Part shown: positions 1 to 64,000 of the stretch, one piece after another
Position numbering within the stretch: the first letter of the stretch is position 1
Layout of the letters: the number at the start of each line of letters is the position of its first letter
NCBI GenBank assembly: GCA_003576905.1
Contig: QEVG01000004.1
Coordinates: 62,001-126,000 of the forward strand
Source: Planctomycetota bacterium
Lineage (GTDB): Bacteria > Planctomycetota > Phycisphaerae > UBA1845 > UTPLA1
Length of the DNA stretch: 64,000 bases
Direction of reading: 5' to 3'
Translations under genes and position numbers: made by a program
The notes under the pieces: model-generated
Seen by the model: the letters and a program-made list of their open reading frames with translations, nothing else
Told to the model about the DNA's origin: nothing
Database searches by the model: none

Positions 1-1
1 C

Positions 2-1399
2 GGTGTGAGCCGCGCCGAGGAGCCCGCCAAGCAGCAGCCGCAGAATGCCGACCCCCATGCCGGGCACAATCACGCCCAGCCAGCCAACCCGCCGCAGAAG
101 ATCACGGTGCCGGCGAACCAGGTCAAGCCGGGCCAGCCGGCGCAGCTTCGTCCTGGCGAGACGGCTCCGCTGCCCCCGCCGAACGCGATGAAGGGTCCGG
201 CGACTCCGGTGAAGCCGACGCCCGGTCAGGACATTCCCGCGCCGACGGTCGTGCTGAAGGAAGGCGAGGTTCCGGCGATCAAGTTCGACACGCCGACGTA
301 CGAATTCGGTCGCGTCCGCTCGGGTCAGGAAGTCGTGCACGATTTCTGGTTTACGAACACCGGAACCGGCCCGGTCGAGATTCTGAAGGTCCGCCCCTCG
401 TGCGGTTGCACGACGGCCGGCCAGCATGACAAGATCGTCCAGCCCGGCCAGACCGGCAAGATTCCGATTCGACTCAACCCCGGCAACGCCAGCGGCCCGA
501 TCCACAAGACGATCATGGTGAACACGAACGTTCCCGGCGAGGGCTCGACGGTTACGCTGCACATCCAGGGCGAGGTGTGGCATCCGATCCAGGCGACGCC
601 GACGAGCGCGTCGTTCGGTCGATTGACGAGCGAGATGGCCGCTTCGGCGAGCATGGAGCGCAAGCTGACGATCGTGAACAACACCGAGGAGAAGGTGACG
701 GTCAGCGATCCGAAGAGCAGCAATCCGTCGTTCAAGGCGACGGTAAACCCGCTGGAAGAGGGCAAGAAGTTCGAGCTGGTCGTCACGGTGGTTCCGCCGC
801 TGGCCTCGGGTCCGGTGACGGGCAACATCGAGCTGACGACGACGCTGGCCGACATGCCGAAGATGCTGATCCCGGTGAACGCGTACGTCACGGCGGACGT
901 GGACGTGACGCCGAACCAGCTCACGCTTCCGGCCAACCGGAACGGCAACATCCAGCGGCAGTTCTTCATCCGCAACAACACGCCGAACCCGGTGAAGGTT
1001 TCGGACCTGGCCTCGACGAACGAGAACCTGAAACTGTCAATCGTCGAGACCCAGCCGGTGGGCAAGGCCTATCGGCTGACCGTCGACATTCCGCAGGATT
1101 ACGTCGTCGCTTCGGGCGGTGACAAGATCACGCTCAAGACCGACAACAAGAGCGTTCCGACGCTGACGATTCCGATCAACTCGGCACCGTCGATCGCGGA
1201 CGTGACCAAGCAGTTCGGCACGACGCCGACCCAGACGACGCCGGGCGCGGCGACGCCCGCGGCCCCGGCCGCTCCTGCCGCCGGCGCGGCAACGGGCACG
1301 GCCGCCGGCGCCAAGCCGGCGACGCCGCCGGTTCAGCAGGTGCCGCCGCAGGCCCAGCCCGCGGGCTCGGGCACTCCGGCCGCCGGTTCCGGGAAGTAG
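2..1399 (+). CDS. DUF1573 domain exported protein, 5' end outside window
   Basis: The frame is open to the left edge; a GTG at 5 is possible, but there is no room for a signal peptide or ribosome site, so the true start is probably upstream. Residues about 92-190 (counted from the GTG) form a DUF1573 domain, with the typical EFGRVRSGQEV strand and the SCGCTTA cysteine segment. Two further beta-sandwich repeats of similar spacing follow to about residue 400. The N terminus is Pro/Gln/His rich and the C-terminal 65 residues are an Ala/Pro/Gly low-complexity tail, as in cell-envelope proteins. DUF1573 proteins are extracytoplasmic Ig-like proteins of unknown exact role, common in Planctomycetota and Bacteroidota. 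A strong hairpin follows, then rhodanese and MauE-like genes on the same strand. Confidence 0.85.
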   Translation, partial: GVSRAEEPAKQQPQNADPHAGHNHAQPANPPQKITVPANQVKPGQPAQLRPGETAPLPPPNAMKGPATPVKPTPGQDIPAPTVVLKEGEVPAIKFDTPTYEFGRVRSGQEVVHDFWFTNTGTGPVEILKVRPSCGCTTAGQHDKIVQPGQTGKIPIRLNPGNASGPIHKTIMVNTNVPGEGSTVTLHIQGEVWHPIQATPTSASFGRLTSEMAASASMERKLTIVNNTEEKVTVSDPKSSNPSFKATVNPLEEGKKFELVVTVVPPLASGPVTGNIELTTTLADMPKMLIPVNAYVTADVDVTPNQLTLPANRNGNIQRQFFIRNNTPNPVKVSDLASTNENLKLSIVETQPVGKAYRLTVDIPQDYVVASGGDKITLKTDNKSVPTLTIPINSAPSIADVTKQFGTTPTQTTPGAATPAAPAAPAAGAATGTAAGAKPATPPVQQVPPQAQPAGSGTPAAGSGK

Positions 1400-1415
1400 T
1401 CGTTTATCCTGCTCC

Positions 1416-1453
1416 AGCCCTGGTGGTGTCGGAATATCGGCACCACCAGGGCT
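1416..1453 (+). terminator. 13-bp perfect hairpin after the DUF1573 gene
   Basis: AGCCCTGGTGGTG at 1416-1428 is exactly complementary to CACCACCAGGGCT at 1441-1453 with a 12-base loop. It begins 17 bases after the stop codon. No T tract follows, so termination or mRNA 3'-end protection is inferred from position and stem strength only. It could instead be an attenuating element before the rhodanese gene. Confidence 0.6.
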
Positions 1454-1496
1454 CCTTCATCGGCGGGCATCGCTGCCGGGAAAGGAATCGTGGGCC

Positions 1497-2090
1497 ATGC
1501 TTCGTGAACTCGGCATGTGCGTCGTGCTGATGGCGATCAGCGCCGGTCTGGCCGTCGCGACAAACGTCTTCCGCGCCGACGAGGGCAAGAGGCTTCCCTG
1601 GATTCGGCGCGGTCTTCCGATGGAGGGCTCGGCCGCCCGCTCGGACAATGCCGGCAAAGGGCCCAACGCGGTCGGTCAGACCGATCCGAACGCCGGGGAA
1701 ACTCCCGTGACCGCGCCGGCGGCGGGCGAAGCGCCCGGCGCAAGCGACGTGACTATGGAAGAAGTCCTCGCTGCGCTGGCCGGAAACACGGCGTACTTCG
1801 TGGACGCGCGGGAGAAGGCGGAGTATGTCGACGGCCATCTGCGCGGGGCGGTGAATCTGCCGTCGAGCGCGATCTATGAGAACGCGGACGCCGTGACGGC
1901 GGTCGTTCCGCCCGACGCGCGGGTGATCGTCTATTGCGGAGGCGGGCAGTGCGAGGCGAGTCACAACGTCTCCGACGCGCTGCGCCGCGATTTCGGATAC
2001 CAGAACGTGGTGATCTACACGAAGGGCTGGGAAGAAGTGCTGACCAGCGGCCGATTCGCCGAGCTCATCGCGCGGGGAGAACAGCCATGA
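1497..2090 (+). CDS. Membrane-anchored rhodanese-like domain protein
   Basis: 197 residues. An N-terminal hydrophobic segment (residues about 5-22) acts as signal or anchor, followed by an Ala/Pro/Gly linker. From about residue 82 there is one rhodanese domain, with the FVDAREKAEYVDGHLRGAV motif and an active-site loop YCGGGQCEAS whose catalytic Cys is residue 147. The loop carries a second Cys (152) where many rhodaneses have Arg or Lys. Single-domain exported rhodaneses bind or transfer sulfane sulfur; the donor here is unknown. The stop codon overlaps the start of the next gene (ATGA), so the two are translationally coupled. With the neighbours it suggests an envelope sulfur or thiol-redox function. 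Confidence 0.85.
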   Translation: MLRELGMCVVLMAISAGLAVATNVFRADEGKRLPWIRRGLPMEGSAARSDNAGKGPNAVGQTDPNAGETPVTAPAAGEAPGASDVTMEEVLAALAGNTAYFVDAREKAEYVDGHLRGAVNLPSSAIYENADAVTAVVPPDARVIVYCGGGQCEASHNVSDALRRDFGYQNVVIYTKGWEEVLTSGRFAELIARGEQP

Positions 2091-2575
2091 CCGCCGACGC
2101 AAGAATCAAGCTGCGCAACGTGGTGAGCAATCTGTGCCTCCTCGCGGTGGCGGGCGTGTTCATCTACGCGGCACAGTCGAAGATCATTGAGCCGCGGCAG
2201 TTCATCATCGACATCAAGAACTACCGCATGGTCCCCGAGGAACTGCTCAACCTGATGGCGCTCTTTCTGCCGTGGGTGGAGATGGTCGCCGCCGTGGCTC
2301 TCCTGATCCCGCAGACGCGCCGGGCGGGCGCGACCCTGACCATCGGCATGCTCTGCATGTTCATCGCCGCGGTCAGCTATGCGGCGCTCTACAAGGGATA
2401 CAACATCTCGTGCGGCTGCTTCGGCAAGGGCAGCGCCGGCGCGGGCATCAAGACGATCGCGCTGGATATCGGTCTGATCATCGCGACCATCATCGGCCTG
2501 CTGCCGCGGCGCACTGTGTCGGCGGCATCTCAAGCGGCGATGGCCGAATTCGCCGTGGCCGGACAACAGGCGTAG
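2087..2575 (+). CDS. MauE/DoxX-like integral membrane protein
   Basis: 162 residues with four predicted transmembrane segments. The start ATG at 2087 overlaps the rhodanese stop. After helix 3 it has the motif YNISCGCFGKGS, the Cys-Gly-Cys-Phe-Gly signature of the MauE family (methylamine utilisation, PF07291), members of which are linked to periplasmic disulfide handling. There are no mau genes nearby, so a role in methylamine metabolism is not supported. Association with DUF1573 and rhodanese genes points instead to maintenance of envelope thiols or a secreted redox partner. Confidence 0.8.
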   Translation: MTADARIKLRNVVSNLCLLAVAGVFIYAAQSKIIEPRQFIIDIKNYRMVPEELLNLMALFLPWVEMVAAVALLIPQTRRAGATLTIGMLCMFIAAVSYAALYKGYNISCGCFGKGSAGAGIKTIALDIGLIIATIIGLLPRRTVSAASQAAMAEFAVAGQQA

Positions 2576-2658
2576 CCCCCGTGCCTCCTGTCGGATCGAC
2601 CGACGGGCGGCGGGCGCAGGCGCGCCTCGCATGTCGCAAGCCTGGGGCGGCCCCTCTA

Positions 2659-2686
2659 TTCATCGAGATACTTCATAATATATATA
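2659..2686 (+). promoter_or_regulatory. AT-rich patch, possible promoter for the acyltransferase
   Basis: The gap before the 2848 gene contains a TAATATATATAAGG run around 2677-2690, striking in this GC-rich sequence. TATATA (2681-2686) with TTCATC (2659-2664) 16 bases upstream could be a weak sigma-70 promoter. The -35 matches the consensus at only three positions. Confidence 0.3.
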
Positions 2687-2847
2687 AGGATTCCCAACGC
2701 CGTGGGATGCGTCGGCGGCGCATCCGGGCGGTGCGACGATCATCGTGTATGATCCGCGAGTGGCCAGGCGGATGACAGCCGCCGGGATCGGCGTCTGCGC
2801 GTCTGCGCGCACGGAAACCGGGTCTCGTTGGATGAGGCGGATACATC

Positions 2848-3678
2848 ATGGCGCAAGGTAACTCCGGGCCGGTGCCCGCGACGAAAAGTCGGAACAGCAG
2901 CGTCGGGCTGCAACTGCTGCTGATACTGGATATCTGGGTTCGCACGATGATCTGGGCGGTGGCGCTGAGCGTCACGCTGATGGCCCTGTCGCGAACCAGC
3001 TTCGTGCGCACGGTAACGTGGGACGGTCTGCGGACCTGGAGCGGGGCGTGGGGGTTCACCACGACGCTCACGAACTTCATCCTGCTGTTCAACGTTGCTT
3101 ACGTCCTGACGCTGGTGCTCGTCCGGCTGCCGTTCCCCTCGCCGAAGCCCGGCGTCTATCGCACCGACCGCGGGCTGGACAAAAGCATCATCGTCGCGGC
3201 CCTGCTGGCGGTCCTGACCAAGGCGCGTTTCCAGGCGCCGTTTCCGGGCATCTTCGTCGCGCAGCTTGCGAGCATCATGCCGTTTCGCTGGCTGCTCGGC
3301 CGGACCATGGGTCCCGTCACCCGCTCGAGCTTCTTCATTGATCCAAACATCATCGACCCGTGGGGGGTCGAGGTCGGCAAGAATGTTACGATCGGCTTCG
3401 GCTCGACGATTACGTGCCACCTTCAGGAGCGCGACTACATCATCGTGGACCGGGTGGTGATCGAGGACGACGCCAGCATCGGCGCCTACGCGGGCATTTC
3501 GTGCGGCGTGCACATCAAGCGCGGCGCGGTTATCGAGCCCTACGCCGCCATCAAACCGCGCACCGTTGTCGGCGAGTACGAGCTCTGGGGCGGACGCCCG
3601 GCGTTCAAAAAGGGCACGGTCCGGCCTGCAGCGGCAAATGCGGAGCGGTCGGCGGTCGAATCCACGACCTCGGTATGA
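2848..3678 (+). CDS. Membrane-associated hexapeptide-repeat acyltransferase-like protein
   Basis: 276 residues. Two or three hydrophobic helices occupy residues about 15-105. From about residue 165 the sequence follows the isoleucine-patch hexapeptide pattern of left-handed beta-helix acyltransferases (IIDPWGVEVGKNVTIGFGST, later VIEDDASIGAYAGISCGVH, and a final VVGEYELWGGRPAFKKG cap). The WGGRPA end resembles serine- and sugar-O-acetyltransferases. The substrate cannot be deduced. The gene lies 123 bases upstream of a methyltransferase-condensation fusion on the same strand, so they may modify the same lipid or small molecule. Confidence 0.75.
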   Translation: MAQGNSGPVPATKSRNSSVGLQLLLILDIWVRTMIWAVALSVTLMALSRTSFVRTVTWDGLRTWSGAWGFTTTLTNFILLFNVAYVLTLVLVRLPFPSPKPGVYRTDRGLDKSIIVAALLAVLTKARFQAPFPGIFVAQLASIMPFRWLLGRTMGPVTRSSFFIDPNIIDPWGVEVGKNVTIGFGSTITCHLQERDYIIVDRVVIEDDASIGAYAGISCGVHIKRGAVIEPYAAIKPRTVVGEYELWGGRPAFKKGTVRPAAANAERSAVESTTSV

Positions 3679-3801
3679 CGGATCGCCGGGCAGGGCGGGG
3701 AGTTTGGCGTGTCCGCGAGCGCGGATCGCACGATTTGAGTTTTTCAACGGCCGCCCCCAAAATCTTCGCCCAAGCCTCACACAAGTCGGCGGGTCTTCGT
3801 C

Positions 3802-5859
3802 ATGCCTCTGCATCCTGTTCCCACCCTGCTGCTCGGTCTTATTGTGTCCGCATACTGGACCTACGTCGGCTGGATGGTCTGGCGCGTTCGCCGCGACGCC
3901 GGCCATGTCGGAAAGGTTCTCGTCCCGGTGCAGCTTCGGGAAAAGCTGATGTGGGTCCTCTGGGTTCCGGTCATCGCCGGCTGGGGCTCGACGCCGCTGC
4001 GCGTTGTCGTCGGCCTGACTACGCGCTTCGAGGTTATTGTGCTGCCCGCGGCGATGGCCGGGAGTTCGGCGTTTCTCGTGATTCGCTGGATCGCGTCGGG
4101 CATCGCGCTGGCGTGCCTCGCGCTGTCGGTGGTCACGTGGCGGCACATGGGCGAACAATGGCGGATGGGAGTCGATCCGAAGCAGAAGGTTCGCCTGCTG
4201 ATCGATGGACCGTTCTCAAAAGTCCGGCACCCGATCTATTCACTGAGCATCCTGCTGATGATCTGTTCGGTGATCATCCTTCCGTGCCCGACGATGATCG
4301 TGCTGGCGGCGATTCACATCTCGCTGATGCACATCAAGGCCCGCAACGAGGAGAAGTTCCTCCTTGAGACGAAGGGGCCGTCGTATGCGGAGTATTGCCG
4401 CAAGACGGGGCGGTTCGTTCCCTATGTTCGCAGCGGCATGCCGGCGCACGTACCGCACATGGACGGCAGCGAGACAACGCCCGACGCGCCGATCCGCGGC
4501 TGGAAGGCGGGCGGGCAGTATCCATTCCGGTTCAACTTCTTTCAGCAGTCGATGCTCCGCTGGGACGGGCTGCATCCCTACAACGCGGTGCATGCGGTGC
4601 GCGTGCTCGGCCCGGCAAACGTGGAAGCGCTTCGCGCGGCGGCATGGGACGTGTGCAAGGCGGCAGAGTTGGGCGAACTGGCGATCAACTACTTCCGAAC
4701 TGCCTACGAGTATCGCCCCCTTCAGGTGGTCCGCGTGCAGGAACTCTCGCCCGGCCGGGACGGCGAAGCCCGGCTGGCCGAGGTCGTTACCGAAGAGATC
4801 AACACGCCGTTTCACGGGGACGTGCATCACCCGATTCGGTGGACGGTTTTCAATGAAGAAGGCGGCGCAGCGCACTATGTCGTGCTTTGCTATCACCATG
4901 CGGTTTCCGACGCGTTCGGGATCGAGCGGCTGCTGGCGGCGGTGCTGCGGAGGTACCTGGGACTGCCGCCGGGCGAGGAGGACGGGGCCTGGACCACACG
5001 GCTGACGCGCCTCGACCGATCGCTGCGGCCTCGAACCGGCGTGATCAACCACGTGATCGGGCAGATGCGGCTGTCGTTGCGCCATCGGGAGATGCGCCGC
5101 GTGCACAAGATGCCCGATGAGCGCCTGGGGGGCGATTACACGGCGGTGGCCGTGCGGACTGCGCGGGCGGATCTCATGGATCGACTGGCGGCGGTCTGTG
5201 AGCGGCGCGGCGTCGGCGTGAATGATGCCTTGATCGCGGCATTTGCATCCGCAATCGCCGAGCAGACGCCGGACCGCCGCACCAGCCGACGACGGAAGTA
5301 CCTGGCGATGGCCACGGTGGTCGGCGCGCGCCGCAATCTGCCGCGCGAAGAGGCCGCCGACTTCGGCGTGTGCCTGTCGAGCATCATGGCCGTGCTGCGC
5401 CGGCCGGACGCGCCGGTGGCGGAACTGGTGCTGGACGTAACGCGGCAGACGCGGGCGCTCAAGACGAACCCGCGGCGCGCGGCGGCGGAGACCAATCTGC
5501 GCTATTTCGCGATTCGCTGGCTGTGGTGGCTGGCCGCGGTGAGGCACAACCGGCGGAGCTATCGCCGGGTCTTTCCGATCTGCGGCGGCGTCAGCACGGT
5601 GTATGTCGATCAAAACCGGTTTGCGGACTTGGGGCAGCGGGTGACGCGCTACGTCCGGGCGTGTCCATGCGGGCCGGTCATGCCGCTGCTTCTGGGTCCG
5701 ACGATTTATCAGGGCCGACTGGAATTGGGGCTGACCTATCGCATCGCGAGCCGGACGCGTGCGGAGGCCGAGGCGATGCTGGACGGAATTCTCTCGCGGC
5801 TTGAGGAGTTGTGCGCGGATCCGTCAGGGGGCGGCGAGGGCGCGTCGCCGCGGGCCTAG
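3802..5859 (+). CDS. ICMT-like membrane methyltransferase fused to a condensation-type acyltransferase domain
   Basis: 685 residues, two unrelated halves in one continuous frame. Residues 1 to about 220 contain about five transmembrane segments and the isoprenylcysteine/phospholipid methyltransferase core: GPFSKVRHPIYS, then an RNEEKFLLETKGPSYAEYCRKTGRF-type segment with the E-E and Y-x-x-Y positions used for S-adenosylmethionine binding in the ICMT/PEMT superfamily. Residues about 245-680 resemble NRPS condensation or wax-ester/PapA-type acyltransferases, with the catalytic HHAVSDAFG motif (HHxxxDxxG) at about residue 370. No carrier or adenylation domain is present, so a stand-alone acyl transfer to an alcohol or amine is more likely than peptide synthesis. 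The stop overlaps the stop of the convergent hydrolase gene. Confidence 0.8.
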   Translation: MPLHPVPTLLLGLIVSAYWTYVGWMVWRVRRDAGHVGKVLVPVQLREKLMWVLWVPVIAGWGSTPLRVVVGLTTRFEVIVLPAAMAGSSAFLVIRWIASGIALACLALSVVTWRHMGEQWRMGVDPKQKVRLLIDGPFSKVRHPIYSLSILLMICSVIILPCPTMIVLAAIHISLMHIKARNEEKFLLETKGPSYAEYCRKTGRFVPYVRSGMPAHVPHMDGSETTPDAPIRGWKAGGQYPFRFNFFQQSMLRWDGLHPYNAVHAVRVLGPANVEALRAAAWDVCKAAELGELAINYFRTAYEYRPLQVVRVQELSPGRDGEARLAEVVTEEINTPFHGDVHHPIRWTVFNEEGGAAHYVVLCYHHAVSDAFGIERLLAAVLRRYLGLPPGEEDGAWTTRLTRLDRSLRPRTGVINHVIGQMRLSLRHREMRRVHKMPDERLGGDYTAVAVRTARADLMDRLAAVCERRGVGVNDALIAAFASAIAEQTPDRRTSRRRKYLAMATVVGARRNLPREEAADFGVCLSSIMAVLRRPDAPVAELVLDVTRQTRALKTNPRRAAAETNLRYFAIRWLWWLAAVRHNRRSYRRVFPICGGVSTVYVDQNRFADLGQRVTRYVRACPCGPVMPLLLGPTIYQGRLELGLTYRIASRTRAEAEAMLDGILSRLEELCADPSGGGEGASPRA

Positions 5860-6584
5860 GGCTCCGGCATGAGCCGCAGCGCTTCGGCAATGACGAAGTT
5901 GTGCATGAGCTGGTTGGCGTCCATGCTGAAATGATCGGCGCAGCCGACGCCGTCGCCGAGGGCCTCGCGGTTGAACTGGCGGTTGGAGATGTCGGTCGTC
6001 GTGTTGCCTTCCTCCGGCACGACGGGATTTCCCGAGAAGATATCCGGCGCCAGGTAGCCCGGCAGCCACGGGTTGTAGTAGTGGACGCAGCGGACGACGT
6101 TGTCGGGGATGGGATCGGGCGAGGTGGCGTCCATCAGGAAGAGCAGGTCGACCTTCATGCCGAACTGCTTCATGTAGATTGCCATGCGGATGGCATCGTC
6201 GGCGCCGTAGCTGTGGCCGACCAGCATGAACGCGCTGCCGTCGTTTCGGCCGGCGTAGTCGCTGACGATTTTCTGCACGGCCGGCTCCCAGAGGGGCCAC
6301 GCGACGAGGGTCGGCTCGAGATTGACGGCGAGCATTTCTTCGGCGAGGCGGTCGAGGCCGAGGGAGTAGTCGTTTTGATATCCACGCAGGAGGTAGATTT
6401 TCGCGCGATCCGCGAAATCCCTCGAAGGGATGTTTTCGATCCGAAGCGGCGGTGTCGGACCCAGGGCACACGTCCACGGAAGGACATCGTCAAACGCGAG
6501 CATGCCGTTGCCGCATCCGCACGGGGACAGGGCAAACACCGCGGCCAGCGCGCAGGCTGGGACTCGACTGTTGTGGCGCTTCAT
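5856..6584 (-). CDS. Exported alpha/beta-hydrolase (lipase-like)
   Basis: 242 residues. The N terminus MKRHNSRVPACALAAVFAL is a signal peptide ending near a Cys-rich SPCGCGNG, possibly but not ideally a lipobox. The nucleophile elbow is GHSYG, preceded by a hydrophobic strand (FMLVGHSYGADD). A LFLMDATSPDP segment could supply the acid, and a His near the C terminus (CADHFSMD) the base. The pattern resembles small secreted lipases or thioesterases; no substrate can be named. It is transcribed toward the methyltransferase fusion gene, with the two stop codons overlapping. Confidence 0.75.
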   Translation of the reverse strand: MKRHNSRVPACALAAVFALSPCGCGNGMLAFDDVLPWTCALGPTPPLRIENIPSRDFADRAKIYLLRGYQNDYSLGLDRLAEEMLAVNLEPTLVAWPLWEPAVQKIVSDYAGRNDGSAFMLVGHSYGADDAIRMAIYMKQFGMKVDLLFLMDATSPDPIPDNVVRCVHYYNPWLPGYLAPDIFSGNPVVPEEGNTTTDISNRQFNREALGDGVGCADHFSMDANQLMHNFVIAEALRLMPEP

Positions 6585-6947
6585 AAAGCGCGTGGCTCCG
6601 AATTTTCTTGTTGCGGAGTCGCCCGAAAGAGCCCTGGGCAGCTATGCAGACTTCCTCGTCCTCTCCGTGACCCATTCTAGGCGGGATTCGGGGCGTCTGC
6701 ACATGGGGCCGCGAAGCTCTTTTGCTTCTTATTGCCCGGTCGGGATGAACCGTTCTGGTCGCCGTTGATTTTCGGGCCAAGCGTTCAATGAAACCGTTCA
6801 TGGTCAGGGAAAGTGCTTACCGCGCGTTCGTTTCGGAGCACGGGCCGGCAGGAGGGGGCTCCATGAATGGAGCCGCCCGCGAACGGCGCGCGGCCGATCG
6901 CGGGCGGGGGGGGTTGCTATGAATGGACCGCCGGGCGGCGGGCCGGA
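6585..6947. other. Intergenic region between hydrolase start and glutamine synthetase stop
   Basis: No credible gene. On the minus strand a TAGAAT hexamer (plus 6674-6679) lies about 90 bases upstream of the hydrolase start and is a possible -10 element, but its -35 region is poor. G-rich runs near 6890-6910 follow the end of the glutamine synthetase gene. Confidence 0.4.
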
Positions 6948-9149
6948 TCAGATCATGAACAGCATCTCGCGGTACTTCGGAATCGGCCAGTACCGGTCCT
7001 CAACCACGAGTTCCAGTGCGTCGGCGATCTGGCGGACCTCGTTCATCGCCGGCTTGACCTGGTCGCGGTAGAAGGCGGCGTGGCCGGCCAGGTCGTGCCC
7101 GGCATGGTCGGCCTTGCCGCGAATCTCGTCGAGCTTGTCGACGGCGCCCTTGAGCCGCGATGTCAGCGAGGCGACATCCTTCAGGACTTTTTCGGCGGCG
7201 GAGCCGTCCGCGTTCGAGGCGGCCTGCTTCGTAGCGGCGAGCGCGCCGGCGACCTCGCCCTGGTAGCGCAGGGCGGCGGGCAGGATCATGGTCCGCGTCA
7301 TGTCGGCGGTAAGCTGGGCCTCGATGTTGATCGTTTTGATGTACGCCTCAAGCAGAATCTTGTACCGGGCGTCCGCTTCGGTCTCGCTGTAGACGCCGTG
7401 CCGCTTGAACATCGCCTTGACCTCGGGATCGCCGAGGGAGGCGAGGGCATCGACGCTGCTCTTGATGTTGGGCAGGCCGCGCCGGGCCGCCTCCTGCTCC
7501 CAGGCGGCGGAGTAATTGTCGCCGTTGAACAGGATCGCCTGGTGCTTCTTGAGGTTCTCCTGCACGACCTTCTGCACGGCGGCCTCGAGGGTCGCTCCGG
7601 CGGCCTTTTCCTTTTCGATCTCGTCGGCCAGGCCGGTGAGGGCGTCGGCGACGAGGGTGTTGAGCACGGTGTTGGGAAAGGCGATGGACTGGCTGCTTCC
7701 GACGGCGCGGAACTCGAACTTGTTGCCGGTGAAGGCGAAGGGGCTGGTTCGATTTCGGTCGGAGTCGTCGCGCGGCAGCGGCGGAAGGCTGGAGACGCCG
7801 AGCTGGAGAAACCCGCCGTGGCGCGAGCTCGCCTCTGCCTTGCCGGAGATCAGCCCCTGGACGACCTCGGTGAGCTTGTCGCCGAGGTAGATGCTGATGA
7901 TGGCCGGGGGCGCTTCGTTGGCCCCGAGGCGATGGTCGTTGCCGGCCGTGGCGATGGTCGCGCGGAGCACCTTGGCATTCGTGTGGACGGCGCGAATGAC
8001 GGCCGTGAGGAAGACCAGGAACTGGGCGTTCTCATGCGGCGTCGATCCGGGGTCGAGCAGGTTGTTGCCGGCGTCGTCGCAGAGGGACCAGTTGTTGTGC
8101 TTTCCGGAGCCGTTGATTCCGGCGAAAGGCTTTTCGTGGAAGAGGCACTTGAACCCGTGCTTGAGCGCGGTGTTCTTGAGCACTTCCATGAGGAGCATGT
8201 TGTGGTCGGTGGCGATGTTGATGTTCTCGAAGACCGGGGCGATCTCGTACTGCCCCGGGGCGACCTCGTTGTGGCGTGTCTTGATGGGGATGCCCAGTTC
8301 GTAGAGCGTGCGCTCCGAGTCCATCATGAAGGCCAGGACGCGCTCGCGGATCGAGCCGAAGTAGTGGTCCTCCATCTCCTGTCCCTTGGGGGGCCTTGCG
8401 CCGAAGAGGGTCCGCCCGGCGTTGATCAGGTCGGGCCGGAGGAAGTAAAAGCGCCGGTCGACGAGGAAGTATTCCTGTTCGGGGCCGACGGTGCAGGAGG
8501 CGCTTCGGACCGTGGTGTTTCCGAAGAGGCGGAGCATGCGCACGGCGGCGGCGCTGACCGCGGCAATGGACCGGAGCAGGGGCGTCTTCTTGTCGAGGGC
8601 CGTCCCGTCGTAGCTGTAGAAGGCCGTGGGGATGCAGAGTGTCTTACCATTGACACCATCCATCAGGAAGGCCGGGCTGGTGGCGTCCCAGGCGGTGTAG
8701 CCGCGGGCCTCGAAGGTGGACCGCACGCCGCCCGAGGGGAAGCTGCTGGCGTCCGGCTCGCCCTGGATCAGCGTCTTTCCGGAGAACTGCACCAGCGCCT
8801 GGCCGTCGCCGGTGGGCACGAGGAACGTGTCATGCTTCTCGGCGGTCGCCCCGGTGAGCGGCAGGAACCAGTGACAGTAATGGGTCGCTCCGCGGGCGAT
8901 GGCCCAGTCCTTCATGGCGTTGGCGACGACGTCGGCGACCTGCGGATCGAGGGGGGCGCCGTCGTGGATGGTCCGCATGAGCGACTTGTAGACATCCTTC
9001 GGGAGGGCCGAGCGCATCACGGCGTGGCTGAAGACGTTTTTTCCAAAGATGTCGGTGGCCGGATCGGCGTCCGGCTCGATCGTCCGGGCCGGCAGCCTCT
9101 GCGCGGCGATCTCCCGGACGGCGTGGTAGCGTGGGTTTTCAATGGACAT
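6948..9149 (-). CDS. glnN: Glutamine synthetase type III
   Basis: 733 residues, the normal size of the GSIII family (about 700-730) and far longer than GSI or GSII. It catalyses ATP-dependent amidation of glutamate to glutamine in the cytosol. Recognisable landmarks are the N-terminal [11 protein letters not shown] segment, [12 protein letters not shown], the glutamate-binding [14 protein letters not shown]-site [10 protein letters not shown], and the C-terminal [10 protein letters not shown] segment. The start ATG at 9149 gives MSIENPRY, with a purine-rich stretch upstream. It stands alone; no glnB or ntr gene is nearby. GSIII as the glutamine synthetase is common in Planctomycetota, Bacteroidota and cyanobacteria. 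Confidence 0.95.
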
Positions 9150-9675
9150 GGGAAGTGTTCATCCTTTTCCGGCGCATCGCGCGCACGGGCACATACGAAG
9201 ACGGTCAAAACGGTCGAACGAACGCGGTTGTTTGTTGCTGGGCCGCCCCCGGCACGCGCGGCGCGCCGCGGGCGAAAACTGTGGACATGCTAACGTTGTG
9301 CAAGGCCATTCGCGTCTCCCCGGGGGGGACGCTGCGCGCGCTGCTGCCGGCCGGCGCGAAGGGTCGCGACGGGGCAGGCAGTCAGGACAGAATGACAAGG
9401 CACACTCGGCATGGAGGCAGTCTCTCGTTTCGCCGCAGGTCGGCACACCCACGGGCGGGTATTGTCGGACTTCGGCGACTTCATGCAAGCCGCCGTTTTT
9501 CGAACGAACGACCATTGTACGGCCGGGGGCCGCCCGGGTTCAACACTTGCTGCGCTCGACGCGGGACGGCGTACGGTGGGCGGCGGGCGGCAGGGGCAGT
9601 TAAGGCTCATCAGAGCCGGGCGTCGGCTTTTGGCCATCCGGGCGGAGACAGTCGCGCAATTGCCCGGGGTCTGAA
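9150..9675. other. Intergenic region upstream of glutamine synthetase
   Basis: 526 bases between the glnN start and the stop of the CoA-binding gene. Both strands have open frames, but none has family-like sequence or a ribosome site. It presumably carries the glnN promoter; I could not pick a convincing -35/-10 pair and saw no riboswitch. Confidence 0.4.
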
Positions 9676-10059
9676 TTAACGGTCCGGAAACTGTCCGGGG
9701 GTTGCTCCGATTTCAATGATGCTACATGCGAGGATGGGCTGAAGGCCGAGTTCTTTGGCCTTGGTCACCAGTTCTTCGCTCTCTGCGCCCGGGTTGATGT
9801 AAAGCTCGCCCGGCCGGGCCTTGGCGATGGCGGGGAGGGACTGCACGCCGATGGCAGGGGGGAGATAGACCGTCACGCGATCGATGGGGCCCGGTATTTG
9901 ATCGATCGCCGTGTATGCCTTCAAGCCCTCGATCTCGCCCACTTTCGATTTCACGGGGTACACCTCCCAGCCGTGTTTGAGGTATGCCCGGACGGCCTTG
10001 TTGCTGTATTTGCTTCGGTCGGCGGAAGCGCCGAGGACGGCGACGGTCTTCTTGGCCAT
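9676..10059 (-). CDS. CoA-binding (Rossmann) domain protein, YccU type
   Basis: 127 residues. The ATG at 10059 is chosen because GGAGGA lies 8-14 bases upstream and the protein then begins MAKKTVAVLGASADRSKYS, the usual start of stand-alone CoA_binding proteins (PF13380). The upstream open frame is Arg/Pro-rich shadow sequence. Landmarks are the nucleotide-binding VLGASADRSKYSNKAV loop, VYPVKSK and the C-terminal ILACSIIEIG. The family binds CoA-like nucleotides through a single Rossmann fold; no reaction is known. The gene stands alone. Confidence 0.85.
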   Translation of the reverse strand: MAKKTVAVLGASADRSKYSNKAVRAYLKHGWEVYPVKSKVGEIEGLKAYTAIDQIPGPIDRVTVYLPPAIGVQSLPAIAKARPGELYINPGAESEELVTKAKELGLQPILACSIIEIGATPGQFPDR

Positions 10060-10705
10060 GGGGCACTCCTCCTGCGATTTTCGCCCGGTCGTCGCGCGGC
10101 ACCGGCTGGTCAATTCGCTCGGGCAAGCCGCGCGCGATCGCCACCGACGCCGCGGCAAGGTGAATGTACCTGCAACGCGGGGAAGTATAGCGATTTCGGG
10201 ACGGGGTTTTTCGGGGGAGGTGCGGGCAAACGCCTGGGGAGCATGGGCGTCACGAAGGTGCGATGAGGCGGCGCATACCGCCGAATTGGTAGTGTTCCCG
10301 TAGTCCAGAATCGGAACCGGACCGGCATCGGCGGGGCGGTTGGCTGCCCGGCGCCAGCGAAGGATCGACAAGCCGGGGCGACTCTCATAACGACTGGCAC
10401 ATAGAACGGGGGGCAGGGAACGCCCGGGCGGTGGCAGGGCTGTGCGGTCGTGTCGGCTCGGAAGGGTTGGGGCGAATGGGAGAATCGGAGCGGCGAGTCG
10501 GAATAGTTGCCAGGGCTTAACGTTCGATGATTCAGGATGTTGAGATCAATGTGCGCAGGTGGAAGAAACCCGCGCGTGTAGGTCGGTGAGCGCGTATCGC
10601 AATACACCCTGAGCCGGAGTCTGGTACCGGCCCGGAGCCTTGTGGGAATTCTGGGCGGCGGCCAGACAAGCCCCTCTGGGGCCTAACTTATGAGAGGGTG
10701 TAGCG
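10060..10705. other. Intergenic region between CoA-binding gene and protease gene
   Basis: 646 bases between divergent genes. It should hold promoters for both. A TATACT on the minus strand (plus 10187-10192) is a candidate -10 for the CoA-binding gene, without a good -35. Just before the protease start, GCCCCTCTGGGGC (about 10670-10682) forms a small hairpin. No gene or RNA family recognised. Confidence 0.4.
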
Positions 10706-13687
10706 ATGGCCAGTACGCTTCGAGTTTGTCTCGCGCTCGCGTTGTGCCTGTCTGCCTGGGGCGCGGTTCAGGCGGGTCCTGCGGCGTCAGGGGCGGCGGG
10801 CGAGGCGACCAAGGACGAGTCGGTGGGGGACGGCCCGGTCGCCGATCTGCCGGGAAATCCGCATGACGTGATGGGGCCGATTGACCTGGCGAAGGACGCG
10901 AACGAAGTGACGTATCCGCTGGTCCCGGTGTCGCGCCAGGAGCTGGAGGCGCGACTGGCGGAGAGCCCGAAGCGCGCCGGGGCGCTGGTGAAGGCGCGGC
11001 TAAGTGCCCGTAATGCGGCACTCAGCGCGGACGAGAGCCTGCCGAGCTATTACTTCTACCAGGGTGAGCCGGTGGCGCTGGATCTGGACGTGGAGCGCAT
11101 CGCGGTGCATCCGGCGGAGGGTGTGGATCTGTCCGCGCCGCACGCGCGGTCGCCGCAGGCGCTGGGGATCGAAGTCAGCGCGGTGGAATCGACGGGCCTG
11201 GAGCGGCTCGCTTTATTGCGTCTGGCGCAGCCGCTGGCGGACTGTGCCGATGCGCAGGCGAAGATCGTGGCGGCGGTGGAGGCGGGGGGCGCGGCTTATG
11301 CGTCGCCGGTTTTCGAGAGCCCGCTCATCGAGGGCGGATGGATTACGGTCGGGCCCGACGTTCTGGTGCGGTTTCACGAGGCGGACGGCCCGCGGGCGGG
11401 GGCGGCGCTGGGAGAACTGGCGGGGGGCTTCGAGGTGAAGGAGCAGAATTTCGGCGGCCTGTCGAACGCGTACCGGCTGGGCGGCGACCGGAAGAGCGGG
11501 TTTGATGTTCTCGCGGCTGCCAATCGCCTGGCACGCGACCCGCGGGTGAAGTGGGCCGAGCCGGAGCTGATCTTCACGGGGCGCGGGGCGATCGAGCCGA
11601 ACGATCCGGAACTGGACAACCTGTGGGGGCTGATCAACACGGGCCAGGGAATCTTCGGGCAGTGGGGCACGGCCGACATGGACATGGACGCCGATGAAGC
11701 GTGGGAAATCTCGCGCGGGACGACGAGCGTGCGCGTGCTGGTGATTGACAACGGCGTGCAGCAGGACCACCCGGATATCAACCAGAGCGCGGGGCGCGAT
11801 TTCACGACCGGGGCGGCGGACGGCGTGGCGGGCGGCGGACCGGGCAATACGTGCGACAATCATGGCACCGCGGTGGCGGGATGCATTTCGGGGCGCTGGA
11901 ACAACAGCACAGGCGTCGTCGGCGTCGCGCCGGGGTGCCGCGTCGTTTCGGCGCGGTGCATGGTGGCCAGTCCGACGTCGCCAAGCCCGGGAAACCCGTG
12001 CACGTCGAACTGGACGGCCGACAACACGTGGACGGTCAACGCGCTGAACTGGGCGGTGAACAACGGCATCCAGATCAGCAACAACAGCAATGCCTACGGG
12101 GTGTCCTCGACGGCAATCGATGACGCGTACCTCAACGCCTATGGGAACGGCATGACGCATTTCGCGTCGTCCGGCAACTCCGGCGCTTCGTCGATCGCCT
12201 ATCCGTCATCGGCGGACACGGTCAACGCCGTGGGCAACCTCGACAACACCGGGGCGCGCAACGCGTCGAGCCAGTGGGGCACCGGCCTCGACTTCTCCGC
12301 GCCGGGCACCAGCATCCGCACCACGGATCGGACCGGCAGCGTTGGCTACGACGGCACCGACTACGCCTGGGTGACCGGCACCTCGTTCGCCTCGCCCTAC
12401 GCGGCGGGCGTGGCCGCGCTGGTCAAGGTGACCCACCCGGCGTGGAACCCGATCAACATTGAAACGGCGATGAAGTCCGGCGCGACCGACCTCGGGGCAG
12501 GGAGCTACGACACGACCTTCGGCTGGGGACTGGTGAACGCCTATCGGGCCATCACGATCTTCGGGCCGGGCAACGATGTATGCACCGACCCCACCGTCAT
12601 CACCGGCACGGTCTACACGCCCGCCACGATCTTCACCTACAACGCCACGTCGTCCGACTTTTACGAGCCGGGGGAGGACTGCGAGGCGGGCAACGTCGGC
12701 GTCAGCAACTCCGTCTGGTACAGCTACACCCCGCCGGCCAACGGCACCATCGACGTGAACACGTGGGGCAGCGACTATGACACCGTGCTGTCGGTCTTCG
12801 ACGGCTGCGGCGCGTACATCGGGACCACGTACATCGGCGGCGGCATTCAGATCGCCTGCAACGACGACCACAGCGGCACCTTGCAGTCCCAGATCCTCGG
12901 CATCGCGGTGAACGGCGGACAGTCCTATTCGATCAAGGTCTCGGACTACGACACCGCGCCCGGCGGCGGCTGGCTGGACTTCGACCTGTACTTTCACTAT
13001 GGCGCGCCGGCCAATGACTCCTGCCTGAGCCGGACGCCGATACCGGGATCGCCCGGCGCCAACACCATGCCGTGGGTCTATACCATCGCGGCGACCGTTG
13101 CACCGGGGACCTGCACGGAGTTGTGGGAATATGGCTGCGGCCACCCAGACGGGAACAGCAATTCCGTGTACTACAGCTTTGTGCCGACCGTCAGTGGGAG
13201 CCTGACGGTGGACACCTTCGGCAGCGACTACGACACGGTGTTGATGGTGGTGGATGGCGCGGGCTTCTCGAATCCCTGCGGGGAATATTGGCAGGGCCAG
13301 GACGGCCCGGTCTGCGTGAACCCGATCGACTTCGGCTACTACGTCTGCAATGACGATTCCTACGTCTCGGGGTATTACTACCAGTCGCTCATCGCGAGCT
13401 ACCCGGTGAACGCCGGCTGGCCCTACGTGATCAAGGTGTCGGACTACAACCCGATCTCCGGCGGCGGCTGGCTGCGGCTCAATACGAACTTCGTGGCGGC
13501 GGCGCAGGCGGGCGACGTGAACGGTGACGGCGCGGTGAACCTCGGCGACGTGCCTTTCATGGTGGATGCGCTGGTGGACCCCGGCGCGTGCGGCGGGTGC
13601 AACATGGCCCTTGCGGACATGAACGGAGACCTGGTGGCGGACGGCGCGGACCTTCAGCCGTTTGTGAACGCGGTGCTGGGGATGTAA
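10706..13687 (+). CDS. Secreted subtilisin-like serine protease with dockerin-like C terminus
   Basis: 993 residues. Signal peptide at residues 1-24 (LRVCLALALCLSAWGAVQAG). A long propeptide-like region follows to about residue 300. The S8 catalytic triad is Asp348 (VLVIDNGVQ), His386 (DNHGTAVAG) and Ser560 (TGTSFASPY). After the protease come two beta-sandwich repeats at about 620-770 and 770-930, each with the DYDTVL and IKVSDY motifs of pre-peptidase C-terminal-like domains. The last 60 residues are two dockerin-like calcium repeats (GDVNGDGAVNLGDV and ADMNGDLVADGADL). It is probably exported and attached to the cell surface or a complex. Convergent with another dockerin-tailed protease. 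Confidence 0.93.
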   Translation: MASTLRVCLALALCLSAWGAVQAGPAASGAAGEATKDESVGDGPVADLPGNPHDVMGPIDLAKDANEVTYPLVPVSRQELEARLAESPKRAGALVKARLSARNAALSADESLPSYYFYQGEPVALDLDVERIAVHPAEGVDLSAPHARSPQALGIEVSAVESTGLERLALLRLAQPLADCADAQAKIVAAVEAGGAAYASPVFESPLIEGGWITVGPDVLVRFHEADGPRAGAALGELAGGFEVKEQNFGGLSNAYRLGGDRKSGFDVLAAANRLARDPRVKWAEPELIFTGRGAIEPNDPELDNLWGLINTGQGIFGQWGTADMDMDADEAWEISRGTTSVRVLVIDNGVQQDHPDINQSAGRDFTTGAADGVAGGGPGNTCDNHGTAVAGCISGRWNNSTGVVGVAPGCRVVSARCMVASPTSPSPGNPCTSNWTADNTWTVNALNWAVNNGIQISNNSNAYGVSSTAIDDAYLNAYGNGMTHFASSGNSGASSIAYPSSADTVNAVGNLDNTGARNASSQWGTGLDFSAPGTSIRTTDRTGSVGYDGTDYAWVTGTSFASPYAAGVAALVKVTHPAWNPINIETAMKSGATDLGAGSYDTTFGWGLVNAYRAITIFGPGNDVCTDPTVITGTVYTPATIFTYNATSSDFYEPGEDCEAGNVGVSNSVWYSYTPPANGTIDVNTWGSDYDTVLSVFDGCGAYIGTTYIGGGIQIACNDDHSGTLQSQILGIAVNGGQSYSIKVSDYDTAPGGGWLDFDLYFHYGAPANDSCLSRTPIPGSPGANTMPWVYTIAATVAPGTCTELWEYGCGHPDGNSNSVYYSFVPTVSGSLTVDTFGSDYDTVLMVVDGAGFSNPCGEYWQGQDGPVCVNPIDFGYYVCNDDSYVSGYYYQSLIASYPVNAGWPYVIKVSDYNPISGGGWLRLNTNFVAAAQAGDVNGDGAVNLGDVPFMVDALVDPGACGGCNMALADMNGDLVADGADLQPFVNAVLGM

Positions 13688-13718
13688 GGCGCGGCGCACG
13701 CCGCTGCGATGAAAAACA

Positions 13719-13758
13719 GGCTCGCGCGGGTCGTCGACAAGACGGACCCGCGCGAGCC
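13719..13758. terminator. Bidirectional hairpin between two convergent proteases
   Basis: GGCTCGCGCGGGTC (13719-13732) is perfectly complementary to GACCCGCGCGAGCC (13745-13758), a 14-bp stem with a 12-base loop. It sits 32 bases after one stop codon and 46 bases before the other, with A-rich bases on one side and a short T-rich stretch on the other. It suits termination in both directions. Confidence 0.75.
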
Positions 13759-13803
13759 GTATTATTTGAGCGGCGGCGCGATCGCCGCATGCTTCGTGCC
13801 CTG

Positions 13804-16800
13804 CTACTGGCCGAGCACTTCATTCACGAACGGCGCGACATCGCTCATTTCGACGGCGTCGTTCTGCGTCATGTCAGCGGCGCACAACTCCGGCGGCTTG
13901 GCGGAACCGGGATTCAGGAGCGTGTCGACAAACATCTGGACATCGGCGCCGTCGATGAACGTGTCACCGTTCACGTCGGCAAGAAGGATTCCCTCGCACG
14001 GATCGGCGACGAAGGCCCAGATCTGCACATCGTCGATGTTCCAGCCGCAGTACGTTACGGAACTGTCGGTCGGTCCCATGCCCCAGCGGATGAAGATCGC
14101 CCCCTGCCCGTCGGCAACGGCGGAGATGTCGTAGGACATCAGCTGCCATGACGGATCGGTGAACGATCCGCCCGTGTGGTCGTAGATCGTCGTCCAGGTC
14201 ATGCCGTTGTTGGAGACCTGGATGCTGGCGTGGTCATAGGACGAGGACTCGACGCCGAGCCAGCGGCGGAAGCGGAGCTGCGTGCCGGTAAGGCCGGAGC
14301 AGTTGATGCCCGTCGTGGTCAGGTACTGGACCGACGCCATGTTATTAGGGTACTGACCGGCGAGGTTGTAACCGTAGACGTTCGAGCCGGTGAAGCCCGA
14401 CGACGGGTCTCCGCCGCTTCCGAGCGGAACGCCATAGGCCCACTGGCCCTGCGTGCTCCAGCCGGGATTGGTGGTAAGGGGGTAGTCGTGAATGAGTTCG
14501 CGCGTCGGGCATGCGCCGGAGCCGGTGGACGCGATCTTGAGGGTCCAGGTATCGAGCGTGCCGACGTCGGCGCTGGCGTTGTCGCGCACGGTGAGGGTCC
14601 AGACGCCCTGTACCTGGGTGCCGGAAAAGTCCGCCAGCGTGCCGGGGCCGTCGGGGTTAGTGACACCGTCGTTGTAGAGCTTGTGGATGTCGTCGGCGGA
14701 GCCGCCGGTGCGATTGTGCAGGCGGACGGTGGTGCCGCCGGGCGATGTCACGTCGACGGTGAGGTCGCCGATGTAGGTGTGGGTGATGTCGATGCGCACG
14801 TCCACGTCGGCGATGCAGTAGTTGTCGGTGACGGTGATCGTGCGGGTGACCGTGGCGTTGTCGTTGATGGCCACGGGCAGGCCGCCGTCGTTGTAGGAGT
14901 AACGGCCGACGTCAAGGGCGACCGGGCGGGAGGTCGTGCCCGATCCGCCGGAGGCGTTGGTGAAGGTGACGGAGCCGCTATAAAGCCCGGCGGCCAAGGC
15001 GTTCGCCGCGGCGCTGTAGCCGACGGTGACATTGGCTGTGTCACCAACTCCGGTGAGGACGACATTCAGCGGTCCCGCGCCGCCGTTGAGGGAGATCCAC
15101 GGGTCGCTGGCCGCGATCTGGACGGTGACGGGCGTGGGCCTTGTGCTGGTCAAGGTGTAGACCTGCGTGGCGGTGAAGGGTCCGCCGACCGGTCCGCCGG
15201 CGGAGAGGCCTCCGGCTGGGCTGGTGTCGAAGCCGGTGGTACCGACCTCGACGGTGTGAAGCCTTGACAGGGTCCGGTTGTTCGTGGTGTCGGTAAAGTC
15301 GATGGTCTCGTTGTAGATGCCCGCACCGAGCGCGTTTACGGCGGGGCCGAGGGTAACGGTGATGTCGGCGGTACCGCCGAGTGCCGCGAGGGTGCCGTTT
15401 ACGGGGCTGACGCCGCCGTTGATCAGGATGCCGAAACCGGCGGTGAGCGAGACGGTGTAGTTGATCGGATTGGGTGAAGGGTTGGAGAGGGTGTATACCA
15501 CGCTGGGGTTCGTGAACGGGCCGCCGACCTGGCCGAGGTGGAGCGTGGGCCCGGCGGGGGCGACGCCCATTCCAAGACCGGAGATCGTATCGACGAAGAG
15601 CGCGCCGGTGTTACCGGGGTCGAGCCAGTCGGAGAGCCGAGAGGAACTGGTGCCGTTGCCGGTCCAGGACCGGCTGATGCGGCCGTAGCAGTCGGAGAGG
15701 TTGTCGCCGGTCTGGCCGCAGGCCGAAGCGCCGCCGTGGAGCTGGCCGATCACGCGATGATTGTTATCAAAGAGCGGCGAGCCGGATGAGCCGGGTTCGG
15801 TGACGCCGAGCGACCAGTACACCTTGATATGGGTGTTGTCGCCGGGTCCCGGGAAATCGGAGCAGCCCCAGCTTGAGCCGTGCGACGGGCGATCGGGCCG
15901 GACGGCGATGTCGTACAGGGAGATGCGCTTCTCGTCGGTGTTTGGATGATGAATGCAGGCACCGCTCGGCGGGTTGAGGCCCTGGCGGTCCCAGCCGGCG
16001 TAAGAGACCTGCCAGTCGGGGTTGGGCATTTCGTCGAGTTCGACGAGGGTGAAGTCGGAGACCGACGCGGCTGCGCGGAAGAAGGATCCGGTCTGGAAGT
16101 CGGTGAGAACGCCGTCGCCGACGCCTCCGCCGCCGGGGATGCCGCGGCAGGTGGAGTTCTGATAGTTCCAGAAGACGACCAGGCTGGCGGCGTTGCCGGC
16201 GCCGATGCCGCAGTGATTGGCGGTCATGAAGTAGGGCTTGAGGTCCTGGGCGGTGTTGTTAACCATGAAGCCGGTGCAGAAGGTGCTTCCGCCGGTGGAG
16301 ATGACGGCGACCGAGTTCACTTCGGACTCCCACGGATCGGCGGTGGAGCAGGCGACGTCGACGTTGCAGGATCCGGAGCGCGGCTCGGCGCCGGCCTCGG
16401 CGGCGATTTCACCGAAGCGGCGATAGCCGACGTTGATTGAGCCGAGCACGAGGTCGAGGGCGGGGACCTGTTCGACGGGAAGGGTCACCTCGACGACGAC
16501 GTGGTTCGTGTTGATGGGCGGGGTCCAGAGCTCGCCGTGTTCCTCGTTGTCGGCGGCGGTGAAGGGCCGGACGGCGACGGTGCCGTCGGCGGCGCGGAAG
16601 TCAAGCCGCCCGTCATCGGGCATGACGTAGTGTGTAAAGCCGAGGTTCATCGACCGGGCGTTGTCGCAGGCGATGTCGAGGGTCCAGCGGCGCCGGCCGT
16701 CGGGCAGGGTGGTCCACGCGCCGGCGTTGTCGGGTGTCATTTGTACGGCATTGGGGATGGCGTAGCGCGGGGCCAGGCCCTCGGCGGCGCGGATGGCGTC

Positions 16801-16986
16801 CTCGTGCTCGAGGGCGGCGTAGTCCAGCGCGGTCATGCGGACCTGGCGGAGCGGCTCGGGCTTTGCGCCGGGGTCGCGCTTTGGATCGGTGTTGAGGACC
16901 TGCGCCCGGGCGACACCGGGCAGCAGCAGAGCGACGGACAGAAAGAGAATCTGCGCGAGGGTGTGGAAGCGGGGGTGCTGAGACAT
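13804..16986 (-). CDS. Secreted trypsin-like protease with P-domain and dockerin-like tail
   Basis: 1060 residues from ATG 16986, chosen because it begins a clean signal peptide (MSQHPRFHTLAQILFLSVAL to AQA); the open frame continues upstream without signal features. Residues about 190-440 are a lysyl-endopeptidase/trypsin-like domain with His at about 258 (FMTANHCG) and Ser at about 400 (PGSSGSPLFD, replacing the classical GDSGG). Two repeats with VYTLSNPSPNPINYTV-like text follow, then a proprotein-convertase P-domain (DVDVRIDITHTYIGDLTVDV) with VQGVWTLTVRDNA, a further beta-sandwich, and a dockerin-like end (ADVNGDTFIDGADV, DMTQNDAVEMSDV). Extracellular proteolysis is inferred. Confidence 0.9.
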   Translation of the reverse strand: MSQHPRFHTLAQILFLSVALLLPGVARAQVLNTDPKRDPGAKPEPLRQVRMTALDYAALEHEDAIRAAEGLAPRYAIPNAVQMTPDNAGAWTTLPDGRRRWTLDIACDNARSMNLGFTHYVMPDDGRLDFRAADGTVAVRPFTAADNEEHGELWTPPINTNHVVVEVTLPVEQVPALDLVLGSINVGYRRFGEIAAEAGAEPRSGSCNVDVACSTADPWESEVNSVAVISTGGSTFCTGFMVNNTAQDLKPYFMTANHCGIGAGNAASLVVFWNYQNSTCRGIPGGGGVGDGVLTDFQTGSFFRAAASVSDFTLVELDEMPNPDWQVSYAGWDRQGLNPPSGACIHHPNTDEKRISLYDIAVRPDRPSHGSSWGCSDFPGPGDNTHIKVYWSLGVTEPGSSGSPLFDNNHRVIGQLHGGASACGQTGDNLSDCYGRISRSWTGNGTSSSRLSDWLDPGNTGALFVDTISGLGMGVAPAGPTLHLGQVGGPFTNPSVVYTLSNPSPNPINYTVSLTAGFGILINGGVSPVNGTLAALGGTADITVTLGPAVNALGAGIYNETIDFTDTTNNRTLSRLHTVEVGTTGFDTSPAGGLSAGGPVGGPFTATQVYTLTSTRPTPVTVQIAASDPWISLNGGAGPLNVVLTGVGDTANVTVGYSAAANALAAGLYSGSVTFTNASGGSGTTSRPVALDVGRYSYNDGGLPVAINDNATVTRTITVTDNYCIADVDVRIDITHTYIGDLTVDVTSPGGTTVRLHNRTGGSADDIHKLYNDGVTNPDGPGTLADFSGTQVQGVWTLTVRDNASADVGTLDTWTLKIASTGSGACPTRELIHDYPLTTNPGWSTQGQWAYGVPLGSGGDPSSGFTGSNVYGYNLAGQYPNNMASVQYLTTTGINCSGLTGTQLRFRRWLGVESSSYDHASIQVSNNGMTWTTIYDHTGGSFTDPSWQLMSYDISAVADGQGAIFIRWGMGPTDSSVTYCGWNIDDVQIWAFVADPCEGILLADVNGDTFIDGADVQMFVDTLLNPGSAKPPELCAADMTQNDAVEMSDVAPFVNEVLGQ

Positions 16987-17396
16987 GGTGTTTATCCTTC
17001 GGGAATCGGACCGGCGCGGCACGAGAGCGCGAGGCCGGGCCACGCGCCCGGCACGGTTGCTCAGGGCACAGAGGGATGACTGACTCGCGAACGTCCCCAC
17101 ATGGTTTGAAGCGCCTGTTGTCGGATCGCCGGAGCTATTCTACCGGCGACCGGCTCGCGACACCAAGATTCGATGCGCGTATACCGCCTGTCTTATCGCC
17201 TGTTGTCCGGTGTGGTCGCCAGGTTTGAAGGCTGCTTCGGCAGGCGGGCCGTACCGGTAATCCGCCGGGCGGGTCGAAAGGAACCGCCGTCATTGTCGGC
17301 GTGCTTCATGCGGGGCGGGATCGGGGAGGAATGGGCCGATTGCAGCCAAACGATTTGCGGGGCGATGTATTTTCGGCCGCGTGGCGGCGCTCGGAC
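16987..17396. other. Intergenic region upstream of the trypsin-like protease
   Basis: 410 bases with no credible coding sequence. It holds the protease promoter described separately and so a leader of about 145 bases. I recognised no structured RNA in that leader. Confidence 0.4.
17137..17166 (-). promoter_or_regulatory. Sigma-70-type promoter for the trypsin-like protease
   Basis: On the minus strand TTGGTG (plus 17161-17166) is followed after 18 bases by TAGAAT (plus 17137-17142). The start codon is at 16986, so the predicted leader is about 145 bases. Confidence 0.5.
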
Positions 17397-17753
17397 TCAT
17401 TTTCCAAGTGGCCGGGCGAAGCTCAGTTCGTGCCCGTCAGGGTCGGTAATGTGGAAGTAGCGTTCGCCCCAGGGTGCATCGCTCGGTTCGGTGTCGGGCA
17501 TGAGGCCGGCGGCCAGGCAGCGCTGGTACTGGTCGTCGACGTTGTCGACGTGGAAGATGGTGCGCCCCCACCAGTGGGGAGTGTAGCTTTCAGCGAGGAT
17601 GAGGTTGAGGAAGCCCGCGCCGACCCGGAAACTCGTGAACTCGTCACTTGGGAAGCCGGGCAGCGTTTCGAAGCCGCATTTTCTGTAGAAATCGACGGCG
17701 CGATCCATGTCGGCGACGGCAAGGGTGACGGCACTGATGCTCTCGACGGGCAT
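17397..17753 (-). CDS. VOC-family protein (glyoxalase/bleomycin-resistance fold)
   Basis: 118 residues from ATG 17753 (MPVESISAVTLAVADMDRAV). It has the two beta-alpha-beta-beta-beta halves of the VOC fold: VADMDRAVDFYRKCGFE at the N terminus and a second half with IFHVDNVDDQYQRCLAAG ending in YFHITDPDGHELSFARPL. The DPDGHELSF end, with a metal-ligand Glu, is typical of glyoxalase-like enzymes. The substrate is not predictable. The gene is divergent from a lipoprotein gene 132 bases away. Confidence 0.85.
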   Translation of the reverse strand: MPVESISAVTLAVADMDRAVDFYRKCGFETLPGFPSDEFTSFRVGAGFLNLILAESYTPHWWGRTIFHVDNVDDQYQRCLAAGLMPDTEPSDAPWGERYFHITDPDGHELSFARPLGK

Positions 17754-17821
17754 GTTGCGCCAGTGTATTCGTGCGGCGCGGACGGGGCCAGCGATCTGGA
17801 TAAGGCGAGGGCGCGGCCGTG

Positions 17822-17851
17822 TTCGCCCGGGGCGGAGAGTCCCCCTAGAAT
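17822..17851 (+). promoter_or_regulatory. Possible promoter for the 17886 lipoprotein gene
   Basis: TTCGCC (17822-17827), 18-base spacer, TAGAAT (17846-17851). Transcription would begin near 17858, giving a leader of about 28 bases before the ATG at 17886. Confidence 0.4.
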
Positions 17852-17885
17852 CCGGCACACACATTACGGGAACAGGTGGCGGTAC

Positions 17886-19022
17886 ATGGTTCAGCTCGCA
17901 CGAAATCTGGCGACTCCGACCGCGCTGTTCCTGATCCTAGCGATTTCGATTCCGACCGGTTGCGCACGACCGGACGTGCGGCCGCACATGCAGGAATTGG
18001 CGGCCCACGATGAGGCGTTTCTGGCGGCGCCGCCGCCGGACACGGCGACGAAGATCCTCAAGGGGCTCGACGACGTGCGGACAGCGGGGGAGTGGACGCC
18101 CGGTGCGGAGGTGCTCTATGTCGTTCGCATCGAGCACGGGGAAACAACGCGGGTTTACTATGCGCGGATTGAGCTGAAGACGGGCGTGCTGCGGGATGTG
18201 GCGAAGGTGCGGGTGAATCCGCCGTTGGAGCCGGCGGCGACAGAAAAGACCATGGATGTTTTTGATTCGGGCCAGGGAAGCTATGAACTGGAGGTGGTGG
18301 GATGGGATGGGGAGGCGGCGGCGCAAGCGGTGGAGGGCGAAGCGGGCGCGGCGCCGCGGAAGTTTCATTCCGACGCGGTGCTGGCATGGATGGGACTCTA
18401 CGACGAATCCGGGCGCCTGGAGTCGGCGCGATACACGTTGCTGCCGGAGGCGTACTTGCGAATGGGGCTGATGGCAATGTGCGAGATCGCGGCGAGTCTG
18501 GGGCTGGGAGGGGAATCGCCGCGCGAGATGACGCCGGGGCAGGCGGCAGTGGTGGAGGAGTCCGACTTCGCCGTGCGGTGCCTTGGCAAAGTGGTCGCCG
18601 AGTCACACGTGGCGCGGCCGATCGTGCGCGGGGTCGTGCCGGGGTTTGATCTGCTCTGGATGCTGATCATTCGGCCGAAGTTCACGCACACGCTGCGATC
18701 GGCGGTGGCGGCGGACGCCGAAGGGCTGCCGGCGGTGGAGAAGTACGGCCCGGCGTGCCGGCTGGAGCTGGATGTCAATGTGAATGGCAATCCAATGGTG
18801 CGGTGCCATGTCGTGACGGCGCCGCCGCGGTCGCCGATCGACCTGTGCGCGGGAGTGCTGTCGATTCAGTGCGCGCACCTCGACGATCCGTCGCGGCGGG
18901 TATCGGTGAACCTGCTGGCGGCGCGGCGGCCCGCGCCGCCCGACGGCATCGTGAAGGAAGTGGCCGGGCTGGATGGCGACGCGCTAGCCGGCGGGTCGCA
19001 GGCGGCGTCGCCGGGGCGGTAG
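17886..19022 (+). CDS. Predicted lipoprotein of unknown function
   Basis: 378 residues from ATG 17886; the open frame extends upstream but only this start gives a signal peptide (LARNLATPTALFLILAISI followed by PTGCARPD, a lipobox-like site). The rest is a mixed alpha/beta sequence without a motif I recognise, with an acidic middle section and a hydrophobic stretch near residues 250-265 (GVVPGFDLLWMLII). It lies 44 bases upstream of a DJ-1/PfpI gene on the same strand, so they may be cotranscribed. No function is proposed. Confidence 0.7.
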   Translation: MVQLARNLATPTALFLILAISIPTGCARPDVRPHMQELAAHDEAFLAAPPPDTATKILKGLDDVRTAGEWTPGAEVLYVVRIEHGETTRVYYARIELKTGVLRDVAKVRVNPPLEPAATEKTMDVFDSGQGSYELEVVGWDGEAAAQAVEGEAGAAPRKFHSDAVLAWMGLYDESGRLESARYTLLPEAYLRMGLMAMCEIAASLGLGGESPREMTPGQAAVVEESDFAVRCLGKVVAESHVARPIVRGVVPGFDLLWMLIIRPKFTHTLRSAVAADAEGLPAVEKYGPACRLELDVNVNGNPMVRCHVVTAPPRSPIDLCAGVLSIQCAHLDDPSRRVSVNLLAARRPAPPDGIVKEVAGLDGDALAGGSQAASPGR

Positions 19023-19066
19023 GCTGCGCGGCGCGCGGCCGGTTTTCCTGCGTGGAGGAACGGTAC

Positions 19067-19600
19067 ATGGCGGAACTGAGCGGGCGGCGGGTGCTGGTCT
19101 TTGTCGGGGATGATTACGAGGACCTGGAGCTTTGGTATCCGAAGCTGCGGCTGGAAGAGGCCGGGGCGCAGGTGGTCGTGGCCGGGCAGGCGGCGCGGCA
19201 CATGTATCGCGGCAAGCACGGATACCCGTGCGAGAGCGACGCGGCGGTGCGCGACGTGGCGGCGCAGGAGTTTGACGGGGTGGTCGTGCCGGGCGGATGG
19301 ATGCCGGACAAGCTGCGGCGTGATGCCGACGTACTGGCCCTGGTACGGGCGTTCAACGAGGCGGGCAAGATGATCGCGTCGATCTGCCACGGGGCGTGGA
19401 TCAACATCTCGGCGGGCGTGGTGAAGGGCGTGACGATGACGAGCACGCCGGGGATTCGCGATGACCTGACGAACGCCGGGGCGATGTGGGTCGACAAACC
19501 GGTCGTCGTGGACCGACATCACATCTCGAGCCGACGTCCGCCGGATCTGCCGCAGTTCGGCGCGGCGATCGTCGCCTACCTGGCGGGGCACGGGCGGTAG
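19067..19600 (+). CDS. DJ-1/PfpI family protein
   Basis: 177 residues from ATG 19067, preceded by GGAGGA at 19054-19059. It shows the DJ-1/PfpI pattern: RVLVFVGDDYEDLELWYP at the N terminus with the conserved acidic residue (DYEDLE), FDGVVVPGGWMPDKLR, and the nucleophile elbow ASICHGAWI with Cys at about residue 107. The length matches PfpI-type proteases/deglycases (about 170-190). Members act as chaperones, glyoxalases or deglycases under carbonyl stress; which applies here is not visible. Confidence 0.88.
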   Translation: MAELSGRRVLVFVGDDYEDLELWYPKLRLEEAGAQVVVAGQAARHMYRGKHGYPCESDAAVRDVAAQEFDGVVVPGGWMPDKLRRDADVLALVRAFNEAGKMIASICHGAWINISAGVVKGVTMTSTPGIRDDLTNAGAMWVDKPVVVDRHHISSRRPPDLPQFGAAIVAYLAGHGR

Positions 19601-19659
19601 GCGGGCGGTGTTTCCGGCGGCGGGGCCGACGGTGTCACCGATACGGCATCTTGCGGCGG

Positions 19660-21681
19660 CTACCTGGCCTTGTCGGCCGAGAGGAGGCCGTCGAGCGTCG
19701 GTCGGACGCGCTCGTCGAGGTCGGTCTTGGCGCCGATGATGACGTCTTCGATGCGGCCGTCGCGGCGGATGAGGACGAGCGTGGGGTAGCTCGTGACTTT
19801 GAAGAGCTTGCCGATGTCGTTCTGCGGGTCGTGTGCGAGCGGGAGCTTCGAGCCGACCTCGGCCAGGATCTTCTCGCATTCCTCGCGGGTGAAGGCCTTT
19901 CGCATCGTCTGGCCGACGTTGACGAAGCGCGCGCCGAGGGGTTCGTAGTCGGCGCGAAGCCGTTCGACGAGCGGAAGCTGCCTGCGGCAGAAGCCGCAGT
20001 TGGGGGCGACGAAGTTGAGCACGGTCACCGGGTTCTGGGACAGATCGGCGCGGCTGATCCGACGGTCCGCGGAAATCGTCGCGGTGAAGTCGGGAGCGGG
20101 CTTGCCGATCATGGTCAATGCCGGCCGTTTTGCACCCGCGGGGGCGGCGGGCGGGTTGACGAGGGAACGCCCGGCCAGGAGAGTGTCGAAGATGACGCGG
20201 GCTCGGGCCTCGAAGTCCTCCTCGTTGCCCTCGATGATCCCCTCGATGACGCCGGCCTTGTTGATGGCGACGAGGGTTGGCATCATGACGAGATGAAAGG
20301 ACTCGCCGACGGCGTTTCCGAGGTCGAAGACCAGTTCGGCCTTCATGTCGGCCTTTCGCATGACCTCCATCTGGCGCTCCTGGGGCACGTCGGTGACGGG
20401 GCTGCGTTCGCAGACGTTTACGATGCGGACGCCCCGGTCGGCGTATTCGCGCCGAAGCGTTTCGATCTTCTTGAGCTGTTCGAAGTTGTGAAAGTCTCCG
20501 GGGGCGAAGAAATTAAGAAAGAGGAGCGACTTGGCGGCGTCGGCGCTGGTGAGGGGGACGCCTTCGGTCGTGGTCATTTCGAATTTCGGCGCGGGGCTGC
20601 CGACGAGCTTTGCGATTGTTCGGTCGTCGAGCAGCGGATCGCCCTGGGGCGGCGGCGGGGTCTGGCCGGGCGGGAGTGCCATGCGAATCGGCACCTGAAG
20701 CGTCGGGTACATGGAGTCGTCGGTGGTGAGATTGATCATCGAGCCGTACTCGGGCAGCTCAAAGTCCTGCGGCACCTGGACGAGAATGCGGTACGAGCGG
20801 CCTGAGAGAATCTCCGAAAGATCGACCTTGATCGCGGGATGGTCCACCTGCGCCGCGGTGACGCGGACGGGCTTGTCGCCGTTGTTGGAGATGAGGACGA
20901 CCTTGGTGAGGCCGCGGGGAGATGCGCGGAGCTTGTCGCCTTCGAGCGCGACGATGGTGGGGATGATCTCAAGGCGCTGGGGGCGGAAGGCAAAGACACG
21001 GACGGGCAGCTCGGGCCGGGCCTCGAGGGTCGTCCTGATCGTGACGAAGGATTCGAGGCGGCCCTGGGCCATCGGTGTCTTGAGCGTGGCGAAGAGCTTG
21101 TATTCCTCGCCGGGGGTGGTCTCGACGAGTTCGTACTTGTAGTGCGTGTCCTCCGCGACGGCGAGGGAGCATTCGAAGGATTCGTCGGTCTTGTTGCGGA
21201 TGGTGATGGAGCGCTGCTGGGCGCCGTCGCCGATGACCTTTCCGAAGCCGAGAAAGGCGGGCTGAAGCTCGATGGGCGCGCGGCACTCGCCGCGCAGGGT
21301 GAGCGGAAGGGTCGGGGCGGCGGGTTCGTTGGTCAGGAGCGTGGCGGTCCGGGTGAACTCGCCGTTGACGTCGCGGGTGTCGAGGCCGATGACGATCTCG
21401 GCGGACTGCTTCGGGGCGAGGCGCTGGACGAGATCGCCGGCGAGGAAGACGCCGGGAGCGAAGTCGACGCGGGTGATGAGCAGTTCGGAGTCGCCGTCGT
21501 TGCGGACGCTGAAGGCGTGCTTCAGGGTCAGGCCGGTCCAGGTCGGACCGAAATCGTGCTCGGCCTTCTCGACCTTAAGGACCGGGCCGGCGGCGGCCGC
21601 CGCGGGAAGGGCGAGCCCGGCAGCGAGGGCCAGGAGCCATGCGGGCCGGCAGGAAACTGACAACAATGTGGCATTATTCAT
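19660..21681 (-). CDS. DUF1573 protein fused to two thioredoxin-like domains
   Basis: 673 residues from ATG 21681 (MNNATLLSV), which gives a signal peptide ending in AAAAAGP; the longer frame upstream is low-complexity shadow. Residues about 25-125 are a DUF1573 domain (KAEHDFGPTWTGLTLKHAF), followed by two Ig-like repeats to about 360. Residues about 390-530 form a TlpA/thioredoxin-like domain that lacks the redox cysteines (FFAPGDFHNFEQL at the active site). Residues about 535-670 form a second one with an intact CGFC site at about 561-564 and the cis-proline YPTLVLI. It is likely periplasmic. The cysteine-less domain may bind a partner while the second carries out thiol-disulfide exchange. 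Confidence 0.88.
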   Translation of the reverse strand: MNNATLLSVSCRPAWLLALAAGLALPAAAAAGPVLKVEKAEHDFGPTWTGLTLKHAFSVRNDGDSELLITRVDFAPGVFLAGDLVQRLAPKQSAEIVIGLDTRDVNGEFTRTATLLTNEPAAPTLPLTLRGECRAPIELQPAFLGFGKVIGDGAQQRSITIRNKTDESFECSLAVAEDTHYKYELVETTPGEEYKLFATLKTPMAQGRLESFVTIRTTLEARPELPVRVFAFRPQRLEIIPTIVALEGDKLRASPRGLTKVVLISNNGDKPVRVTAAQVDHPAIKVDLSEILSGRSYRILVQVPQDFELPEYGSMINLTTDDSMYPTLQVPIRMALPPGQTPPPPQGDPLLDDRTIAKLVGSPAPKFEMTTTEGVPLTSADAAKSLLFLNFFAPGDFHNFEQLKKIETLRREYADRGVRIVNVCERSPVTDVPQERQMEVMRKADMKAELVFDLGNAVGESFHLVMMPTLVAINKAGVIEGIIEGNEEDFEARARVIFDTLLAGRSLVNPPAAPAGAKRPALTMIGKPAPDFTATISADRRISRADLSQNPVTVLNFVAPNCGFCRRQLPLVERLRADYEPLGARFVNVGQTMRKAFTREECEKILAEVGSKLPLAHDPQNDIGKLFKVTSYPTLVLIRRDGRIEDVIIGAKTDLDERVRPTLDGLLSADKAR

Positions 21682-21791
21682 GGCGCATACTCGCGGGGGA
21701 GACGACTTCGGGGCACGCGGGCCGGGCGGGCCGCCCGGCGCCGCACGCGCGTATTGTAGGTGACAGGCGGGGCTGCATGAAGGGCGGGTCG

Positions 21792-22292
21792 TCAGCGGCG
21801 GCGAAAGCGGCGGACGTCGAGGGCGGGGTCGGCGGGAAAAGGCGCTTCTTCCCAGTCGCCGGGGTTCCAGGCTGGAAACCACGTGTCTCCGCCGGCGGGT
21901 TCGTCGGAGACAAAGGTGAGGATCATTTCGTCAGCGATCGGCAGGGCGAGAGAGTATATCTGGGCTCCGCCGACGATGAAGGCGATTTCCTCGCCGCGGC
22001 GGCGGCACAGGTCGAGGGCGGCGTCGAGGGAGGGAACGAAGTCAAGCGTGGCGCCGGGGCCGGACGGGGCTGCGGGTGCCACATCGGGAGCACTCCGGCT
22101 GATCACGATATTGCGCCGGCCGGGCAGGGGGCGGCGGCCGCAGGAGTCGAAGGTCTTTCGGCCCATGACGACGGCGTGGCCGAGGGTAGTCTTTTTGAAG
22201 TGGGCCAGATCGGCGGGCAGATGCCAGGGGAGCTTCCCGCCCGCGCCGATGAGGCGGTCTTTCGTCATGGCGGCAATAAGAACAATGCGCAT
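21792..22292 (-). CDS. folA: Dihydrofolate reductase
   Basis: 166 residues from ATG 22292. NADPH-dependent reduction of dihydrofolate to tetrahydrofolate. It has the family start MRIVLIAAMTKDRLIGAGG, the substrate loop LPWHLPADLAHFKKTT with the catalytic Asp in ADLAHF, the NADPH site VVMGRKTFDS, RNIVISR and the IVGGAQIY signature, ending with DEMILTFV and DTWFP. Length is normal. thyA lies about 1.3 kb upstream on the same strand, with two unrelated small genes between, so the folate/thymidylate genes are clustered loosely. Confidence 0.95.
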   Translation of the reverse strand: MRIVLIAAMTKDRLIGAGGKLPWHLPADLAHFKKTTLGHAVVMGRKTFDSCGRRPLPGRRNIVISRSAPDVAPAAPSGPGATLDFVPSLDAALDLCRRRGEEIAFIVGGAQIYSLALPIADEMILTFVSDEPAGGDTWFPAWNPGDWEEAPFPADPALDVRRFRRR

Positions 22293-22429
22293 GGGGGAAT
22301 TAGAACGTCGAATCAGCGAAACGTTAAACCGCAAAAAACGTGCAGAAGTAGAAACGTTGGAGCGTCGACACGGCGGGGTGGGGGCGAGTTGCTGAGCGGC
22401 CCTTGGCCGGGATGCGACGACCGCGCGGT

Positions 22430-22825
22430 TTATTTCAATCGCACCAGCTTTCCCTTGCGCTTCACGATGTTCTTGTAGTCCCACTGGATGGCGGCGGACT
22501 TCTTCAGCCAGCGCTTGAGGTCCTTTGCGGAGATCTCCTTTTCAGACGTATACCGCGCTTCGGCCGCCTTGAAGCTGCCCTCGGGGGCCAGGCCGGGCTC
22601 GTCGAACGACTGGCCGCTCCAGAAAAGCAGACGGATGCAGTCCTTGAGCTTGCTGTAGCCGACGATCGGGTTGCCATCCAGAAACCATACCGGGTGCCGG
22701 TGCCAGATCTTGTTCTCCGCGCCGGGCAGGTGGCGGTCGATTGCCTTTGCGAGAGCGTCGCAGATGCGCTGCTCGGCGGGTGATTGGGCCGCGTTGTAGT
22801 CCTGAATGTCTTTGTGGATGGACAT
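22430..22825 (-). CDS. DUF1801 domain protein
   Basis: 131 residues. The sequence ICDALAKAIDRHLPGAENKI, then IWHRHPVWFLDGNPIVGYS and IRLLFWSGQSF, matches the DUF1801 (YdhG-like) family of small cytosolic proteins of unknown function. The Lys-rich C terminus (DYKNIVKRKGKLVRLK) is typical. It starts 10 bases after the stop of the SRPBCC gene, so the two form a short operon. Confidence 0.85.
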   Translation of the reverse strand: MSIHKDIQDYNAAQSPAEQRICDALAKAIDRHLPGAENKIWHRHPVWFLDGNPIVGYSKLKDCIRLLFWSGQSFDEPGLAPEGSFKAAEARYTSEKEISAKDLKRWLKKSAAIQWDYKNIVKRKGKLVRLK

Positions 22826-22835
22826 GCGCTCAACT

Positions 22836-23291
22836 CTATTTGGCGCTTTCGACCGCGGCCTTCAGGTCCGCCAGGTCCTGCCGGACCGCCTTCAGGCACG
22901 CGCCCTTCATCATCCAGCCCATCAGCGCGCCCATGACCTTCGCGCCGAAAGTCATCGGCCTTCCCGAAAAATCGAATGTGACTTCGCTCCCCGCGCCGGT
23001 GGGCCGCACGCTGACGACCGTTCGGTACTCGCACCCGCAACTGGCGGCGGCGAGCGTGTAGGACCGACCCGGCTGGAAGTCAACGACCTCCATGGTTTCG
23101 GTCGCCTCCTTGCCGAACATCACGCGGGTCTCGCGGAACTTCGTTCCCACGCCGACCGGACCCTGTGTGAGCATCTCCATCTTCTTGATGCCCGTGATCC
23201 GTTGCGGCGCGTTCGGAAAGTCGATCGCGGCTGCGAACACCGCCTCGGGCGGCGCGTTGATCTTCTCGTGCACGGTACACGTTAACGCCAT
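22836..23291 (-). CDS. SRPBCC (START-like) family protein
   Basis: 151 residues, ATG 23291 with GAGGAGG about 9 bases upstream. The pattern CTVHEKINAPPEAVFAAAID, then GVGTKFRETRVMFGKEATETMEVV and GSEVTFDFSGRP, is the polyketide-cyclase/START-like SRPBCC fold, which forms a deep hydrophobic ligand cavity. A C-terminal helix closes the cavity (LMGWMMKGACLKAVRQDLAD). The ligand is unknown. First gene of a two-gene unit with DUF1801. Confidence 0.85.
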   Translation of the reverse strand: MALTCTVHEKINAPPEAVFAAAIDFPNAPQRITGIKKMEMLTQGPVGVGTKFRETRVMFGKEATETMEVVDFQPGRSYTLAAASCGCEYRTVVSVRPTGAGSEVTFDFSGRPMTFGAKVMGALMGWMMKGACLKAVRQDLADLKAAVESAK

Positions 23292-23592
23292 CGGTCGACC
23301 TCCTCGGAGGTGCAGTCGCCTGGGGAAACCTTAAGGTGGCCCGACCCGGACGCGGCGCCGGGCGGAGCGAAGATATTCTACTCGAAACCTCAAGCCGGAC
23401 GGAACGACGTGGAGTTGCGGAGAGGGTAGCACAATGCGGGGTGGCTTCAAGAATGGCGCCGGCTCATAGTGGCACCGCCGGCTGTGGGGGCTGGGACCGC
23501 ATGGGCACTTGGACCGTGCCACAGAGATGATCTATTCCGCGCTTCCACTCAGCAGCCTGTGCCGCAGCCTGGGAGCTGTTGCTGGGCTCCCG

Positions 23593-24432
23593 TCAGACCG
23601 CGACCTTGAACCTGATCGGCGGCTGGCACTCGTAGCCGACGAGTTCGAAGTCCTCGAAGCGCAGTTCGTCGATCGGCTTGCGCGCGATCTTGAGGCGCGG
23701 CAGGGGCATGGGGTGGCGGGCGAGCTGCTCGCGGAGCCCGGCGACGTGGTCGTACTCGGCCATCGGCGTGTCGGGATCGGCGCAGTAGATGTGAGCGTCG
23801 ACGATGGTGTGGGCGAACTTGCCGACCTCGAGGTCGACTTCCTGGGCGATGATCTGGGTCAGCGCCGCATAGGCGGCCATGTTGAAGGGGATGCCAAGGG
23901 CGATGTCACCGCTGCGCTGGGTGAGGTGGCAGTTGAGCCGGTTTCCGGAGACATGGAAGGCGTAGGTGTAGTGGCAGGGCGGAAGCCTGCTTGTCGTTGC
24001 GTTGCCCGGCTCCCAGGCGGAGACGACGAGTCGGCGGCTGGACGGGTCGCGTTTGAGGGTGTCGATGACGTGGCGGATCTGGTCGACCTCGCGAACCTGC
24101 CAGTTTCCGTTCTTGTCTTTCGTCGCACTGGGGAACCGTCGCCAGAAATAGCCGTAGGCGGTGTCGAGGTTGCCGTCTTCGTCGGCCCAGGCGTCCCAGA
24201 TCTTTGTGTACTCGCGAAGGTTCCGGATGTGATTCTCGCCGGAGAGATACCAGAGCAGTTCGCGGATGATGGAGGCCCACTGCATTTTCTTGGTGGTGAG
24301 GAGGGGATAGCCCTCGGCGAGGTCGACCTGGTAGTGGGCCGAGAAGCAGCTGATGGTGTCGACGCCGGTCCGCGAGGGCTTTCGCACGCCCTCATCGAGC
24401 ACCTTTCGCACAAGATCGAGATAGACTCGCAT
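23593..24432 (-). CDS. thyA: Thymidylate synthase
   Basis: 279 residues from ATG 24432, with GGAGGAG 5-11 bases upstream and a good promoter beyond. It methylates dUMP to dTMP with methylenetetrahydrofolate, producing dihydrofolate for FolA. Landmarks are SRTGVDTISCF at the N terminus, LLTTKKMQWASIIRELLWYL, the catalytic Cys in RLPPCHYTYAFHV, LTQRSGDIALGIPFNMA, and the C-terminal dUMP-binding HIYCADP region. The length fits the 264-residue family plus a small insertion around YFWRRFPSATKDKNGNWQ. Confidence 0.96.
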   Translation of the reverse strand: MRVYLDLVRKVLDEGVRKPSRTGVDTISCFSAHYQVDLAEGYPLLTTKKMQWASIIRELLWYLSGENHIRNLREYTKIWDAWADEDGNLDTAYGYFWRRFPSATKDKNGNWQVREVDQIRHVIDTLKRDPSSRRLVVSAWEPGNATTSRLPPCHYTYAFHVSGNRLNCHLTQRSGDIALGIPFNMAAYAALTQIIAQEVDLEVGKFAHTIVDAHIYCADPDTPMAEYDHVAGLREQLARHPMPLPRLKIARKPIDELRFEDFELVGYECQPPIRFKVAV

Positions 24433-24481
24433 GAGGCTCCTCCGTAAGCGCGGGTGGGAACGGTCCGTCGACAACGCGGAA

Positions 24482-24510
24482 AGTGTAGACGGCAGGGCGA
24501 GCTGTCGCAA
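24482..24510 (-). promoter_or_regulatory. Sigma-70-type promoter of thyA
   Basis: On the minus strand TTGCGA (plus 24505-24510), 17-base spacer, TACACT (plus 24482-24487). The predicted start is about 42 bases upstream of the ATG at 24432 and leaves room for the GGAGGAG ribosome site. Confidence 0.6.
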
Positions 24511-24543
24511 CGAAAATCACCAGACCCATCGTGTGTTGTGAAA

Positions 24544-26517
24544 TCATGGAACCGTCGGTTTGGTGGTCGAGTCACGGCGAGAATGCTGTTCGATAAGAGC
24601 GCGAATCTCGCCGTCGTTCGGAAACCGCAGCGCTGCCCGCTTGAGGACGTCACCTGCCTCCGCGGCGCGGCCCGCGCGGCCCAGGACGTTCGCAAGCCCG
24701 AGCCATGCCTGCCGGAGTTCGGGGTCCAGCTCGACCGCGCGGCGGAGTTCGACGAGGGCTTCGTCTGTGGCGCCGGCGCGGTCGAGAAGAATGCCAAGGT
24801 TGTGCCGGGCGGTGGCGAGGCGGGGGTTCTTCGTGACGGCGCGGCGGAAAGCGGCGACGGCTTCGTCGTCGCGCCGGGCCTCGGCCAGAAGGACGCCGAG
24901 GTTGTATTCGGCCATCGCGCTGGCGGGGGCGAGCCGGACGGCGCGGCGGGCGGATTCGAGTGCCGCTTCTATGGCACCCTGGCGGAACCGGGCGATCGAG
25001 AGGTTCATGTGAATCTGGTACTCATCGGGGTTGAGTTCGACGGCGCGCTCGAAATGGCGGACGGCCTCGGCGGTCTCGCCGCGCCTGTCGAGCAGGACGC
25101 CGAGGTTCTGGTGGGCGGCCCAGGATGATTCGTTTTTCGCGAGGGTGTCGCGCCACAGCGTTTCGACATCCATGAAGGCGACGCACCGGGCGCAGGTCAG
25201 CGCCGCGAGTGCCGCGACGACGCCGGCTGCGCAGACGGCCCGCGCGGCGGGGCGAAGACAAACGGCGGCCGCCGCGCAGAGCAGGACGATGGGCCCGATG
25301 CTCGCGAGGTACTGGAAATGATCGGCCACGAAGGAGTAGCGAAAGGGAAAGACATCGACGAAGCCCAGGGCCGGGACCAGGGTGCCGGTGAAAAGGAGCA
25401 TGGCGGCCAGCGGCCCGCGGCCGACGCGCCGGCGAAGTCTCCACAGGATTGCCAGCAGCGCAAGCCAGCCGGCGGGGAAGAGATACTGCCAGACCAGGGA
25501 CACATCCGGTGTCCAGCGCGGATAGAAGAACGCGAGCCGGGCGGGCAGAGCGAGCTTGCCGAGGTAAAACCAGAGTGCCCGGCCGGCGATGAGGACGCGA
25601 TCGACGGGGGAGAGCCGCCAGTCGATCTGCTCCGCTCCGACGTGGGTCCGTTCGAGCCAGGCGGTGACAAGGCCCATGCACGCGCCGACGGCCAGGAGCG
25701 GCGCGGCGGCGAGAAGATCGCGGCGCGATACGCGGCCGCGCCGGAACCAGATGACCACGAGCATCGCCGGGGGAAGGGTGCAGGTGACGGTCTTGCTGAG
25801 CAGGGCGCAGAGAAAGAGGGCGAAGGCGGCGGCGTAGGCGCGCGCGACGGCGCGCGGCGCGTCTGTGCCGAAGGGCGCGGGCCGGGGAGCGAGGACGCCG
25901 GCGAAGCGAAGGTAGTAATGCGCGGCGGCGAGGTAGAAAAAGCCGGAAAGAACGTTTTTGCGTTCGGTGATCCACGCGACGGATTCGACGTGGACGGGAT
26001 GCACGGCAAAGACGGCGGCGGCAAAAAGAGCGCCGGGGACTGCCAGGCGGCGTAGCAGCCGGTACAGGAGCAGCACCGATGCGGAATGAAGGAGGATGTT
26101 TACGGTGTGATAGCCGAAGGGGTGCAGCCCCCAGAGGCGGTGTTCGAGCCAGAAGGTTGTGAAGACGAGGGGGTAGTACTGCGGCGAGGCGCGGGGCTCG
26201 GTCCAGATGCGGCGCAGCCCTTCGACGTCGCGGAGGAGCCGATTCCCGGTGACGTAGGAGTCGTCGTCCCAGATGAAGCCGCCCATCATGGCGGGGACGT
26301 AGGCCGCGAGCGTGAGCACGACGAGCAGAGAAGGATAGAGAATGGCGCGGCGATGTTCCGCCCGGCGGGAGGGATCGTCGAGCGCGGCGCGATCGCGCCG
26401 GTGAGCGGGCGGGGCGGGGGTTTCTGCCGGCCAGGCGTGTTCGGATGCGTCGCGTGCCACGTTGCGTAGCATCGCGCTGGCGGTGCGGGGATGCAACGCG
26501 CGGGCGAACCTGTGCAT
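24544..26517 (-). CDS. Multi-pass membrane glycosyltransferase-like protein with C-terminal TPRs
   Basis: 657 residues (an internal ATG at 26472 is an alternative start). After a charged N terminus come about ten transmembrane helices with the lumen-type motif GGFIWDDDSYV after helix 1 and FAVHPVHVESVAWITERKN, which characterise the GT-C/TMTC-like family of O-mannosyl-type transferases. From about residue 455, five tetratricopeptide repeats follow (for example LGVLLDRRGETAEAVRHFER). The architecture is the same as animal TMTC proteins and many planctomycete proteins. Transfer of sugar from a polyprenyl donor to a protein is a family-based inference. Confidence 0.82.
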   Translation of the reverse strand: MHRFARALHPRTASAMLRNVARDASEHAWPAETPAPPAHRRDRAALDDPSRRAEHRRAILYPSLLVVLTLAAYVPAMMGGFIWDDDSYVTGNRLLRDVEGLRRIWTEPRASPQYYPLVFTTFWLEHRLWGLHPFGYHTVNILLHSASVLLLYRLLRRLAVPGALFAAAVFAVHPVHVESVAWITERKNVLSGFFYLAAAHYYLRFAGVLAPRPAPFGTDAPRAVARAYAAAFALFLCALLSKTVTCTLPPAMLVVIWFRRGRVSRRDLLAAAPLLAVGACMGLVTAWLERTHVGAEQIDWRLSPVDRVLIAGRALWFYLGKLALPARLAFFYPRWTPDVSLVWQYLFPAGWLALLAILWRLRRRVGRGPLAAMLLFTGTLVPALGFVDVFPFRYSFVADHFQYLASIGPIVLLCAAAAVCLRPAARAVCAAGVVAALAALTCARCVAFMDVETLWRDTLAKNESSWAAHQNLGVLLDRRGETAEAVRHFERAVELNPDEYQIHMNLSIARFRQGAIEAALESARRAVRLAPASAMAEYNLGVLLAEARRDDEAVAAFRRAVTKNPRLATARHNLGILLDRAGATDEALVELRRAVELDPELRQAWLGLANVLGRAGRAAEAGDVLKRAALRFPNDGEIRALIEQHSRRDSTTKPTVP

Positions 26518-26545
26518 GTTCGCGCCGGGGGCGGAGGCCGATGGA

Positions 26546-26701
26546 TCAGACGTTATCGCCGCAGGCTGGGCACCGGACGGTCAGGGCGTTGGGCAAGGGG
26601 GCCCGGCAGTGGGGGCATCGCGCGCCGGCGCTTCGCCGAAAGACCGCCGGGAGCACGGCAAGAAGGATGAAGGCGCCGATGAGCAGATAGATGAGTCGCA
26701 T
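26546..26701 (-). CDS. 51-residue membrane-anchored zinc-ribbon protein
   Basis: A short gene read directly from the minus strand: ATG at 26701, TGA ending at 26546. One transmembrane helix (LIYLLIGAFILLAVLPAVF) is followed by a cytosolic zinc ribbon with two knuckles, CPHC and CPAC, spaced 16 residues apart. It ends 28 bases before the TPR membrane protein start, so the two are probably cotranscribed. No strong Shine-Dalgarno is visible. The two-knuckle pattern makes chance unlikely. Function unknown; zinc-ribbon tethers often recruit partner proteins. Confidence 0.7.
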   Translation of the reverse strand: MRLIYLLIGAFILLAVLPAVFRRSAGARCPHCRAPLPNALTVRCPACGDNV

Positions 26702-27002
26702 GGGGGAAGGCGTCAGCGCGGGCCGCGCAAAAAGAAAGCGGGAGCGCGGCTAGGAATTATCCATCACATCTTGGCCCAGCTCCCACATCCGGAAAGCGCC
26801 GTCGCCGCGCGCCCGCCGCGTGGCATTATAAGGGAAAAGGGTCCGCACAATACAAGCCGTGACGGAACGATTCGCCGGATTTCGCGCGGGGAAGATCAGC
26901 CGCTCGCGTATGCGGCGCAATTCATGATGTCGCAGGGACTTCACGCGACGCGGACGGCGGCCGGGTCGCACTGGAAATCGTTCATTTGAGGGCAGGCGCG
27001 CC
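26702..27002. other. Intergenic region
   Basis: 301 bases between the zinc-ribbon gene start and the stop of the CdaR-like gene. The open frames here lack family features and ribosome sites. It probably contains the promoter for the zinc-ribbon and TPR genes; no convincing pair of hexamers seen. Confidence 0.35.
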
Positions 27003-28037
27003 TCAATCCGAATCGGCGGCGGGCGGTTCGTCGCCGAGCGGCTCGAGGTGAAACACCAGTTCGTAGGGTGGTCCGGGGGCCAGGCTGTAACCGGCGGGCA
27101 GGACGAATTGCACCTGGCGGCGGATGGTCTGACCGGGCTTCTCGGCGTCGGCGGCGAAGACGTCGACGAAGGCGCGAATCTGCCGGGGGTCGAGCTGGTC
27201 GATCTGGTCCTTGGGGCCGGTCACGTCGATGTCGGGCCGGAAATTGGATTCGGGGTCGGCGACGATGCGGTAGTCGCGCTGCACCTGGTCAGGGATGGAC
27301 CATGTGATCTGGATGGGGCCCTTGCGCTTGGTGGCGGTGAGGGCTTCGATCCGCCCGGCAATGGTGACGTCGCTGACGGGAAGAATCTTGATGCCGGCGT
27401 CGGGCGGGAGGTTCTTGAGGACGGGGAGTGTGAGCGGCACGGAGACATTGAAAGTGCCGTCGGGGCGGCTTGCGGCGCGAATGCGCTGTTCGGCGTCGGC
27501 GATGGCGACGGGCTGTTCGCGGAGCTTTTCGGCCAGAAAGCCGGGAAGGCGCACGGAGACCTTGTTGGGTTCGGGTGTGGCCGTGACCTTGAGTTCGCCG
27601 TAGACCGGCTCGACGCGGACATCGTTTACGGTTCGGTACTCGTCGATGAGGACCATGACCCCGGTGGGCTCGACCCGGGAGATGTAGCCGACGCCGAAGT
27701 CGTCGATTTCCTTGACGAGGTTGAGGATGTCGCGGGCGGACATGACGCGGGGCTTGGAGCCTGCTTCCTCGTCGCGGGTGGCGACGGCTTCAAAGACCGG
27801 CTTGCTGTTGATGAGTTCGCTGAATTCCTGGAGCCGGCGACGGCGGGCGTCAAGGGTTACGTTGAAGGTGACCTGGTGGGGCAGTTCCGCGATGGCGGCG
27901 TACCGGTCGGGCGTTTCGCTGACCATGCGCACGGTGACCTGGTAGGTTCGCTCCTCCTTCACGTTCTGGTCGGCGGCGAACCAGATCATAAACGTGATGA
28001 TGACGACGACGGCGGCGCTCTTGAACTTCTCCCACAT
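27003..28037 (-). CDS. cdaR: YbbR-domain protein, CdaR-like regulator of diadenylate cyclase
   Basis: 344 residues. An N-terminal membrane helix (SAAVVVIITFMIWFAADQNV) is followed by extracytoplasmic YbbR-like repeats of beta structure (for example RIEALTATKRKGPIQITW). It begins 14 bases after the stop of cdaA; the cdaA-cdaR pairing is the classic arrangement, in which CdaR modulates CdaA from outside the membrane. The repeats are divergent, so the call rests on architecture and context together. Confidence 0.8.
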   Translation of the reverse strand: MWEKFKSAAVVVIITFMIWFAADQNVKEERTYQVTVRMVSETPDRYAAIAELPHQVTFNVTLDARRRRLQEFSELINSKPVFEAVATRDEEAGSKPRVMSARDILNLVKEIDDFGVGYISRVEPTGVMVLIDEYRTVNDVRVEPVYGELKVTATPEPNKVSVRLPGFLAEKLREQPVAIADAEQRIRAASRPDGTFNVSVPLTLPVLKNLPPDAGIKILPVSDVTIAGRIEALTATKRKGPIQITWSIPDQVQRDYRIVADPESNFRPDIDVTGPKDQIDQLDPRQIRAFVDVFAADAEKPGQTIRRQVQFVLPAGYSLAPGPPYELVFHLEPLGDEPPAADSD

Positions 28038-28051
28038 GGAGTCTTCCGGTC

Positions 28052-28933
28052 TCAGGTCTGGGTTCGGGGTTCTCGTTCGGCGCGGGCCTCGCGGTCGTCG
28101 GCCGGGTTCGCGTCGGCATCGGGTTCAAGATCGCGCGGGTGCGCGGCGGGCGACCGGCTGAGCTTTTCGCGGAGGAGCTGGCGCAGGGTCTCGCTGGTGA
28201 GGTGGCGTTCCATTTCGCCGTTTTCGACGAGGCTGATGATGCCGGTTTCCTCGCTGACGACGACGACAAGCGCGTCGGACTCCTGTGAGAGCCCGAGGGC
28301 GGCGCGGTGGCGCGAGCCGAGGGTGGCGTCGATGTCCTCGGATTCGGTCAGGGGGAACTGCACGGCGGCGGCGGCGATGCGTCCCTGGGAGATGATGACG
28401 CCCATGTCGTGGAGCATGGAGCCGGGCCAGAAGATGGTGGCGAGCAGTTCCCTGGAGACCTCGGCGTCGAGCTTGCAGGCGGTGTCGATAAGTCCGCCGA
28501 ACTCGGTGGCGCGCTCGAAGGCGATGAGCCCTCCGATCTTGTTCTTGGCGAGGTAGGCGACGGCCTCGACGGTTTCGTCGATGACGCGGTCGAATTCCTG
28601 GGCGCTCGGGCCGAACCAGGTGGCCGCGCCGAGCCGGATCAGGGCGCGGCGCAGTTCGGGCTGAAAGGCGACGAGGGCGATGAGGAAGAGCGCGCCGACG
28701 AAGAGCGGGTAAATCTGCTTGATGCGTTCGAGGTCGAGCAGGTTGGCCACGACCGAGACGAGGAGCGAACTGCCGGCGAGGAGGAAGATGAAGCCGCGCA
28801 GGAGCCTTGCGCCGCGCGTCCCGCGGAGGAAGCGCATGACGGCAAAGACGGCCAGGCCGATGAGCAGAAGCTCGACCAGGTCGGTCGGCTCGCGCCGGCT
28901 GATAAGGCCCTTGATGAGTTGAAGAAACTCCAT
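28052..28933 (-). CDS. cdaA: Diadenylate cyclase, membrane type
   Basis: 293 residues. Three N-terminal transmembrane helices (about 20-95), then a DisA_N/DAC domain that makes c-di-AMP from two ATP. The RHR motif is intact (LGSRHRAALG), as are the SEETG and PLTES segments. The motif usually written DGA in LHDGAVI reads LHDMGVI here, keeping the metal-binding Asp but changing the next residues. The C-terminal tail is charged and Asp/Arg/Glu rich. Followed by a YbbR protein. c-di-AMP generally controls osmotic and cell-wall homeostasis; effectors are not in this window. Confidence 0.9.
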   Translation of the reverse strand: MEFLQLIKGLISRREPTDLVELLLIGLAVFAVMRFLRGTRGARLLRGFIFLLAGSSLLVSVVANLLDLERIKQIYPLFVGALFLIALVAFQPELRRALIRLGAATWFGPSAQEFDRVIDETVEAVAYLAKNKIGGLIAFERATEFGGLIDTACKLDAEVSRELLATIFWPGSMLHDMGVIISQGRIAAAAVQFPLTESEDIDATLGSRHRAALGLSQESDALVVVVSEETGIISLVENGEMERHLTSETLRQLLREKLSRSPAAHPRDLEPDADANPADDREARAEREPRTQT

Positions 28934-29010
28934 GCCGCTGGGTCCGTCGGGGCGCTCACCGGGAGCGCGGCCGCGGCATCCGCCGTACCGCCGTGCCGCT
29001 CCATCAACTG

Positions 29011-29039
29011 ATTACACCATGAGGCGCGCCGGGTGGCCA
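29011..29039 (-). promoter_or_regulatory. Possible promoter of the cdaA-cdaR operon
   Basis: On the minus strand TGGCCA (plus 29034-29039), 17-base spacer, TGTAAT (plus 29011-29016). A transcript would begin about 70 bases before the cdaA ATG. Confidence 0.4.
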
Positions 29040-29202
29040 GTATTCGGCGCGGCGAATCGCACTTTTATCCGGGGGCGAAGGCGAACGGGCGCTTGAAATG
29101 CGGCCAGGGACGCGGCGGCGCGGTTGCGCGCGGCGCGATTCCCTTGCCGCGGGGCGGGCCTTCGCTATGCTGTCCGCTCCCATTTCGCAGGAGAAGAGCG
29201 GC

Positions 29203-30171
29203 GTGGCCAGGCAATCGGTCTTTATTACCCGAGCCATTCCTGAAGAGGGCGTGGCGGTCCTGAACGAGGCGGGGCTGACGGTGCACGTGAATCCGCACCA
29301 TCGGCCGCTTCAGCCGGAAGAACTCATCAAGGAAGTCGGCCGCCACGACGGGGTCATCTGCCAGATGGTCGATCGGATCGATCAGAAGGTCCTTCAGGCG
29401 GCCGCCGGGCGCTGTCGGGTCATTGCGACCTGCGCGGTGGGGTACGACAACATTGACGTGGCGGCGGCGGCGAAGCTGGGAATCGTGATTACCCATACGC
29501 CGGACGTTCTCACCGAGACGACCGCCGACCTGGCGTGGACGCTGATGCTTTCGGCGGCGCGGCGCGCGGGCGAGGGGGAGCGCGTGGTGCGCGCCGGGCA
29601 GTGGCGCGGCTGGGGAATGATGGATTTCCTTGGGACCGACGTGTTCGGAAAGACGCTGGGGATTGTCGGGGCGGGGCGAATCGGGACGGCAGTCGCGCGG
29701 CGGGCCTCGGGGTTTCGGATGAAGCTTCTTTACCACGCGCGGACGTCGAAGCCGGAGATGGAAGCGCTGGGCGCGCGGCGGGTCGCGCTGAACGAGCTGC
29801 TGGAATCGAGCGACTTTGTCTCGCTTCACGTTCCACTGACGGAGGAGACGCGCCACCTGATCGACGAAAAGGCCCTGGGGCGCATGAAGCGTGACGCGAT
29901 CCTGATCAATTCGGCGCGCGGGGCGGTGGTGGACCAGGACGCACTGATCGCCGCGCTGGCCGGCGGGCGGCTCGCGGCCGCGGGTCTCGACGTGTACGCG
30001 CATGAGCCGGCGGTGCCCCCGGAACTTGTGCGCCTTGAGAATGTGGTGCTTCTTCCGCACATCGGTTCGGCGACGGTGGCGACGCGGACGGAGATGGCGC
30101 GCAGGGCGGCGCGAAACGTGGTGGCCGTGCTTCGGGGCGAGGCCGCGCCGAACCCGGTCCGTTTGCCATGA
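29203..30171 (+). CDS. D-2-hydroxyacid dehydrogenase (glycerate/hydroxypyruvate reductase type)
   Basis: 322 residues from GTG 29203, chosen because AGGAG lies 9 bases upstream and the protein then starts VARQSVFITRAIPEEGV like GyaR/GRHPR enzymes; an ATG at 29167 is possible. It has the catalytic-domain motif CAVGYDNIDVAAA, the NAD-binding LGIVGAGRIGTAVARRA, the substrate Arg in INSARGAVVD, and the catalytic His in LLPHIGSAT. It reduces glyoxylate or hydroxypyruvate with NAD(P)H. The ATGA overlap couples it to the alkyltransferase-like gene. Confidence 0.88.
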   Translation: MARQSVFITRAIPEEGVAVLNEAGLTVHVNPHHRPLQPEELIKEVGRHDGVICQMVDRIDQKVLQAAAGRCRVIATCAVGYDNIDVAAAAKLGIVITHTPDVLTETTADLAWTLMLSAARRAGEGERVVRAGQWRGWGMMDFLGTDVFGKTLGIVGAGRIGTAVARRASGFRMKLLYHARTSKPEMEALGARRVALNELLESSDFVSLHVPLTEETRHLIDEKALGRMKRDAILINSARGAVVDQDALIAALAGGRLAAAGLDVYAHEPAVPPELVRLENVVLLPHIGSATVATRTEMARRAARNVVAVLRGEAAPNPVRLP

Positions 30172-30569
30172 ACCGGCGCGCCGGCCGGCGGAGGGCAAGG
30201 GCGGCGCGGCCGCTTCCCGCCGAAGATGCCCCGCCGGACACGTACCTGCGCATTCTGGACATGATCCGGCGCATTCCGAGGGGGCATGTCTGCACATACG
30301 GGCGGATCGCGGCATTGGCGGGGCTAGTCGGGCGCGGGCGGCTCGTGGGGCGCGTGCTGGCGGAGAGCCCGCTGGCGGACGGGGTTCCGTGGCATCGCGT
30401 GGTGAATGCATCGGGGCGGATCAGCGAGCGTGGCGGGTTCGGGCCGGCGCGGCAGAAGAGGCTGCTCGCGGACGAAGGCGTGGACATCGATGCACGGGGG
30501 CGGATTGCTCTGCGCATTTACATGTGGAATCCGGGCCTGTCTAGGCGGTCGGGCCGAAGTGGCTTATGA
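30168..30569 (+). CDS. Alkyltransferase-like protein (ATL), MGMT-family DNA-damage sensor
   Basis: 133 residues. It has the DNA-binding helix-turn-helix of O6-alkylguanine-DNA alkyltransferases (RIPRGHVCTYGRIAALAG) and the active-site loop, but PWHRVV replaces PCHRVV, so the acceptor Cys is Trp. This is the diagnostic change of ATL proteins such as E. coli YbaZ, which bind alkylated guanine and flag it for nucleotide excision repair without repairing it. The start ATG overlaps the preceding stop. The Arg-rich N-terminal 20 residues are extra. Confidence 0.88.
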   Translation: MNRRAGRRRARAARPLPAEDAPPDTYLRILDMIRRIPRGHVCTYGRIAALAGLVGRGRLVGRVLAESPLADGVPWHRVVNASGRISERGGFGPARQKRLLADEGVDIDARGRIALRIYMWNPGLSRRSGRSGL

Positions 30570-30642
30570 TGAATCTCCCGCCGCGGAGGGTTTGAATGTT
30601 GCGACCCGCCGGGGAAAGTGAGACGGCCAGGCGAACAGCGCG

Positions 30643-32121
30643 ATGCTCCGCTTCAAGGTATATGAAAATGGCGCGCCGGCAAGGCAGGTGGACCTGACGG
30701 GCGCGCACCTGCTCGGCCCGGAACGGGTTCCGGTGCGGGGCGAGCTGCGCTTTGAGAAAGGGGAGATCCTCTGCGAGACGCGGTCGCGGGCGGCGGCGGC
30801 GCTGGCGATCGTATGGCCGGTGAAGGGATTCGGCCGGGTGATGCTTGAGACGCCTCGGCTCCTGGAACGGCGGGAGCCGTACAACCTGGTCGTCGAGCTG
30901 ACGCGCGGGCAGCTCATGCGGATCAGCCTGAAACGGGAGGACTGGGGGCTGTACGATTACCCGGAAGGGGAGCCGGTGTACCGCGCGGTGGACGCGGCGC
31001 GGGACCTGCTTCTGGAGGCGATGACGGCGGGGGATGATGCCACGGCATTTGCACTCGCGGAGCAGGCGCTGTCGGCGAGCGTGACGGCGGGGGAGTCGGT
31101 GGGGAATCTTCACGCCGAGGCGTTTCTGGCGCGGCGGCGGACTTCCGGGCAGCTTCCGCCGCGGCCGATCGGCTGCCGCCTGAGTCTTGACGAAGTGTAC
31201 AAAGCGCCGGTGGCGGGGCCGATTCATCCGCAGCGGCTGCCGCGGGGATTTGATTTTGTCAGCGTGCCGATGAGCTGGCGGTACATCGAGGCAGTCGAGG
31301 GCAAGGCGAGCCTGGCGGCGATCGAGCCGTGGGTGCGGGCGATCCGGGAGCGCAAGTTGCAGCTCTGGGCGGGGTCGCTGTTGTCGTTTGACGAGATGCA
31401 CCGGCCGGCGTGGTGGAGCGGGGGCGCGAAGGAATACGATCGGCTGCGCGACGCGGCCGCGCGACACATGAAGCAGGTGGCCAAGGCGCTTGCGCCGCAC
31501 GTTTCGGCGTGGGAGGTCGCCGCGGGCCTGCATGCGCGGAACCCGCTGAAGCTGAATCTCGAACAGATCATTGATCTGACGCGGATGGCGATGCAGGTGG
31601 CGCGGCAGGCGGCGCCGAAGGTGCCGGCGATCCTGACGATCTGCCCGCCGTGGGGGGACTATTACGCCAACGATCACCAGACGATACCGCCGCTGCTTTA
31701 CGCCGAGATGGCGATTCAGAGCGGGATAGCCTTTGACGCATTCGGGCTGGAGATTCGTTTCGGGGGCGAGGGCGGCCCGCGTTACGTGCGCGACATGATG
31801 CAGATCTCGGCGCTGCTTGACCGGTATGGAGGCCTGGGCAAGGCGATCCACGTCAGCGCCGCGGGCGTGCCTTCGGCGCCGCCGTGTGCCGACGGTTCGT
31901 GGCACGGCGAGTGGTCGGAGGACGTTCAGTCGCAGTGGCTGCGGGACTTCTACCGCATCGCGCTGAGCAAGCCCTTCGTGGAGTCCGTCTCGTGGCACGG
32001 GCTTGCGGACGCCGGGGAGACGGGCGCGAACGGGGGGCTTCTGCGCGGCGACCTGACGCCGAAGCCGGCCTATCATCAGCTCCTTTCGCTGCGCGAGGAG
32101 ATTTGCGCGGGAAGGGAATAG
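30643..32121 (+). CDS. GH10-fold (xylanase-like) protein without catalytic glutamates
   Basis: 492 residues, no signal peptide. An N-terminal domain (1 to about 165) carries a beta-rich carbohydrate-module-like sequence. From about 175 the text follows GH10 TIM barrels, including FDFVSVPMSWRYIEAVEG and, near the end, SVSWHGLADAGE (compare the GH10 WWGxxD motif). The two catalytic Glu positions are changed: WDVVNE becomes WEVAAG (about 291-296) and the ITELD strand becomes HVSAAG (about 404-409). It is therefore probably a binding or regulatory pseudoenzyme. Confidence 0.7.
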   Translation: MLRFKVYENGAPARQVDLTGAHLLGPERVPVRGELRFEKGEILCETRSRAAAALAIVWPVKGFGRVMLETPRLLERREPYNLVVELTRGQLMRISLKREDWGLYDYPEGEPVYRAVDAARDLLLEAMTAGDDATAFALAEQALSASVTAGESVGNLHAEAFLARRRTSGQLPPRPIGCRLSLDEVYKAPVAGPIHPQRLPRGFDFVSVPMSWRYIEAVEGKASLAAIEPWVRAIRERKLQLWAGSLLSFDEMHRPAWWSGGAKEYDRLRDAAARHMKQVAKALAPHVSAWEVAAGLHARNPLKLNLEQIIDLTRMAMQVARQAAPKVPAILTICPPWGDYYANDHQTIPPLLYAEMAIQSGIAFDAFGLEIRFGGEGGPRYVRDMMQISALLDRYGGLGKAIHVSAAGVPSAPPCADGSWHGEWSEDVQSQWLRDFYRIALSKPFVESVSWHGLADAGETGANGGLLRGDLTPKPAYHQLLSLREEICAGRE

Positions 32122-32129
32122 CGCGTTTC

Positions 32130-32146
32130 GGCCTGCCCGGCAGGCC
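32130..32146 (+). terminator. Short palindrome after the GH10-like gene
   Basis: GGCCTGCC and GGCAGGCC flank a single C, giving a compact hairpin 9 bases after the stop codon. A T-rich stretch begins further on near 32188. Weak evidence for termination. Confidence 0.4.
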
Positions 32147-32263
32147 CATATCGTGGGAAGCCTCGCCGGGGGCCGCGGCAGTCGATGTCTAATTTCTTGT
32201 TATTTCATTGGTTATGATGATTTTTCTGCGTCTTTTTGGCGCAGGTGGGCGCGATGAGGGACG

Positions 32264-32291
32264 CTGACAGGTTCGGCCGTGTGGATATAAT
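32264..32291 (+). promoter_or_regulatory. Near-consensus promoter placing transcription start at the hpt ATG
   Basis: CTGACA (32264-32269), 16-base spacer, perfect TATAAT (32286-32291). The ATG is at 32298, only six bases after the -10 element, so the expected transcription start coincides with the A of the start codon. Confidence 0.7.
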
Positions 32292-32297
32292 GCCCCG

Positions 32298-32840
32298 ATG
32301 GAGCAGGACATCGCGCGAATCCTCATTCCCCGGGAACGGATTCAGCAGCGGGTTCATGAGCTGGCCAGGCAGATTGACGAGACGTATCGCGATTCAAGCG
32401 AAGGGCTCATCATCGTCCCGATCCTGGCGGGCTCCATCATCTTCCTCGCCGATCTGATCCGTTGTCTGCCGTTCAAGATGCGTATCGGGCTCATGACCCT
32501 CAGCCGGTATCGGGGAGCGGCGACGGTCGGCGGCGAGACACAGCTGGTGCACGAACTCAGCACGGACATTGAAGGACGTCACGTGCTGGTCGTCGATGAT
32601 ATTTTGGACAGCGGCGGGACGCTGATGGCGGTGCGCAGCCACCTGCAGGAACGCAGGCCGGCGAGCCTCCGCGTGTGCGTCCTGCTCAGGAAGACCGCCA
32701 AAGCACCGAAAGACCTGGTGCCCGACTTCGTTGGATTCGACATCGAGGACGTCTTCGTCGTCGGGTACGGGCTGGACTATGACGGTCATTACCGGAACTG
32801 GCCGGACATCGGGGTGTTACGCCCGGAGCTGTACGCGTGA
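32298..32840 (+). CDS. hpt: Hypoxanthine phosphoribosyltransferase
   Basis: 180 residues. Purine salvage: hypoxanthine or guanine plus PRPP gives IMP or GMP. Landmarks are ILIPRERIQQRVHELARQID at the start, the flexible loop MTLSRYRGAAT, the PRPP-binding VLVVDDILDSGGTL, and the base-binding Lys/Val segment PDFVGFDIEDVFVVGYGLDY. Length is normal. No Shine-Dalgarno is available because the promoter abuts the ATG. The GTGA overlap with the PH-domain gene starts an apparent three-gene operon. Confidence 0.94.
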   Translation: MEQDIARILIPRERIQQRVHELARQIDETYRDSSEGLIIVPILAGSIIFLADLIRCLPFKMRIGLMTLSRYRGAATVGGETQLVHELSTDIEGRHVLVVDDILDSGGTLMAVRSHLQERRPASLRVCVLLRKTAKAPKDLVPDFVGFDIEDVFVVGYGLDYDGHYRNWPDIGVLRPELYA

Positions 32841-33439
32841 CGGTACTCGAGAAGCCGAAATCGGCCCGCGCTTCGGGCCTTGTGGCGAATTCCGGCGGCC
32901 GCGGGGGCACGGCAGCGCTGGCGGTGGAGCAGATCGTACCGGTGCACCTGCTGGACGGCGGGGAGGTCGTGTACTTCGCGCTGAAGCCGTCGCCGTGGTT
33001 CGTGTTGCTGGTCTCGCTGAAATGGGTCATCGCCGGCGCGGTCATCGTGGCCCTGAGCATGTGGGACGTGATTCCGCTGCCGTTTTCGTCGCGCTGGTAC
33101 CTGTACCACATCGGGTTCTGGATGGCGGTGGGCCGGCTGGGCTGGGGGCTTCTGGAGTGGGTGTCGCGGCTGTACGTGCTGACCAACCGGCGGGCGATGC
33201 GCATCCGCGGGGTCTTCAATGTCGAGGTGTTCACGTGTTCGCTGGACCGGATCCAGAACACGTATCTTCATCTGTCGGTGCCGGAGCGGATGACGCGGAC
33301 GGGCACGGTGACGTTTCAGACGGCGGCCGACGGCGGGGGCACGGCCTCCTGGCGTGCGGTTTCGCGGCCGCTGGAGGTGCATCAGCGTCTTCGCGAGGCG
33401 ATCTGCCGGGCACAGAGCAGAGGTGGCAATGGTTCGTGA
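32837..33439 (+). CDS. Membrane protein with bacterial PH-like domain
   Basis: 200 residues; GTG at 32837 overlaps the hpt stop. Two transmembrane helices (about 62-80 and 95-115) precede a bPH domain: LYVLTNRRAMRIRGVFNVEV and CSLDRIQNTYLHLSVPERMT, TGTVTFQT, as in YdbS/YdbT-like proteins (PF03703). These anchor at the membrane; the role is not defined. It overlaps the next gene by 11 bases. Confidence 0.82.
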   Translation: MTVLEKPKSARASGLVANSGGRGGTAALAVEQIVPVHLLDGGEVVYFALKPSPWFVLLVSLKWVIAGAVIVALSMWDVIPLPFSSRWYLYHIGFWMAVGRLGWGLLEWVSRLYVLTNRRAMRIRGVFNVEVFTCSLDRIQNTYLHLSVPERMTRTGTVTFQTAADGGGTASWRAVSRPLEVHQRLREAICRAQSRGGNGS

Positions 33440-34619
33440 CGTGATCATTCGATTGTTCGCGGGGCGCGGTTCGGCGTGGCGTGGCGCGGCGGTCGCGGGT
33501 GTCGTGTTCATGACATCGTCGGCGTTGCGCGCGCAGCCGGGCGGGGCGCAGCTTCCGCCGGAGCAGCTCAAGGAGGCCGAGGCGCTGGTCGAGGAGGCGC
33601 AGACGAAGATCGGCCCGTGGGAGAACCAGGTTCCGATCATCGAGGACGCGACGGACAACATCTTCCGCCAGCAGGGCTGGAACTCTCCGGAGGACCAGTG
33701 GGCGCGGCAGGTGATGCGGGAGGTGTCGAGCATTCCGCCGTGGAAGGCGGCGGAGCGGCAGGACGTGTTCATGAACGCGATGCAGGCGCGGTGGAACCTG
33801 TCGCACGACCAGCGGAACCAGCTCAACGGCGCGCTGCAGCGCGAGACGATGATGCTGACCTTCAAGCACTTCAAGGACGTGATGCCGGTGGCGATGGACG
33901 CCCTGCGGACGCGGGCGAACGGTCAGCCGTTCACGCCGGAACAGGTGCAGCAGTGGTCGACGAAGCTTCGGCCGATGATCGACGACGGCATGCAGACGGT
34001 GCAGCGGGTGACGCAGCAGCTCGAGCGGACGATGACCGAGGAACAGCGCAAGCTGCTCCAGGCGGACCTCGCCGCCTTCACCAAGCGGCACACCGACATG
34101 CAGAAGCTGGTACAGAAGTGGCAGTCGGGGCAGTGGCAGCCGACGGACTGGGGGCTTCAGAACGATCCGGTCCACGCGCCGGTGATGCAGCAGTACGCCC
34201 AGCGCGACGCAGAGCGCAACGCCCTGGTCGAGCGGGCCCAGGCGAATCGCCCGCCGATCGACGATGCCCGCTTCGCCTCGGATGAATCGGAGTGGGACAA
34301 GTATGTGAAGGCGTTCTGCCGGAAGTACGAATGCGACGAGCGGCAGATCACGCAGGCCGAGGCGATCCTGAAAAAGGCCAAGAGCGAGGCGATCAACTAT
34401 CGCAACGGCCGGCGCGGCGACATCGAGAAGGCCGAGCGGCTGGTGGCTTCGGCCGCGGCGGGCTCGGCGATGCGCAAGGACGCGCAGGCGGAGATGGATC
34501 GGCTGCTCCAGCCGATCAACCAGACCTTCGAGCGGATGAAGGCGAGCCTCGACGGGTTACTCACCACGCAGCAGCGCAATCAGTTCGGCGCGCCGGTGGC
34601 GCAGACGTCGCCTCGCTAA
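33429..34619 (+). CDS. Exported helical protein of unknown function
   Basis: 396 residues from ATG 33429, which gives a signal sequence (GAAVAGVVFMTSSALRAQPGG) and overlaps the upstream gene. The mature part is almost entirely alpha-helical, rich in Gln, Glu, Ala and Met, with heptad-like stretches such as QQLERTMTEEQRKLLQADL. No catalytic motif is seen. Last gene of the hpt operon; ends 33 bases before the convergent folK stop. Possibly a periplasmic structural or chaperone-like protein; no family recognised. Confidence 0.7.
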   Translation: MVRDVIIRLFAGRGSAWRGAAVAGVVFMTSSALRAQPGGAQLPPEQLKEAEALVEEAQTKIGPWENQVPIIEDATDNIFRQQGWNSPEDQWARQVMREVSSIPPWKAAERQDVFMNAMQARWNLSHDQRNQLNGALQRETMMLTFKHFKDVMPVAMDALRTRANGQPFTPEQVQQWSTKLRPMIDDGMQTVQRVTQQLERTMTEEQRKLLQADLAAFTKRHTDMQKLVQKWQSGQWQPTDWGLQNDPVHAPVMQQYAQRDAERNALVERAQANRPPIDDARFASDESEWDKYVKAFCRKYECDERQITQAEAILKKAKSEAINYRNGRRGDIEKAERLVASAAAGSAMRKDAQAEMDRLLQPINQTFERMKASLDGLLTTQQRNQFGAPVAQTSPR

Positions 34620-34651
34620 CCGCGCGGCGCGGTCCCGGCGCCGATCACGCA

Positions 34652-35158
34652 TCAATCCTGTTTCAGCTCTGTTCGGGCGTCGAGCCCGTCGTAGAGCCCG
34701 CGCATGCTGTCCTGCATGGCGGGGTGGATGAAGTCCGGGGCGATTTCGACGAGCGGCTCGAGGACGAAGCGGCGCTCGTGCATGAGAGGGTGGGGGATCA
34801 TCAGGTCCGGCTCGGAGATGATCTCGCCGCCAAAGCAGAGGATGTCGAGGTCGATGGTGCGCGGGCCCCAGGCAACGTCGCGGCGGCGGCCCAGCGTGTC
34901 TTCAATCCGGCGGCAGACGGCGAGCAGGCGGCGCGGGGAGAGGGTCGAGCGAAGAAGGGCGGCGGCGTTGAGGTATTTCGGCTGGCCCTCGGGCCCGCCG
35001 ACCGGTTCGGTCTCATAGAGTGAGGAGACCTTGACGACCTCGATGCCACGCGTGGTCTCGAGGGCGTGGAGCGCGGCGGTGATGTTGCGCTCGCGCCGGC
35101 CCATGTTGGAGCCGAGGCCGAGCAGGACATCGGTGGCGGGTCGGTCGGCTTCTACCAT
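34652..35158 (-). CDS. folK: 2-amino-4-hydroxy-6-hydroxymethyldihydropteridine pyrophosphokinase
   Basis: 168 residues from ATG 35158. Transfers pyrophosphate from ATP to hydroxymethyldihydropterin in folate synthesis. Landmarks are LLGLGSNMGRRERNI, SSLYETEPVGGPEGQPKYLN, and the signature WGPRTIDLDILCFG with PHPLMHERRFVLEPL. It overlaps the stop of dapL by 7 bases, so the two are cotranscribed. Third folate-pathway gene in the window after folA and thyA. Confidence 0.95.
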   Translation of the reverse strand: MVEADRPATDVLLGLGSNMGRRERNITAALHALETTRGIEVVKVSSLYETEPVGGPEGQPKYLNAAALLRSTLSPRRLLAVCRRIEDTLGRRRDVAWGPRTIDLDILCFGGEIISEPDLMIPHPLMHERRFVLEPLVEIAPDFIHPAMQDSMRGLYDGLDARTELKQD

Positions 35159-36324
35159 TTCATGTTCGCCAGGCGGCTGTCGGCCAGTGCGATGCGGTCC
35201 TTCTCGACGGTGAGGGCGAAGCGGACGTAGGCATCGCCGGGCTTTCCGAAGCCGACGCCGGGGATGGCGACGATGGCGGCTTCTTCGAGAAGGCGGCCGG
35301 CGCAGTCCATCGAGGTGTAACCCGCAGGGCACCGGGCCCAGACGAAAAAGGTGGCGCGCGGCGGGCTGACATGGAAGCCGCGGCGGTTGAGGATCGGCAC
35401 AAGGGTGTCACGGCGTTCGCGGTAGATGCGGCGGATCTCGGCGACCTCGGGGCGATCGACGCCCTGAAGGGCCGTGATGGCCGCGTGCTGTACCGCGCCG
35501 AAGACGCCGGAGTCGACGTTGCCCTTGACCTTGGCGAGTGCCGCAAGAATGTCCCGATGGCCGACGGCGAAGGCGACGCGCCAGCCGGTCATGTTGAAGG
35601 TCTTGGAAAGCGAGTGCATCTCGATGGCGACGTCTTTTGCGCCGGGGATTTCGAGGATGGAGTGCGGCCGGTCGGCGTCGTCGAAGTAGGTTTCGGTGTA
35701 GGGGGCGTCGGAGCAGATGACGAAATCGTGCTTCTTCGCCAGGCGGACGCAGCGCTCGTAGAAGTCGAGCGGGGCGACGGCCCCGGTGGGGTTGTTCGGA
35801 TAGTTGAGGAACATCAGCGCCGTCTTGTCGAGCACCGCCGCGGGAATGGCGTCGAGGTCCGGCAGAAAGCCGCGCTCCTCGGTGAGCGGCATCTCGTGGG
35901 GCACGCCCCCGGCAAAAAGGGTGGCCGCGTGATAGACCGGATAGCCGGGCGTGGGGATCAGGCCGACATCGCCGGGGTTGATGACGGCCAGGGGCAGGTG
36001 TCCGAGGCCCTCCTTGCTGCCGATGAGGGCCATGATTTCGCCGGAGGGATCGAGCCGGACGCCGAAGCGCTTCTCGAAGAAGGCGGCGGCGACTTCGCGG
36101 TATTCCGGCACGCCGGTGTCGAAGGGGTAGCGGTGGTTTTTCGCGTCGTAGATGGCCGTCGCCATGCGATCGATGATGAACTTCGGCGTGGGGCGGTCGG
36201 GATCTCCGACGCCGAAGTCGATCACGTCCTTTCCGGCGGCGAGGGCGGCGCGCTTCTTGCGGTCGATGTCGATGAAGAGATAGGGGGGGAGCAGATCGAG
36301 GCGCTGGGCACGCTGAAAGGGCAT
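35152..36324 (-). CDS. dapL: LL-diaminopimelate aminotransferase-like enzyme
   Basis: 390 residues, class I/II PLP aminotransferase. Landmarks are DVIDFGVGDPDRPTPKFI, the substrate loop ALIGSKEGLGHLPLAVINPG, YPNNPTGA, SDAPYTETYFDD and the PLP lysine SLSKTFNMTGWR. The ending FFVWARCPAG and IPGVGFG is family typical. The GSKEG loop and overall wording fit DapL, which makes LL-diaminopimelate in one step for lysine and peptidoglycan; a related aspartate or alanine aminotransferase is the alternative. Its promoter is visible upstream. Confidence 0.8.
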   Translation of the reverse strand: MPFQRAQRLDLLPPYLFIDIDRKKRAALAAGKDVIDFGVGDPDRPTPKFIIDRMATAIYDAKNHRYPFDTGVPEYREVAAAFFEKRFGVRLDPSGEIMALIGSKEGLGHLPLAVINPGDVGLIPTPGYPVYHAATLFAGGVPHEMPLTEERGFLPDLDAIPAAVLDKTALMFLNYPNNPTGAVAPLDFYERCVRLAKKHDFVICSDAPYTETYFDDADRPHSILEIPGAKDVAIEMHSLSKTFNMTGWRVAFAVGHRDILAALAKVKGNVDSGVFGAVQHAAITALQGVDRPEVAEIRRIYRERRDTLVPILNRRGFHVSPPRATFFVWARCPAGYTSMDCAGRLLEEAAIVAIPGVGFGKPGDAYVRFALTVEKDRIALADSRLANMKW

Positions 36325-36371
36325 GGGCGGACTCCGGGCAGACGGTCGCGGAAGAACCTGTCTTCGAGCGG

Positions 36372-36401
36372 ATTGTATGAAGCGGGACGATCGTGCGTCA
36401 A
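36372..36401 (-). promoter_or_regulatory. Sigma-70-type promoter of dapL-folK
   Basis: On the minus strand TTGACG (plus 36396-36401), 18-base spacer, TACAAT (plus 36372-36377), about 40 bases upstream of the dapL ATG. It sits exactly in the 98-base gap after the SDR gene. Confidence 0.65.
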
Positions 36402-36422
36402 CGCGGGGCGCGGCGGCGACGG

Positions 36423-37142
36423 TCAGGACTTTTGAATCTGGATCGTCTGCCCGCTGACGAAGCGGCAGGCGGGGGAAAGCAGGGTTTCAACGAGGGAGGC
36501 GACTTCGAGGGGCTCGAGGGCCTGTTCCTCAGGGAAGTCTGGAAACGCGCCGCGGAGCATGTCGGTGTTGACCGCGCCGGGAGCGACGGCATAGACGCGA
36601 ATGCCATCGGCCTGGCCCTCGGCGGCGAGGGCCTTGGTATACAGGTTGACGAAGGCCTTGGCCGCGCCGTAGGCGGCGAAGCCGGGGAAGGGGTCGAGGG
36701 CCGCGACGGACGAGATGTTGACGATCGCGCCGCCGCCGGCCTCGCGCATGTCGGGCCAGACCGCCCGGCAGCAGAGGAAGACGCTTCGGACATTGGTGCG
36801 AAGGACGCGATCGAAGACGGCGGGCTCCATCTGTTCGATCCGGGCGAGGGGGGCGAAGCCGACGTTGTTGACGAGGATGGTGGGCGGGCCGAAGGTCTCG
36901 CGCGTCTCGGCGACGAGCCGCTGGACGGCATCCTCTTCGGTGACATCCGACACGACGGCGAGGGCGCGGCCTCCGTCCATCTCGATGCAGCGGCGGGTCT
37001 CGGCGAGCTGCTCGGCCGTGCGCGACGCGATGGCGACCTGTGCCCCCACGGCGGCAAGGGTTCTTGCGATGGCGCGGCCGATGCCGCGGCCCGCGCCGGT
37101 GACAATGGCGACGGCGCCTTTGAGGTTCACGCTGCTGTTCAT
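36423..37142 (-). CDS. Short-chain dehydrogenase/reductase, FabG-like
   Basis: 239 residues. Classical SDR: cofactor loop VTGAGRGIGRAIARTL, NNVGF (in place of NNAG), catalytic Ser in IVNISSVAALDP and the Tyr-Lys pair YGAAKAF, with PGAVNTDM downstream. NADP preference is suggested by the SRT after strand 2. FabG-type enzymes reduce beta-ketoacyl thioesters, but the substrate here is open. It starts 15 bases after the small Cys-rich membrane gene. Confidence 0.85.
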   Translation of the reverse strand: MNSSVNLKGAVAIVTGAGRGIGRAIARTLAAVGAQVAIASRTAEQLAETRRCIEMDGGRALAVVSDVTEEDAVQRLVAETRETFGPPTILVNNVGFAPLARIEQMEPAVFDRVLRTNVRSVFLCCRAVWPDMREAGGGAIVNISSVAALDPFPGFAAYGAAKAFVNLYTKALAAEGQADGIRVYAVAPGAVNTDMLRGAFPDFPEEQALEPLEVASLVETLLSPACRFVSGQTIQIQKS

Positions 37143-37157
37143 GCCCGCGCCTCCGGG

Positions 37158-37367
37158 TTACCGATCGTCTTTCGCGTCGGCGCCGATCTGGATAAGGTCG
37201 ATGCGGCGGCCGAGGACTTCGGACTCGGGCTTTCCCCCGGCGTCGCAGCCGCAGGCTCCGCCGCACGCGCCGGGGTCCCCGGCGAGCAGAGAGCGGTAGA
37301 TCTGGCGGATCAGAAACAGGGCGCAAGCGCCGACAATGAGAACCACAATGATCAGTTCGGCGGTCAT
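37158..37367 (-). CDS. Small Cys-rich membrane protein (FeoB-associated type)
   Basis: 69 residues. One N-terminal helix (LIIVVLIVGACALFLIRQIY) followed by a Cys cluster, DPGACGGACGCDAGG. The architecture matches the FeoB-associated Cys-rich membrane proteins, though no feoB is present in the window. The cluster could bind a metal. It leads a two-gene unit with the SDR. Confidence 0.7.
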   Translation of the reverse strand: MTAELIIVVLIVGACALFLIRQIYRSLLAGDPGACGGACGCDAGGKPESEVLGRRIDLIQIGADAKDDR

Positions 37368-37560
37368 ACGTGGGGATTTTAAGCGCGCCGAGCGGCCAGG
37401 GCGATGAGATTGTCCGAAGCGCGGCGGGGGCTGTTTTCATCTTAAGTGGGCGGCGGATTGGCCGCGGCCGGCTCCCGGCATAGGATGGCCGGATTGCGTT
37501 TGGCGCGGCCGGCGGCGTGCCCGTGTGGCACGGCGGATGGGCCGGCGGATGGGGCGATGC

Positions 37561-39168
37561 ATGCGGGGCGGAAGTTCGGGAGGACAAGTGGTCGGTCGGT
37601 GGCTGCGGGTTGCAGTTTGGTGGGCGACGGCGGCGACTGCGGCGTGGGGCGGCTGCGCCGAGCCAGGGCCGACGTACTTTCCGGTCGCGCCGCTGGCGGA
37701 GGAGCGTCTGGCCGACGGACGCGTGAGCCGGCTGTATGACCTGTCGGGCGACGGGAGCGCGGATTATTCCGAGGTGCTGTCGGCGGAGGGGCGGGTTGCG
37801 CTGCTGCGGTATGATGTCAACGGGGATGGCACCTTCGAGGAGGAGGTGGCCCGGCGCACGGCGGGCGCCGCCGCGCGGGACAATCGGCACCTGGTGCTGA
37901 TTCTCGACAGCGTGCCATTTGCAATGGTGGATGTGATGTGGCGGCAGGGGCGGTTTCGGTTGTTTGCGCCGCCGAGCCGGGTGATCAGCCCGTTTCCGGT
38001 CATGACGGATCTTTCGCTGGCGGAGTTTTTCGGGACATCCCCATCGCCGGCGGTGGAATCGATGTACTACGACGGCCACGCGCTTCAGGGTGGGTATCTT
38101 AATTACGCGGCGGAGGGAAACGCGGGCTGGAACGCGAATACGAGCTACCACCTGATTCACTTCATTCACAGCGTGGCATACCTTCAGCCGCGGACGTGGT
38201 TCGAGCATGAGCTGGGCAAGATTCAGCGCTTCTTCTACGCGACGGATGACAACCCGTACGTCGGATATGTCGTTACGACATCGGGGCTGGGTGCGCATTT
38301 CGGCCGCGACGGGCACCAGCCGGCGCTGGTGAAGCTGGACCGGTTCTGCCAGTCGGTGATGCACGCGATGCGCGGACGCGTGGAGATTACGCTGATGTCA
38401 GACCATGGGCACAACCTTCTGCCGAGCCGTCGGATTCCGCTGAGCGAACTGCTCGGCGCGATGGGCTATCGCGTGGCGGATCGGCTGGAAGGCCCGCAGG
38501 ACGTGGTCGTGCCGGAGTTCGGCGTCGTGACCTGCGCCGCGGTTTACACGCGGTCGGCGGCGAGCGTGGCGCGGGACCTGGCGGGGGTGGACGGGATTGA
38601 TCTGACAATGCACAGGGAGGGCGAAGCGGTGATGGTGCGGAGCCGCCGGGGCGTCGCGCGGGTGTGGCGCGGAACGGGAGGCTATGGGTACGCGTGCGAA
38701 GAGGGCGATCCGCTGGAGCTTCGGGCGATTCTCGACGGGCTGCGCGCCGACGGAGCCGAGCGCGCCGACGGTACATTTGATGACCGGGTGCTGTTTGAGG
38801 CGACGAAGGGGCATCGGTACCCGGACGCCCTGCAGCGGGTGTGGCGTCCGTTTGACGGCTTGATGACGTACACGCCGGACGTTCTGGTTTCGGTGGAGGA
38901 CGGCTGGCATGCAGGCAGCGCGCTTCAGACGGAACTTGTGGATATTTCGTCGACGCACGGGAGCCTGAATGCGGCATCGTCGCTGGGCTTTGTGATGTCG
39001 ACGGCGGGGAGCGTGCCCGAGTACGTGCGGATGGAGGATCTTCGGCGGGAGCTTCGGGCGCTGGGGGTGCCGTTTGAGGTGGCCGAGCCGGAGCGCGCAG
39101 CGCCGGGAACGCCTCGTTCAATGGCGGAACCGATGAAGTCTTCCGGGTCGAATCAGCCGGGAGTGTGA
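37561..39168 (+). CDS. Alkaline-phosphatase-superfamily-like lipoprotein with EF-hand-like motifs
   Basis: About 535 residues. The start is uncertain: ATG 37561 is used, but ATG 37525 and GTG 37588 (with GGGAGG just before it) are possible. A signal region ends at AAWGGCAEPG, a likely lipidation site. Next come two calcium-loop-like motifs, DLSGDGSADYSE and DVNGDGTFEEE. The body begins HLVLILDSVPFAMVD, where an alkaline-phosphatase metal-binding Asp is expected, and contains LMSDHGHN, the characteristic metal-binding DHG/H of phosphodiesterases and sulfatases. A hydrolase of phosphate or sulfate esters is suggested, not proven. Confidence 0.65.
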   Translation: MRGGSSGGQVVGRWLRVAVWWATAATAAWGGCAEPGPTYFPVAPLAEERLADGRVSRLYDLSGDGSADYSEVLSAEGRVALLRYDVNGDGTFEEEVARRTAGAAARDNRHLVLILDSVPFAMVDVMWRQGRFRLFAPPSRVISPFPVMTDLSLAEFFGTSPSPAVESMYYDGHALQGGYLNYAAEGNAGWNANTSYHLIHFIHSVAYLQPRTWFEHELGKIQRFFYATDDNPYVGYVVTTSGLGAHFGRDGHQPALVKLDRFCQSVMHAMRGRVEITLMSDHGHNLLPSRRIPLSELLGAMGYRVADRLEGPQDVVVPEFGVVTCAAVYTRSAASVARDLAGVDGIDLTMHREGEAVMVRSRRGVARVWRGTGGYGYACEEGDPLELRAILDGLRADGAERADGTFDDRVLFEATKGHRYPDALQRVWRPFDGLMTYTPDVLVSVEDGWHAGSALQTELVDISSTHGSLNAASSLGFVMSTAGSVPEYVRMEDLRRELRALGVPFEVAEPERAAPGTPRSMAEPMKSSGSNQPGV

Positions 39169-40304
39169 ACGCTTCGCGCGTGGCGACGGGCGGCGCCCTG
39201 GCCCCAGCGCTGGGAGGCGGCGTAGTCAAGCATGAGGGCCATGCGCTCCTGGGTGAACGCGGGGTACTTGATGCCGAGCGATTCGCGCAGGCGCCGGGTG
39301 TTGGATTCGTCGAAGTGCGGCTGGTGGTGGAGTCGCGGCAGCAGCAGATCGTACTTTTCGAAGAGCAGCGATTCGGCCATGGTCTTGTCGGGCGGGAGCG
39401 TGTCGCTGTCGACGAACTGTCCGCCGGTGATGCGGAAGTACTGTTCGAGATAGGTCTTGAAGACGGCCCAGGTCGGCGGGTTCGGGTCGGTGAGGTGATA
39501 GATTTGCCCGTGACACGCGGGGTCGAGGATGATTTCGGCAATCATTCGGGCTGCGTAATCGACCGGGACGAGGTTTTGAATCTGAATGTCGGGTCGGCCG
39601 GGGATGCGATGAGGGATGTGGGCGATATCGCCGTTGGAACTCTCGCCAAACTCGCTTCGCATGAGGTTCAGGACGCGAGCAAACTGGTAAAAGCCGCCGA
39701 ACTGGGTGGTGTACCCCGTATTCGAGTCGCCGATGATGAAGCTCGGCCGCATGACGGTGAGGACGTTGCCGTTGTCGCCGGCCCATTGGGCGAGCATCTC
39801 TTCGGCGACCCACTTGGTCTCCTCGTACTCTGTCTGGAACGAGGGCGGCCGGGTGTGGAATACTTCGCGAATGACGTTGGTGTGCGTGCCGCAGACGTAG
39901 GCCGTGCTGACGGAGTGCATCCGCGTGACGTGGTGGCGGTCGGCCCATTCAAGCAGGGTGCGCGTGCCTTCGACGTTGGTCTTGTAGGGTTCGCCGTTGC
40001 CGTTCGAAAAAAGCTGGAGGCTCGCGGCGCAGGCGAGGATGTCGTCGGTCGGGCCCCACTCTCCGTCGGGCAGGGACTCGGGAAGCGCGCCCTCGCGCAG
40101 GAGAAGCTGGCCGGTCGTGATGTAGTCGTTGATCTCGATGCCGAGGGGGCGCATCATGCCGGCGAGGCGGTGGCGCGAGTCCTGTAGCGGGGAGCGGAGC
40201 AGGGCCACGACCCGCCGCCCGCGCTGCATCAGTTCTTTCAGAACATACTGGCCAAGAAACCCCGTGGCGCCGGTCATCAAGGTGGTCGGTCTGTGCTGCG
40301 TCAT
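39153..40304 (-). CDS. Extended SDR, thioester-reductase/NAD-epimerase-like
   Basis: 383 residues from ATG 40304 (MTQHRPTTLMTGATG). NAD(P)-binding TGATGFLGQYVLKELMQRG at the N terminus, the catalytic pair in EYEETKWVAEEML (YxxxK), and the family segment VMRPSFIIGDSNTG. It resembles the reductase domains that release thioesters as aldehydes or alcohols, and male-sterility-type fatty acyl reductases, although stand-alone here. It overlaps the 3' end of the convergent lipoprotein gene by 16 bases. A substrate cannot be named. Confidence 0.8.
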   Translation of the reverse strand: MTQHRPTTLMTGATGFLGQYVLKELMQRGRRVVALLRSPLQDSRHRLAGMMRPLGIEINDYITTGQLLLREGALPESLPDGEWGPTDDILACAASLQLFSNGNGEPYKTNVEGTRTLLEWADRHHVTRMHSVSTAYVCGTHTNVIREVFHTRPPSFQTEYEETKWVAEEMLAQWAGDNGNVLTVMRPSFIIGDSNTGYTTQFGGFYQFARVLNLMRSEFGESSNGDIAHIPHRIPGRPDIQIQNLVPVDYAARMIAEIILDPACHGQIYHLTDPNPPTWAVFKTYLEQYFRITGGQFVDSDTLPPDKTMAESLLFEKYDLLLPRLHHQPHFDESNTRRLRESLGIKYPAFTQERMALMLDYAASQRWGQGAARRHARSVHTPG

Positions 40305-41044
40305 TCGGTCTCGCACCAATCGTCCGCCTGCTCCCATGCCGCGTGTCGGCTGCGACGCGATGTCGCCGGAGTCGGTGGACTGTACTTGTACTCGATAATA
40401 AAACGTTTCCGACAGGTACCCTGGCGGGTCTGTCCCGTAGGTTTAGACACGTCCCGCCGTCGAACGGGAGCGGGCTCGGCCCGGAAATCCTTCTCGGCGC
40501 CGATGGGGCTGCCTTTCCGCGGGACCGCGACCACCCGCGAACTTGCGACCCGGTTTGGCCGAATACCCGGCCGGGGCTGCGGCTTCCTGCCGGACGAATC
40601 GCGCCGGACTTCCCGATTGTCCGCGCCCGAACCATGCGCTTTTTGCCGCCCGATTCTGAATCGATGGGCCCGACCGGGGCATTGCGGCTCGCCGCGCCCG
40701 CGATCACGACAAAAAGCAAACATAACATATTGGAGGCGCCGCCGGGCTTTCGCAAGCCCTTTTCTGATAGGCGGTAGGCGGCGCAAACGGGCGGGGGCGC
40801 GGCCCTTCCGGGGGTCTCAGACGGGGCACGCGGCTGGACAATCCGACGGATTCGGGGGGTGCAGTAAGGTCCGGCCGGAGTGCCTCGTGTGCCCCTGGTT
40901 TGACCGGGGGCGGTCTATCGCTGACAAAGGCGGTTTGGCGGGAAGGGGCCGGGTCTGCGGCTCTGCTCTCCGGGACAGTCGGGCCAGATCGCCGGACGCC
41001 AGGCGGCGGCGTGTATACATGATTGAGGATTGGGCGAGCCTCGC
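40305..41044. other. Intergenic region between divergent genes
   Basis: 740 bases without a credible gene. An unusual AT-rich patch occurs at about 40386-40411 (ACTCGATAATAAAACG) and may belong to the SDR promoter. A TATACAT at 41014-41020 is a candidate -10 for the hydrolase gene. Open frames present are Arg/Pro/Ala rich and read as composition artefacts. Confidence 0.4.
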
Positions 41045-42343
41045 ATGATCTTCGGGCAGTTTTCGGAACAGTCCTTTGTCCTCGAGCCGGGTGATCTTGT
41101 ACCGGCGCGCGGGTCGAGGGCGCTGCTGGAACAGGGGGACACGCGCGGCTGGCTGGCGGAGATGCATGAGAGGCTGAGGCACCTTCTGCCGAAGGGGCCT
41201 CGGGCGCTGGTGACGGAGGATCTGACCGATAAGGAGGGCCGGCCGATCGACGTGTTCGGGCACTTCGGCATCGACCGCGGCGGCCTAGCGAGTTTACGGC
41301 ACAACTACCACGGGCTGGCACACACGGCGCAGGCGTCCGGGGCGACCTCGGAGGAAGAGAAGCCGACGCCGCCGTGGCCGGGGTTTGAGGATGTGTGGAT
41401 ACCGGTGGGCGCCGGCGTGGAAGTATCCGGGCGGATCGGCTTTGCGCGGCGGCGGGACGGTTCGGTGGCGGACGCGGACTGCATCGTGATCCTTCCGGGG
41501 ATACTGGGGGACAACAACGTGCTTCGGACGCGGGACCTGGCCGCGGCGCTGGTGTCAAGCGGATTGCACGCGCTGGCGCTGGAGCTTCGGGGGCACGGGG
41601 CGACCTGGCGCGGACGGCCGGACCTGTTTTACACGTTCGGGGGGCTGGAGACGCTCGACCTGCTTGCCGTGTCGCGCTGGCTCGAGGCGCGGCCGCACAT
41701 CCGCCGCGCGGGGCTGGTGGGGTTCTGCTGGGGGGCGAACCACGCGCTTCTGGCGGCGTTCATGGATACGGGGCCGCGCGATCACCCGAGCCTGACGCAG
41801 CGGCTGGCGGAGATCCAGGGGCAGGTGCCTGACGAACGGCACTTCCGTGCGGGGATGATCGCCTTTTCGCCGGTGCTGCGGTTTGAGGAGCTTCTGGCCG
41901 AGCTGAAGCGGCCGTGGTCGAAGTTTCGCAACGCGGTCATGGCGGGGATGCAGACATCGATCCGGAGCCGGATGACGCGGCGCGGATACGCAAACCCGAC
42001 CGGGAGCCTGCTCGATCTGATCCACGCCGAGTTCGCCCGGTCGCCGCTGTCGTACGCCGACGGCGTGAAGGACGCGATCCACATGCTGCGGTTCCTGCCG
42101 TACGACGGGCTGGCGGAGGGCGACAAGCTGCGCGACATCCGCGTGCCGCTGCTCCTCGTGCACGCGGCGAACGACCCGCTGGCGCCGGCGCAGGATGTCG
42201 CCGACCTTGCCGCGCGGGTGCGGAACCCGCGGCTGGCGGCGCTGGTCCTGGCGGGCGGAGGGCACGTGGGCTTCGCGGCGTACGCGAAGGCGTATTACTT
42301 CAACCTCATCCTGAACTTCTTCGCCGCCGGCGCCAGCGCCTGA
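41045..42343 (+). CDS. Alpha/beta-hydrolase with cysteine nucleophile
   Basis: 432 residues from ATG 41045 (a TTG at 41030 is an alternative). Oxyanion region VILPGILGDNN, strand-helix LELRGHGATW, nucleophile elbow GLVGFCWGANHALL with Cys in place of Ser, acid region HAANDPLAPAQD and His in GGGHVGF. Large cap between residues about 245 and 345. The layout is close to YheT-like hydrolases; the Cys elbow recalls dienelactone hydrolase. No signal peptide. Substrate unknown. Confidence 0.8.
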   Translation: MIFGQFSEQSFVLEPGDLVPARGSRALLEQGDTRGWLAEMHERLRHLLPKGPRALVTEDLTDKEGRPIDVFGHFGIDRGGLASLRHNYHGLAHTAQASGATSEEEKPTPPWPGFEDVWIPVGAGVEVSGRIGFARRRDGSVADADCIVILPGILGDNNVLRTRDLAAALVSSGLHALALELRGHGATWRGRPDLFYTFGGLETLDLLAVSRWLEARPHIRRAGLVGFCWGANHALLAAFMDTGPRDHPSLTQRLAEIQGQVPDERHFRAGMIAFSPVLRFEELLAELKRPWSKFRNAVMAGMQTSIRSRMTRRGYANPTGSLLDLIHAEFARSPLSYADGVKDAIHMLRFLPYDGLAEGDKLRDIRVPLLLVHAANDPLAPAQDVADLAARVRNPRLAALVLAGGGHVGFAAYAKAYYFNLILNFFAAGASA

Positions 42344-42461
42344 TCGGCCTCCTCCGGCGGCGACTCGGTCAGCGTGTGGAGCATTGCAGCGAGGCAGGAC
42401 CCGACACGTTTCAGTTTTCGCCGGCGCAGGTTTTCACTAATATCAACTCATGGCTGGATGA

Positions 42462-42673
42462 CCCACGGAAATCAGCCGAATCATTGCAGCATCGCCCAGC
42501 CAGATGCTGAACCTGCACAAACAGTTGAACGCCTGGGCGGACCACGAGAAACCCGCCCTCCAGCGCTAAATCGACGCCACCGACCGCCAGATGACCAGCT
42601 CGTCCATGTACTCTACAGCCGTACCGACGACGAAATCTGCATCGTCGAGGAATCATCGAAACGGGTTGAGTAG
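42462..42673 (+). pseudogene. C-terminal remnant of a DNA methyltransferase/type IIG restriction enzyme
   Basis: Read in two frames, the stretch gives MLNLHKQLNAW, then ALQR, stop, IDATDRQ, and after a one-base deletion near 42592 DQLVHVLYSRTDDEICIVEE. This is the conserved C-terminal tail of Eco57I/BREX-type adenine methyltransferases (usually QIDATDRQIDxLVYxLYGLTxEEIxIVE). Only about 65 codons survive, with one nonsense codon (TAA, about 42567) and one frameshift. Everything upstream of 42462 is lost. It ends in TAG directly before the DUF4258 remnant, the arrangement seen in intact loci. Confidence 0.75.
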
Positions 42674-42820
42674 ATGAACATCGCCCTTCACCCCCATGCC
42701 CTTGAAAGGCTTGCCGAGCGCGGCGCAATCGAGGAGGAGGTTATCGCCACCGTCCTGCAGGGTGAATCATTTCCCGCCAAGTTCGGCCGCACGGGCTTTT
42801 GAAGGAACTTCGCTTATTGT
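42674..42820 (+). pseudogene. DUF4258 gene broken by a nonsense codon
   Basis: MNIALHPHALERLAERGAIE opens a DUF4258 protein, continuing EEEVIATVLQGESFPAKFGRTGF and then TGA (42800-42802) followed in frame by RNFAYC. In the family the text is GRTGFRRNF, so the TGA corresponds to an ancestral CGA Arg codon. Beyond about 42820 similarity is lost, so it is also 3'-truncated. DUF4258 genes often sit next to restriction-modification or toxin-antitoxin genes. Confidence 0.7.
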
Positions 42821-42949
42821 CTTTTGCCCCTTTCTCAACGAACGGCCAATCATCAGTTTTCGGCGGCATCGCCGCTGCGCGGGGCGGAGCCATGGCCGGG
42901 CGAGAGGTCTGCCGCGCTCGCGCTGGCTAAGTCCCCTGGGCCCGTGCGA

Positions 42950-44716
42950 TCAGCTAGTCGACTGGGTCAAGCCGCCTCGGCGGCGCATGAACCGCCAACC
43001 GGCCAGTCCGGCGATCGAGCCGAGCAGGCCGGCGCCGAGGCCGATGCCGCAGTCGCAGCCGCACGCACCGGGGTTGGTTTTGCTGGGGTCATTGGGACAG
43101 AGGTCGCTCGTGAGACAGTCGGGTACGCCGTCACTGTTGGCATCCATGTCGGCCACGCCGCAGCCGCACGCGCTGGGATTGGTCTTGTAGGAGTCGGCGG
43201 GGCAGAGGTCGAAGAGATCGGGCGTGCCGTCGGCGTCGTTGTCGGCAAGATTGAGGACCCCAAGCACGACCGGCCGGCTGTTCAACGTCGCTTGGCAGGC
43301 GGCGGTGATCTCGACATCGTACACGCCCGCGTCCTCCACCAACGCGCCGGTGATGAGCAGCGTCGCCGTCGTCGTGCCGCTGAACCGGCCGCCGTCTGAC
43401 AGCGGGATGCCGTCGCGTCGCCAGCGAGAGGACGCAGTCCCGTTGGCGACGACCTGGAAGGTGGCGTCCTGGCCTTGCATGATGGTCATGCCGGCCGGCT
43501 GCTGCACAATCTCGAAGGATGATGTGTCATTGATCAGCACCGCGATGCCTTCGTCCGTCGACCTGACGAGGTCGGGCCGGCCGTCGCCGTTGAGATCGGC
43601 GATGCCCAACGAGTTACCCTGCGTAAAACCGTCGGGCGCCGGGAAAAAAAGCGGCGAACCAAGAAGCGCATCACGGGGGGAAAAGACCGTGAAGCGCCCG
43701 GCTTCATTCGCGACGATCACTTCGGGCATGCCGTCGCCGTTCAGGTCGGCCAAGTCCGCCGCCTGCGGCCGAAAGCCAATTGTGAATTCCGTGGAATCGA
43801 AGCCGATGTTGCGTGTTTCGCCGAAGGTCCCGTCGCCACGGCCCAGAAGCAGCGACACGTCACTGGACCAGGCATTTGCCGTGAGCAGGTCGGGTGTACC
43901 GTCCCCGTTCAGGTCGCGGATGGCCACCGATCGCGGGAAGCTGGAAAACTGTGTGCTGGAGCCGGACCAATAGAGGTGCGGCTCGCCAAATGTGCCGTCG
44001 CCGTTGCCAAGCATCACGCTGGCGACGCCACGTTCCTGAGAGCTGCTTTCGCCCGCTCGTGCCAAGTCCGGCTTGTTGTCGCCGTTGATGTCGCCGATGG
44101 TGATTCCGGAAGCGCCTATCGCGCCGGAAGGAACCACGATCATCGCGCCAACCGTGCCGTCGCCGTTGCCCAGAAAGACAGCGATGTCGCCCAACCTTGC
44201 CACGGCCACATCGAGCTGGCCGTCGTTGTTCACATCACCGACGGCCACGCGAAAGTTGATCCCCGCCGAGAAGGACACCGGCGCGGCAAACGTGCCGTCG
44301 CCATTGCCCAGCGACACCGAGGCGACTCCAAGGATGTTGGCCGCCACCAGGTCGAGTATGCCGTCGCCGTTCATGTCACCGAGCGCGACGTCATTGGGCG
44401 GGTACGAACTCGGTTGCGTGATGACCGGAGCGAATGTGCCGTCGGCATTGCCCAGGAACACGGAGATTTCTTGTAACGACTCACCTCGGCGGCCCAGCAC
44501 GACGTCGGGGCGGCCGTCGCCGCTTACATCGCCGATGGCCATGCAAGTGGCACGCAGGTCGGGCTTAGGTAACGCGGGATATTCAACCGCACCGGAAAAG
44601 GAGGGTGGGCATTGCGCCTGCACGGGCGGCGACAAGTACGTCGAGAAGGCGACCGCGACAGCCAAGCCGCGGGGCAGAAAAGGGGACGGGAGTCGTTGAT
44701 TAGTTCCCTTGCTCAT
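42950..44716 (-). CDS. Surface FG-GAP/VCBS repeat protein with C-terminal membrane anchor
   Basis: 588 residues from ATG 44716 (MSKGTNQRL), giving a signal peptide ending PPVQAQ. The open frame runs upstream to 45463, but that part is antisense to the transposase remnant. Seven FG-GAP repeats with calcium loops (GDVSGDGRPDVV, GDMNGDGILDLV, GDVNNDGQLDVA and similar) predict a beta-propeller to about residue 400. An Ig-like domain follows (PAGMTIMQGQDATFQVVANG), then thrombospondin-type-3-like calcium repeats (DNDADGTPDLFDLCP, DANSDGVPDC) and a C-terminal hydrophobic helix with Arg cluster (WRFMRRRGG), a sorting-tail pattern. Confidence 0.85.
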   Translation of the reverse strand: MSKGTNQRLPSPFLPRGLAVAVAFSTYLSPPVQAQCPPSFSGAVEYPALPKPDLRATCMAIGDVSGDGRPDVVLGRRGESLQEISVFLGNADGTFAPVITQPSSYPPNDVALGDMNGDGILDLVAANILGVASVSLGNGDGTFAAPVSFSAGINFRVAVGDVNNDGQLDVAVARLGDIAVFLGNGDGTVGAMIVVPSGAIGASGITIGDINGDNKPDLARAGESSSQERGVASVMLGNGDGTFGEPHLYWSGSSTQFSSFPRSVAIRDLNGDGTPDLLTANAWSSDVSLLLGRGDGTFGETRNIGFDSTEFTIGFRPQAADLADLNGDGMPEVIVANEAGRFTVFSPRDALLGSPLFFPAPDGFTQGNSLGIADLNGDGRPDLVRSTDEGIAVLINDTSSFEIVQQPAGMTIMQGQDATFQVVANGTASSRWRRDGIPLSDGGRFSGTTTATLLITGALVEDAGVYDVEITAACQATLNSRPVVLGVLNLADNDADGTPDLFDLCPADSYKTNPSACGCGVADMDANSDGVPDCLTSDLCPNDPSKTNPGACGCDCGIGLGAGLLGSIAGLAGWRFMRRRGGLTQSTS

Positions 44717-44994
44717 GCAGGGCACCCATTCCGGCTCTTCGGATTGACATGATCCGACATTTCCCATTTGACCGTGCCCGGCTACGCCGCCGGGCCGTGT
44801 TCCGTTATTGTACCAACGCCCCCCGCCCCCCCAGTTGCGCCGTTCATCTTTTCGAGTTTTCTCCGGTCTCACGGGCTGAAACGGTCGCCTTCTGACGTGC
44901 CAAAGGGGCGTATCGGCCACGGTTCTTGCGGTCGGCGCAGGGAATCCCGGTGGACCATCGCGGCGGGAGCCATTCTGAGAGGCTTGTCTAGCCA

Positions 44995-46186
44995 TCATGA
45001 AGGCACCAGGGCGGGCACGGCACGCAGGCGCTGGATGCGATCCAGGATCGCGGCGAACAGCTTGCGCGGAACCGCCACCTCGGCCATCTGGAAGACGACG
45101 TAGCGGGAGTGGGGAACGACTTTGGCACCGACTTTGATCAGCTTCTCCGGCATCGTCGTCATCGTCCAGTGCTTCACGGCAGGAGGCAGCGCCAGCCGCC
45201 GCAGGAAGTTGCCCAGGTTGTAGGCCAGGGCGAAGAGCTGGAGGCGAACCTGGTTGTCCGCGAAATCGTGGCACGAGAGCCTGGTCCACTTCACTGCGTT
45301 CTTGCCCTCCTTGATCCACTGCTCCGCTGTGCCACGCTGGTTGTAGAACCGAACCACCCGCTTGCACCGCCAGGGCAGGTTCGTCAGGAAGAAGCCGACG
45401 CGGGGGTACAGTTCGCCCTGATGCCATTCGACCTCGGCCACGACACGACGGGGCTTGTCCCAACTGGCGGCCTGGTTCATGAAGTCGTGATAGCGCACTA
45501 CGGGCTTTTTCGGCGGACGGCCCACCGGGCGGGTGAGCAAGTGCTGGATATGCCGTTCCAGCACGGCGTTGGACTTCAACCGGATCGTGTATCCGTAGTG
45601 TTCGGCTTCCAGGAATACGTACAACTCCGGGATGGCGAATGTCGCATCGCCACGGAAGTACTTTCGGATGTCCAGGTCGCGGTTACGCGCCACCACCGTC
45701 TCCAGTACCGCGCGCCACTCGTCGGCGCTGGCCACGTTGCCGTTCCGCGTCGTTGGTGTCCTCGTAACCCGCCAGCCGGCTGTACACCGCCTGACGCAAC
45801 ATGGCCGTCAACTCGTGCTGTGTGTTCATGCCTCGGCGCGGATCACGGAACAAGTCGTCCGCCATCGCCGTCCGTCCCATCGCTTCATCGCGTTCGCGGA
45901 ACGCGATCAGTCCTGCGTCAGAGGTAATGGATGCACCGTGGAACTCCAGCTTTATCTGGCTGTCAAAGCCGACTCGCAACGCCTCCTTGCGTGCTTCACC
46001 CGTTGCATTCTCCGGATTACAGCGGCCTGAAGTGCATCTTCGCAGGTATTCTTCGGGGAAAACGTCACCGCAGTATACGCCGCCGTACGTGTTATCTGGG
46101 AAATCCGGGTTGATTGAGGCCGCTACGGTAAACCCGGAACTGTTCAGGCCCCCGCGCCATTCCTCGCCGTTGCCGCTATACTTCAC
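44995..46186 (-). pseudogene. IS1380-family transposase, internal deletion and frameshift
   Basis: Two open frames on the minus strand match the ends of one IS1380 transposase. The N-terminal part (to about 45750) contains GFDSQIKLEFHGASITSDAG and AVYSRLAGYEDTNDAER. The C-terminal part (45735-44995) contains SADEWRAVLETVVARNR, FRGDATFAIPELY, FYNQRGTAEQWIKEGKNA and CHDFADNQVRLQLFALAYNLG. The roughly 130 residues normally between, including the first catalytic Asp (LDLDxS region), are absent, and the junction changes frame. The element cannot make an active enzyme. Terminal inverted repeats were not identified; the N-terminal frame beyond about 46000 probably reads into flanking DNA and the tmRNA promoter. 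Confidence 0.85.
46177..46182 (+). promoter_or_regulatory. Candidate -10 element of ssrA
   Basis: TATACT lies 41 bases before the mature tmRNA 5' end, consistent with a short 5' leader removed by RNase P. No good -35 hexamer is present at normal spacing. Confidence 0.4.
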
Positions 46187-46223
46187 CCGTCGGCCGTGTG
46201 GGCCGATGGTCTCTTTGATTCCC

Positions 46224-46575
46224 GGGGGCGATCTGGCTTCGACCGGGCAAGTTGAGGAGACGGTGGCGTGCCGAGGTTGTCAGGCGGCCTCGTAAAACAC
46301 CTGGCAAAAACGTTACATGCCAACCCTGAGTTGCGCATGGCTGCCTAACTAGTGCAGCCCGTCAAACCGCCAACGCCTGCTAGGCGGGGCGACGGTGATT
46401 AGCAGGCTGGCCGGTTCCCGCTGCTCGGCCGGGAGCCGGTGAGAAAACAGTCGGGCTGGACGCCGCCGGAGCCTGTCGACCGGCGCCGGCGGCGTTGACG
46501 ACAAACGATCGACTACGCACGTAGAGGCCGTTTCTGAAGTGCTTCGGGACGCGGGTTCGATTCCCGCCGCCTCCA
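46224..46575 (+). ncRNA. ssrA: Transfer-messenger RNA (tmRNA)
   Basis: 352 bases. The 5' end GGGGGCGATCTGGCTTCGAC pairs with the 3' acceptor CGCCTCC (46568-46574, one G-U pair), followed by discriminator A at 46575. The T arm GCGGGTTCGATTCCCGC is intact; CCA is not encoded. The open frame resumes at GCA 46304 and encodes AKTLHANPELRMAA, stop TAA 46346-46348. tmRNA with SmpB rescues ribosomes stalled on broken mRNAs and tags the products for proteolysis; the terminal Met-Ala-Ala fits a degradation tag. One-piece rather than permuted. It is the one intact gene in a stretch of decayed elements. Confidence 0.95.
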
Positions 46576-46583
46576 TTCGCAAG

Positions 46584-46601
46584 GTGCCGATAACGCGGCA
46601 C
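46584..46601 (+). terminator. Small hairpin after tmRNA
   Basis: GTGCCG (46584-46589) and CGGCAC (46596-46601) form a 6-bp stem with a 6-base loop, 8 bases after the tmRNA. There is no T run, so a role in termination is tentative. Confidence 0.3.
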
Positions 46602-46657
46602 TAGCGCCGAGGGTCCGTCGGCGGCGCGGACCGGTGGGCCTTTTCCCTTCATACGCG

Positions 46658-47371
46658 ATGCCGCACCTCGCGATGGACATTCCGGATTTCGAGACGCTCC
46701 GCAAGCTCGGCGCCGGCGGACAGGGCACCGTCTGGCTGGCCCGGCGCCAATCCGACGGGCTCCGCGCCGCGATCAAGATCATCCTGCACATCCACGCGGA
46801 CAATGCCCGGGCGCGGGCGCGGTTCGAACAGGGGGTCTCGGTGCTGGCGGCGCTGGACGACCCCGGCATCGTGCGGCACCTCGCGTTCGGCACGCTTCCG
46901 ACCGGCGAACTGTGGCACGCGACGGAGTTTGTGCCCGGTCGCAATCTGACAGAGTATCTGGACGATCTCGACGCGCGATTCGGCGTTCAGCGCGGCAGTC
47001 AGTCGCGGCTGGCGGTCGAGGAGATCGTCGCGGTCTTCGTGCGCGTCTGCCGTGCCGTCGAAGCGGCCCACCGCGTGGGCGTCATACACCGCGATCTGAA
47101 GCCGACGAACATCATTCTGCGGGACGACGGCGAGCCCGTGATCCTTGACTTCGGGCATGCGACTTCGTACGCAGGCGACGACCGGGCCCAGTTGACGGTG
47201 ACCGGGGAGTTTGTCGGTTCTCCGCGCTATGCCGCGCCGGAGCAGGTGCTTTGCCAGCCGGGCAGGGTGGATGAACGACCCTCACCCCGTCCCTCTCCCG
47301 GAGGGAGAGGGGGGCCGGCCTCGACGCATGTCGGACGGTCGACCGCGCGCTCCGTGCCGGCGCGGCCGTAG
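46658..47371 (+). pseudogene. Truncated Ser/Thr protein kinase
   Basis: The N-terminal two thirds of a Hanks-type kinase: glycine loop LGAGGQGTVWLARR, Lys in RAAIKIILHIH, catalytic loop GVIHRDLKPTNIIL, metal-binding DFGHATS and activation segment GSPRYAAPEQVL. Similarity ends at about 47265. From there the frame reads through a palindromic repeat (ERPSPRPSPGGRGG) into DNA antisense to another gene fragment and stops at 47371. The F-to-I helices and any C-terminal TPR or transmembrane region are lost. Only 82 bases separate it from tmRNA. Probably inactive as a kinase; a full-length paralogue is present at 52102. Confidence 0.75.
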
Positions 47372-47739
47372 CTGACCAGTTCCAGCCCCCACGACCAACT
47401 GCCCGAATCCGGCGAGGTCACGAACCCGCGACCATCAAACCGCGTCCGCCACTGTTGGCCCGGGTTCCGTGCCTGATAGCCATCCTCAACGGCGAAGGCC
47501 GCATGACGATTCGCCTCATACGCCGCGCGGATGCTCGACCAGTCCGATGTCGAGAGCCCCTCGGGCACGGCAGCCGATGAATCTGCCCAGGCTGGGCCCG
47601 CCTCGACGGCCAGACAGAGCGATGCGAGTGCAAAAAGAAAACCAACGCACAGCGGCGATGGGTGCGATCGGGCAGAGATTCTCGAAGTCTGGTCGGAATG
47701 CGGGTTCGTCGTCCGATGAAGGTAGGAATTCGGCTTCAC
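47227..47739 (-). pseudogene. N-terminal fragment of a surface/exported protein
   Basis: From GTG 47739 (GGAG seven bases upstream) the frame gives a signal peptide (PLCVGFLFALASLCLAVEAG, AWA), then STSDWSSIRAAYEANRHAAF and WRTRFDGRGFVTSPDSG, a recurring N-terminal module of large secreted repeat proteins (FG-GAP type) in Planctomycetota. The coding match ends at about 47325, where the frame enters the palindromic repeat and then the antisense of the kinase fragment. The repeat-rich remainder is missing. Assignment to the FG-GAP type is from memory of the module, not from repeats visible here. Confidence 0.6.
47278..47318. repeat. REP-like palindromic repeat at a gene-fragment junction
   Basis: CCCTCTCCC (47291-47299), loop GGA, GGGAGAGGG (47303-47311), embedded in ACCCTCACCCCGTCCC and GGGGCCGG flanks. 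This type of element is scattered in many GC-rich genomes. It lies exactly where the kinase fragment on one strand meets the surface-protein fragment on the other. Confidence 0.65.
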
Positions 47740-47802
47740 GATCGTGCTCCAAGTTGTATGTCTGAATGGCGGCCCGATTACTCGATAAGACTGCGAGGGC
47801 CC

Positions 47803-48290
47803 ATGCCGCTCGTACCCTTGAAGGGCATTCGAACGCATCTAACCGGAACTGTAGGCGAAAAGGCGAATTCTGGTCAAGAGATTCGACGGCGATTTGTTAG
47901 CAAGACCGGCACGACACTGATCGAGCATGTTCCGATTTCGGAGGTCTGCGCCCGGCACGGCTTGCAGCCGACGGTGTTCTACCAGTGGCACAAGAAGCTG
48001 TTCGAGGGCGGGGCATCCGATTTTGAAAATGCCCGGAGCGGCCGGCCGAAGTCGGATGCATCCGCGAAGCGGATCGAGGCCCTTGAGGCCAAGCTGGCGG
48101 AGAAAAACGAGGTGGTCGCCGAGCTGATGGCCGAGCACGTGGCGTTAAAAAAAGGTCTTGGGGAGCTCTGGCCGGCCGATGGACCCCGCACGATGTGCGT
48201 GATGAAGTCGTGAACGACGTGCGGCGCTCCCGGCAAGTCCTCGTACGTCCCTCCGAGCGGCGCGTGCCTCCCTGCCCGCGCCCCCTGTGA
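47803..48290 (+). pseudogene. IS3-family element: orfA with frameshift site, orfB truncated
   Basis: orfA encodes an IS3-type helix-turn-helix (HVPISEVCARHGLQPTVFYQ) and leucine-zipper region (KRIEALEAKLAEKNEVVAEL, AEHVALKK), stopping at 48213. At 48147-48153 there is a run of seven A followed by GG, the usual slippery site for -1 frameshifting to make the orfAB transposase. In the -1 frame the text continues RWTPHDVRDEVVNDVRR, the beginning of orfB, but similarity is lost within about 20 codons and the frame ends at 48290. The rve catalytic domain is missing. The orfA start is uncertain and its first 30 residues look degraded. Confidence 0.7.
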
Positions 48291-48422
48291 TGCACCAGTC
48301 CCAGTCGTTGAGCGGGCAAAGCCCGCCAGTTGTGCGAGCGTCCCTGACCACGCGCCTTCTGGAGCTCACCAGTCCAGTGGAGCGGGCGTACCTGCCCGCG
48401 CTCGGCCGCAAGTCCCCTCCGC

Positions 48423-49685
48423 CTATTCAAACTCGCGTGTCGCCAGGCCAGTCATGTCGCCCAGCCGCTTCTCAATCAGCGCCAGTCGCTCGCGGTACTC
48501 GTTGTTCTCCGACTCAAGCTGCCGCAGTCGATCCGCCTGCCGCTCCAGCAACCCGTGCAGTTCCTGAACCGCGGCCGCCGAGTAGATCGTGAGCGGGTAC
48601 GGGTCCACCTGCAGAATCTCCGAACCGTCCGCCAGCCGCTCGCCGCTGGACTGCACATGATCGGGGAACACCTCGCGAAACTCCTGCGCGATCACATTGA
48701 TATGCGCACGATCCTCGATCTCCGGGTGCGCGGCGCGGTACTCGTCGGTGTATCTGAAACTCACCAGCCGCACGCGTCGGATCGTCTCCAGCGCGCTGGT
48801 GATGGTGTTCACGTCCTTCTTGATCCGCGCGTCGGAATTGGCCGACCAGTCGCCGGCGATGCTCTTGGATGCATGGTTGCCATTGATCTCAAGCTTGTTC
48901 GCCGTCGGCTCGCGATCGATACCGACGTCCCCGATGAATCGCCAGTGGCTCTGATAGACCCTGGCCCGGACGTTGGAGCCGCCGGTCGTGGAATACGATA
49001 TTGTGCTGTAGTCGTCGTTTACCGTGCCAATGGAAACGCCGCCGCCCAGCGGCCCGGGACCGATCCAGTGCGCCCTGCCGCTCGCATTCACGACGATCCC
49101 GCGATTGTTGTTCCCCAGCAGGTTGAGCGTGCTGTTCGCCGGAATGGCCTTGATCGTGAAGGCGTTCGCCGTTGGGTCGTACCAGGCCTCTCCGGTGCCC
49201 GCGCCGCCGGAGTTCTCGAAGCGGATGCTGGTCAACCCTGTCGGGCTCGTCGTCCGAAGCAGTTGCTGTGTCATATCCGCGCCCTGGATCGTCAGCAACG
49301 AACCCGGTGTGCTCGTGCCGATGCCGACATTACCCGTGACGTCGTCGACATAGATGCGCGTCGTCCCGGCCGTCTGCAATTGCAGCGGGCTGTTGCTGCT
49401 GAACGCGTCGGCGAACACCGTGCCAACCACCTTGGCATTGCCGGCCACATCCAGACGCTCCGCCGGCGTCTCGGTGCCCAGTCCCAGGTTTCCCTGCGTG
49501 TACACCGCATCGTTGCCGATCAGCGAAAACGGTGAGGCGCCCGGCGCACCCGGCGCGCCCGAACCACCGGGCGCGTCTCCGCCGTCGGGCATCCCCATGT
49601 CGCTCGCCGTCATCGGACACCCGACAAGGCTCACCAGGGCTGCTGTCAGAAACAGTCCGTTACGTGCTTTGCGTTCCATTCGCAT
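48423..49685 (-). CDS. Lipoprotein with C-terminal peptidase S74 intramolecular chaperone domain
   Basis: 420 residues from ATG 49685 with GAGGAG seven bases upstream. Signal peptide with lipobox LVGC at about residue 22, then a Gly/Ala/Pro collagen-like linker (GAPGAPGASP). Repeats of the type LGLGTETPAERLDVAGNAKV and VGIGTSTPGSLLTIQG form a trimeric beta-fibre pattern as in phage tail fibres. The C-terminal 120 residues carry the S74 domain with the self-cleaving Ser-Asp pair in WSANSDARIKKDV, a YTDEYRAAHP-VIAQEF stretch and a coiled coil (LERQADRLRQLESENNEYRE). It is likely a trimeric surface fibre processed by autocleavage. Confidence 0.85.
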   Translation of the reverse strand: MRMERKARNGLFLTAALVSLVGCPMTASDMGMPDGGDAPGGSGAPGAPGASPFSLIGNDAVYTQGNLGLGTETPAERLDVAGNAKVVGTVFADAFSSNSPLQLQTAGTTRIYVDDVTGNVGIGTSTPGSLLTIQGADMTQQLLRTTSPTGLTSIRFENSGGAGTGEAWYDPTANAFTIKAIPANSTLNLLGNNNRGIVVNASGRAHWIGPGPLGGGVSIGTVNDDYSTISYSTTGGSNVRARVYQSHWRFIGDVGIDREPTANKLEINGNHASKSIAGDWSANSDARIKKDVNTITSALETIRRVRLVSFRYTDEYRAAHPEIEDRAHINVIAQEFREVFPDHVQSSGERLADGSEILQVDPYPLTIYSAAAVQELHGLLERQADRLRQLESENNEYRERLALIEKRLGDMTGLATREFE

Positions 49686-49737
49686 CTCGTGTCTCCTCTC
49701 AAGAAATATGACCCGTGCACCGCGCCGCGCCGCGCTG

Positions 49738-51234
49738 TTAAGGACATGCTCCCCCGGCCAGAAGCGCCCCCACGAATTCCTGAACGTCCAGCGCATCTAT
49801 CATTGCGTCGCCGTTCATGTCCCCGATGCAGATTCCCGGCTCGCACATGACACCGGTGCAGTTCGTCGCCAGCCCCTGAAACACGCCGCCGATCGTGTTG
49901 CAGTCTCCGATCGACATGCGCGTGCAGGCCCCGTTCACGCAGCAGGCCCCCTCGCAGCGGATGTCATAGAAGTACGCCGACCCGTGATCCGTCGAGCTCA
50001 CCACGTCGTCCATATGCGAACCAACGACCGCGACATCGCGCGCAATCCCCACGGACACGCCGAATTCATCGTTGTTCCCGGGATCGGCAGGGCTGATCTT
50101 CAGCCCCAGCATCCAGTTGCCGCCGTCGCGCACGTGCAGCCATGCCGAGCCCCAGTTGTTCGTCTCATCGCGATAGGCCCCGACAATCGCCGTGTCTCCG
50201 TAAATCGCGACCGATTGCCCGTAGTTGTCCCCGCTCACGAGAATCTCGTTCGGCATCCGCTTGGCCGTCTGTGTCCACGTCGTACCGTTTCGGTCGAAGA
50301 AGAACGCCGCGCCCGCGCCGCCGCCCGCCTCGCTGTCGAAGGGCGCGCCGATGATGACCGTCTCCCCGCTGATTCCCACGTCAAACCCGAACTGCGATGT
50401 CGTGGCCGTCGGCTCCAGCTTCTGCTGCTGGGACCAGCTCGTCCCGCTCCGCACAAAGGCATACGCCGCCCCCGTCGCGCCCTGCGTCGAGAGTGCCGTC
50501 GGCGCGCCCGCCACGAGCGTGTCGCCCTCAAGGTCAACCGACTGGCCCATCGCCGCATTGACCTCCGGGTCCGACGCTTTCACCTTCTGCTGAAGAGACC
50601 ACGAGCCCCCAGTGCGCACGAAGAGATACACCGCCCCGGAAGTGGTGGCCCCCTCGTGGTCCGCGTGCGCGCCGACGGCAAGCGTGTCGCCATGCACCGT
50701 CACCGAGATTCCGAATCCCTGGCCCAGACCCATCGGCGCGTCCGGCGCGGTCAGTAGCGCCTGCTGTGTCCAGCTCGAGCCGCTCCGTGTGAACACGTAC
50801 ACCCGGCCCGTCTGCGTCCCGACGGCAATCGTGTCCCCGTCGACATCAACCGATTGGCCGAATCGCGTGAAGTTCGCGGCTCCCGCCGCAGTCAGTGTCG
50901 CCTCCCAGGCCCAGGTCGTGTTGCTCTGCACGAGCACGTAGACCGTGCCGGCATCAGTGACACCGCCAACGTCGTCGAGCCACGCCGCGACGACCGCCGT
51001 ATCTCCCGCGATTGCGACAGAGCTGCCCACCCGGTCGCCGCTGACGCCGAGATTGTCGAATTTCACGATCTGGTCCGGCGTGCACTGTGCCGTCACGCGA
51101 GCACTCCCGGCCCAGTTCACCACCGACGACATCACCAGCGCCGGGAGAATCCGCCGACACCTCCGGGCCCTTGGCGCACGCGTCAATGGAGCGCCGATCC
51201 CACATCCGTGACTTCCGGTCCTGGTCGTTGGCAT
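49738..51234 (-). CDS. Secreted FG-GAP repeat protein with dockerin-like C terminus
   Basis: 498 residues. An Arg-rich N terminus leads into a signal sequence (LPALVMSSVVNWAGSARVTA). Seven repeats of the FG-GAP_2 type, such as GQSVDVDGDTIAVGTQTGRV and GISGETVIIGAPFDSEAGG, predict a seven-bladed propeller to about residue 425. A Cys-rich linker (CEGACCVNGACTRM, CNTIGG) follows, then one dockerin-like half-repeat GDMNGDAMIDALDVQEFVG. Same general plan as other secreted proteins here; function adhesive or structural by inference. It begins 250 bases from the divergent sigma factor gene. Confidence 0.85.
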   Translation of the reverse strand: MPTTRTGSHGCGIGAPLTRAPRARRCRRILPALVMSSVVNWAGSARVTAQCTPDQIVKFDNLGVSGDRVGSSVAIAGDTAVVAAWLDDVGGVTDAGTVYVLVQSNTTWAWEATLTAAGAANFTRFGQSVDVDGDTIAVGTQTGRVYVFTRSGSSWTQQALLTAPDAPMGLGQGFGISVTVHGDTLAVGAHADHEGATTSGAVYLFVRTGGSWSLQQKVKASDPEVNAAMGQSVDLEGDTLVAGAPTALSTQGATGAAYAFVRSGTSWSQQQKLEPTATTSQFGFDVGISGETVIIGAPFDSEAGGGAGAAFFFDRNGTTWTQTAKRMPNEILVSGDNYGQSVAIYGDTAIVGAYRDETNNWGSAWLHVRDGGNWMLGLKISPADPGNNDEFGVSVGIARDVAVVGSHMDDVVSSTDHGSAYFYDIRCEGACCVNGACTRMSIGDCNTIGGVFQGLATNCTGVMCEPGICIGDMNGDAMIDALDVQEFVGALLAGGACP

Positions 51235-51378
51235 CCTGCGTTTCTCCCTGATTTCAGAGTCATTTGTCTTTTAGTGCGTGCAGACTCGCCGGGGAGTTCG
51301 AAGCTCCATTCTGTTCCCGGCCTGCAAGCGTGGCCCGCCGATGAGGCTTTGGCACTCCCGGCTGCGAGGTTCGGGGGG

Positions 51379-51384
51379 TATAAT
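51379..51384 (+). promoter_or_regulatory. Perfect -10 element upstream of the ECF sigma gene
   Basis: TATAAT at 51379-51384, about 100 bases before the ATG at 51485. The base run in front (TCGGGGGG) gives no -35 at standard spacing; TTGGCA at 51349-51354 is too far (24 bases). Transcription may need an activator. Confidence 0.4.
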
Positions 51385-51484
51385 GAATGTGGGCCGCAGC
51401 TCACTGCGCCGTCGCGGCCGACCCGTCGATCTGTCATCCGATATTCCGGGCTGGAACCCGTCAGGATTTGGAGACTGATTTCCG

Positions 51485-52063
51485 ATGGAGCAGTCCGCGA
51501 CGCCGCTGACAGGCCTCCTCAAGGCCGCCGGAACAGGTGACCCGCAGGCCGCCTCGGACATTCTTCCGCTCGTTTATGATGAATTGAGACGCCTCGCCTC
51601 GGCTTATCTCGCGAAGACTCCACCGGGAAACACCCTTCAGGCCACTGCCCTCGTCCACGAAGCCTACATGCGCCTGATCGGCGCCGAGGATCCCGGCTGG
51701 GACGGCAGGCGACACTTCTTCGGCGCGGCCGCTCAGGCCATGCGAAACATCCTCGTCGAGCAGGCCCGCCGGAAGGCATCCGCCAGGCACGGCGGCGGCC
51801 GTCAGCGCTACGACATTGCCGATGCCGACCTCGCGACCGGGCCGCCCGCCGATGACCTCCTCGCGCTCAACGAGGCCCTCACAAAGCTGGAATCCACCGA
51901 CCCGCGAAAGGCCGAGATCGTCATGCTCCATCACTTCGCAGGCCTCACCCTCGACGAAACCGCCGCCGCCATCGGCTGCTCGCTCTCCACCGTCGAAAGA
52001 GAATGGCGATTCACCCGGGCGCTGCTTTTCAGCCAGGTCGTGGATTCCAACGGGCATCCCTGA
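51485..52063 (+). CDS. ECF-type RNA polymerase sigma factor (planctomycete Sig-70_X6 type)
   Basis: 192 residues. Region 2: LVYDELRRLASAYLAKTPPG and ATALVHEAYMRLI, with GRRHFFGAAAQAMRNILVEQ as in TIGR02999 sigma factors. Region 4: IVMLHHFAGLTLDETAAAIG and STVEREWRFTRALL as the -35 recognition helix-turn-helix. No anti-sigma gene adjoins; instead a kinase-TPR gene begins 38 bases downstream, an arrangement typical of Planctomycetota in which the kinase may control the sigma factor by phosphorylation. Confidence 0.92.
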   Translation: MEQSATPLTGLLKAAGTGDPQAASDILPLVYDELRRLASAYLAKTPPGNTLQATALVHEAYMRLIGAEDPGWDGRRHFFGAAAQAMRNILVEQARRKASARHGGGRQRYDIADADLATGPPADDLLALNEALTKLESTDPRKAEIVMLHHFAGLTLDETAAAIGCSLSTVEREWRFTRALLFSQVVDSNGHP

Positions 52064-52101
52064 CGGGTTTCAGCGGGTGATTTCGGATGACTGTGTGAAC
52101 C

Positions 52102-54984
52102 ATGATCGACGAATCACGACTGGCGAAGGCGGAGAGTCTCTTCCAACTCCTCGTGGAGGTGCCGGCCGACCAGAGGGCCGACCTTCTGGCCGAGCATTGC
52201 CGCGATGACGGGGAGCTGCGCTCCCTCCTCGAGAAACTCCTGCGCCACGATGACTCCGGCATGGGCGCGTTTCTTCGCGGTCCCGCCGTCGCCGTTGCCG
52301 CGGAGCAATCCACCATCGCCGGACCGGCGCTGCCCGATCGAATCGGAAATTTCGAGATCATTGCCCGCATCGGCGAGGGCGGCATGGGCGTCGTCTACGA
52401 AGCCCGCCAGGCCGGCCCCCGGCGCGTCGTCGCCCTCAAGGTCATTCGCGGCGGCAGATTCGTCGACGAATACGCCTCGCGCCTCTTCCAGCGGGAAATG
52501 CGCGCGCTGGCATTGCTCCGGCATCCGGCCATCGCCGCGATCTACGAAGCAGGCCGGACCGAGGAGGGCCAGCCGTTCTTCGCGATGGAGCTTGTTCGGG
52601 GCCTGCCTCTCATTGACTACCTCAACCAGCAGGATGCGCCGGAGGCCGATCGTCTCCAACTCTTCCGCGCGATCTGCGACGCAATGCACTACGCCCATCA
52701 GCGCGGCGTCATGCATCGCGACCTCAAACCCGGAAACATCCTCGTCGATGCAGACGGCAGTCCCAAGATCCTCGACTTCGGCCTCGCGCGAATCACCGAA
52801 GAAGACGCCGACCACTCCACCCTCATCACCGCCCCCGGCAAGGTGCAGGGCACCCTGGCATACATGAGCCCGGAACAGGCGCGCGGCCGTTCGGACGAAA
52901 TCGACATCCGCAGCGATGTCTACTCCCTCGGCGTCATCCTCTACGAATTGCTCACCGGCCGACTTCCCTACGACACAACCGGTGTCACCCTCCACGAGGC
53001 CGTCCGCGTCATCTGCGAAGCATCCCCGCGCCGATTCACCGCCCGCCATCGCACGGCCACGAAGTCCGCCGCCGCCGGCGACATCGAAACCATCGTCCTC
53101 AAGGCGCTCGAGAAGGACCCCGCCCGCCGCTACGCAAGTGCCGCCGAGCTGTCGCAGGACATTCATCGATACCTTACCCACCAGCCGATTCACGCCCGTC
53201 CGCCGAGCGCCATCTACCAGTTTCGAAAGCTCGTCGCGCGAAATCGCGCCGCCTTCGGCTTCGCCGCCGCCCTGTTTGTCATCCTCATCGGCTTCGGCGT
53301 CTGGATGAGCGTCCTCTACGCCCGCGCCGAGCGATTGCGCAGCGCCGCCCAGTTGAGCGCCGACGCGGCCAACCGCGAGGCCGCCCGGGCACGCGACGCC
53401 GAGCGCGAGCAGACCCGCGAAAGACTGCGGGCCGAACAGGAGCGGGACAAGGCGCGCGAGGTCGCCGCCTTCATGGAGCAGCTCCTCGCAGGTGTGGGGC
53501 CTTCCGTCGCCCTCGGCCGAGACACCACCATGCTCCGGGAAATGCTCGACGCCTCCGCGAAGCGCATTCGCGATGGAGAGTTGAAGGCCGCGCCCGAGGC
53601 CGAGCTTCGCCTGCGCTGGGCCATCGGCGACACCTATCGAAAGCTCGCCGAGCTGCCCGAGGCCGAGGAAATGCTCCTGCCCACGCTGGATCTCGCGCGC
53701 ACGATCCACGTCACGCCCCATCCCGACGTCGCGCACAGCCTGCACGCCCTGGCCGGCCTCGCCCATGACAACGGGCGGTTCGAAGAGGCCGAGCGTCTCT
53801 ATCGCGAAGCCATCGATATGCTCCAGGCCCTGCCCGCCGATGCAGATGCATCGCTCATGCTTCGTGTCACCAACGATCTCGGAGAGTTGCTGCACGCCAA
53901 GGGTGATTATTCGGCCGCCGAGGTCACCTACCGCGAAGCGCTGGAGCTGAATCGTTCGCTCACCGGCGAGCCCGATGCCAAGCACGCCGCCATCCTCGGA
54001 AACCTCGCCACCCTGCTCGACGACAAGGGCCAGCACGCCGACGCCCTTCCGCTCCATCGCGAAGCCCTGGCCCTGCGACGAGAGCTGGCCGGCGGCGACG
54101 ACGATCCCGATGTCGCCAGCAGCCTGGAACATCTGGCCATCTGCCTGAAGGAACAGGGCGACTTCGCCGCGGCGGAGCCGATCCGCCGCGAGGCCCTCGC
54201 CATTCGCCGCAAGGTCTTCGGCGATTCGCACCCTATCGTCGCCGCCAGCATGAGCAATCTCGCGATCATGCTGTGCGAGATCGGTCGCCTCGACGAGGCC
54301 GAGCCGCTCTACCGAAAGGCGCTGGAGATCGTCCGACAGACGTACCAGGGTCCGCATCCGCGCGTCGCCGCCGCCCTGAACAACCTCGCCAACCTCTTTT
54401 ACGCGCGAGATGACTTTCCCGCGGCCGAGCCTCTCTTCCGTGAGGCCCTCGACATTCTCAGGCAGGTGCATGGAATGGATCATCCAAACGTCGCGTCAGC
54501 CCTGAACAATCTCGGCATGTTGCAGCTGCGCATGGGCCGGCCCGATGCCGCGGAGCCGCTCCTGCGCGAGGCGATCGATGCCAGCCGGCGTGCACTCGGG
54601 GAGGATCATGCCGACGTTGCCATGGGCATGCTGAATCTCGGCGGCGTGCTGTTTGAGAAGGGGGATTTCAAGGCGGCCGAGCCGCTCTTCAGAGAGTCCG
54701 TCGAGATTCACCGCAGGATTCTGCCGCGTCAGCACCCCGGCACCGCCTCAGCTCTCTCGGGGCTTGGTCACTGTCTGCTGCGACTGGGCCGCCACAAGGA
54801 GTCCGAAGCGATCCTCCTCGAATCCTTCGAGACCTTTCGCGCTACCTTGGGCGAAGACCACGCCCGCACCCGGCGCGCGTGCCGCCTGCTCGCGCAGCTC
54901 TACACCGACTGGCACGCCGCCGACCCCGGCGCACGCCACGATGCCACCGCCGCGACATGGACCGCAAAGCTCGATTCAAAGTAG
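52102..54984 (+). CDS. Transmembrane Ser/Thr protein kinase with TPR domain
   Basis: 960 residues. An N-terminal helical segment (1 to about 75) is followed by a Hanks-type kinase (about 78-350): IGEGGMGVVYEAR, VALKVIRGGRF, HRDLKPGNILVD at about 203, DFGLARI at about 226, GTLAYMSPEQARGRSDEIDI. All catalytic residues are present. A transmembrane helix at about 388-408 (FGFAAALFVILIGFGVWMSV) separates it from an extracytoplasmic or cytosolic coiled coil and about ten TPR (NB-ARC-tail type) repeats with the pattern AEPLYRKALEI. Cotranscribed with the ECF sigma gene. Probably senses a partner through the TPRs and phosphorylates the sigma factor or another target. Confidence 0.94.
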   Translation: MIDESRLAKAESLFQLLVEVPADQRADLLAEHCRDDGELRSLLEKLLRHDDSGMGAFLRGPAVAVAAEQSTIAGPALPDRIGNFEIIARIGEGGMGVVYEARQAGPRRVVALKVIRGGRFVDEYASRLFQREMRALALLRHPAIAAIYEAGRTEEGQPFFAMELVRGLPLIDYLNQQDAPEADRLQLFRAICDAMHYAHQRGVMHRDLKPGNILVDADGSPKILDFGLARITEEDADHSTLITAPGKVQGTLAYMSPEQARGRSDEIDIRSDVYSLGVILYELLTGRLPYDTTGVTLHEAVRVICEASPRRFTARHRTATKSAAAGDIETIVLKALEKDPARRYASAAELSQDIHRYLTHQPIHARPPSAIYQFRKLVARNRAAFGFAAALFVILIGFGVWMSVLYARAERLRSAAQLSADAANREAARARDAEREQTRERLRAEQERDKAREVAAFMEQLLAGVGPSVALGRDTTMLREMLDASAKRIRDGELKAAPEAELRLRWAIGDTYRKLAELPEAEEMLLPTLDLARTIHVTPHPDVAHSLHALAGLAHDNGRFEEAERLYREAIDMLQALPADADASLMLRVTNDLGELLHAKGDYSAAEVTYREALELNRSLTGEPDAKHAAILGNLATLLDDKGQHADALPLHREALALRRELAGGDDDPDVASSLEHLAICLKEQGDFAAAEPIRREALAIRRKVFGDSHPIVAASMSNLAIMLCEIGRLDEAEPLYRKALEIVRQTYQGPHPRVAAALNNLANLFYARDDFPAAEPLFREALDILRQVHGMDHPNVASALNNLGMLQLRMGRPDAAEPLLREAIDASRRALGEDHADVAMGMLNLGGVLFEKGDFKAAEPLFRESVEIHRRILPRQHPGTASALSGLGHCLLRLGRHKESEAILLESFETFRATLGEDHARTRRACRLLAQLYTDWHAADPGARHDATAATWTAKLDSK

Positions 54985-55230
54985 GAGAGCGTAGATTGCT
55001 TGCTACGTGAGCAGACGATCCGGGCTGCGACGCGAAGCGGATAAAGGAGATCCGCACCGCGAACATCGGTATTCGACGTTTTCGCCTGAACTCGCCCGGG
55101 ATCATGTCGGATTGGCTTCGCGCCGGAGGTTGTCTCGCTCGGGTTCAGCGGCAAGCCGTCGCATCAAGGGTTGCGAATTCGTCGGTTTAGGTGGGGCCGG
55201 TTACCCGAGTTGGTCGTTTTGCCCGTATTT

Positions 55231-55247
55231 ATGACAAAAGATGTCAT
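55231..55247. promoter_or_regulatory. Inverted repeat ATGACA-N5-TGTCAT, operator-like
   Basis: ATGACA (55231-55236) and TGTCAT (55242-55247) form a perfect 6-5-6 dyad eight bases upstream of the -35 hexamer of the next promoter. Size and position suit a dimeric regulator; no regulator can be named. Confidence 0.45.
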
Positions 55248-55254
55248 GGTTTCT

Positions 55255-55283
55255 TTGCCCCCTGCGGCTTCGCGATGTATATT
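55255..55283 (+). promoter_or_regulatory. Sigma-70-type promoter for the 55365 lipoprotein gene
   Basis: TTGCCC (55255-55260), 17-base spacer, TATATT (55278-55283). Predicted start near 55290, leader about 75 bases, ending in GGGAGG 6 bases before the ATG. Confidence 0.55.
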
Positions 55284-55364
55284 CTATCTGGCTCGATGTT
55301 CGGGCCGTCACTTCTGAACGCCAGCGCGTTCTTGTGTCGTCTCTCCCCCCGTGGGAGGTCTGCC

Positions 55365-57737
55365 ATGTCAGCATACCGTTCGCGTACCGGGACGCGGTTC
55401 CACACCGTAGTGGTCTGGATTCTCGCGCCCCTGTCTTTCGTGACCTTGTCCGGCTGCAGTCAGCCTGTGATCGAGATTCCGAGCCCTTCCGCGGATACCG
55501 CGGATCAGCCGCCTGGTACGGTTGTCGGTGTGCCCGTACCGCTGCCGCCCACCGTGGTGCTCGATGGACCGGGATGGGAGATTCTCATCGACGGCTTCAC
55601 GCTTTTGAACATCATTCGTCACCCGATCTTGCCGGGCGGAGTGTATCCCGGCGGAGATCGGCAGGCGTTTGACGGGCAGGTGCAGGTTCATCTCATTGGG
55701 ACGGGCACTCTGGCCGGATGGCAACGGCATATCGTCTTACCCTTTAGTGGGATGATCGACTCGGACATACGTCCGTATGGGGCTCAGATACAGTCGTTCA
55801 GTGTCGAACTCTTCGGGCTGGAGAGTCAGATCAATATCGACGTCGATTTTGACCTGTTGCGCATTCAGGCGGGCGCCGTGTGGGGATTCCCCAGTCCGGG
55901 CCATACGACCCTGACGCGGCTGGGGAGCGGCAATTGGAACGTCGACAGCTTTTTCGACATTACCTACCAGATTGACTACGTCGGCGCACCAGGGGGCGTG
56001 CTCGCAGGACAGAATGGTTCGCAGGTGCGACAGGCGCACGTCCAGATCGGACAGCCGGTTGCATCGGATGTCTGGCAGGAGCAGGGTGATGCGCCGCCGC
56101 TGCCGCCAGGCCAGGAGACGTCGGGCGGAGGCCCCCTGAATTCCATCAGCGGGGCGCTTTCACTTGTAAGCGACGTGGACCTCTACTGCATCTATATCAA
56201 TGATCCCCTTCAGTTCCAGGCAACCACCGTGGGTGGGGCGTCGTTTAATACGCAATTGTTCCTTTTTGACCTTGGCGGGATGGGCGTCAGCCATAATGAC
56301 GACAATCCCGGCGGTGGGCTTCAATCCACGATCACCGGTCAGTGGGTGCCGGTTGCGGGCCCGTATCTGCTGGCGGTCAGTGCGGTCAACCGCGACCCGG
56401 TGAATCCGCTCTTTCTGCCCATCTGGAACAATTCTCCGCTCGCCGTCGAGCGTCCGCCGGATGGTCCCGGTGCGCCGGGTCCCCTGGTCGACTGGCAATT
56501 CAGCACGGCGGTGATCGCACCGTACACGATCATGCTTTCGGGTTGCTCGTTTTGCTCTACGATTCTGCCGCCGGTACCGCCCGGAAATGATTACTGGGTC
56601 ATCGATGAGCCGCCCGGCTTTCACTTCGGCGGCCCGGAGTATCCGCCGATTCCGGCGGACTTTTTCGCCCCTGGTTCCCAGCCGTTTTCAGGGATCGTGT
56701 ACTTCGGGGGACAACCTCTGGACGAGAACATCGGTGACGCGGATACGATTGTTCGACGGCTCGAACCGCTGGATCTGCCGGCCATCGGTTCGACGGACAC
56801 CGTTCCGATCGAGATCATTGCGCTGAATCTGTTGAGCGTCGATCCCATCGTTGTCGACGGTGTTGAGTGGAAGGTGGAACTTGGCGTGCCACCGCCGCAA
56901 CCGAACGGGAACATGACGGTTCAGCGCGCTACGCCGAATGGCGGCTCGTTCGAGTCCACGATACTTGTTCGCCCCATGTTCATATTCACCCGGGTCGATG
57001 GCGTGGGAGGGCCTCGGATCTTCGACCCCGGGGTGGTCATTCAACTTGCGCCGCCGGCTCCGGCGAACTGGTCGTCGGTGCCACCGCCGCAACCCTATCC
57101 GGGGGCAGGCCCCGGCTTTTTCCCGACGGATTTGGTTGAGTTGTCCTCGGTCGGGGGCATGCATACAACCCTTGAGCCGGGCGTTGAGACCGGCCCACCG
57201 ACGATGTGCCCGCCGCTCGATCTCAATCTGGACAACGAGCACGACGGTCTGGATTTGAACCCATTGGTTGAGGCGATTCTGACGGGTCCGTCGCATCCTG
57301 CGTTCTGTGCCGTCGATGCCAACGCGAATCACGTTTCCGATGTGGAGGATATTGCCCTGGCGGTCATGGCGCTGCTCAGCTGGCCGTCGGCGCCGATCGC
57401 GGCCGGCGACTGGGTCAACGTCGACGCGGATTGCGATTTTAAACACCACCAGGTGACCGGCGAGTGCCGGGCACCGCCGCGAGCGAACAAGACGCGGCAC
57501 ATCCTGGTTCAGGCGGCCGACAAGGACGGCACCCCCAGCAACTGCCCGGTCAAGTTCCGCCTGTACAACTGCGACGGCGCGGGCGTGGACAAGGCCCAGG
57601 ACGTGGAGGCGGGAGACAACGAGTGTGCCACCGTGCCCGAGCATCGCACCCTGAAGGTCTGGTGCAAGCGCGATGCCGACAACGTGCCGTGCCGCATCAG
57701 CGTCAAGGACGTGGGAAGCTGTCCGCCCTCCAAGTAG
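55365..57737 (+). CDS. Large lipoprotein of unknown function with dockerin-like segment
   Basis: 790 residues from ATG 55365, selected for GGGAGG at 55353-55358 and a signal peptide with lipobox (PLSFVTLSGCSQP). The long middle part is Pro/Gly-rich beta-type sequence, including a segment resembling pre-peptidase C-terminal domains (SGALSLVSDVDLYCIYINDP and LFLFDLGGMGVSHNDD). At about residue 620 comes a degenerate dockerin-like pair (PLDLNLDNEHDGLDLNPLVE and DANANHVSDVEDIALAVM). The final 100 residues form a Cys-rich domain (CPVKFRLYNCDGAG, TLKVWCKRDADNVPC) that I do not recognise. Probably a cell-surface protein. Confidence 0.75.
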   Translation: MSAYRSRTGTRFHTVVVWILAPLSFVTLSGCSQPVIEIPSPSADTADQPPGTVVGVPVPLPPTVVLDGPGWEILIDGFTLLNIIRHPILPGGVYPGGDRQAFDGQVQVHLIGTGTLAGWQRHIVLPFSGMIDSDIRPYGAQIQSFSVELFGLESQINIDVDFDLLRIQAGAVWGFPSPGHTTLTRLGSGNWNVDSFFDITYQIDYVGAPGGVLAGQNGSQVRQAHVQIGQPVASDVWQEQGDAPPLPPGQETSGGGPLNSISGALSLVSDVDLYCIYINDPLQFQATTVGGASFNTQLFLFDLGGMGVSHNDDNPGGGLQSTITGQWVPVAGPYLLAVSAVNRDPVNPLFLPIWNNSPLAVERPPDGPGAPGPLVDWQFSTAVIAPYTIMLSGCSFCSTILPPVPPGNDYWVIDEPPGFHFGGPEYPPIPADFFAPGSQPFSGIVYFGGQPLDENIGDADTIVRRLEPLDLPAIGSTDTVPIEIIALNLLSVDPIVVDGVEWKVELGVPPPQPNGNMTVQRATPNGGSFESTILVRPMFIFTRVDGVGGPRIFDPGVVIQLAPPAPANWSSVPPPQPYPGAGPGFFPTDLVELSSVGGMHTTLEPGVETGPPTMCPPLDLNLDNEHDGLDLNPLVEAILTGPSHPAFCAVDANANHVSDVEDIALAVMALLSWPSAPIAAGDWVNVDADCDFKHHQVTGECRAPPRANKTRHILVQAADKDGTPSNCPVKFRLYNCDGAGVDKAQDVEAGDNECATVPEHRTLKVWCKRDADNVPCRISVKDVGSCPPSK

Positions 57738-57845
57738 TTTCACGGTCTTCCGCGCACACGCACGGCGGGCCGTATGAATTGTGTCGCGGCGCACGCCAGG
57801 GCGCGCGCCGCGACAGGGATGGGCCAGACTCGGATGGGCGGCGGA

Positions 57846-58517
57846 TTACCGCTTTCGGCGAATCAGCGCAAGACCGGCGATCGCGAGAAGCGCGATGGAG
57901 GCCGGTTCCGGCGTGATGGTCATCTGCGAAAAGAGAATGCCCATCGCGTTCGGGCCGAACTCACCGTCATCGAGGGTCCAGTTGAAGACGGTCAGATCGG
58001 TGAAGTCATAGGTGCCGAGGGCATCCATGATGTCCAGCGACGGCAGGGTCGAACCGAGGTAGGTGACGTAGAAATTGTTGTAGAACTGGCCGAAGATGCC
58101 CGGCTCATCGGTCGGCACGCCTTCCGGCGCGCCGGTGTCGATGTTCGACGAGAGGAAGAATCCGTCGACTGCGGGATCGTTGTTCCGAATGACGAAGTAG
58201 GGGGTCTGCCCCGCCGGGTAGGGGTTCTGCATACCGACCTGCACGCCGTTAAGCGTCAGCAGGTATGACGCCTGGTTGATGGCATATCCGCGGACGGGAA
58301 AAATCATGCTGTCGAGATAGTCGCCGGCATCGAGTTCAAAGGTCAGCACGGCCGGCGAGCCCGCGGTGACGATGGTCCGGTTGATGTCTCCATTGCGGAT
58401 TCCGTTGAATTCCACTTCGCCGGTAACGGTGACAAAGATGGTGGAGCCTGCCTGCGCGGGAGTGACGGCAATCAGGCACGCGGTGACAAGAGTCAGCAAG
58501 GCTGCGGTCGTTTTCAT
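57846..58517 (-). CDS. PEP-CTERM sorted exported protein (first copy)
   Basis: 223 residues from ATG 58517; signal peptide LLTLVTACLIAVTPAQA. C terminus is a PEP-CTERM tail: PEP, hydrophobic helix ASIALLAIAGLALI, then RRKR. Such tails are cleaved by an exosortase, linked to exopolysaccharide-producing systems; no exosortase gene is in the window. The body is beta-rich with no named domain (VLTFELDAGDYLDSMIF). A GGAGGAGGC ribosome site precedes the start. Confidence 0.85.
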   Translation of the reverse strand: MKTTAALLTLVTACLIAVTPAQAGSTIFVTVTGEVEFNGIRNGDINRTIVTAGSPAVLTFELDAGDYLDSMIFPVRGYAINQASYLLTLNGVQVGMQNPYPAGQTPYFVIRNNDPAVDGFFLSSNIDTGAPEGVPTDEPGIFGQFYNNFYVTYLGSTLPSLDIMDALGTYDFTDLTVFNWTLDDGEFGPNAMGILFSQMTITPEPASIALLAIAGLALIRRKR

Positions 58518-58557
58518 GGCAATTAGCCTCCTCCTGAAGTGTGGTTTGAGAACACTT

Positions 58558-58581
58558 GGAGCGTACCAATCGTGACGCTCC
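58558..58581. terminator. Hairpin between HAF and PEP-CTERM genes
   Basis: GGAGCGT (58558-58564) pairs with ACGCTCC (58575-58581) across a 10-base loop, in the 132-base gap after the 58650 gene stop (minus strand). It may terminate that transcript or lie in the leader of the PEP-CTERM gene. Confidence 0.4.
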
Positions 58582-58600
58582 GATTCAATTAACGATTGAG

Positions 58601-58626
58601 CAATTTGATCGCACAATTTGATCGCA
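58601..58626. repeat. Two tandem copies of a 13-base repeat
   Basis: CAATTTGATCGCA occurs at 58601-58613 and again at 58614-58626, followed by a partial third CAAT. It is AT-rich compared with its surroundings and lies upstream of the PEP-CTERM gene, so it may be a regulator-binding site or a slippage product. Confidence 0.6.
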
Positions 58627-58649
58627 CAATCTAAGAACATAAAAACATC

Positions 58650-59918
58650 TCATGATCCGAGCAGGTCGGACACAAAGTCGCCGACATCGAGGCCGTCGAT
58701 CGAGTCGTCCTGGTTCATGTCGGCGCGGCCCGACCAGCATGCGGGGAACGCCGTGTCATAGGCGGGCACATCGATCAGGGCCTGGGTGAACGGTTCAATG
58801 TCGTCGACATCGACGGCCCCATCGCAGTTCATGTCGCCGAGCAGGTCGATGGTGACAGTCCACGCGCGGGCGGCGCCGCCGTGTCCGATGATGCGGCGGC
58901 CGCTGGTTGAAATGGCCTGGCAAACGTCGAGAGTCCATCCGATCGGAACAGTTGCACCGAGAGACTGGACGTACGTCTTGAAGTTGAGGTACGGCGGCAT
59001 GCCCTGCGGAATGATCCACGCGATGCGATTGCCGAGGTAGGTGTCAAATCCGACGATCGTGCCGTCGTCGGTGATGTCCATGGGAATGCCGCGCCACAGG
59101 ATGGCCGGACCCAGGGAGCCGGCGCCGATCGTCTCGCGCTGCCAGCCGGACTCGCCCAGTGTCCATTTCGCGGCACGGTCGGTCGGGTCCGTGTTTGTAC
59201 CATAGGTGCCGAGCATGATCGTGCCGGCATCATTGATGCCGAACACTTCACCCCGTGCGTCATAGACAGGGTCGAGCGTCTCTCCCTGAAGGTCACCGGT
59301 CCAGAAGGTGGGTGTGCGCGCCTGGTTTCCTTGTGCAAAGCCGCCGATCAGATTTCCATCCGCCGAGCAGACCGAGGCGCGGTTTCGATCGAGCGCGAGA
59401 ACTTCAAGCTGCTGCATGCCGGTCGCGGCCGTCCAGCGGAAGCCGCGCCCGAAACAGCCGTCCCAGGACAGTCCGACCGCGACCGAACCATCTCCGGAAA
59501 GCTCGTACCCGTTGCTGCGGCTGGGGCATTCGCCCGCGTTCGGCAGGTAGCCGAGGCTCTGCCAGCCGGTTTCGGCGGTCCAAAGCGCCGCGGTTTCTCC
59601 GAGCGCGGGGTCGGGACTCTCGGGATCGACTATGGTTCCAAGCACCACGGTGCCGTCATCGGAGACGGCGGCGGCGTCCGTCGCTTCCGGCGGGAGGATT
59701 GTCATGACGCCGGTATGAGTATCGTAGTGGTACGTGCCGTCTGGGAAGTAGTCCTGGTCGAAATCCGTCTGGCCGACCACATACCGGCCGTCTGAGGACA
59801 TATCGTTGGCACTCAGGGCGTCGGGGATTGGCTCAAAGACGGCAATGGTTGTCCCGCGGGCCGCCGTCGCGGAAGAGACCGCGATGAGCAGGCATATGCT
59901 GTATGTTTTCATGTGCAT
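58650..59918 (-). CDS. Exported HAF-type repeat protein with dockerin-like tail (first copy)
   Basis: 422 residues from ATG 59918 (GAGG five bases upstream; ATG 59912 also possible). Signal peptide SICLLIAVSSATAARG. The body has repeats of the HAF/extracellular-repeat type, in which D-G-x-x-V-V-G motifs alternate with W-T segments (ANDMSSDGRYVVGQTD, AVSDDGTVVLGT, ELSGDGSVAVGLSWDG), predicting a beta-propeller. The C terminus has two dockerin-like loops, DMNCDGAVDVDDIEPFTQAL and DMNQDDSIDGLDVGDF. Resembles the 60829 gene in plan and wording. Confidence 0.85.
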   Translation of the reverse strand: MHMKTYSICLLIAVSSATAARGTTIAVFEPIPDALSANDMSSDGRYVVGQTDFDQDYFPDGTYHYDTHTGVMTILPPEATDAAAVSDDGTVVLGTIVDPESPDPALGETAALWTAETGWQSLGYLPNAGECPSRSNGYELSGDGSVAVGLSWDGCFGRGFRWTAATGMQQLEVLALDRNRASVCSADGNLIGGFAQGNQARTPTFWTGDLQGETLDPVYDARGEVFGINDAGTIMLGTYGTNTDPTDRAAKWTLGESGWQRETIGAGSLGPAILWRGIPMDITDDGTIVGFDTYLGNRIAWIIPQGMPPYLNFKTYVQSLGATVPIGWTLDVCQAISTSGRRIIGHGGAARAWTVTIDLLGDMNCDGAVDVDDIEPFTQALIDVPAYDTAFPACWSGRADMNQDDSIDGLDVGDFVSDLLGS

Positions 59919-60062
59919 CGCTTCCTCGGGGAATCAGGATTCCTGTTTAGAATACGGCTCGGTGCGGGCGGGGTCCGATGACGTCGACTCACGGACATCT
60001 GACACGAACAAAGGGGGAGGGCGGCGCAGCACATGGCCGCGCCGCCTTCCGGAAGGGGGAAG

Positions 60063-60704
60063 TCACTTCACGCGCCGGCGCATCAGGCCGACGATGCCCA
60101 GCGCCAGGAGCGACAGGCTGCCCGGCTCGGGAATTGCGTTCCACGAAAGGTTGTCGACAACCGTTTCGGGGAAGAATCCGAACCCGAGGATGCGAACCTC
60201 GTCGAACACGGTTCCGCTGTCCGTCGTGATGTTGAAGGACGGCAGACCTGTGCCGGCGATGGCGGGAGTAAAGCTGTTGAAGTACACAGGGTTGAATTCG
60301 TCGCCGTCATTGAGCAATACGACAGCCATGCCGCCGCCGAACGGACTGGGAGGACCTGACGTATCCCACGCATCGAAGGACATCTCCGTGAGGTCCTGCG
60401 AGAACTTGATGAATACGCCATAGGGACCGTAATAGGAGTTGGTGGTCTGCCCGGTGTAGGGGGAAATGTCGCCGACAAAATTGTTGCCTGCTCCCGATTG
60501 GAACTCGGTGATTCCCCAGGGAGCGCCGGCCCAGGAATTGTTCGGGACATTCGCGCCCGTCGGGCCGCCCGGCTCGTCGAAGTTCAGCGTCGTGGCATAC
60601 ACGGGGGCGCTGCTTCCCTGCACGACGATCACGCCCGCCGAGGCGGGCGTGACCAGGATGCCTGCGACGAGGGCCGCGCAGGCCAGAACTGCGATTCGAT
60701 TCAT
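60063..60704 (-). CDS. PEP-CTERM sorted exported protein (second copy)
   Basis: 213 residues from ATG 60704; GGAGG eight or so bases upstream. Signal peptide LACAALVAGILVTPASAG. C terminus IPEPGSLSLLALGIVGLMRRRVK is a PEP-CTERM sorting tail. The body resembles lectin-like or discoidin-type exported proteins (SFDAWDTSGPPSPFGGG, DNLSWN) without a firm family. Its neighbour order repeats that of the 57846/58650 pair. Confidence 0.87.
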   Translation of the reverse strand: MNRIAVLACAALVAGILVTPASAGVIVVQGSSAPVYATTLNFDEPGGPTGANVPNNSWAGAPWGITEFQSGAGNNFVGDISPYTGQTTNSYYGPYGVFIKFSQDLTEMSFDAWDTSGPPSPFGGGMAVVLLNDGDEFNPVYFNSFTPAIAGTGLPSFNITTDSGTVFDEVRILGFGFFPETVVDNLSWNAIPEPGSLSLLALGIVGLMRRRVK

Positions 60705-60828
60705 GTTTCAATCCTCCATTACATGGTTGCCTGCGTATGACAAACCCGGGGTTATTCGAAAGACCCCTCCAAGTCCGCATACGGACCTTTAGTATCTTGT
60801 CGTTTGCCGGCGCGGCCGCCGGCACATG

Positions 60829-62136
60829 TCAGCTTCCCAGCAGATCCGCGGTAAACGCCGCGATGTCCTCTTCGAGCGTTCCGCCGTAGTCGGCGCAGGT
60901 GGGGTTTTCGGCCGCCTGGGGCGTCTGGCCCAGTTTCGCTCGTACGAAGCCCGCGATATCAAGGGCGTCGATGATGGTGTCTTTGTTGATGTCACCGCGA
61001 AGAATGCAGCGGGTGATGCGGAAGCTCTTTGGCTCGAAGGGCTCGACCGTTTCATAGCCGATGCCCACGAGGACGCTGCCGTCTTCAGACACGGCGCTCA
61101 GCGTGCTGAAATCAAAGTTCGCGGGGAGCGTGACATTGTTCGACGTGAGGTAGTTCACGACGTCGACCATGCCCGTGGACTGCGTCCAGACGAAGCCCGT
61201 ATCGCCCGCCTGGTTGAAACGGTTGTAGCCCACCATCAGGCTGCCATCGGCGCTGATGCCGGTGACATCAGCGATTCCAAACGGCTGAACCGTTCCCGGC
61301 AGTTTTCCGATGCGCTGAACCACCCACTGACTCCCGTCCCACCGCCAGGCGGCGGCTTCGGCCAGCGAAAACTGGTTGATGGGCGGAAACCAGGAGTGAC
61401 CGCCGATGGTAAGACCGTCGGGCGTGACGCAGGAGGCCTCGGCGAAACCTTCCGTTTCTCGAAGAATGGTTCGAACTCCGTTGACCCAGACGGTCGGCCA
61501 CCAGTTTCCGAAGTTCGGGTTCTCGATCCATCCGACAATGACGGAGCCGTCCGCGCTCGCGGCGTTGGCGCGACCGCTCCCACAATTCTCGCATGTGCCG
61601 CTGCCGAGAGTTCCGAGGTCGACGACACCTGTGGCCTGCGTCCAGCTGGAGGGATGAGCGGAGCCTCCGGGCTGTCCCGCGCGCCAGTAAAGGCCGACAA
61701 GGGTCTGTCCATCTCCCGACAGTCCCCAGGCCGACGCGAGTGACTGGTCGAGGATTGCGGCGTCGGCCGGCATCGGGCCGCATACCTGCCAGCCGGAGCC
61801 AAGGGTCCAGAGGCCTTGCGTGGTGTGGGTGCCGTCGTCGCTGAGAATCGTTGCGGAGATTCGGGTGCCGTCGGAGGAGACATCCGGTGTGCCGGCGCCG
61901 ACTCCCAGGACCGGAACCGTGGCGCGCCCGAGCGGAACGATGCCGTCGACTGTGGTCCAGCGGAATGTCTCATACTCGCCGAACGTGTTACCGACGACGA
62001 CCGAACCATCGGCCGAGACGTCGGTCGCCAGGCAGGTACCGATCATTTCAAAGGTAACTTCCGCAGGGGCGAGATCGGGTAGTGCGCCTACGAGTGTTGC
62101 GGCCAGAAGGACTGTGCCGAACGATGCTGCTTTCAT
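60829..62136 (-). CDS. Exported HAF-type repeat protein with dockerin-like tail (second copy)
   Basis: 435 residues from ATG 62136 with GGAG seven bases upstream. Signal peptide FGTVLLAATLVGALPDLAPA. Repeats such as ATDVSADGSVVVGNTFGEYE, DVSSDGTRISATILSDDG and GISADGSLMVGYNRF form a beta-propeller of the HAF type, ending with a dockerin-like pair (GDINKDTIIDALDIAGFV and a degenerate second loop). A strong promoter lies about 240 bases upstream, so the leader is long. Confidence 0.86.
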   Translation of the reverse strand: MKAASFGTVLLAATLVGALPDLAPAEVTFEMIGTCLATDVSADGSVVVGNTFGEYETFRWTTVDGIVPLGRATVPVLGVGAGTPDVSSDGTRISATILSDDGTHTTQGLWTLGSGWQVCGPMPADAAILDQSLASAWGLSGDGQTLVGLYWRAGQPGGSAHPSSWTQATGVVDLGTLGSGTCENCGSGRANAASADGSVIVGWIENPNFGNWWPTVWVNGVRTILRETEGFAEASCVTPDGLTIGGHSWFPPINQFSLAEAAAWRWDGSQWVVQRIGKLPGTVQPFGIADVTGISADGSLMVGYNRFNQAGDTGFVWTQSTGMVDVVNYLTSNNVTLPANFDFSTLSAVSEDGSVLVGIGYETVEPFEPKSFRITRCILRGDINKDTIIDALDIAGFVRAKLGQTPQAAENPTCADYGGTLEEDIAAFTADLLGS

Positions 62137-62379
62137 TCCACATCTCCGGATATCAAGGGACGGTCGGACGCGAGGATGCGACCATCAAATCCCGTGGCGG
62201 CCCGCGGACCTGGGGCCGCACTCGGGCGGCAAGTCAGGTTCTGCCTCCGCGTATTCGCGCTGCCCCCGAGCGGCTTGACACGTCGGGATTCACAGCGCGC
62301 CGGCCCGGGGAAACCAACCGGCGTAGGAGGCCGTGTCGCGGTAACGCGATGGTTCGGCGTCGCGCCCGTAACGAAGCCA

Positions 62380-62408
62380 AGTATATTTCCTGGATGAGTT
62401 CCTTGCAA
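62380..62408 (-). promoter_or_regulatory. Promoter of the 60829 HAF gene
   Basis: On the minus strand TTGCAA (plus 62403-62408), 17-base spacer, TATACT (plus 62380-62385). Predicted start near 62373, giving a leader of about 237 bases. Confidence 0.6.
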
Positions 62409-62449
62409 GTTTCTCTGGGGAAAATTGTGCGGATTTTTTTGAGGATAAC

Positions 62450-62478
62450 TTGATGCGGTAAGTCGATTCTGTTATATA
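62450..62478 (+). promoter_or_regulatory. Promoter of the 62537 gene
   Basis: TTGATG (62450-62455), 17-base spacer, TATATA (62473-62478). Predicted start near 62485 and a leader of about 52 bases with no clear Shine-Dalgarno before the ATG. Confidence 0.6.
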
Positions 62479-62536
62479 GATACATGAATGGGGGCGGGGC
62501 CAGGCCGATCGCGCCTGCACGTGTCCACACTAAATT

Positions 62537-63781
62537 ATGCCAGATTCTATAGTTACAGATCTTGTCCACGAGAAACAGTCATTTGAAGACCATGCGCGCG
62601 CGGTTCTTGGGAGAATTCGAACCGCCCTCGCGGAGGTCTTTTCGGCGTTGGGGGTGAATCCGGCCAAGCCTCAGGAAGTCGCCCGGCGGTTCAATCTCAA
62701 CAAGAACCTGACCTGGAAGGTCTCCAAGATCATCTGTGAACGGGACCCCGCGGTTGCATTTCGCCATGTCCCAGGCCGGGCAGGAATCACCATCCTCCTG
62801 GAAACGCTCAAGAAGTCCGGCGCTCCGGTCAACGCGCTGGGAGACCTGAACAAGTCGTTTCATGATCTGGATCACCTGATCGATCTGCATGCGGGAGATC
62901 GCGAGACGTTTGAAATGATGCTGGGCAGCATCGCGCGCACGAACGACGCCCAGCAGCACGCCGAGGCGCAGCGCAAGCTCTCGTTTCGGGGCAATAGCGC
63001 CATCTGGGGCGTTCAGGCGCGCGTTCAGCTCTGCGTTAATTTCATCGCGCCCAGTGACGATCCGGCCTTCGTGGACCTGGCCTGGTTGAGTGGGCTGGTG
63101 GATTTTCGCCGACTCCGCGGCGACGCCACCTGGGCGATTGCCTCGGCACGAAAGGCGGCCGACGACGGCACGATTCTTCCGGTCGGCAACATCGAAGCCA
63201 TTGACCCGGATTTCGACGGACCCGATCGCGCACCTTTGCTCGGAAAGTTCTGTTCGGAACCGACGCCGAAGATTCGCGCGGAGCTTGGCCGGGACGGCTT
63301 CGTTCGTTATGAGCTTGTGGAGGGACGCATCGGCAATACGGCGGCTGAGACATGCATCATCGGAATTTTCGGCCGGCGCTTCCTGCGACGAATAGCGCGC
63401 GAGGGAGACACGATCGGCGAACACGTGGCGCGGCTCTACACACCGGTTGAGATGCTGATTCATGATCTGTTTGTTCATAAAGACCTGAGTTACGCGTTTT
63501 CACCCGACGTGGCGCTGTACAGTCAGCTTCCGAGCCATGCGCCCTTCCCCACCGGTGGCCGGGAAAAAGGACTGCTGCCGCTGTGGGAGCGGGTGCACGA
63601 TCTGGGTCGCGGCTCGTCGGCGGTACTGACGCCCGAACTTCCTCAGCATCACGAAATGATTAAGTCGGTGTTTGATCGGCTCAAGTGGTCGCCGGACGAC
63701 TTTCACGTCTTCCGATTTGAGATGCGCTATCCGCCGATTCCGACGCTGGCGGTCCTTCGCTACACGCTGCCCCAGTCATAG
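62537..63781 (+). CDS. Unrecognised cytosolic protein with HTH-like N terminus
   Basis: 414 residues, no signal peptide or transmembrane segment. Residues about 20-75 are helical and read like a winged helix-turn-helix (NPAKPQEVARRFNLNKNLTW, KVSKIIC). A second helical section follows (LETLKKSGAPVNALGDLNKS, FHDLDHLID). The C-terminal half is mixed alpha/beta with a conserved-looking RLYTPVEMLIHDLFVHKDL and HEMIKSVFDRLKWSPDDFHV. No family is recognised; a DNA-binding regulator of planctomycete-specific type is one possibility. It has its own promoter and no downstream partner within the window. Confidence 0.75.
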   Translation: MPDSIVTDLVHEKQSFEDHARAVLGRIRTALAEVFSALGVNPAKPQEVARRFNLNKNLTWKVSKIICERDPAVAFRHVPGRAGITILLETLKKSGAPVNALGDLNKSFHDLDHLIDLHAGDRETFEMMLGSIARTNDAQQHAEAQRKLSFRGNSAIWGVQARVQLCVNFIAPSDDPAFVDLAWLSGLVDFRRLRGDATWAIASARKAADDGTILPVGNIEAIDPDFDGPDRAPLLGKFCSEPTPKIRAELGRDGFVRYELVEGRIGNTAAETCIIGIFGRRFLRRIAREGDTIGEHVARLYTPVEMLIHDLFVHKDLSYAFSPDVALYSQLPSHAPFPTGGREKGLLPLWERVHDLGRGSSAVLTPELPQHHEMIKSVFDRLKWSPDDFHVFRFEMRYPPIPTLAVLRYTLPQS

Positions 63782-64000
63782 CCGACGGGCCGTGCGGACC
63801 GGGCTTTGCTCTTCTTCTGACGATTGCCGGGTATTTCGAGTGTGGTCGAGCGTTTTTACCGCCTGTTAGAATGTCGCCGTCCCGATTCCGCCCATCGTGG
63901 TCGGTGACCTTCCTGTTGTCGGCGTAGGTATCGATCCAGGGCCGGGTGTTCTGCGCATGTCGCTCCCGCAGTCTACTGAGGACCATGCAAGCACGCCGTC

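Follow-up and report, generated by a model that had tools for sequence, protein, structure and literature searches.

Gene content of the fusion locus

Within the window, by which we mean the whole 64,000-nucleotide stretch of planctomycete DNA that was analysed, a single reading frame on the forward strand joins a membrane methyltransferase to an acyltransferase of the condensation/PapA type. The frame opens with ATG and runs without an internal stop codon from position 3802 to 5859. It is preceded by a gene for a hexapeptide-repeat protein and is followed by a convergent gene for a predicted hydrolase; the stop codons of fusion and hydrolase overlap in the tetranucleotide CTAG (5856–5859). 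The features of the locus are as follows:

2848–3678, + strand: hexapeptide-repeat acyltransferase with a hydrophobic N-terminal part (Pfam Hexapep, 6.7e-9; hydropathy)
3802–5859, + strand: fused membrane methyltransferase-acyltransferase, 685 residues (open reading frame, Pfam, NCBIfam, homologues, dN/dS)
3802–4431, + strand: methyltransferase domain (MT) of the ICMT/PEMT type, residues 1–210 (Pfam, PDB profile match, hydropathy)
4225–4239, + strand: RHPIY motif, residues 142–146, invariant in 14 of 14 aligned MTs
4432–4530, + strand: inter-domain linker, residues 211–243, 33 codons (dN)
4531–5856, + strand: condensation/PapA-type acyltransferase domain (AT), residues ~244–685 (alignment, Pfam, NCBIfam, PDB profile)
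4894–4911, + strand: HHAVSD motif, residues 365–370
5856–6584, − strand: alpha/beta hydrolase, predicted to be exported and lipoprotein-like, 242 residues, convergent with the fusion
6204–6218, − strand: nucleophile elbow GHSYG of the hydrolase, with Ser125 (alignment)

A methyltransferase and an acyltransferase in one frame

The hydropathy profile of the MT shows hydrophobic segments at about residues 8–26, 52–86, 90–108 and 150–168. Both Pfam families of the superfamily (PF04140/PF04191) score above their cut-offs over residues 102–188, ICMT with 28.3 bits against 24 and PEMT with 26.8 bits against 25, and both match all 14 aligned MTs at E ≤ 1. The RHPxY motif with a downstream EE, a feature of the ICMT/PEMT superfamily, occurs in every one of these sequences, the EE corresponding to residues 183–184 of the fusion. 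A profile built from the 14 MT parts retrieved the ICMT structure 4a2n from the PDB at 1e-19. Models of named functions gave scores far below their cut-offs: the protein-S-isoprenylcysteine O-methyltransferase model NF040696 reached 65.2 for the whole protein and 69 for the domain alone against an equivalog cut-off of 160, and TIGR04571, which describes the lipid A 1-phosphate methyltransferase LmtA, reached 23.2 against 325. Across the aligned MTs, the isoprenylcysteine model matches 14 of 14 and the methanethiol methyltransferase model 12 of 14.

The AT carries the xHxxxD catalytic motif of condensation domains, the second histidine being present in 14 of 14 aligned ATs and the aspartate in 13, with variation at the first histidine; the window protein contains both GPFSKVRHPIYS and YHHAVSDAF. 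Pfam Condensation (PF00668) stays below its cut-off in the window protein (15.5–17.1 bits against 30.6, residues 303–391) and matches 12 of the 14 ATs at E ≤ 1, with a best value of 6.4e-14. The PapA_C domain gave no match to the window protein at E ≤ 10, in a search whose HMMER filters drop most weak matches, and was found in six of the 14 ATs at E ≤ 1 (best 0.0053). With the profile of the 14 AT parts, the PDB search returned the PapA-type chain 8s6l at 1.9e-11 together with many condensation domains. An earlier sequence-only reading of this DNA had described one uninterrupted frame of 685 residues with both sets of catalytic motifs intact, and this description is borne out; of the Pfam assignments it put forward, the two methyltransferase families hold at their cut-offs and the condensation family falls short of its own. 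The predicted structure of the whole fusion has a mean pLDDT of 34.9.

The AT also bears a weak resemblance to wax ester synthases/diacylglycerol acyltransferases: the NCBIfam WS/DGAT model TIGR02946 aligns with residues 322–670 at 4.2e-6 and matches six of the 14 ATs (best 1.1e-6), and the sequences contain ND and GP motifs like those that we assign to the WS/DGAT family. The locus might thus make a storage or neutral lipid, with the AT as its synthase and the hydrolase as a lipase mobilising the product. We consider this very improbable, since the WS/DGAT score is about one tenth of the curated subfamily cut-off (27.9 against 309.95), the best solved relatives of the AT are PapA-type and condensation proteins while the DGAT chain 6chj reaches only 0.045, and the MT would be left without a role.

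Fused and split forms of the same pair

A frameshift or assembly error joining two separate genes had been named as a possible flaw, and we reject a frameshift or chimeric assembly because seven genomes show the fused frame and purifying selection spans the junction; the split forms, moreover, are ordered and adjacent. The fusion is a real single gene, neither a chance occurrence nor an error of frame. A separately assembled uncultured planctomycete (genome G504, locus L032) carries the same fusion with 75% identity over residues 1–670. A survey of fusion architectures across the Planctomycetota, which the sequence-only reading had proposed, found the two parts fused in seven genomes and as separate neighbouring genes in six. 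The scan of 114 genomes of the window's order recovered the fusion as one open frame in six of them (the window genome G000, G504, G489, G427, G498 and G406), and the seventh fused form, with 29% identity, lies elsewhere in the phylum (G055). In the six genomes with separate genes (G441, G471, G459, G502, G395 and G421), three pairs overlap by 4 bp, and in the other three, 3 to 27 bases separate two genes that share a frame.

For the pair of window and L032, the overall dN/dS is 0.172/1.5, and the 33-codon linker by itself gives 0.027/1.09; in the comparison with L060, the locus of G489, the linker evolves only slightly more slowly than the domains (dN 0.165 against 0.217 and 0.221); dS values are near saturation in these comparisons. 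On a tree of the joined domains, which has low support at several forks, parsimony requires at least four changes between the fused and split states, and the well-supported branches alone force at least two. A topology that groups the order's six fused forms in one clade, apart from G055 and the split forms, can be rejected (p 0.021). Clustering of the fused and split labels on this tree did not exceed that of shuffled labels (225 of 500 shuffles were as low), and separate trees of MT and AT conflict in places, for example at L066. The repeated changes between fusion and split neighbours support the proposal, already made from the sequence, that both domains serve one pathway.

The hydrolase is the consistent partner

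Fourteen neighbourhoods were compared, with 15 kb around the fusion in the window and 4.5 to 19.5 kb in the others, using open reading frames of at least 90 residues. Besides MT and AT, the hydrolase family is the only one common to at least three of the 14, a count that disregards opposite-strand and overlapping-frame shadows of these three genes. No other gene that would name a pathway is common to at least three of these neighbourhoods, and no carrier gene among open reading frames of this length is shared by them. Of 17 loci, 15 have the hydrolase next to the MT: ten of the order's 12, that of G055, and all four of genus g24 described below. In 12 loci it directly precedes the MT on the same strand, and the distance between the two genes, which depends on the start codons chosen in our analysis, ranges from −4 to 57 bp; in the window, L032 and L060 it lies downstream. 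The two exceptions are L061 (G427), where no hydrolase is found near the fusion with 4.4 kb of upstream sequence available, and L064 (G498), which is a 4.5-kb contig from a genome that is 75% complete and where none was found. Another contig of G427 (C222) encodes a lower-scoring hydrolase of 239 bits, which scores like the unlinked paralogues and is therefore not counted as the module's own. The sequence-only reading, which had paired the fusion with the upstream hexapeptide gene, had missed this gene on the opposite strand.

An alignment of 17 hydrolases points to Ser125, Asp152 and His218 as the candidate catalytic triad, the serine and histidine being invariant and the aspartate nearly so. 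The Pfam Thioesterase family PF00975 scores 18.7 against a gathering cut-off of 26.4 in the window member and matches 11 of 12 aligned hydrolases at E ≤ 1, with a best value of 2.6e-7. A model of residues 36–242 built from two sequences (mean pLDDT 76.5) has mycobacterial TesA as its best PDB match, with a Z of 14.3 and an rmsd of 3.0 over 152 residues; numerous further alpha/beta hydrolases score nearly as well. The model thus shows an alpha/beta fold with the GHSxG elbow in place, and this likeness concerns the predicted fold, not the function of TesA. At the N-terminus, a hydrophobic stretch is followed by a cysteine, which is suggestive of a lipoprotein; of the 17 hydrolases, 14 (13 of the 15 beside an MT) fit a lenient lipobox pattern and three do not, and the version in the window is imperfect (LSPC/CGC). 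Judging from this signal-like stretch with its cysteine, the hydrolase is probably exported and acts outside the cytosol.

The hexapeptide gene is probably at most a family-level accessory

The sequence-only reading had correctly recognised the upstream gene at 2848–3678 as a hexapeptide protein and proposed that it forms a two-gene system with the fusion, both acting on one substrate. The two genes adjoin in the window and in L032, and these are the only compared neighbourhoods in which they do. On the tree, the window, L032, G489 and G502 form an orthologous clade with support of 100/99, so that a likely orthologue is present in four of five module-positive and none of nine tested module-negative genomes of the window's family (Fisher 0.005). 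The copies in these nine are all more remote, reaching 232.9 bits at most where the orthologues score at least 321.8; four of the genomes were placed outside the clade on the tree and five by score alone. The family comprises few independent lineages, such that shared descent may explain the pattern. The orthologue is unlinked to the module in G489 and G502, and a search at 1e-10 found no match in the seven genomes of other families that carry the module. As a core partner the hexapeptide gene is rejected outside this one family, with adjacency confined to two genomes; it may be an accessory in the window's family, and we regard a two-gene system as very unlikely. In G502, the orthologue was seen near nucleotide-sugar genes.

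A patchy module and its distribution

At E ≤ 1e-160, the profile scan detected the AT in 12 of the 114 genomes of the order, with one additional marginal match in G432 (9e-6). A hydrolase of at least 290 bits is encoded by ten of the 12 AT-positive genomes and by none of the other 102 (Fisher 1e-12, from scans in which at most 14 or 23 candidates were scored per genome and with species that are not independent). Six unlinked hydrolase paralogues were inspected (two each in G502 and G489, one each in G503 and G493), and neither MT nor AT lies within the 9–13 kb fetched around any of these six best copies; 17 weaker rows (E 6e-15 to 5e-6) lay outside this inspection. Among 392 genomes drawn evenly over the phylum, three carry the hydrolase, each with an MT beside it, in a survey that used a single sequence at 1e-5 and a profile at 1e-12 with seven candidates scored per genome. 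Viral contigs gave 38 pattern matches and zero true relatives, and five plasmid records match, in the MT part only, at 28–35% identity. Within the scope of these searches, which took in Planctomycetota genomes, genome contigs in a single pattern scan, and records of viruses and plasmids, the module is a small, patchily inherited gene set of planctomycetes.

An unrelated acyltransferase occupies the same slot in genus g24

In four species of genus g24 (G342, G533, G551 and G614), which are the only hydrolase-positive genomes among 151 of their order, the genes follow one another on one strand as Acyl_transf_3, hydrolase and MT. The condensation-type AT is absent from the fetched stretches of g24. 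The acyltransferase found there belongs to PF01757 (1.8e-26), is not matched by the AT profile, and resembles MdoC with 139.6 bits against a cut-off of 338. Acyltransferases of two families thus stand beside the same partners, and in our view no other observation points as strongly to a single product for the three activities. As g24 is one genus, it counts as one lineage, and a neighbouring epimerase gene is kept even more closely than the acyltransferase (83–90% against 61–71% identity), so simple relatedness may maintain part of the gene order.

A proposed role at the cell envelope

What is observed, then, is three families with intact motifs that are linked and co-occur, and in which fused, split and replaced acyltransferases exchange with one another. 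We propose that they constitute a three-function module that acylates, methylates and de-acylates a lipid or ester of the envelope, a reading to which we assign a probability of roughly 45%. Its probable task is to make and trim a modified envelope lipid or ester. The membrane MT would transfer a methyl group from SAM to a membrane-embedded substrate; the AT, held by the fusion at the cytosolic face, would acylate this substrate or a precursor of it; and the probably exported hydrolase, with its TesA-like predicted fold, would remove or turn over the acyl (or methyl) ester across the membrane. Lysine- and arginine-rich segments face the cytosol according to the positive-inside rule, and such segments mark the C-terminal part of the MT, which would place that part, and hence the AT, on the cytosolic side. 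From the sequences we infer that one substrate is shared, that it is a lipid, and on which side and in what order the steps take place; the donor is likewise inferred, and the CoA-linked one supposed by the sequence-only reading would be a candidate. Most likely the substrate would be an O-acylated envelope lipid with a methyl cap, perhaps a glycolipid.

A more familiar substrate would be lipid A or a related phospho-glycolipid, on which the MT would cap a phosphate in the manner of LmtA of Leptospira, while the AT adds a secondary acyl chain. The LmtA model does find all 14 MTs, at 3.8e-8 for the best, all 29 genomes tested encode LpxC, the hexapeptide orthologue of G502 has nucleotide-sugar genes nearby, and the g24 acyltransferase is MdoC-like. 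The LmtA score of the window protein is, however, a small fraction of the cut-off, the same MTs match the isoprenylcysteine and methanethiol models as well, and LpxC fails to separate module-positive from module-negative genomes, so that we hold this explanation to be quite unlikely. Methylation of type III polyketides or phenolic lipids, as in SrsB/BpsB-like systems, was rejected: PF02797 exceeds its cut-off in four of 12 module-positive and two of 12 module-negative genomes, and in the window genome not at all. As LpxC occurs in every tested genome and type III polyketide synthases lack an informative association with the module, neither names the substrate.

The product might instead be a secreted or membrane-diffusible methyl or acyl ester, serving as a signal or a protected small molecule, that the fusion makes and the hydrolase degrades or activates outside the cell. 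Such a scheme fits the coupling of a maker and a hydrolase predicted to lie on opposite sides of the membrane, and the patchy occurrence in 12 of 114 genomes is as expected of a dispensable trait; it is unlikely, given that no receptor, regulator or exporter gene is common to at least three of the compared neighbourhoods. Returning to the envelope module, we tentatively entertain, at clearly less than even odds, the more far-reaching idea that its product is an acylated and methylated envelope lipid or lipid-derived signal of a new kind, with a fused membrane enzyme as its maker, a dedicated lipoprotein hydrolase that trims it outside the cell, and interchangeable non-homologous acyltransferases.

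Relation to known systems

The MT shares with Ma-ICMT (4a2n), LmtA and MddA the family, the RHPxY and EE motifs and an alignable C-terminal half. It differs from isoprenylcysteine methyltransferases, LmtA and MddA in scoring far below the cut-offs of these named functions, and from ICMT/PEMT-type enzymes in being fused or coupled to an acyltransferase and a hydrolase. The AT is akin to PapA acyltransferases and condensation domains of nonribosomal peptide synthetases through its match to 8s6l, its many condensation matches and its catalytic xHxxxD; unlike these, the window AT lies below the Pfam cut-off and is fused to a membrane methyltransferase, and neither an assembly line nor a carrier gene is common to the module neighbourhoods. 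A parallel for the set as a whole is the tailoring of mycobacterial dimycocerosates, which employs PapA5, TesA and a methyltransferase. The same three kinds of activity are present, the best chain retrieved with the AT profile is named after PapA5 and the best match of the hydrolase model is TesA; in contrast, the module's MT is of the membrane ICMT type, its hydrolase is predicted to be exported, and no polyketide synthase is common to its neighbourhoods. From TesA and other PF00975 thioesterases, with which it shares the GHSxG elbow and the fold, the hydrolase differs in its signal-like N-terminus with a cysteine and in the sub-threshold score of the window member.

Each kind of enzyme is thus already known, whereas the fusion, the three-gene unit and the exchangeable acyltransferase appear to be undescribed in the open-licence full-text literature searched, whose titles and opening lines of abstracts yielded no description of them. 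The module represents a minimal three-function set on a short piece of planctomycete DNA, which could be transferred as a unit to a laboratory host to find the product. The changes between fused and split forms, together with an unrelated acyltransferase in the same slot, indicate that acylation and methylation are functionally tied, and this suggests a role for otherwise unassigned ICMT-like methyltransferases of bacteria.

Variation in gene content around the module

Just upstream in the window (5-2575), consecutive genes encode a DUF1573 protein, a rhodanese-domain protein and a MauE/DoxX-like membrane protein, relatives of which were not found in the other neighbourhoods compared of the module, that is the methyltransferase, the condensation-type acyltransferase and the hydrolase. 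Genome G503, which belongs to the same genus as the window genome and G504, gave no match to the acyltransferase or the fusion and carries only distant copies of the hexapeptide acyltransferase; the whole set can thus be missing within one genus.

In four species of one genus (g24), an MdoC-like membrane acyltransferase occupies the place of the condensation-type enzyme of other lineages.

Gene rows Acyl_transf_3 - hydrolase - ICMT-like methyltransferase (locus, local positions)
L038 2296-5058
L106 6021-8901
L107 5818-8594
L108 2557-5140

Genome G432 (contig C231) encodes a distant PapA/condensation-type acyltransferase (L097 3460-5771; PapA_C match 7e-19), adjoined by a gene that, as named by eye, resembles a short-chain dehydrogenase; no methyltransferase or hydrolase was found near it within the 6.4 kb fetched. 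In genome G055 (contig C156), an additional, fragmented acyltransferase locus (L039 7295-8420), beside which no methyltransferase was found, probably reflects either a gene copy in decay or an error of assembly.

The hexapeptide orthologue of genome G502 is unlinked to the module (L113 4562-5497, contig C7) and lies near genes for a GDP-mannose dehydratase, an epimerase and a fatty acid desaturase, neighbours that hint at a glycolipid context.
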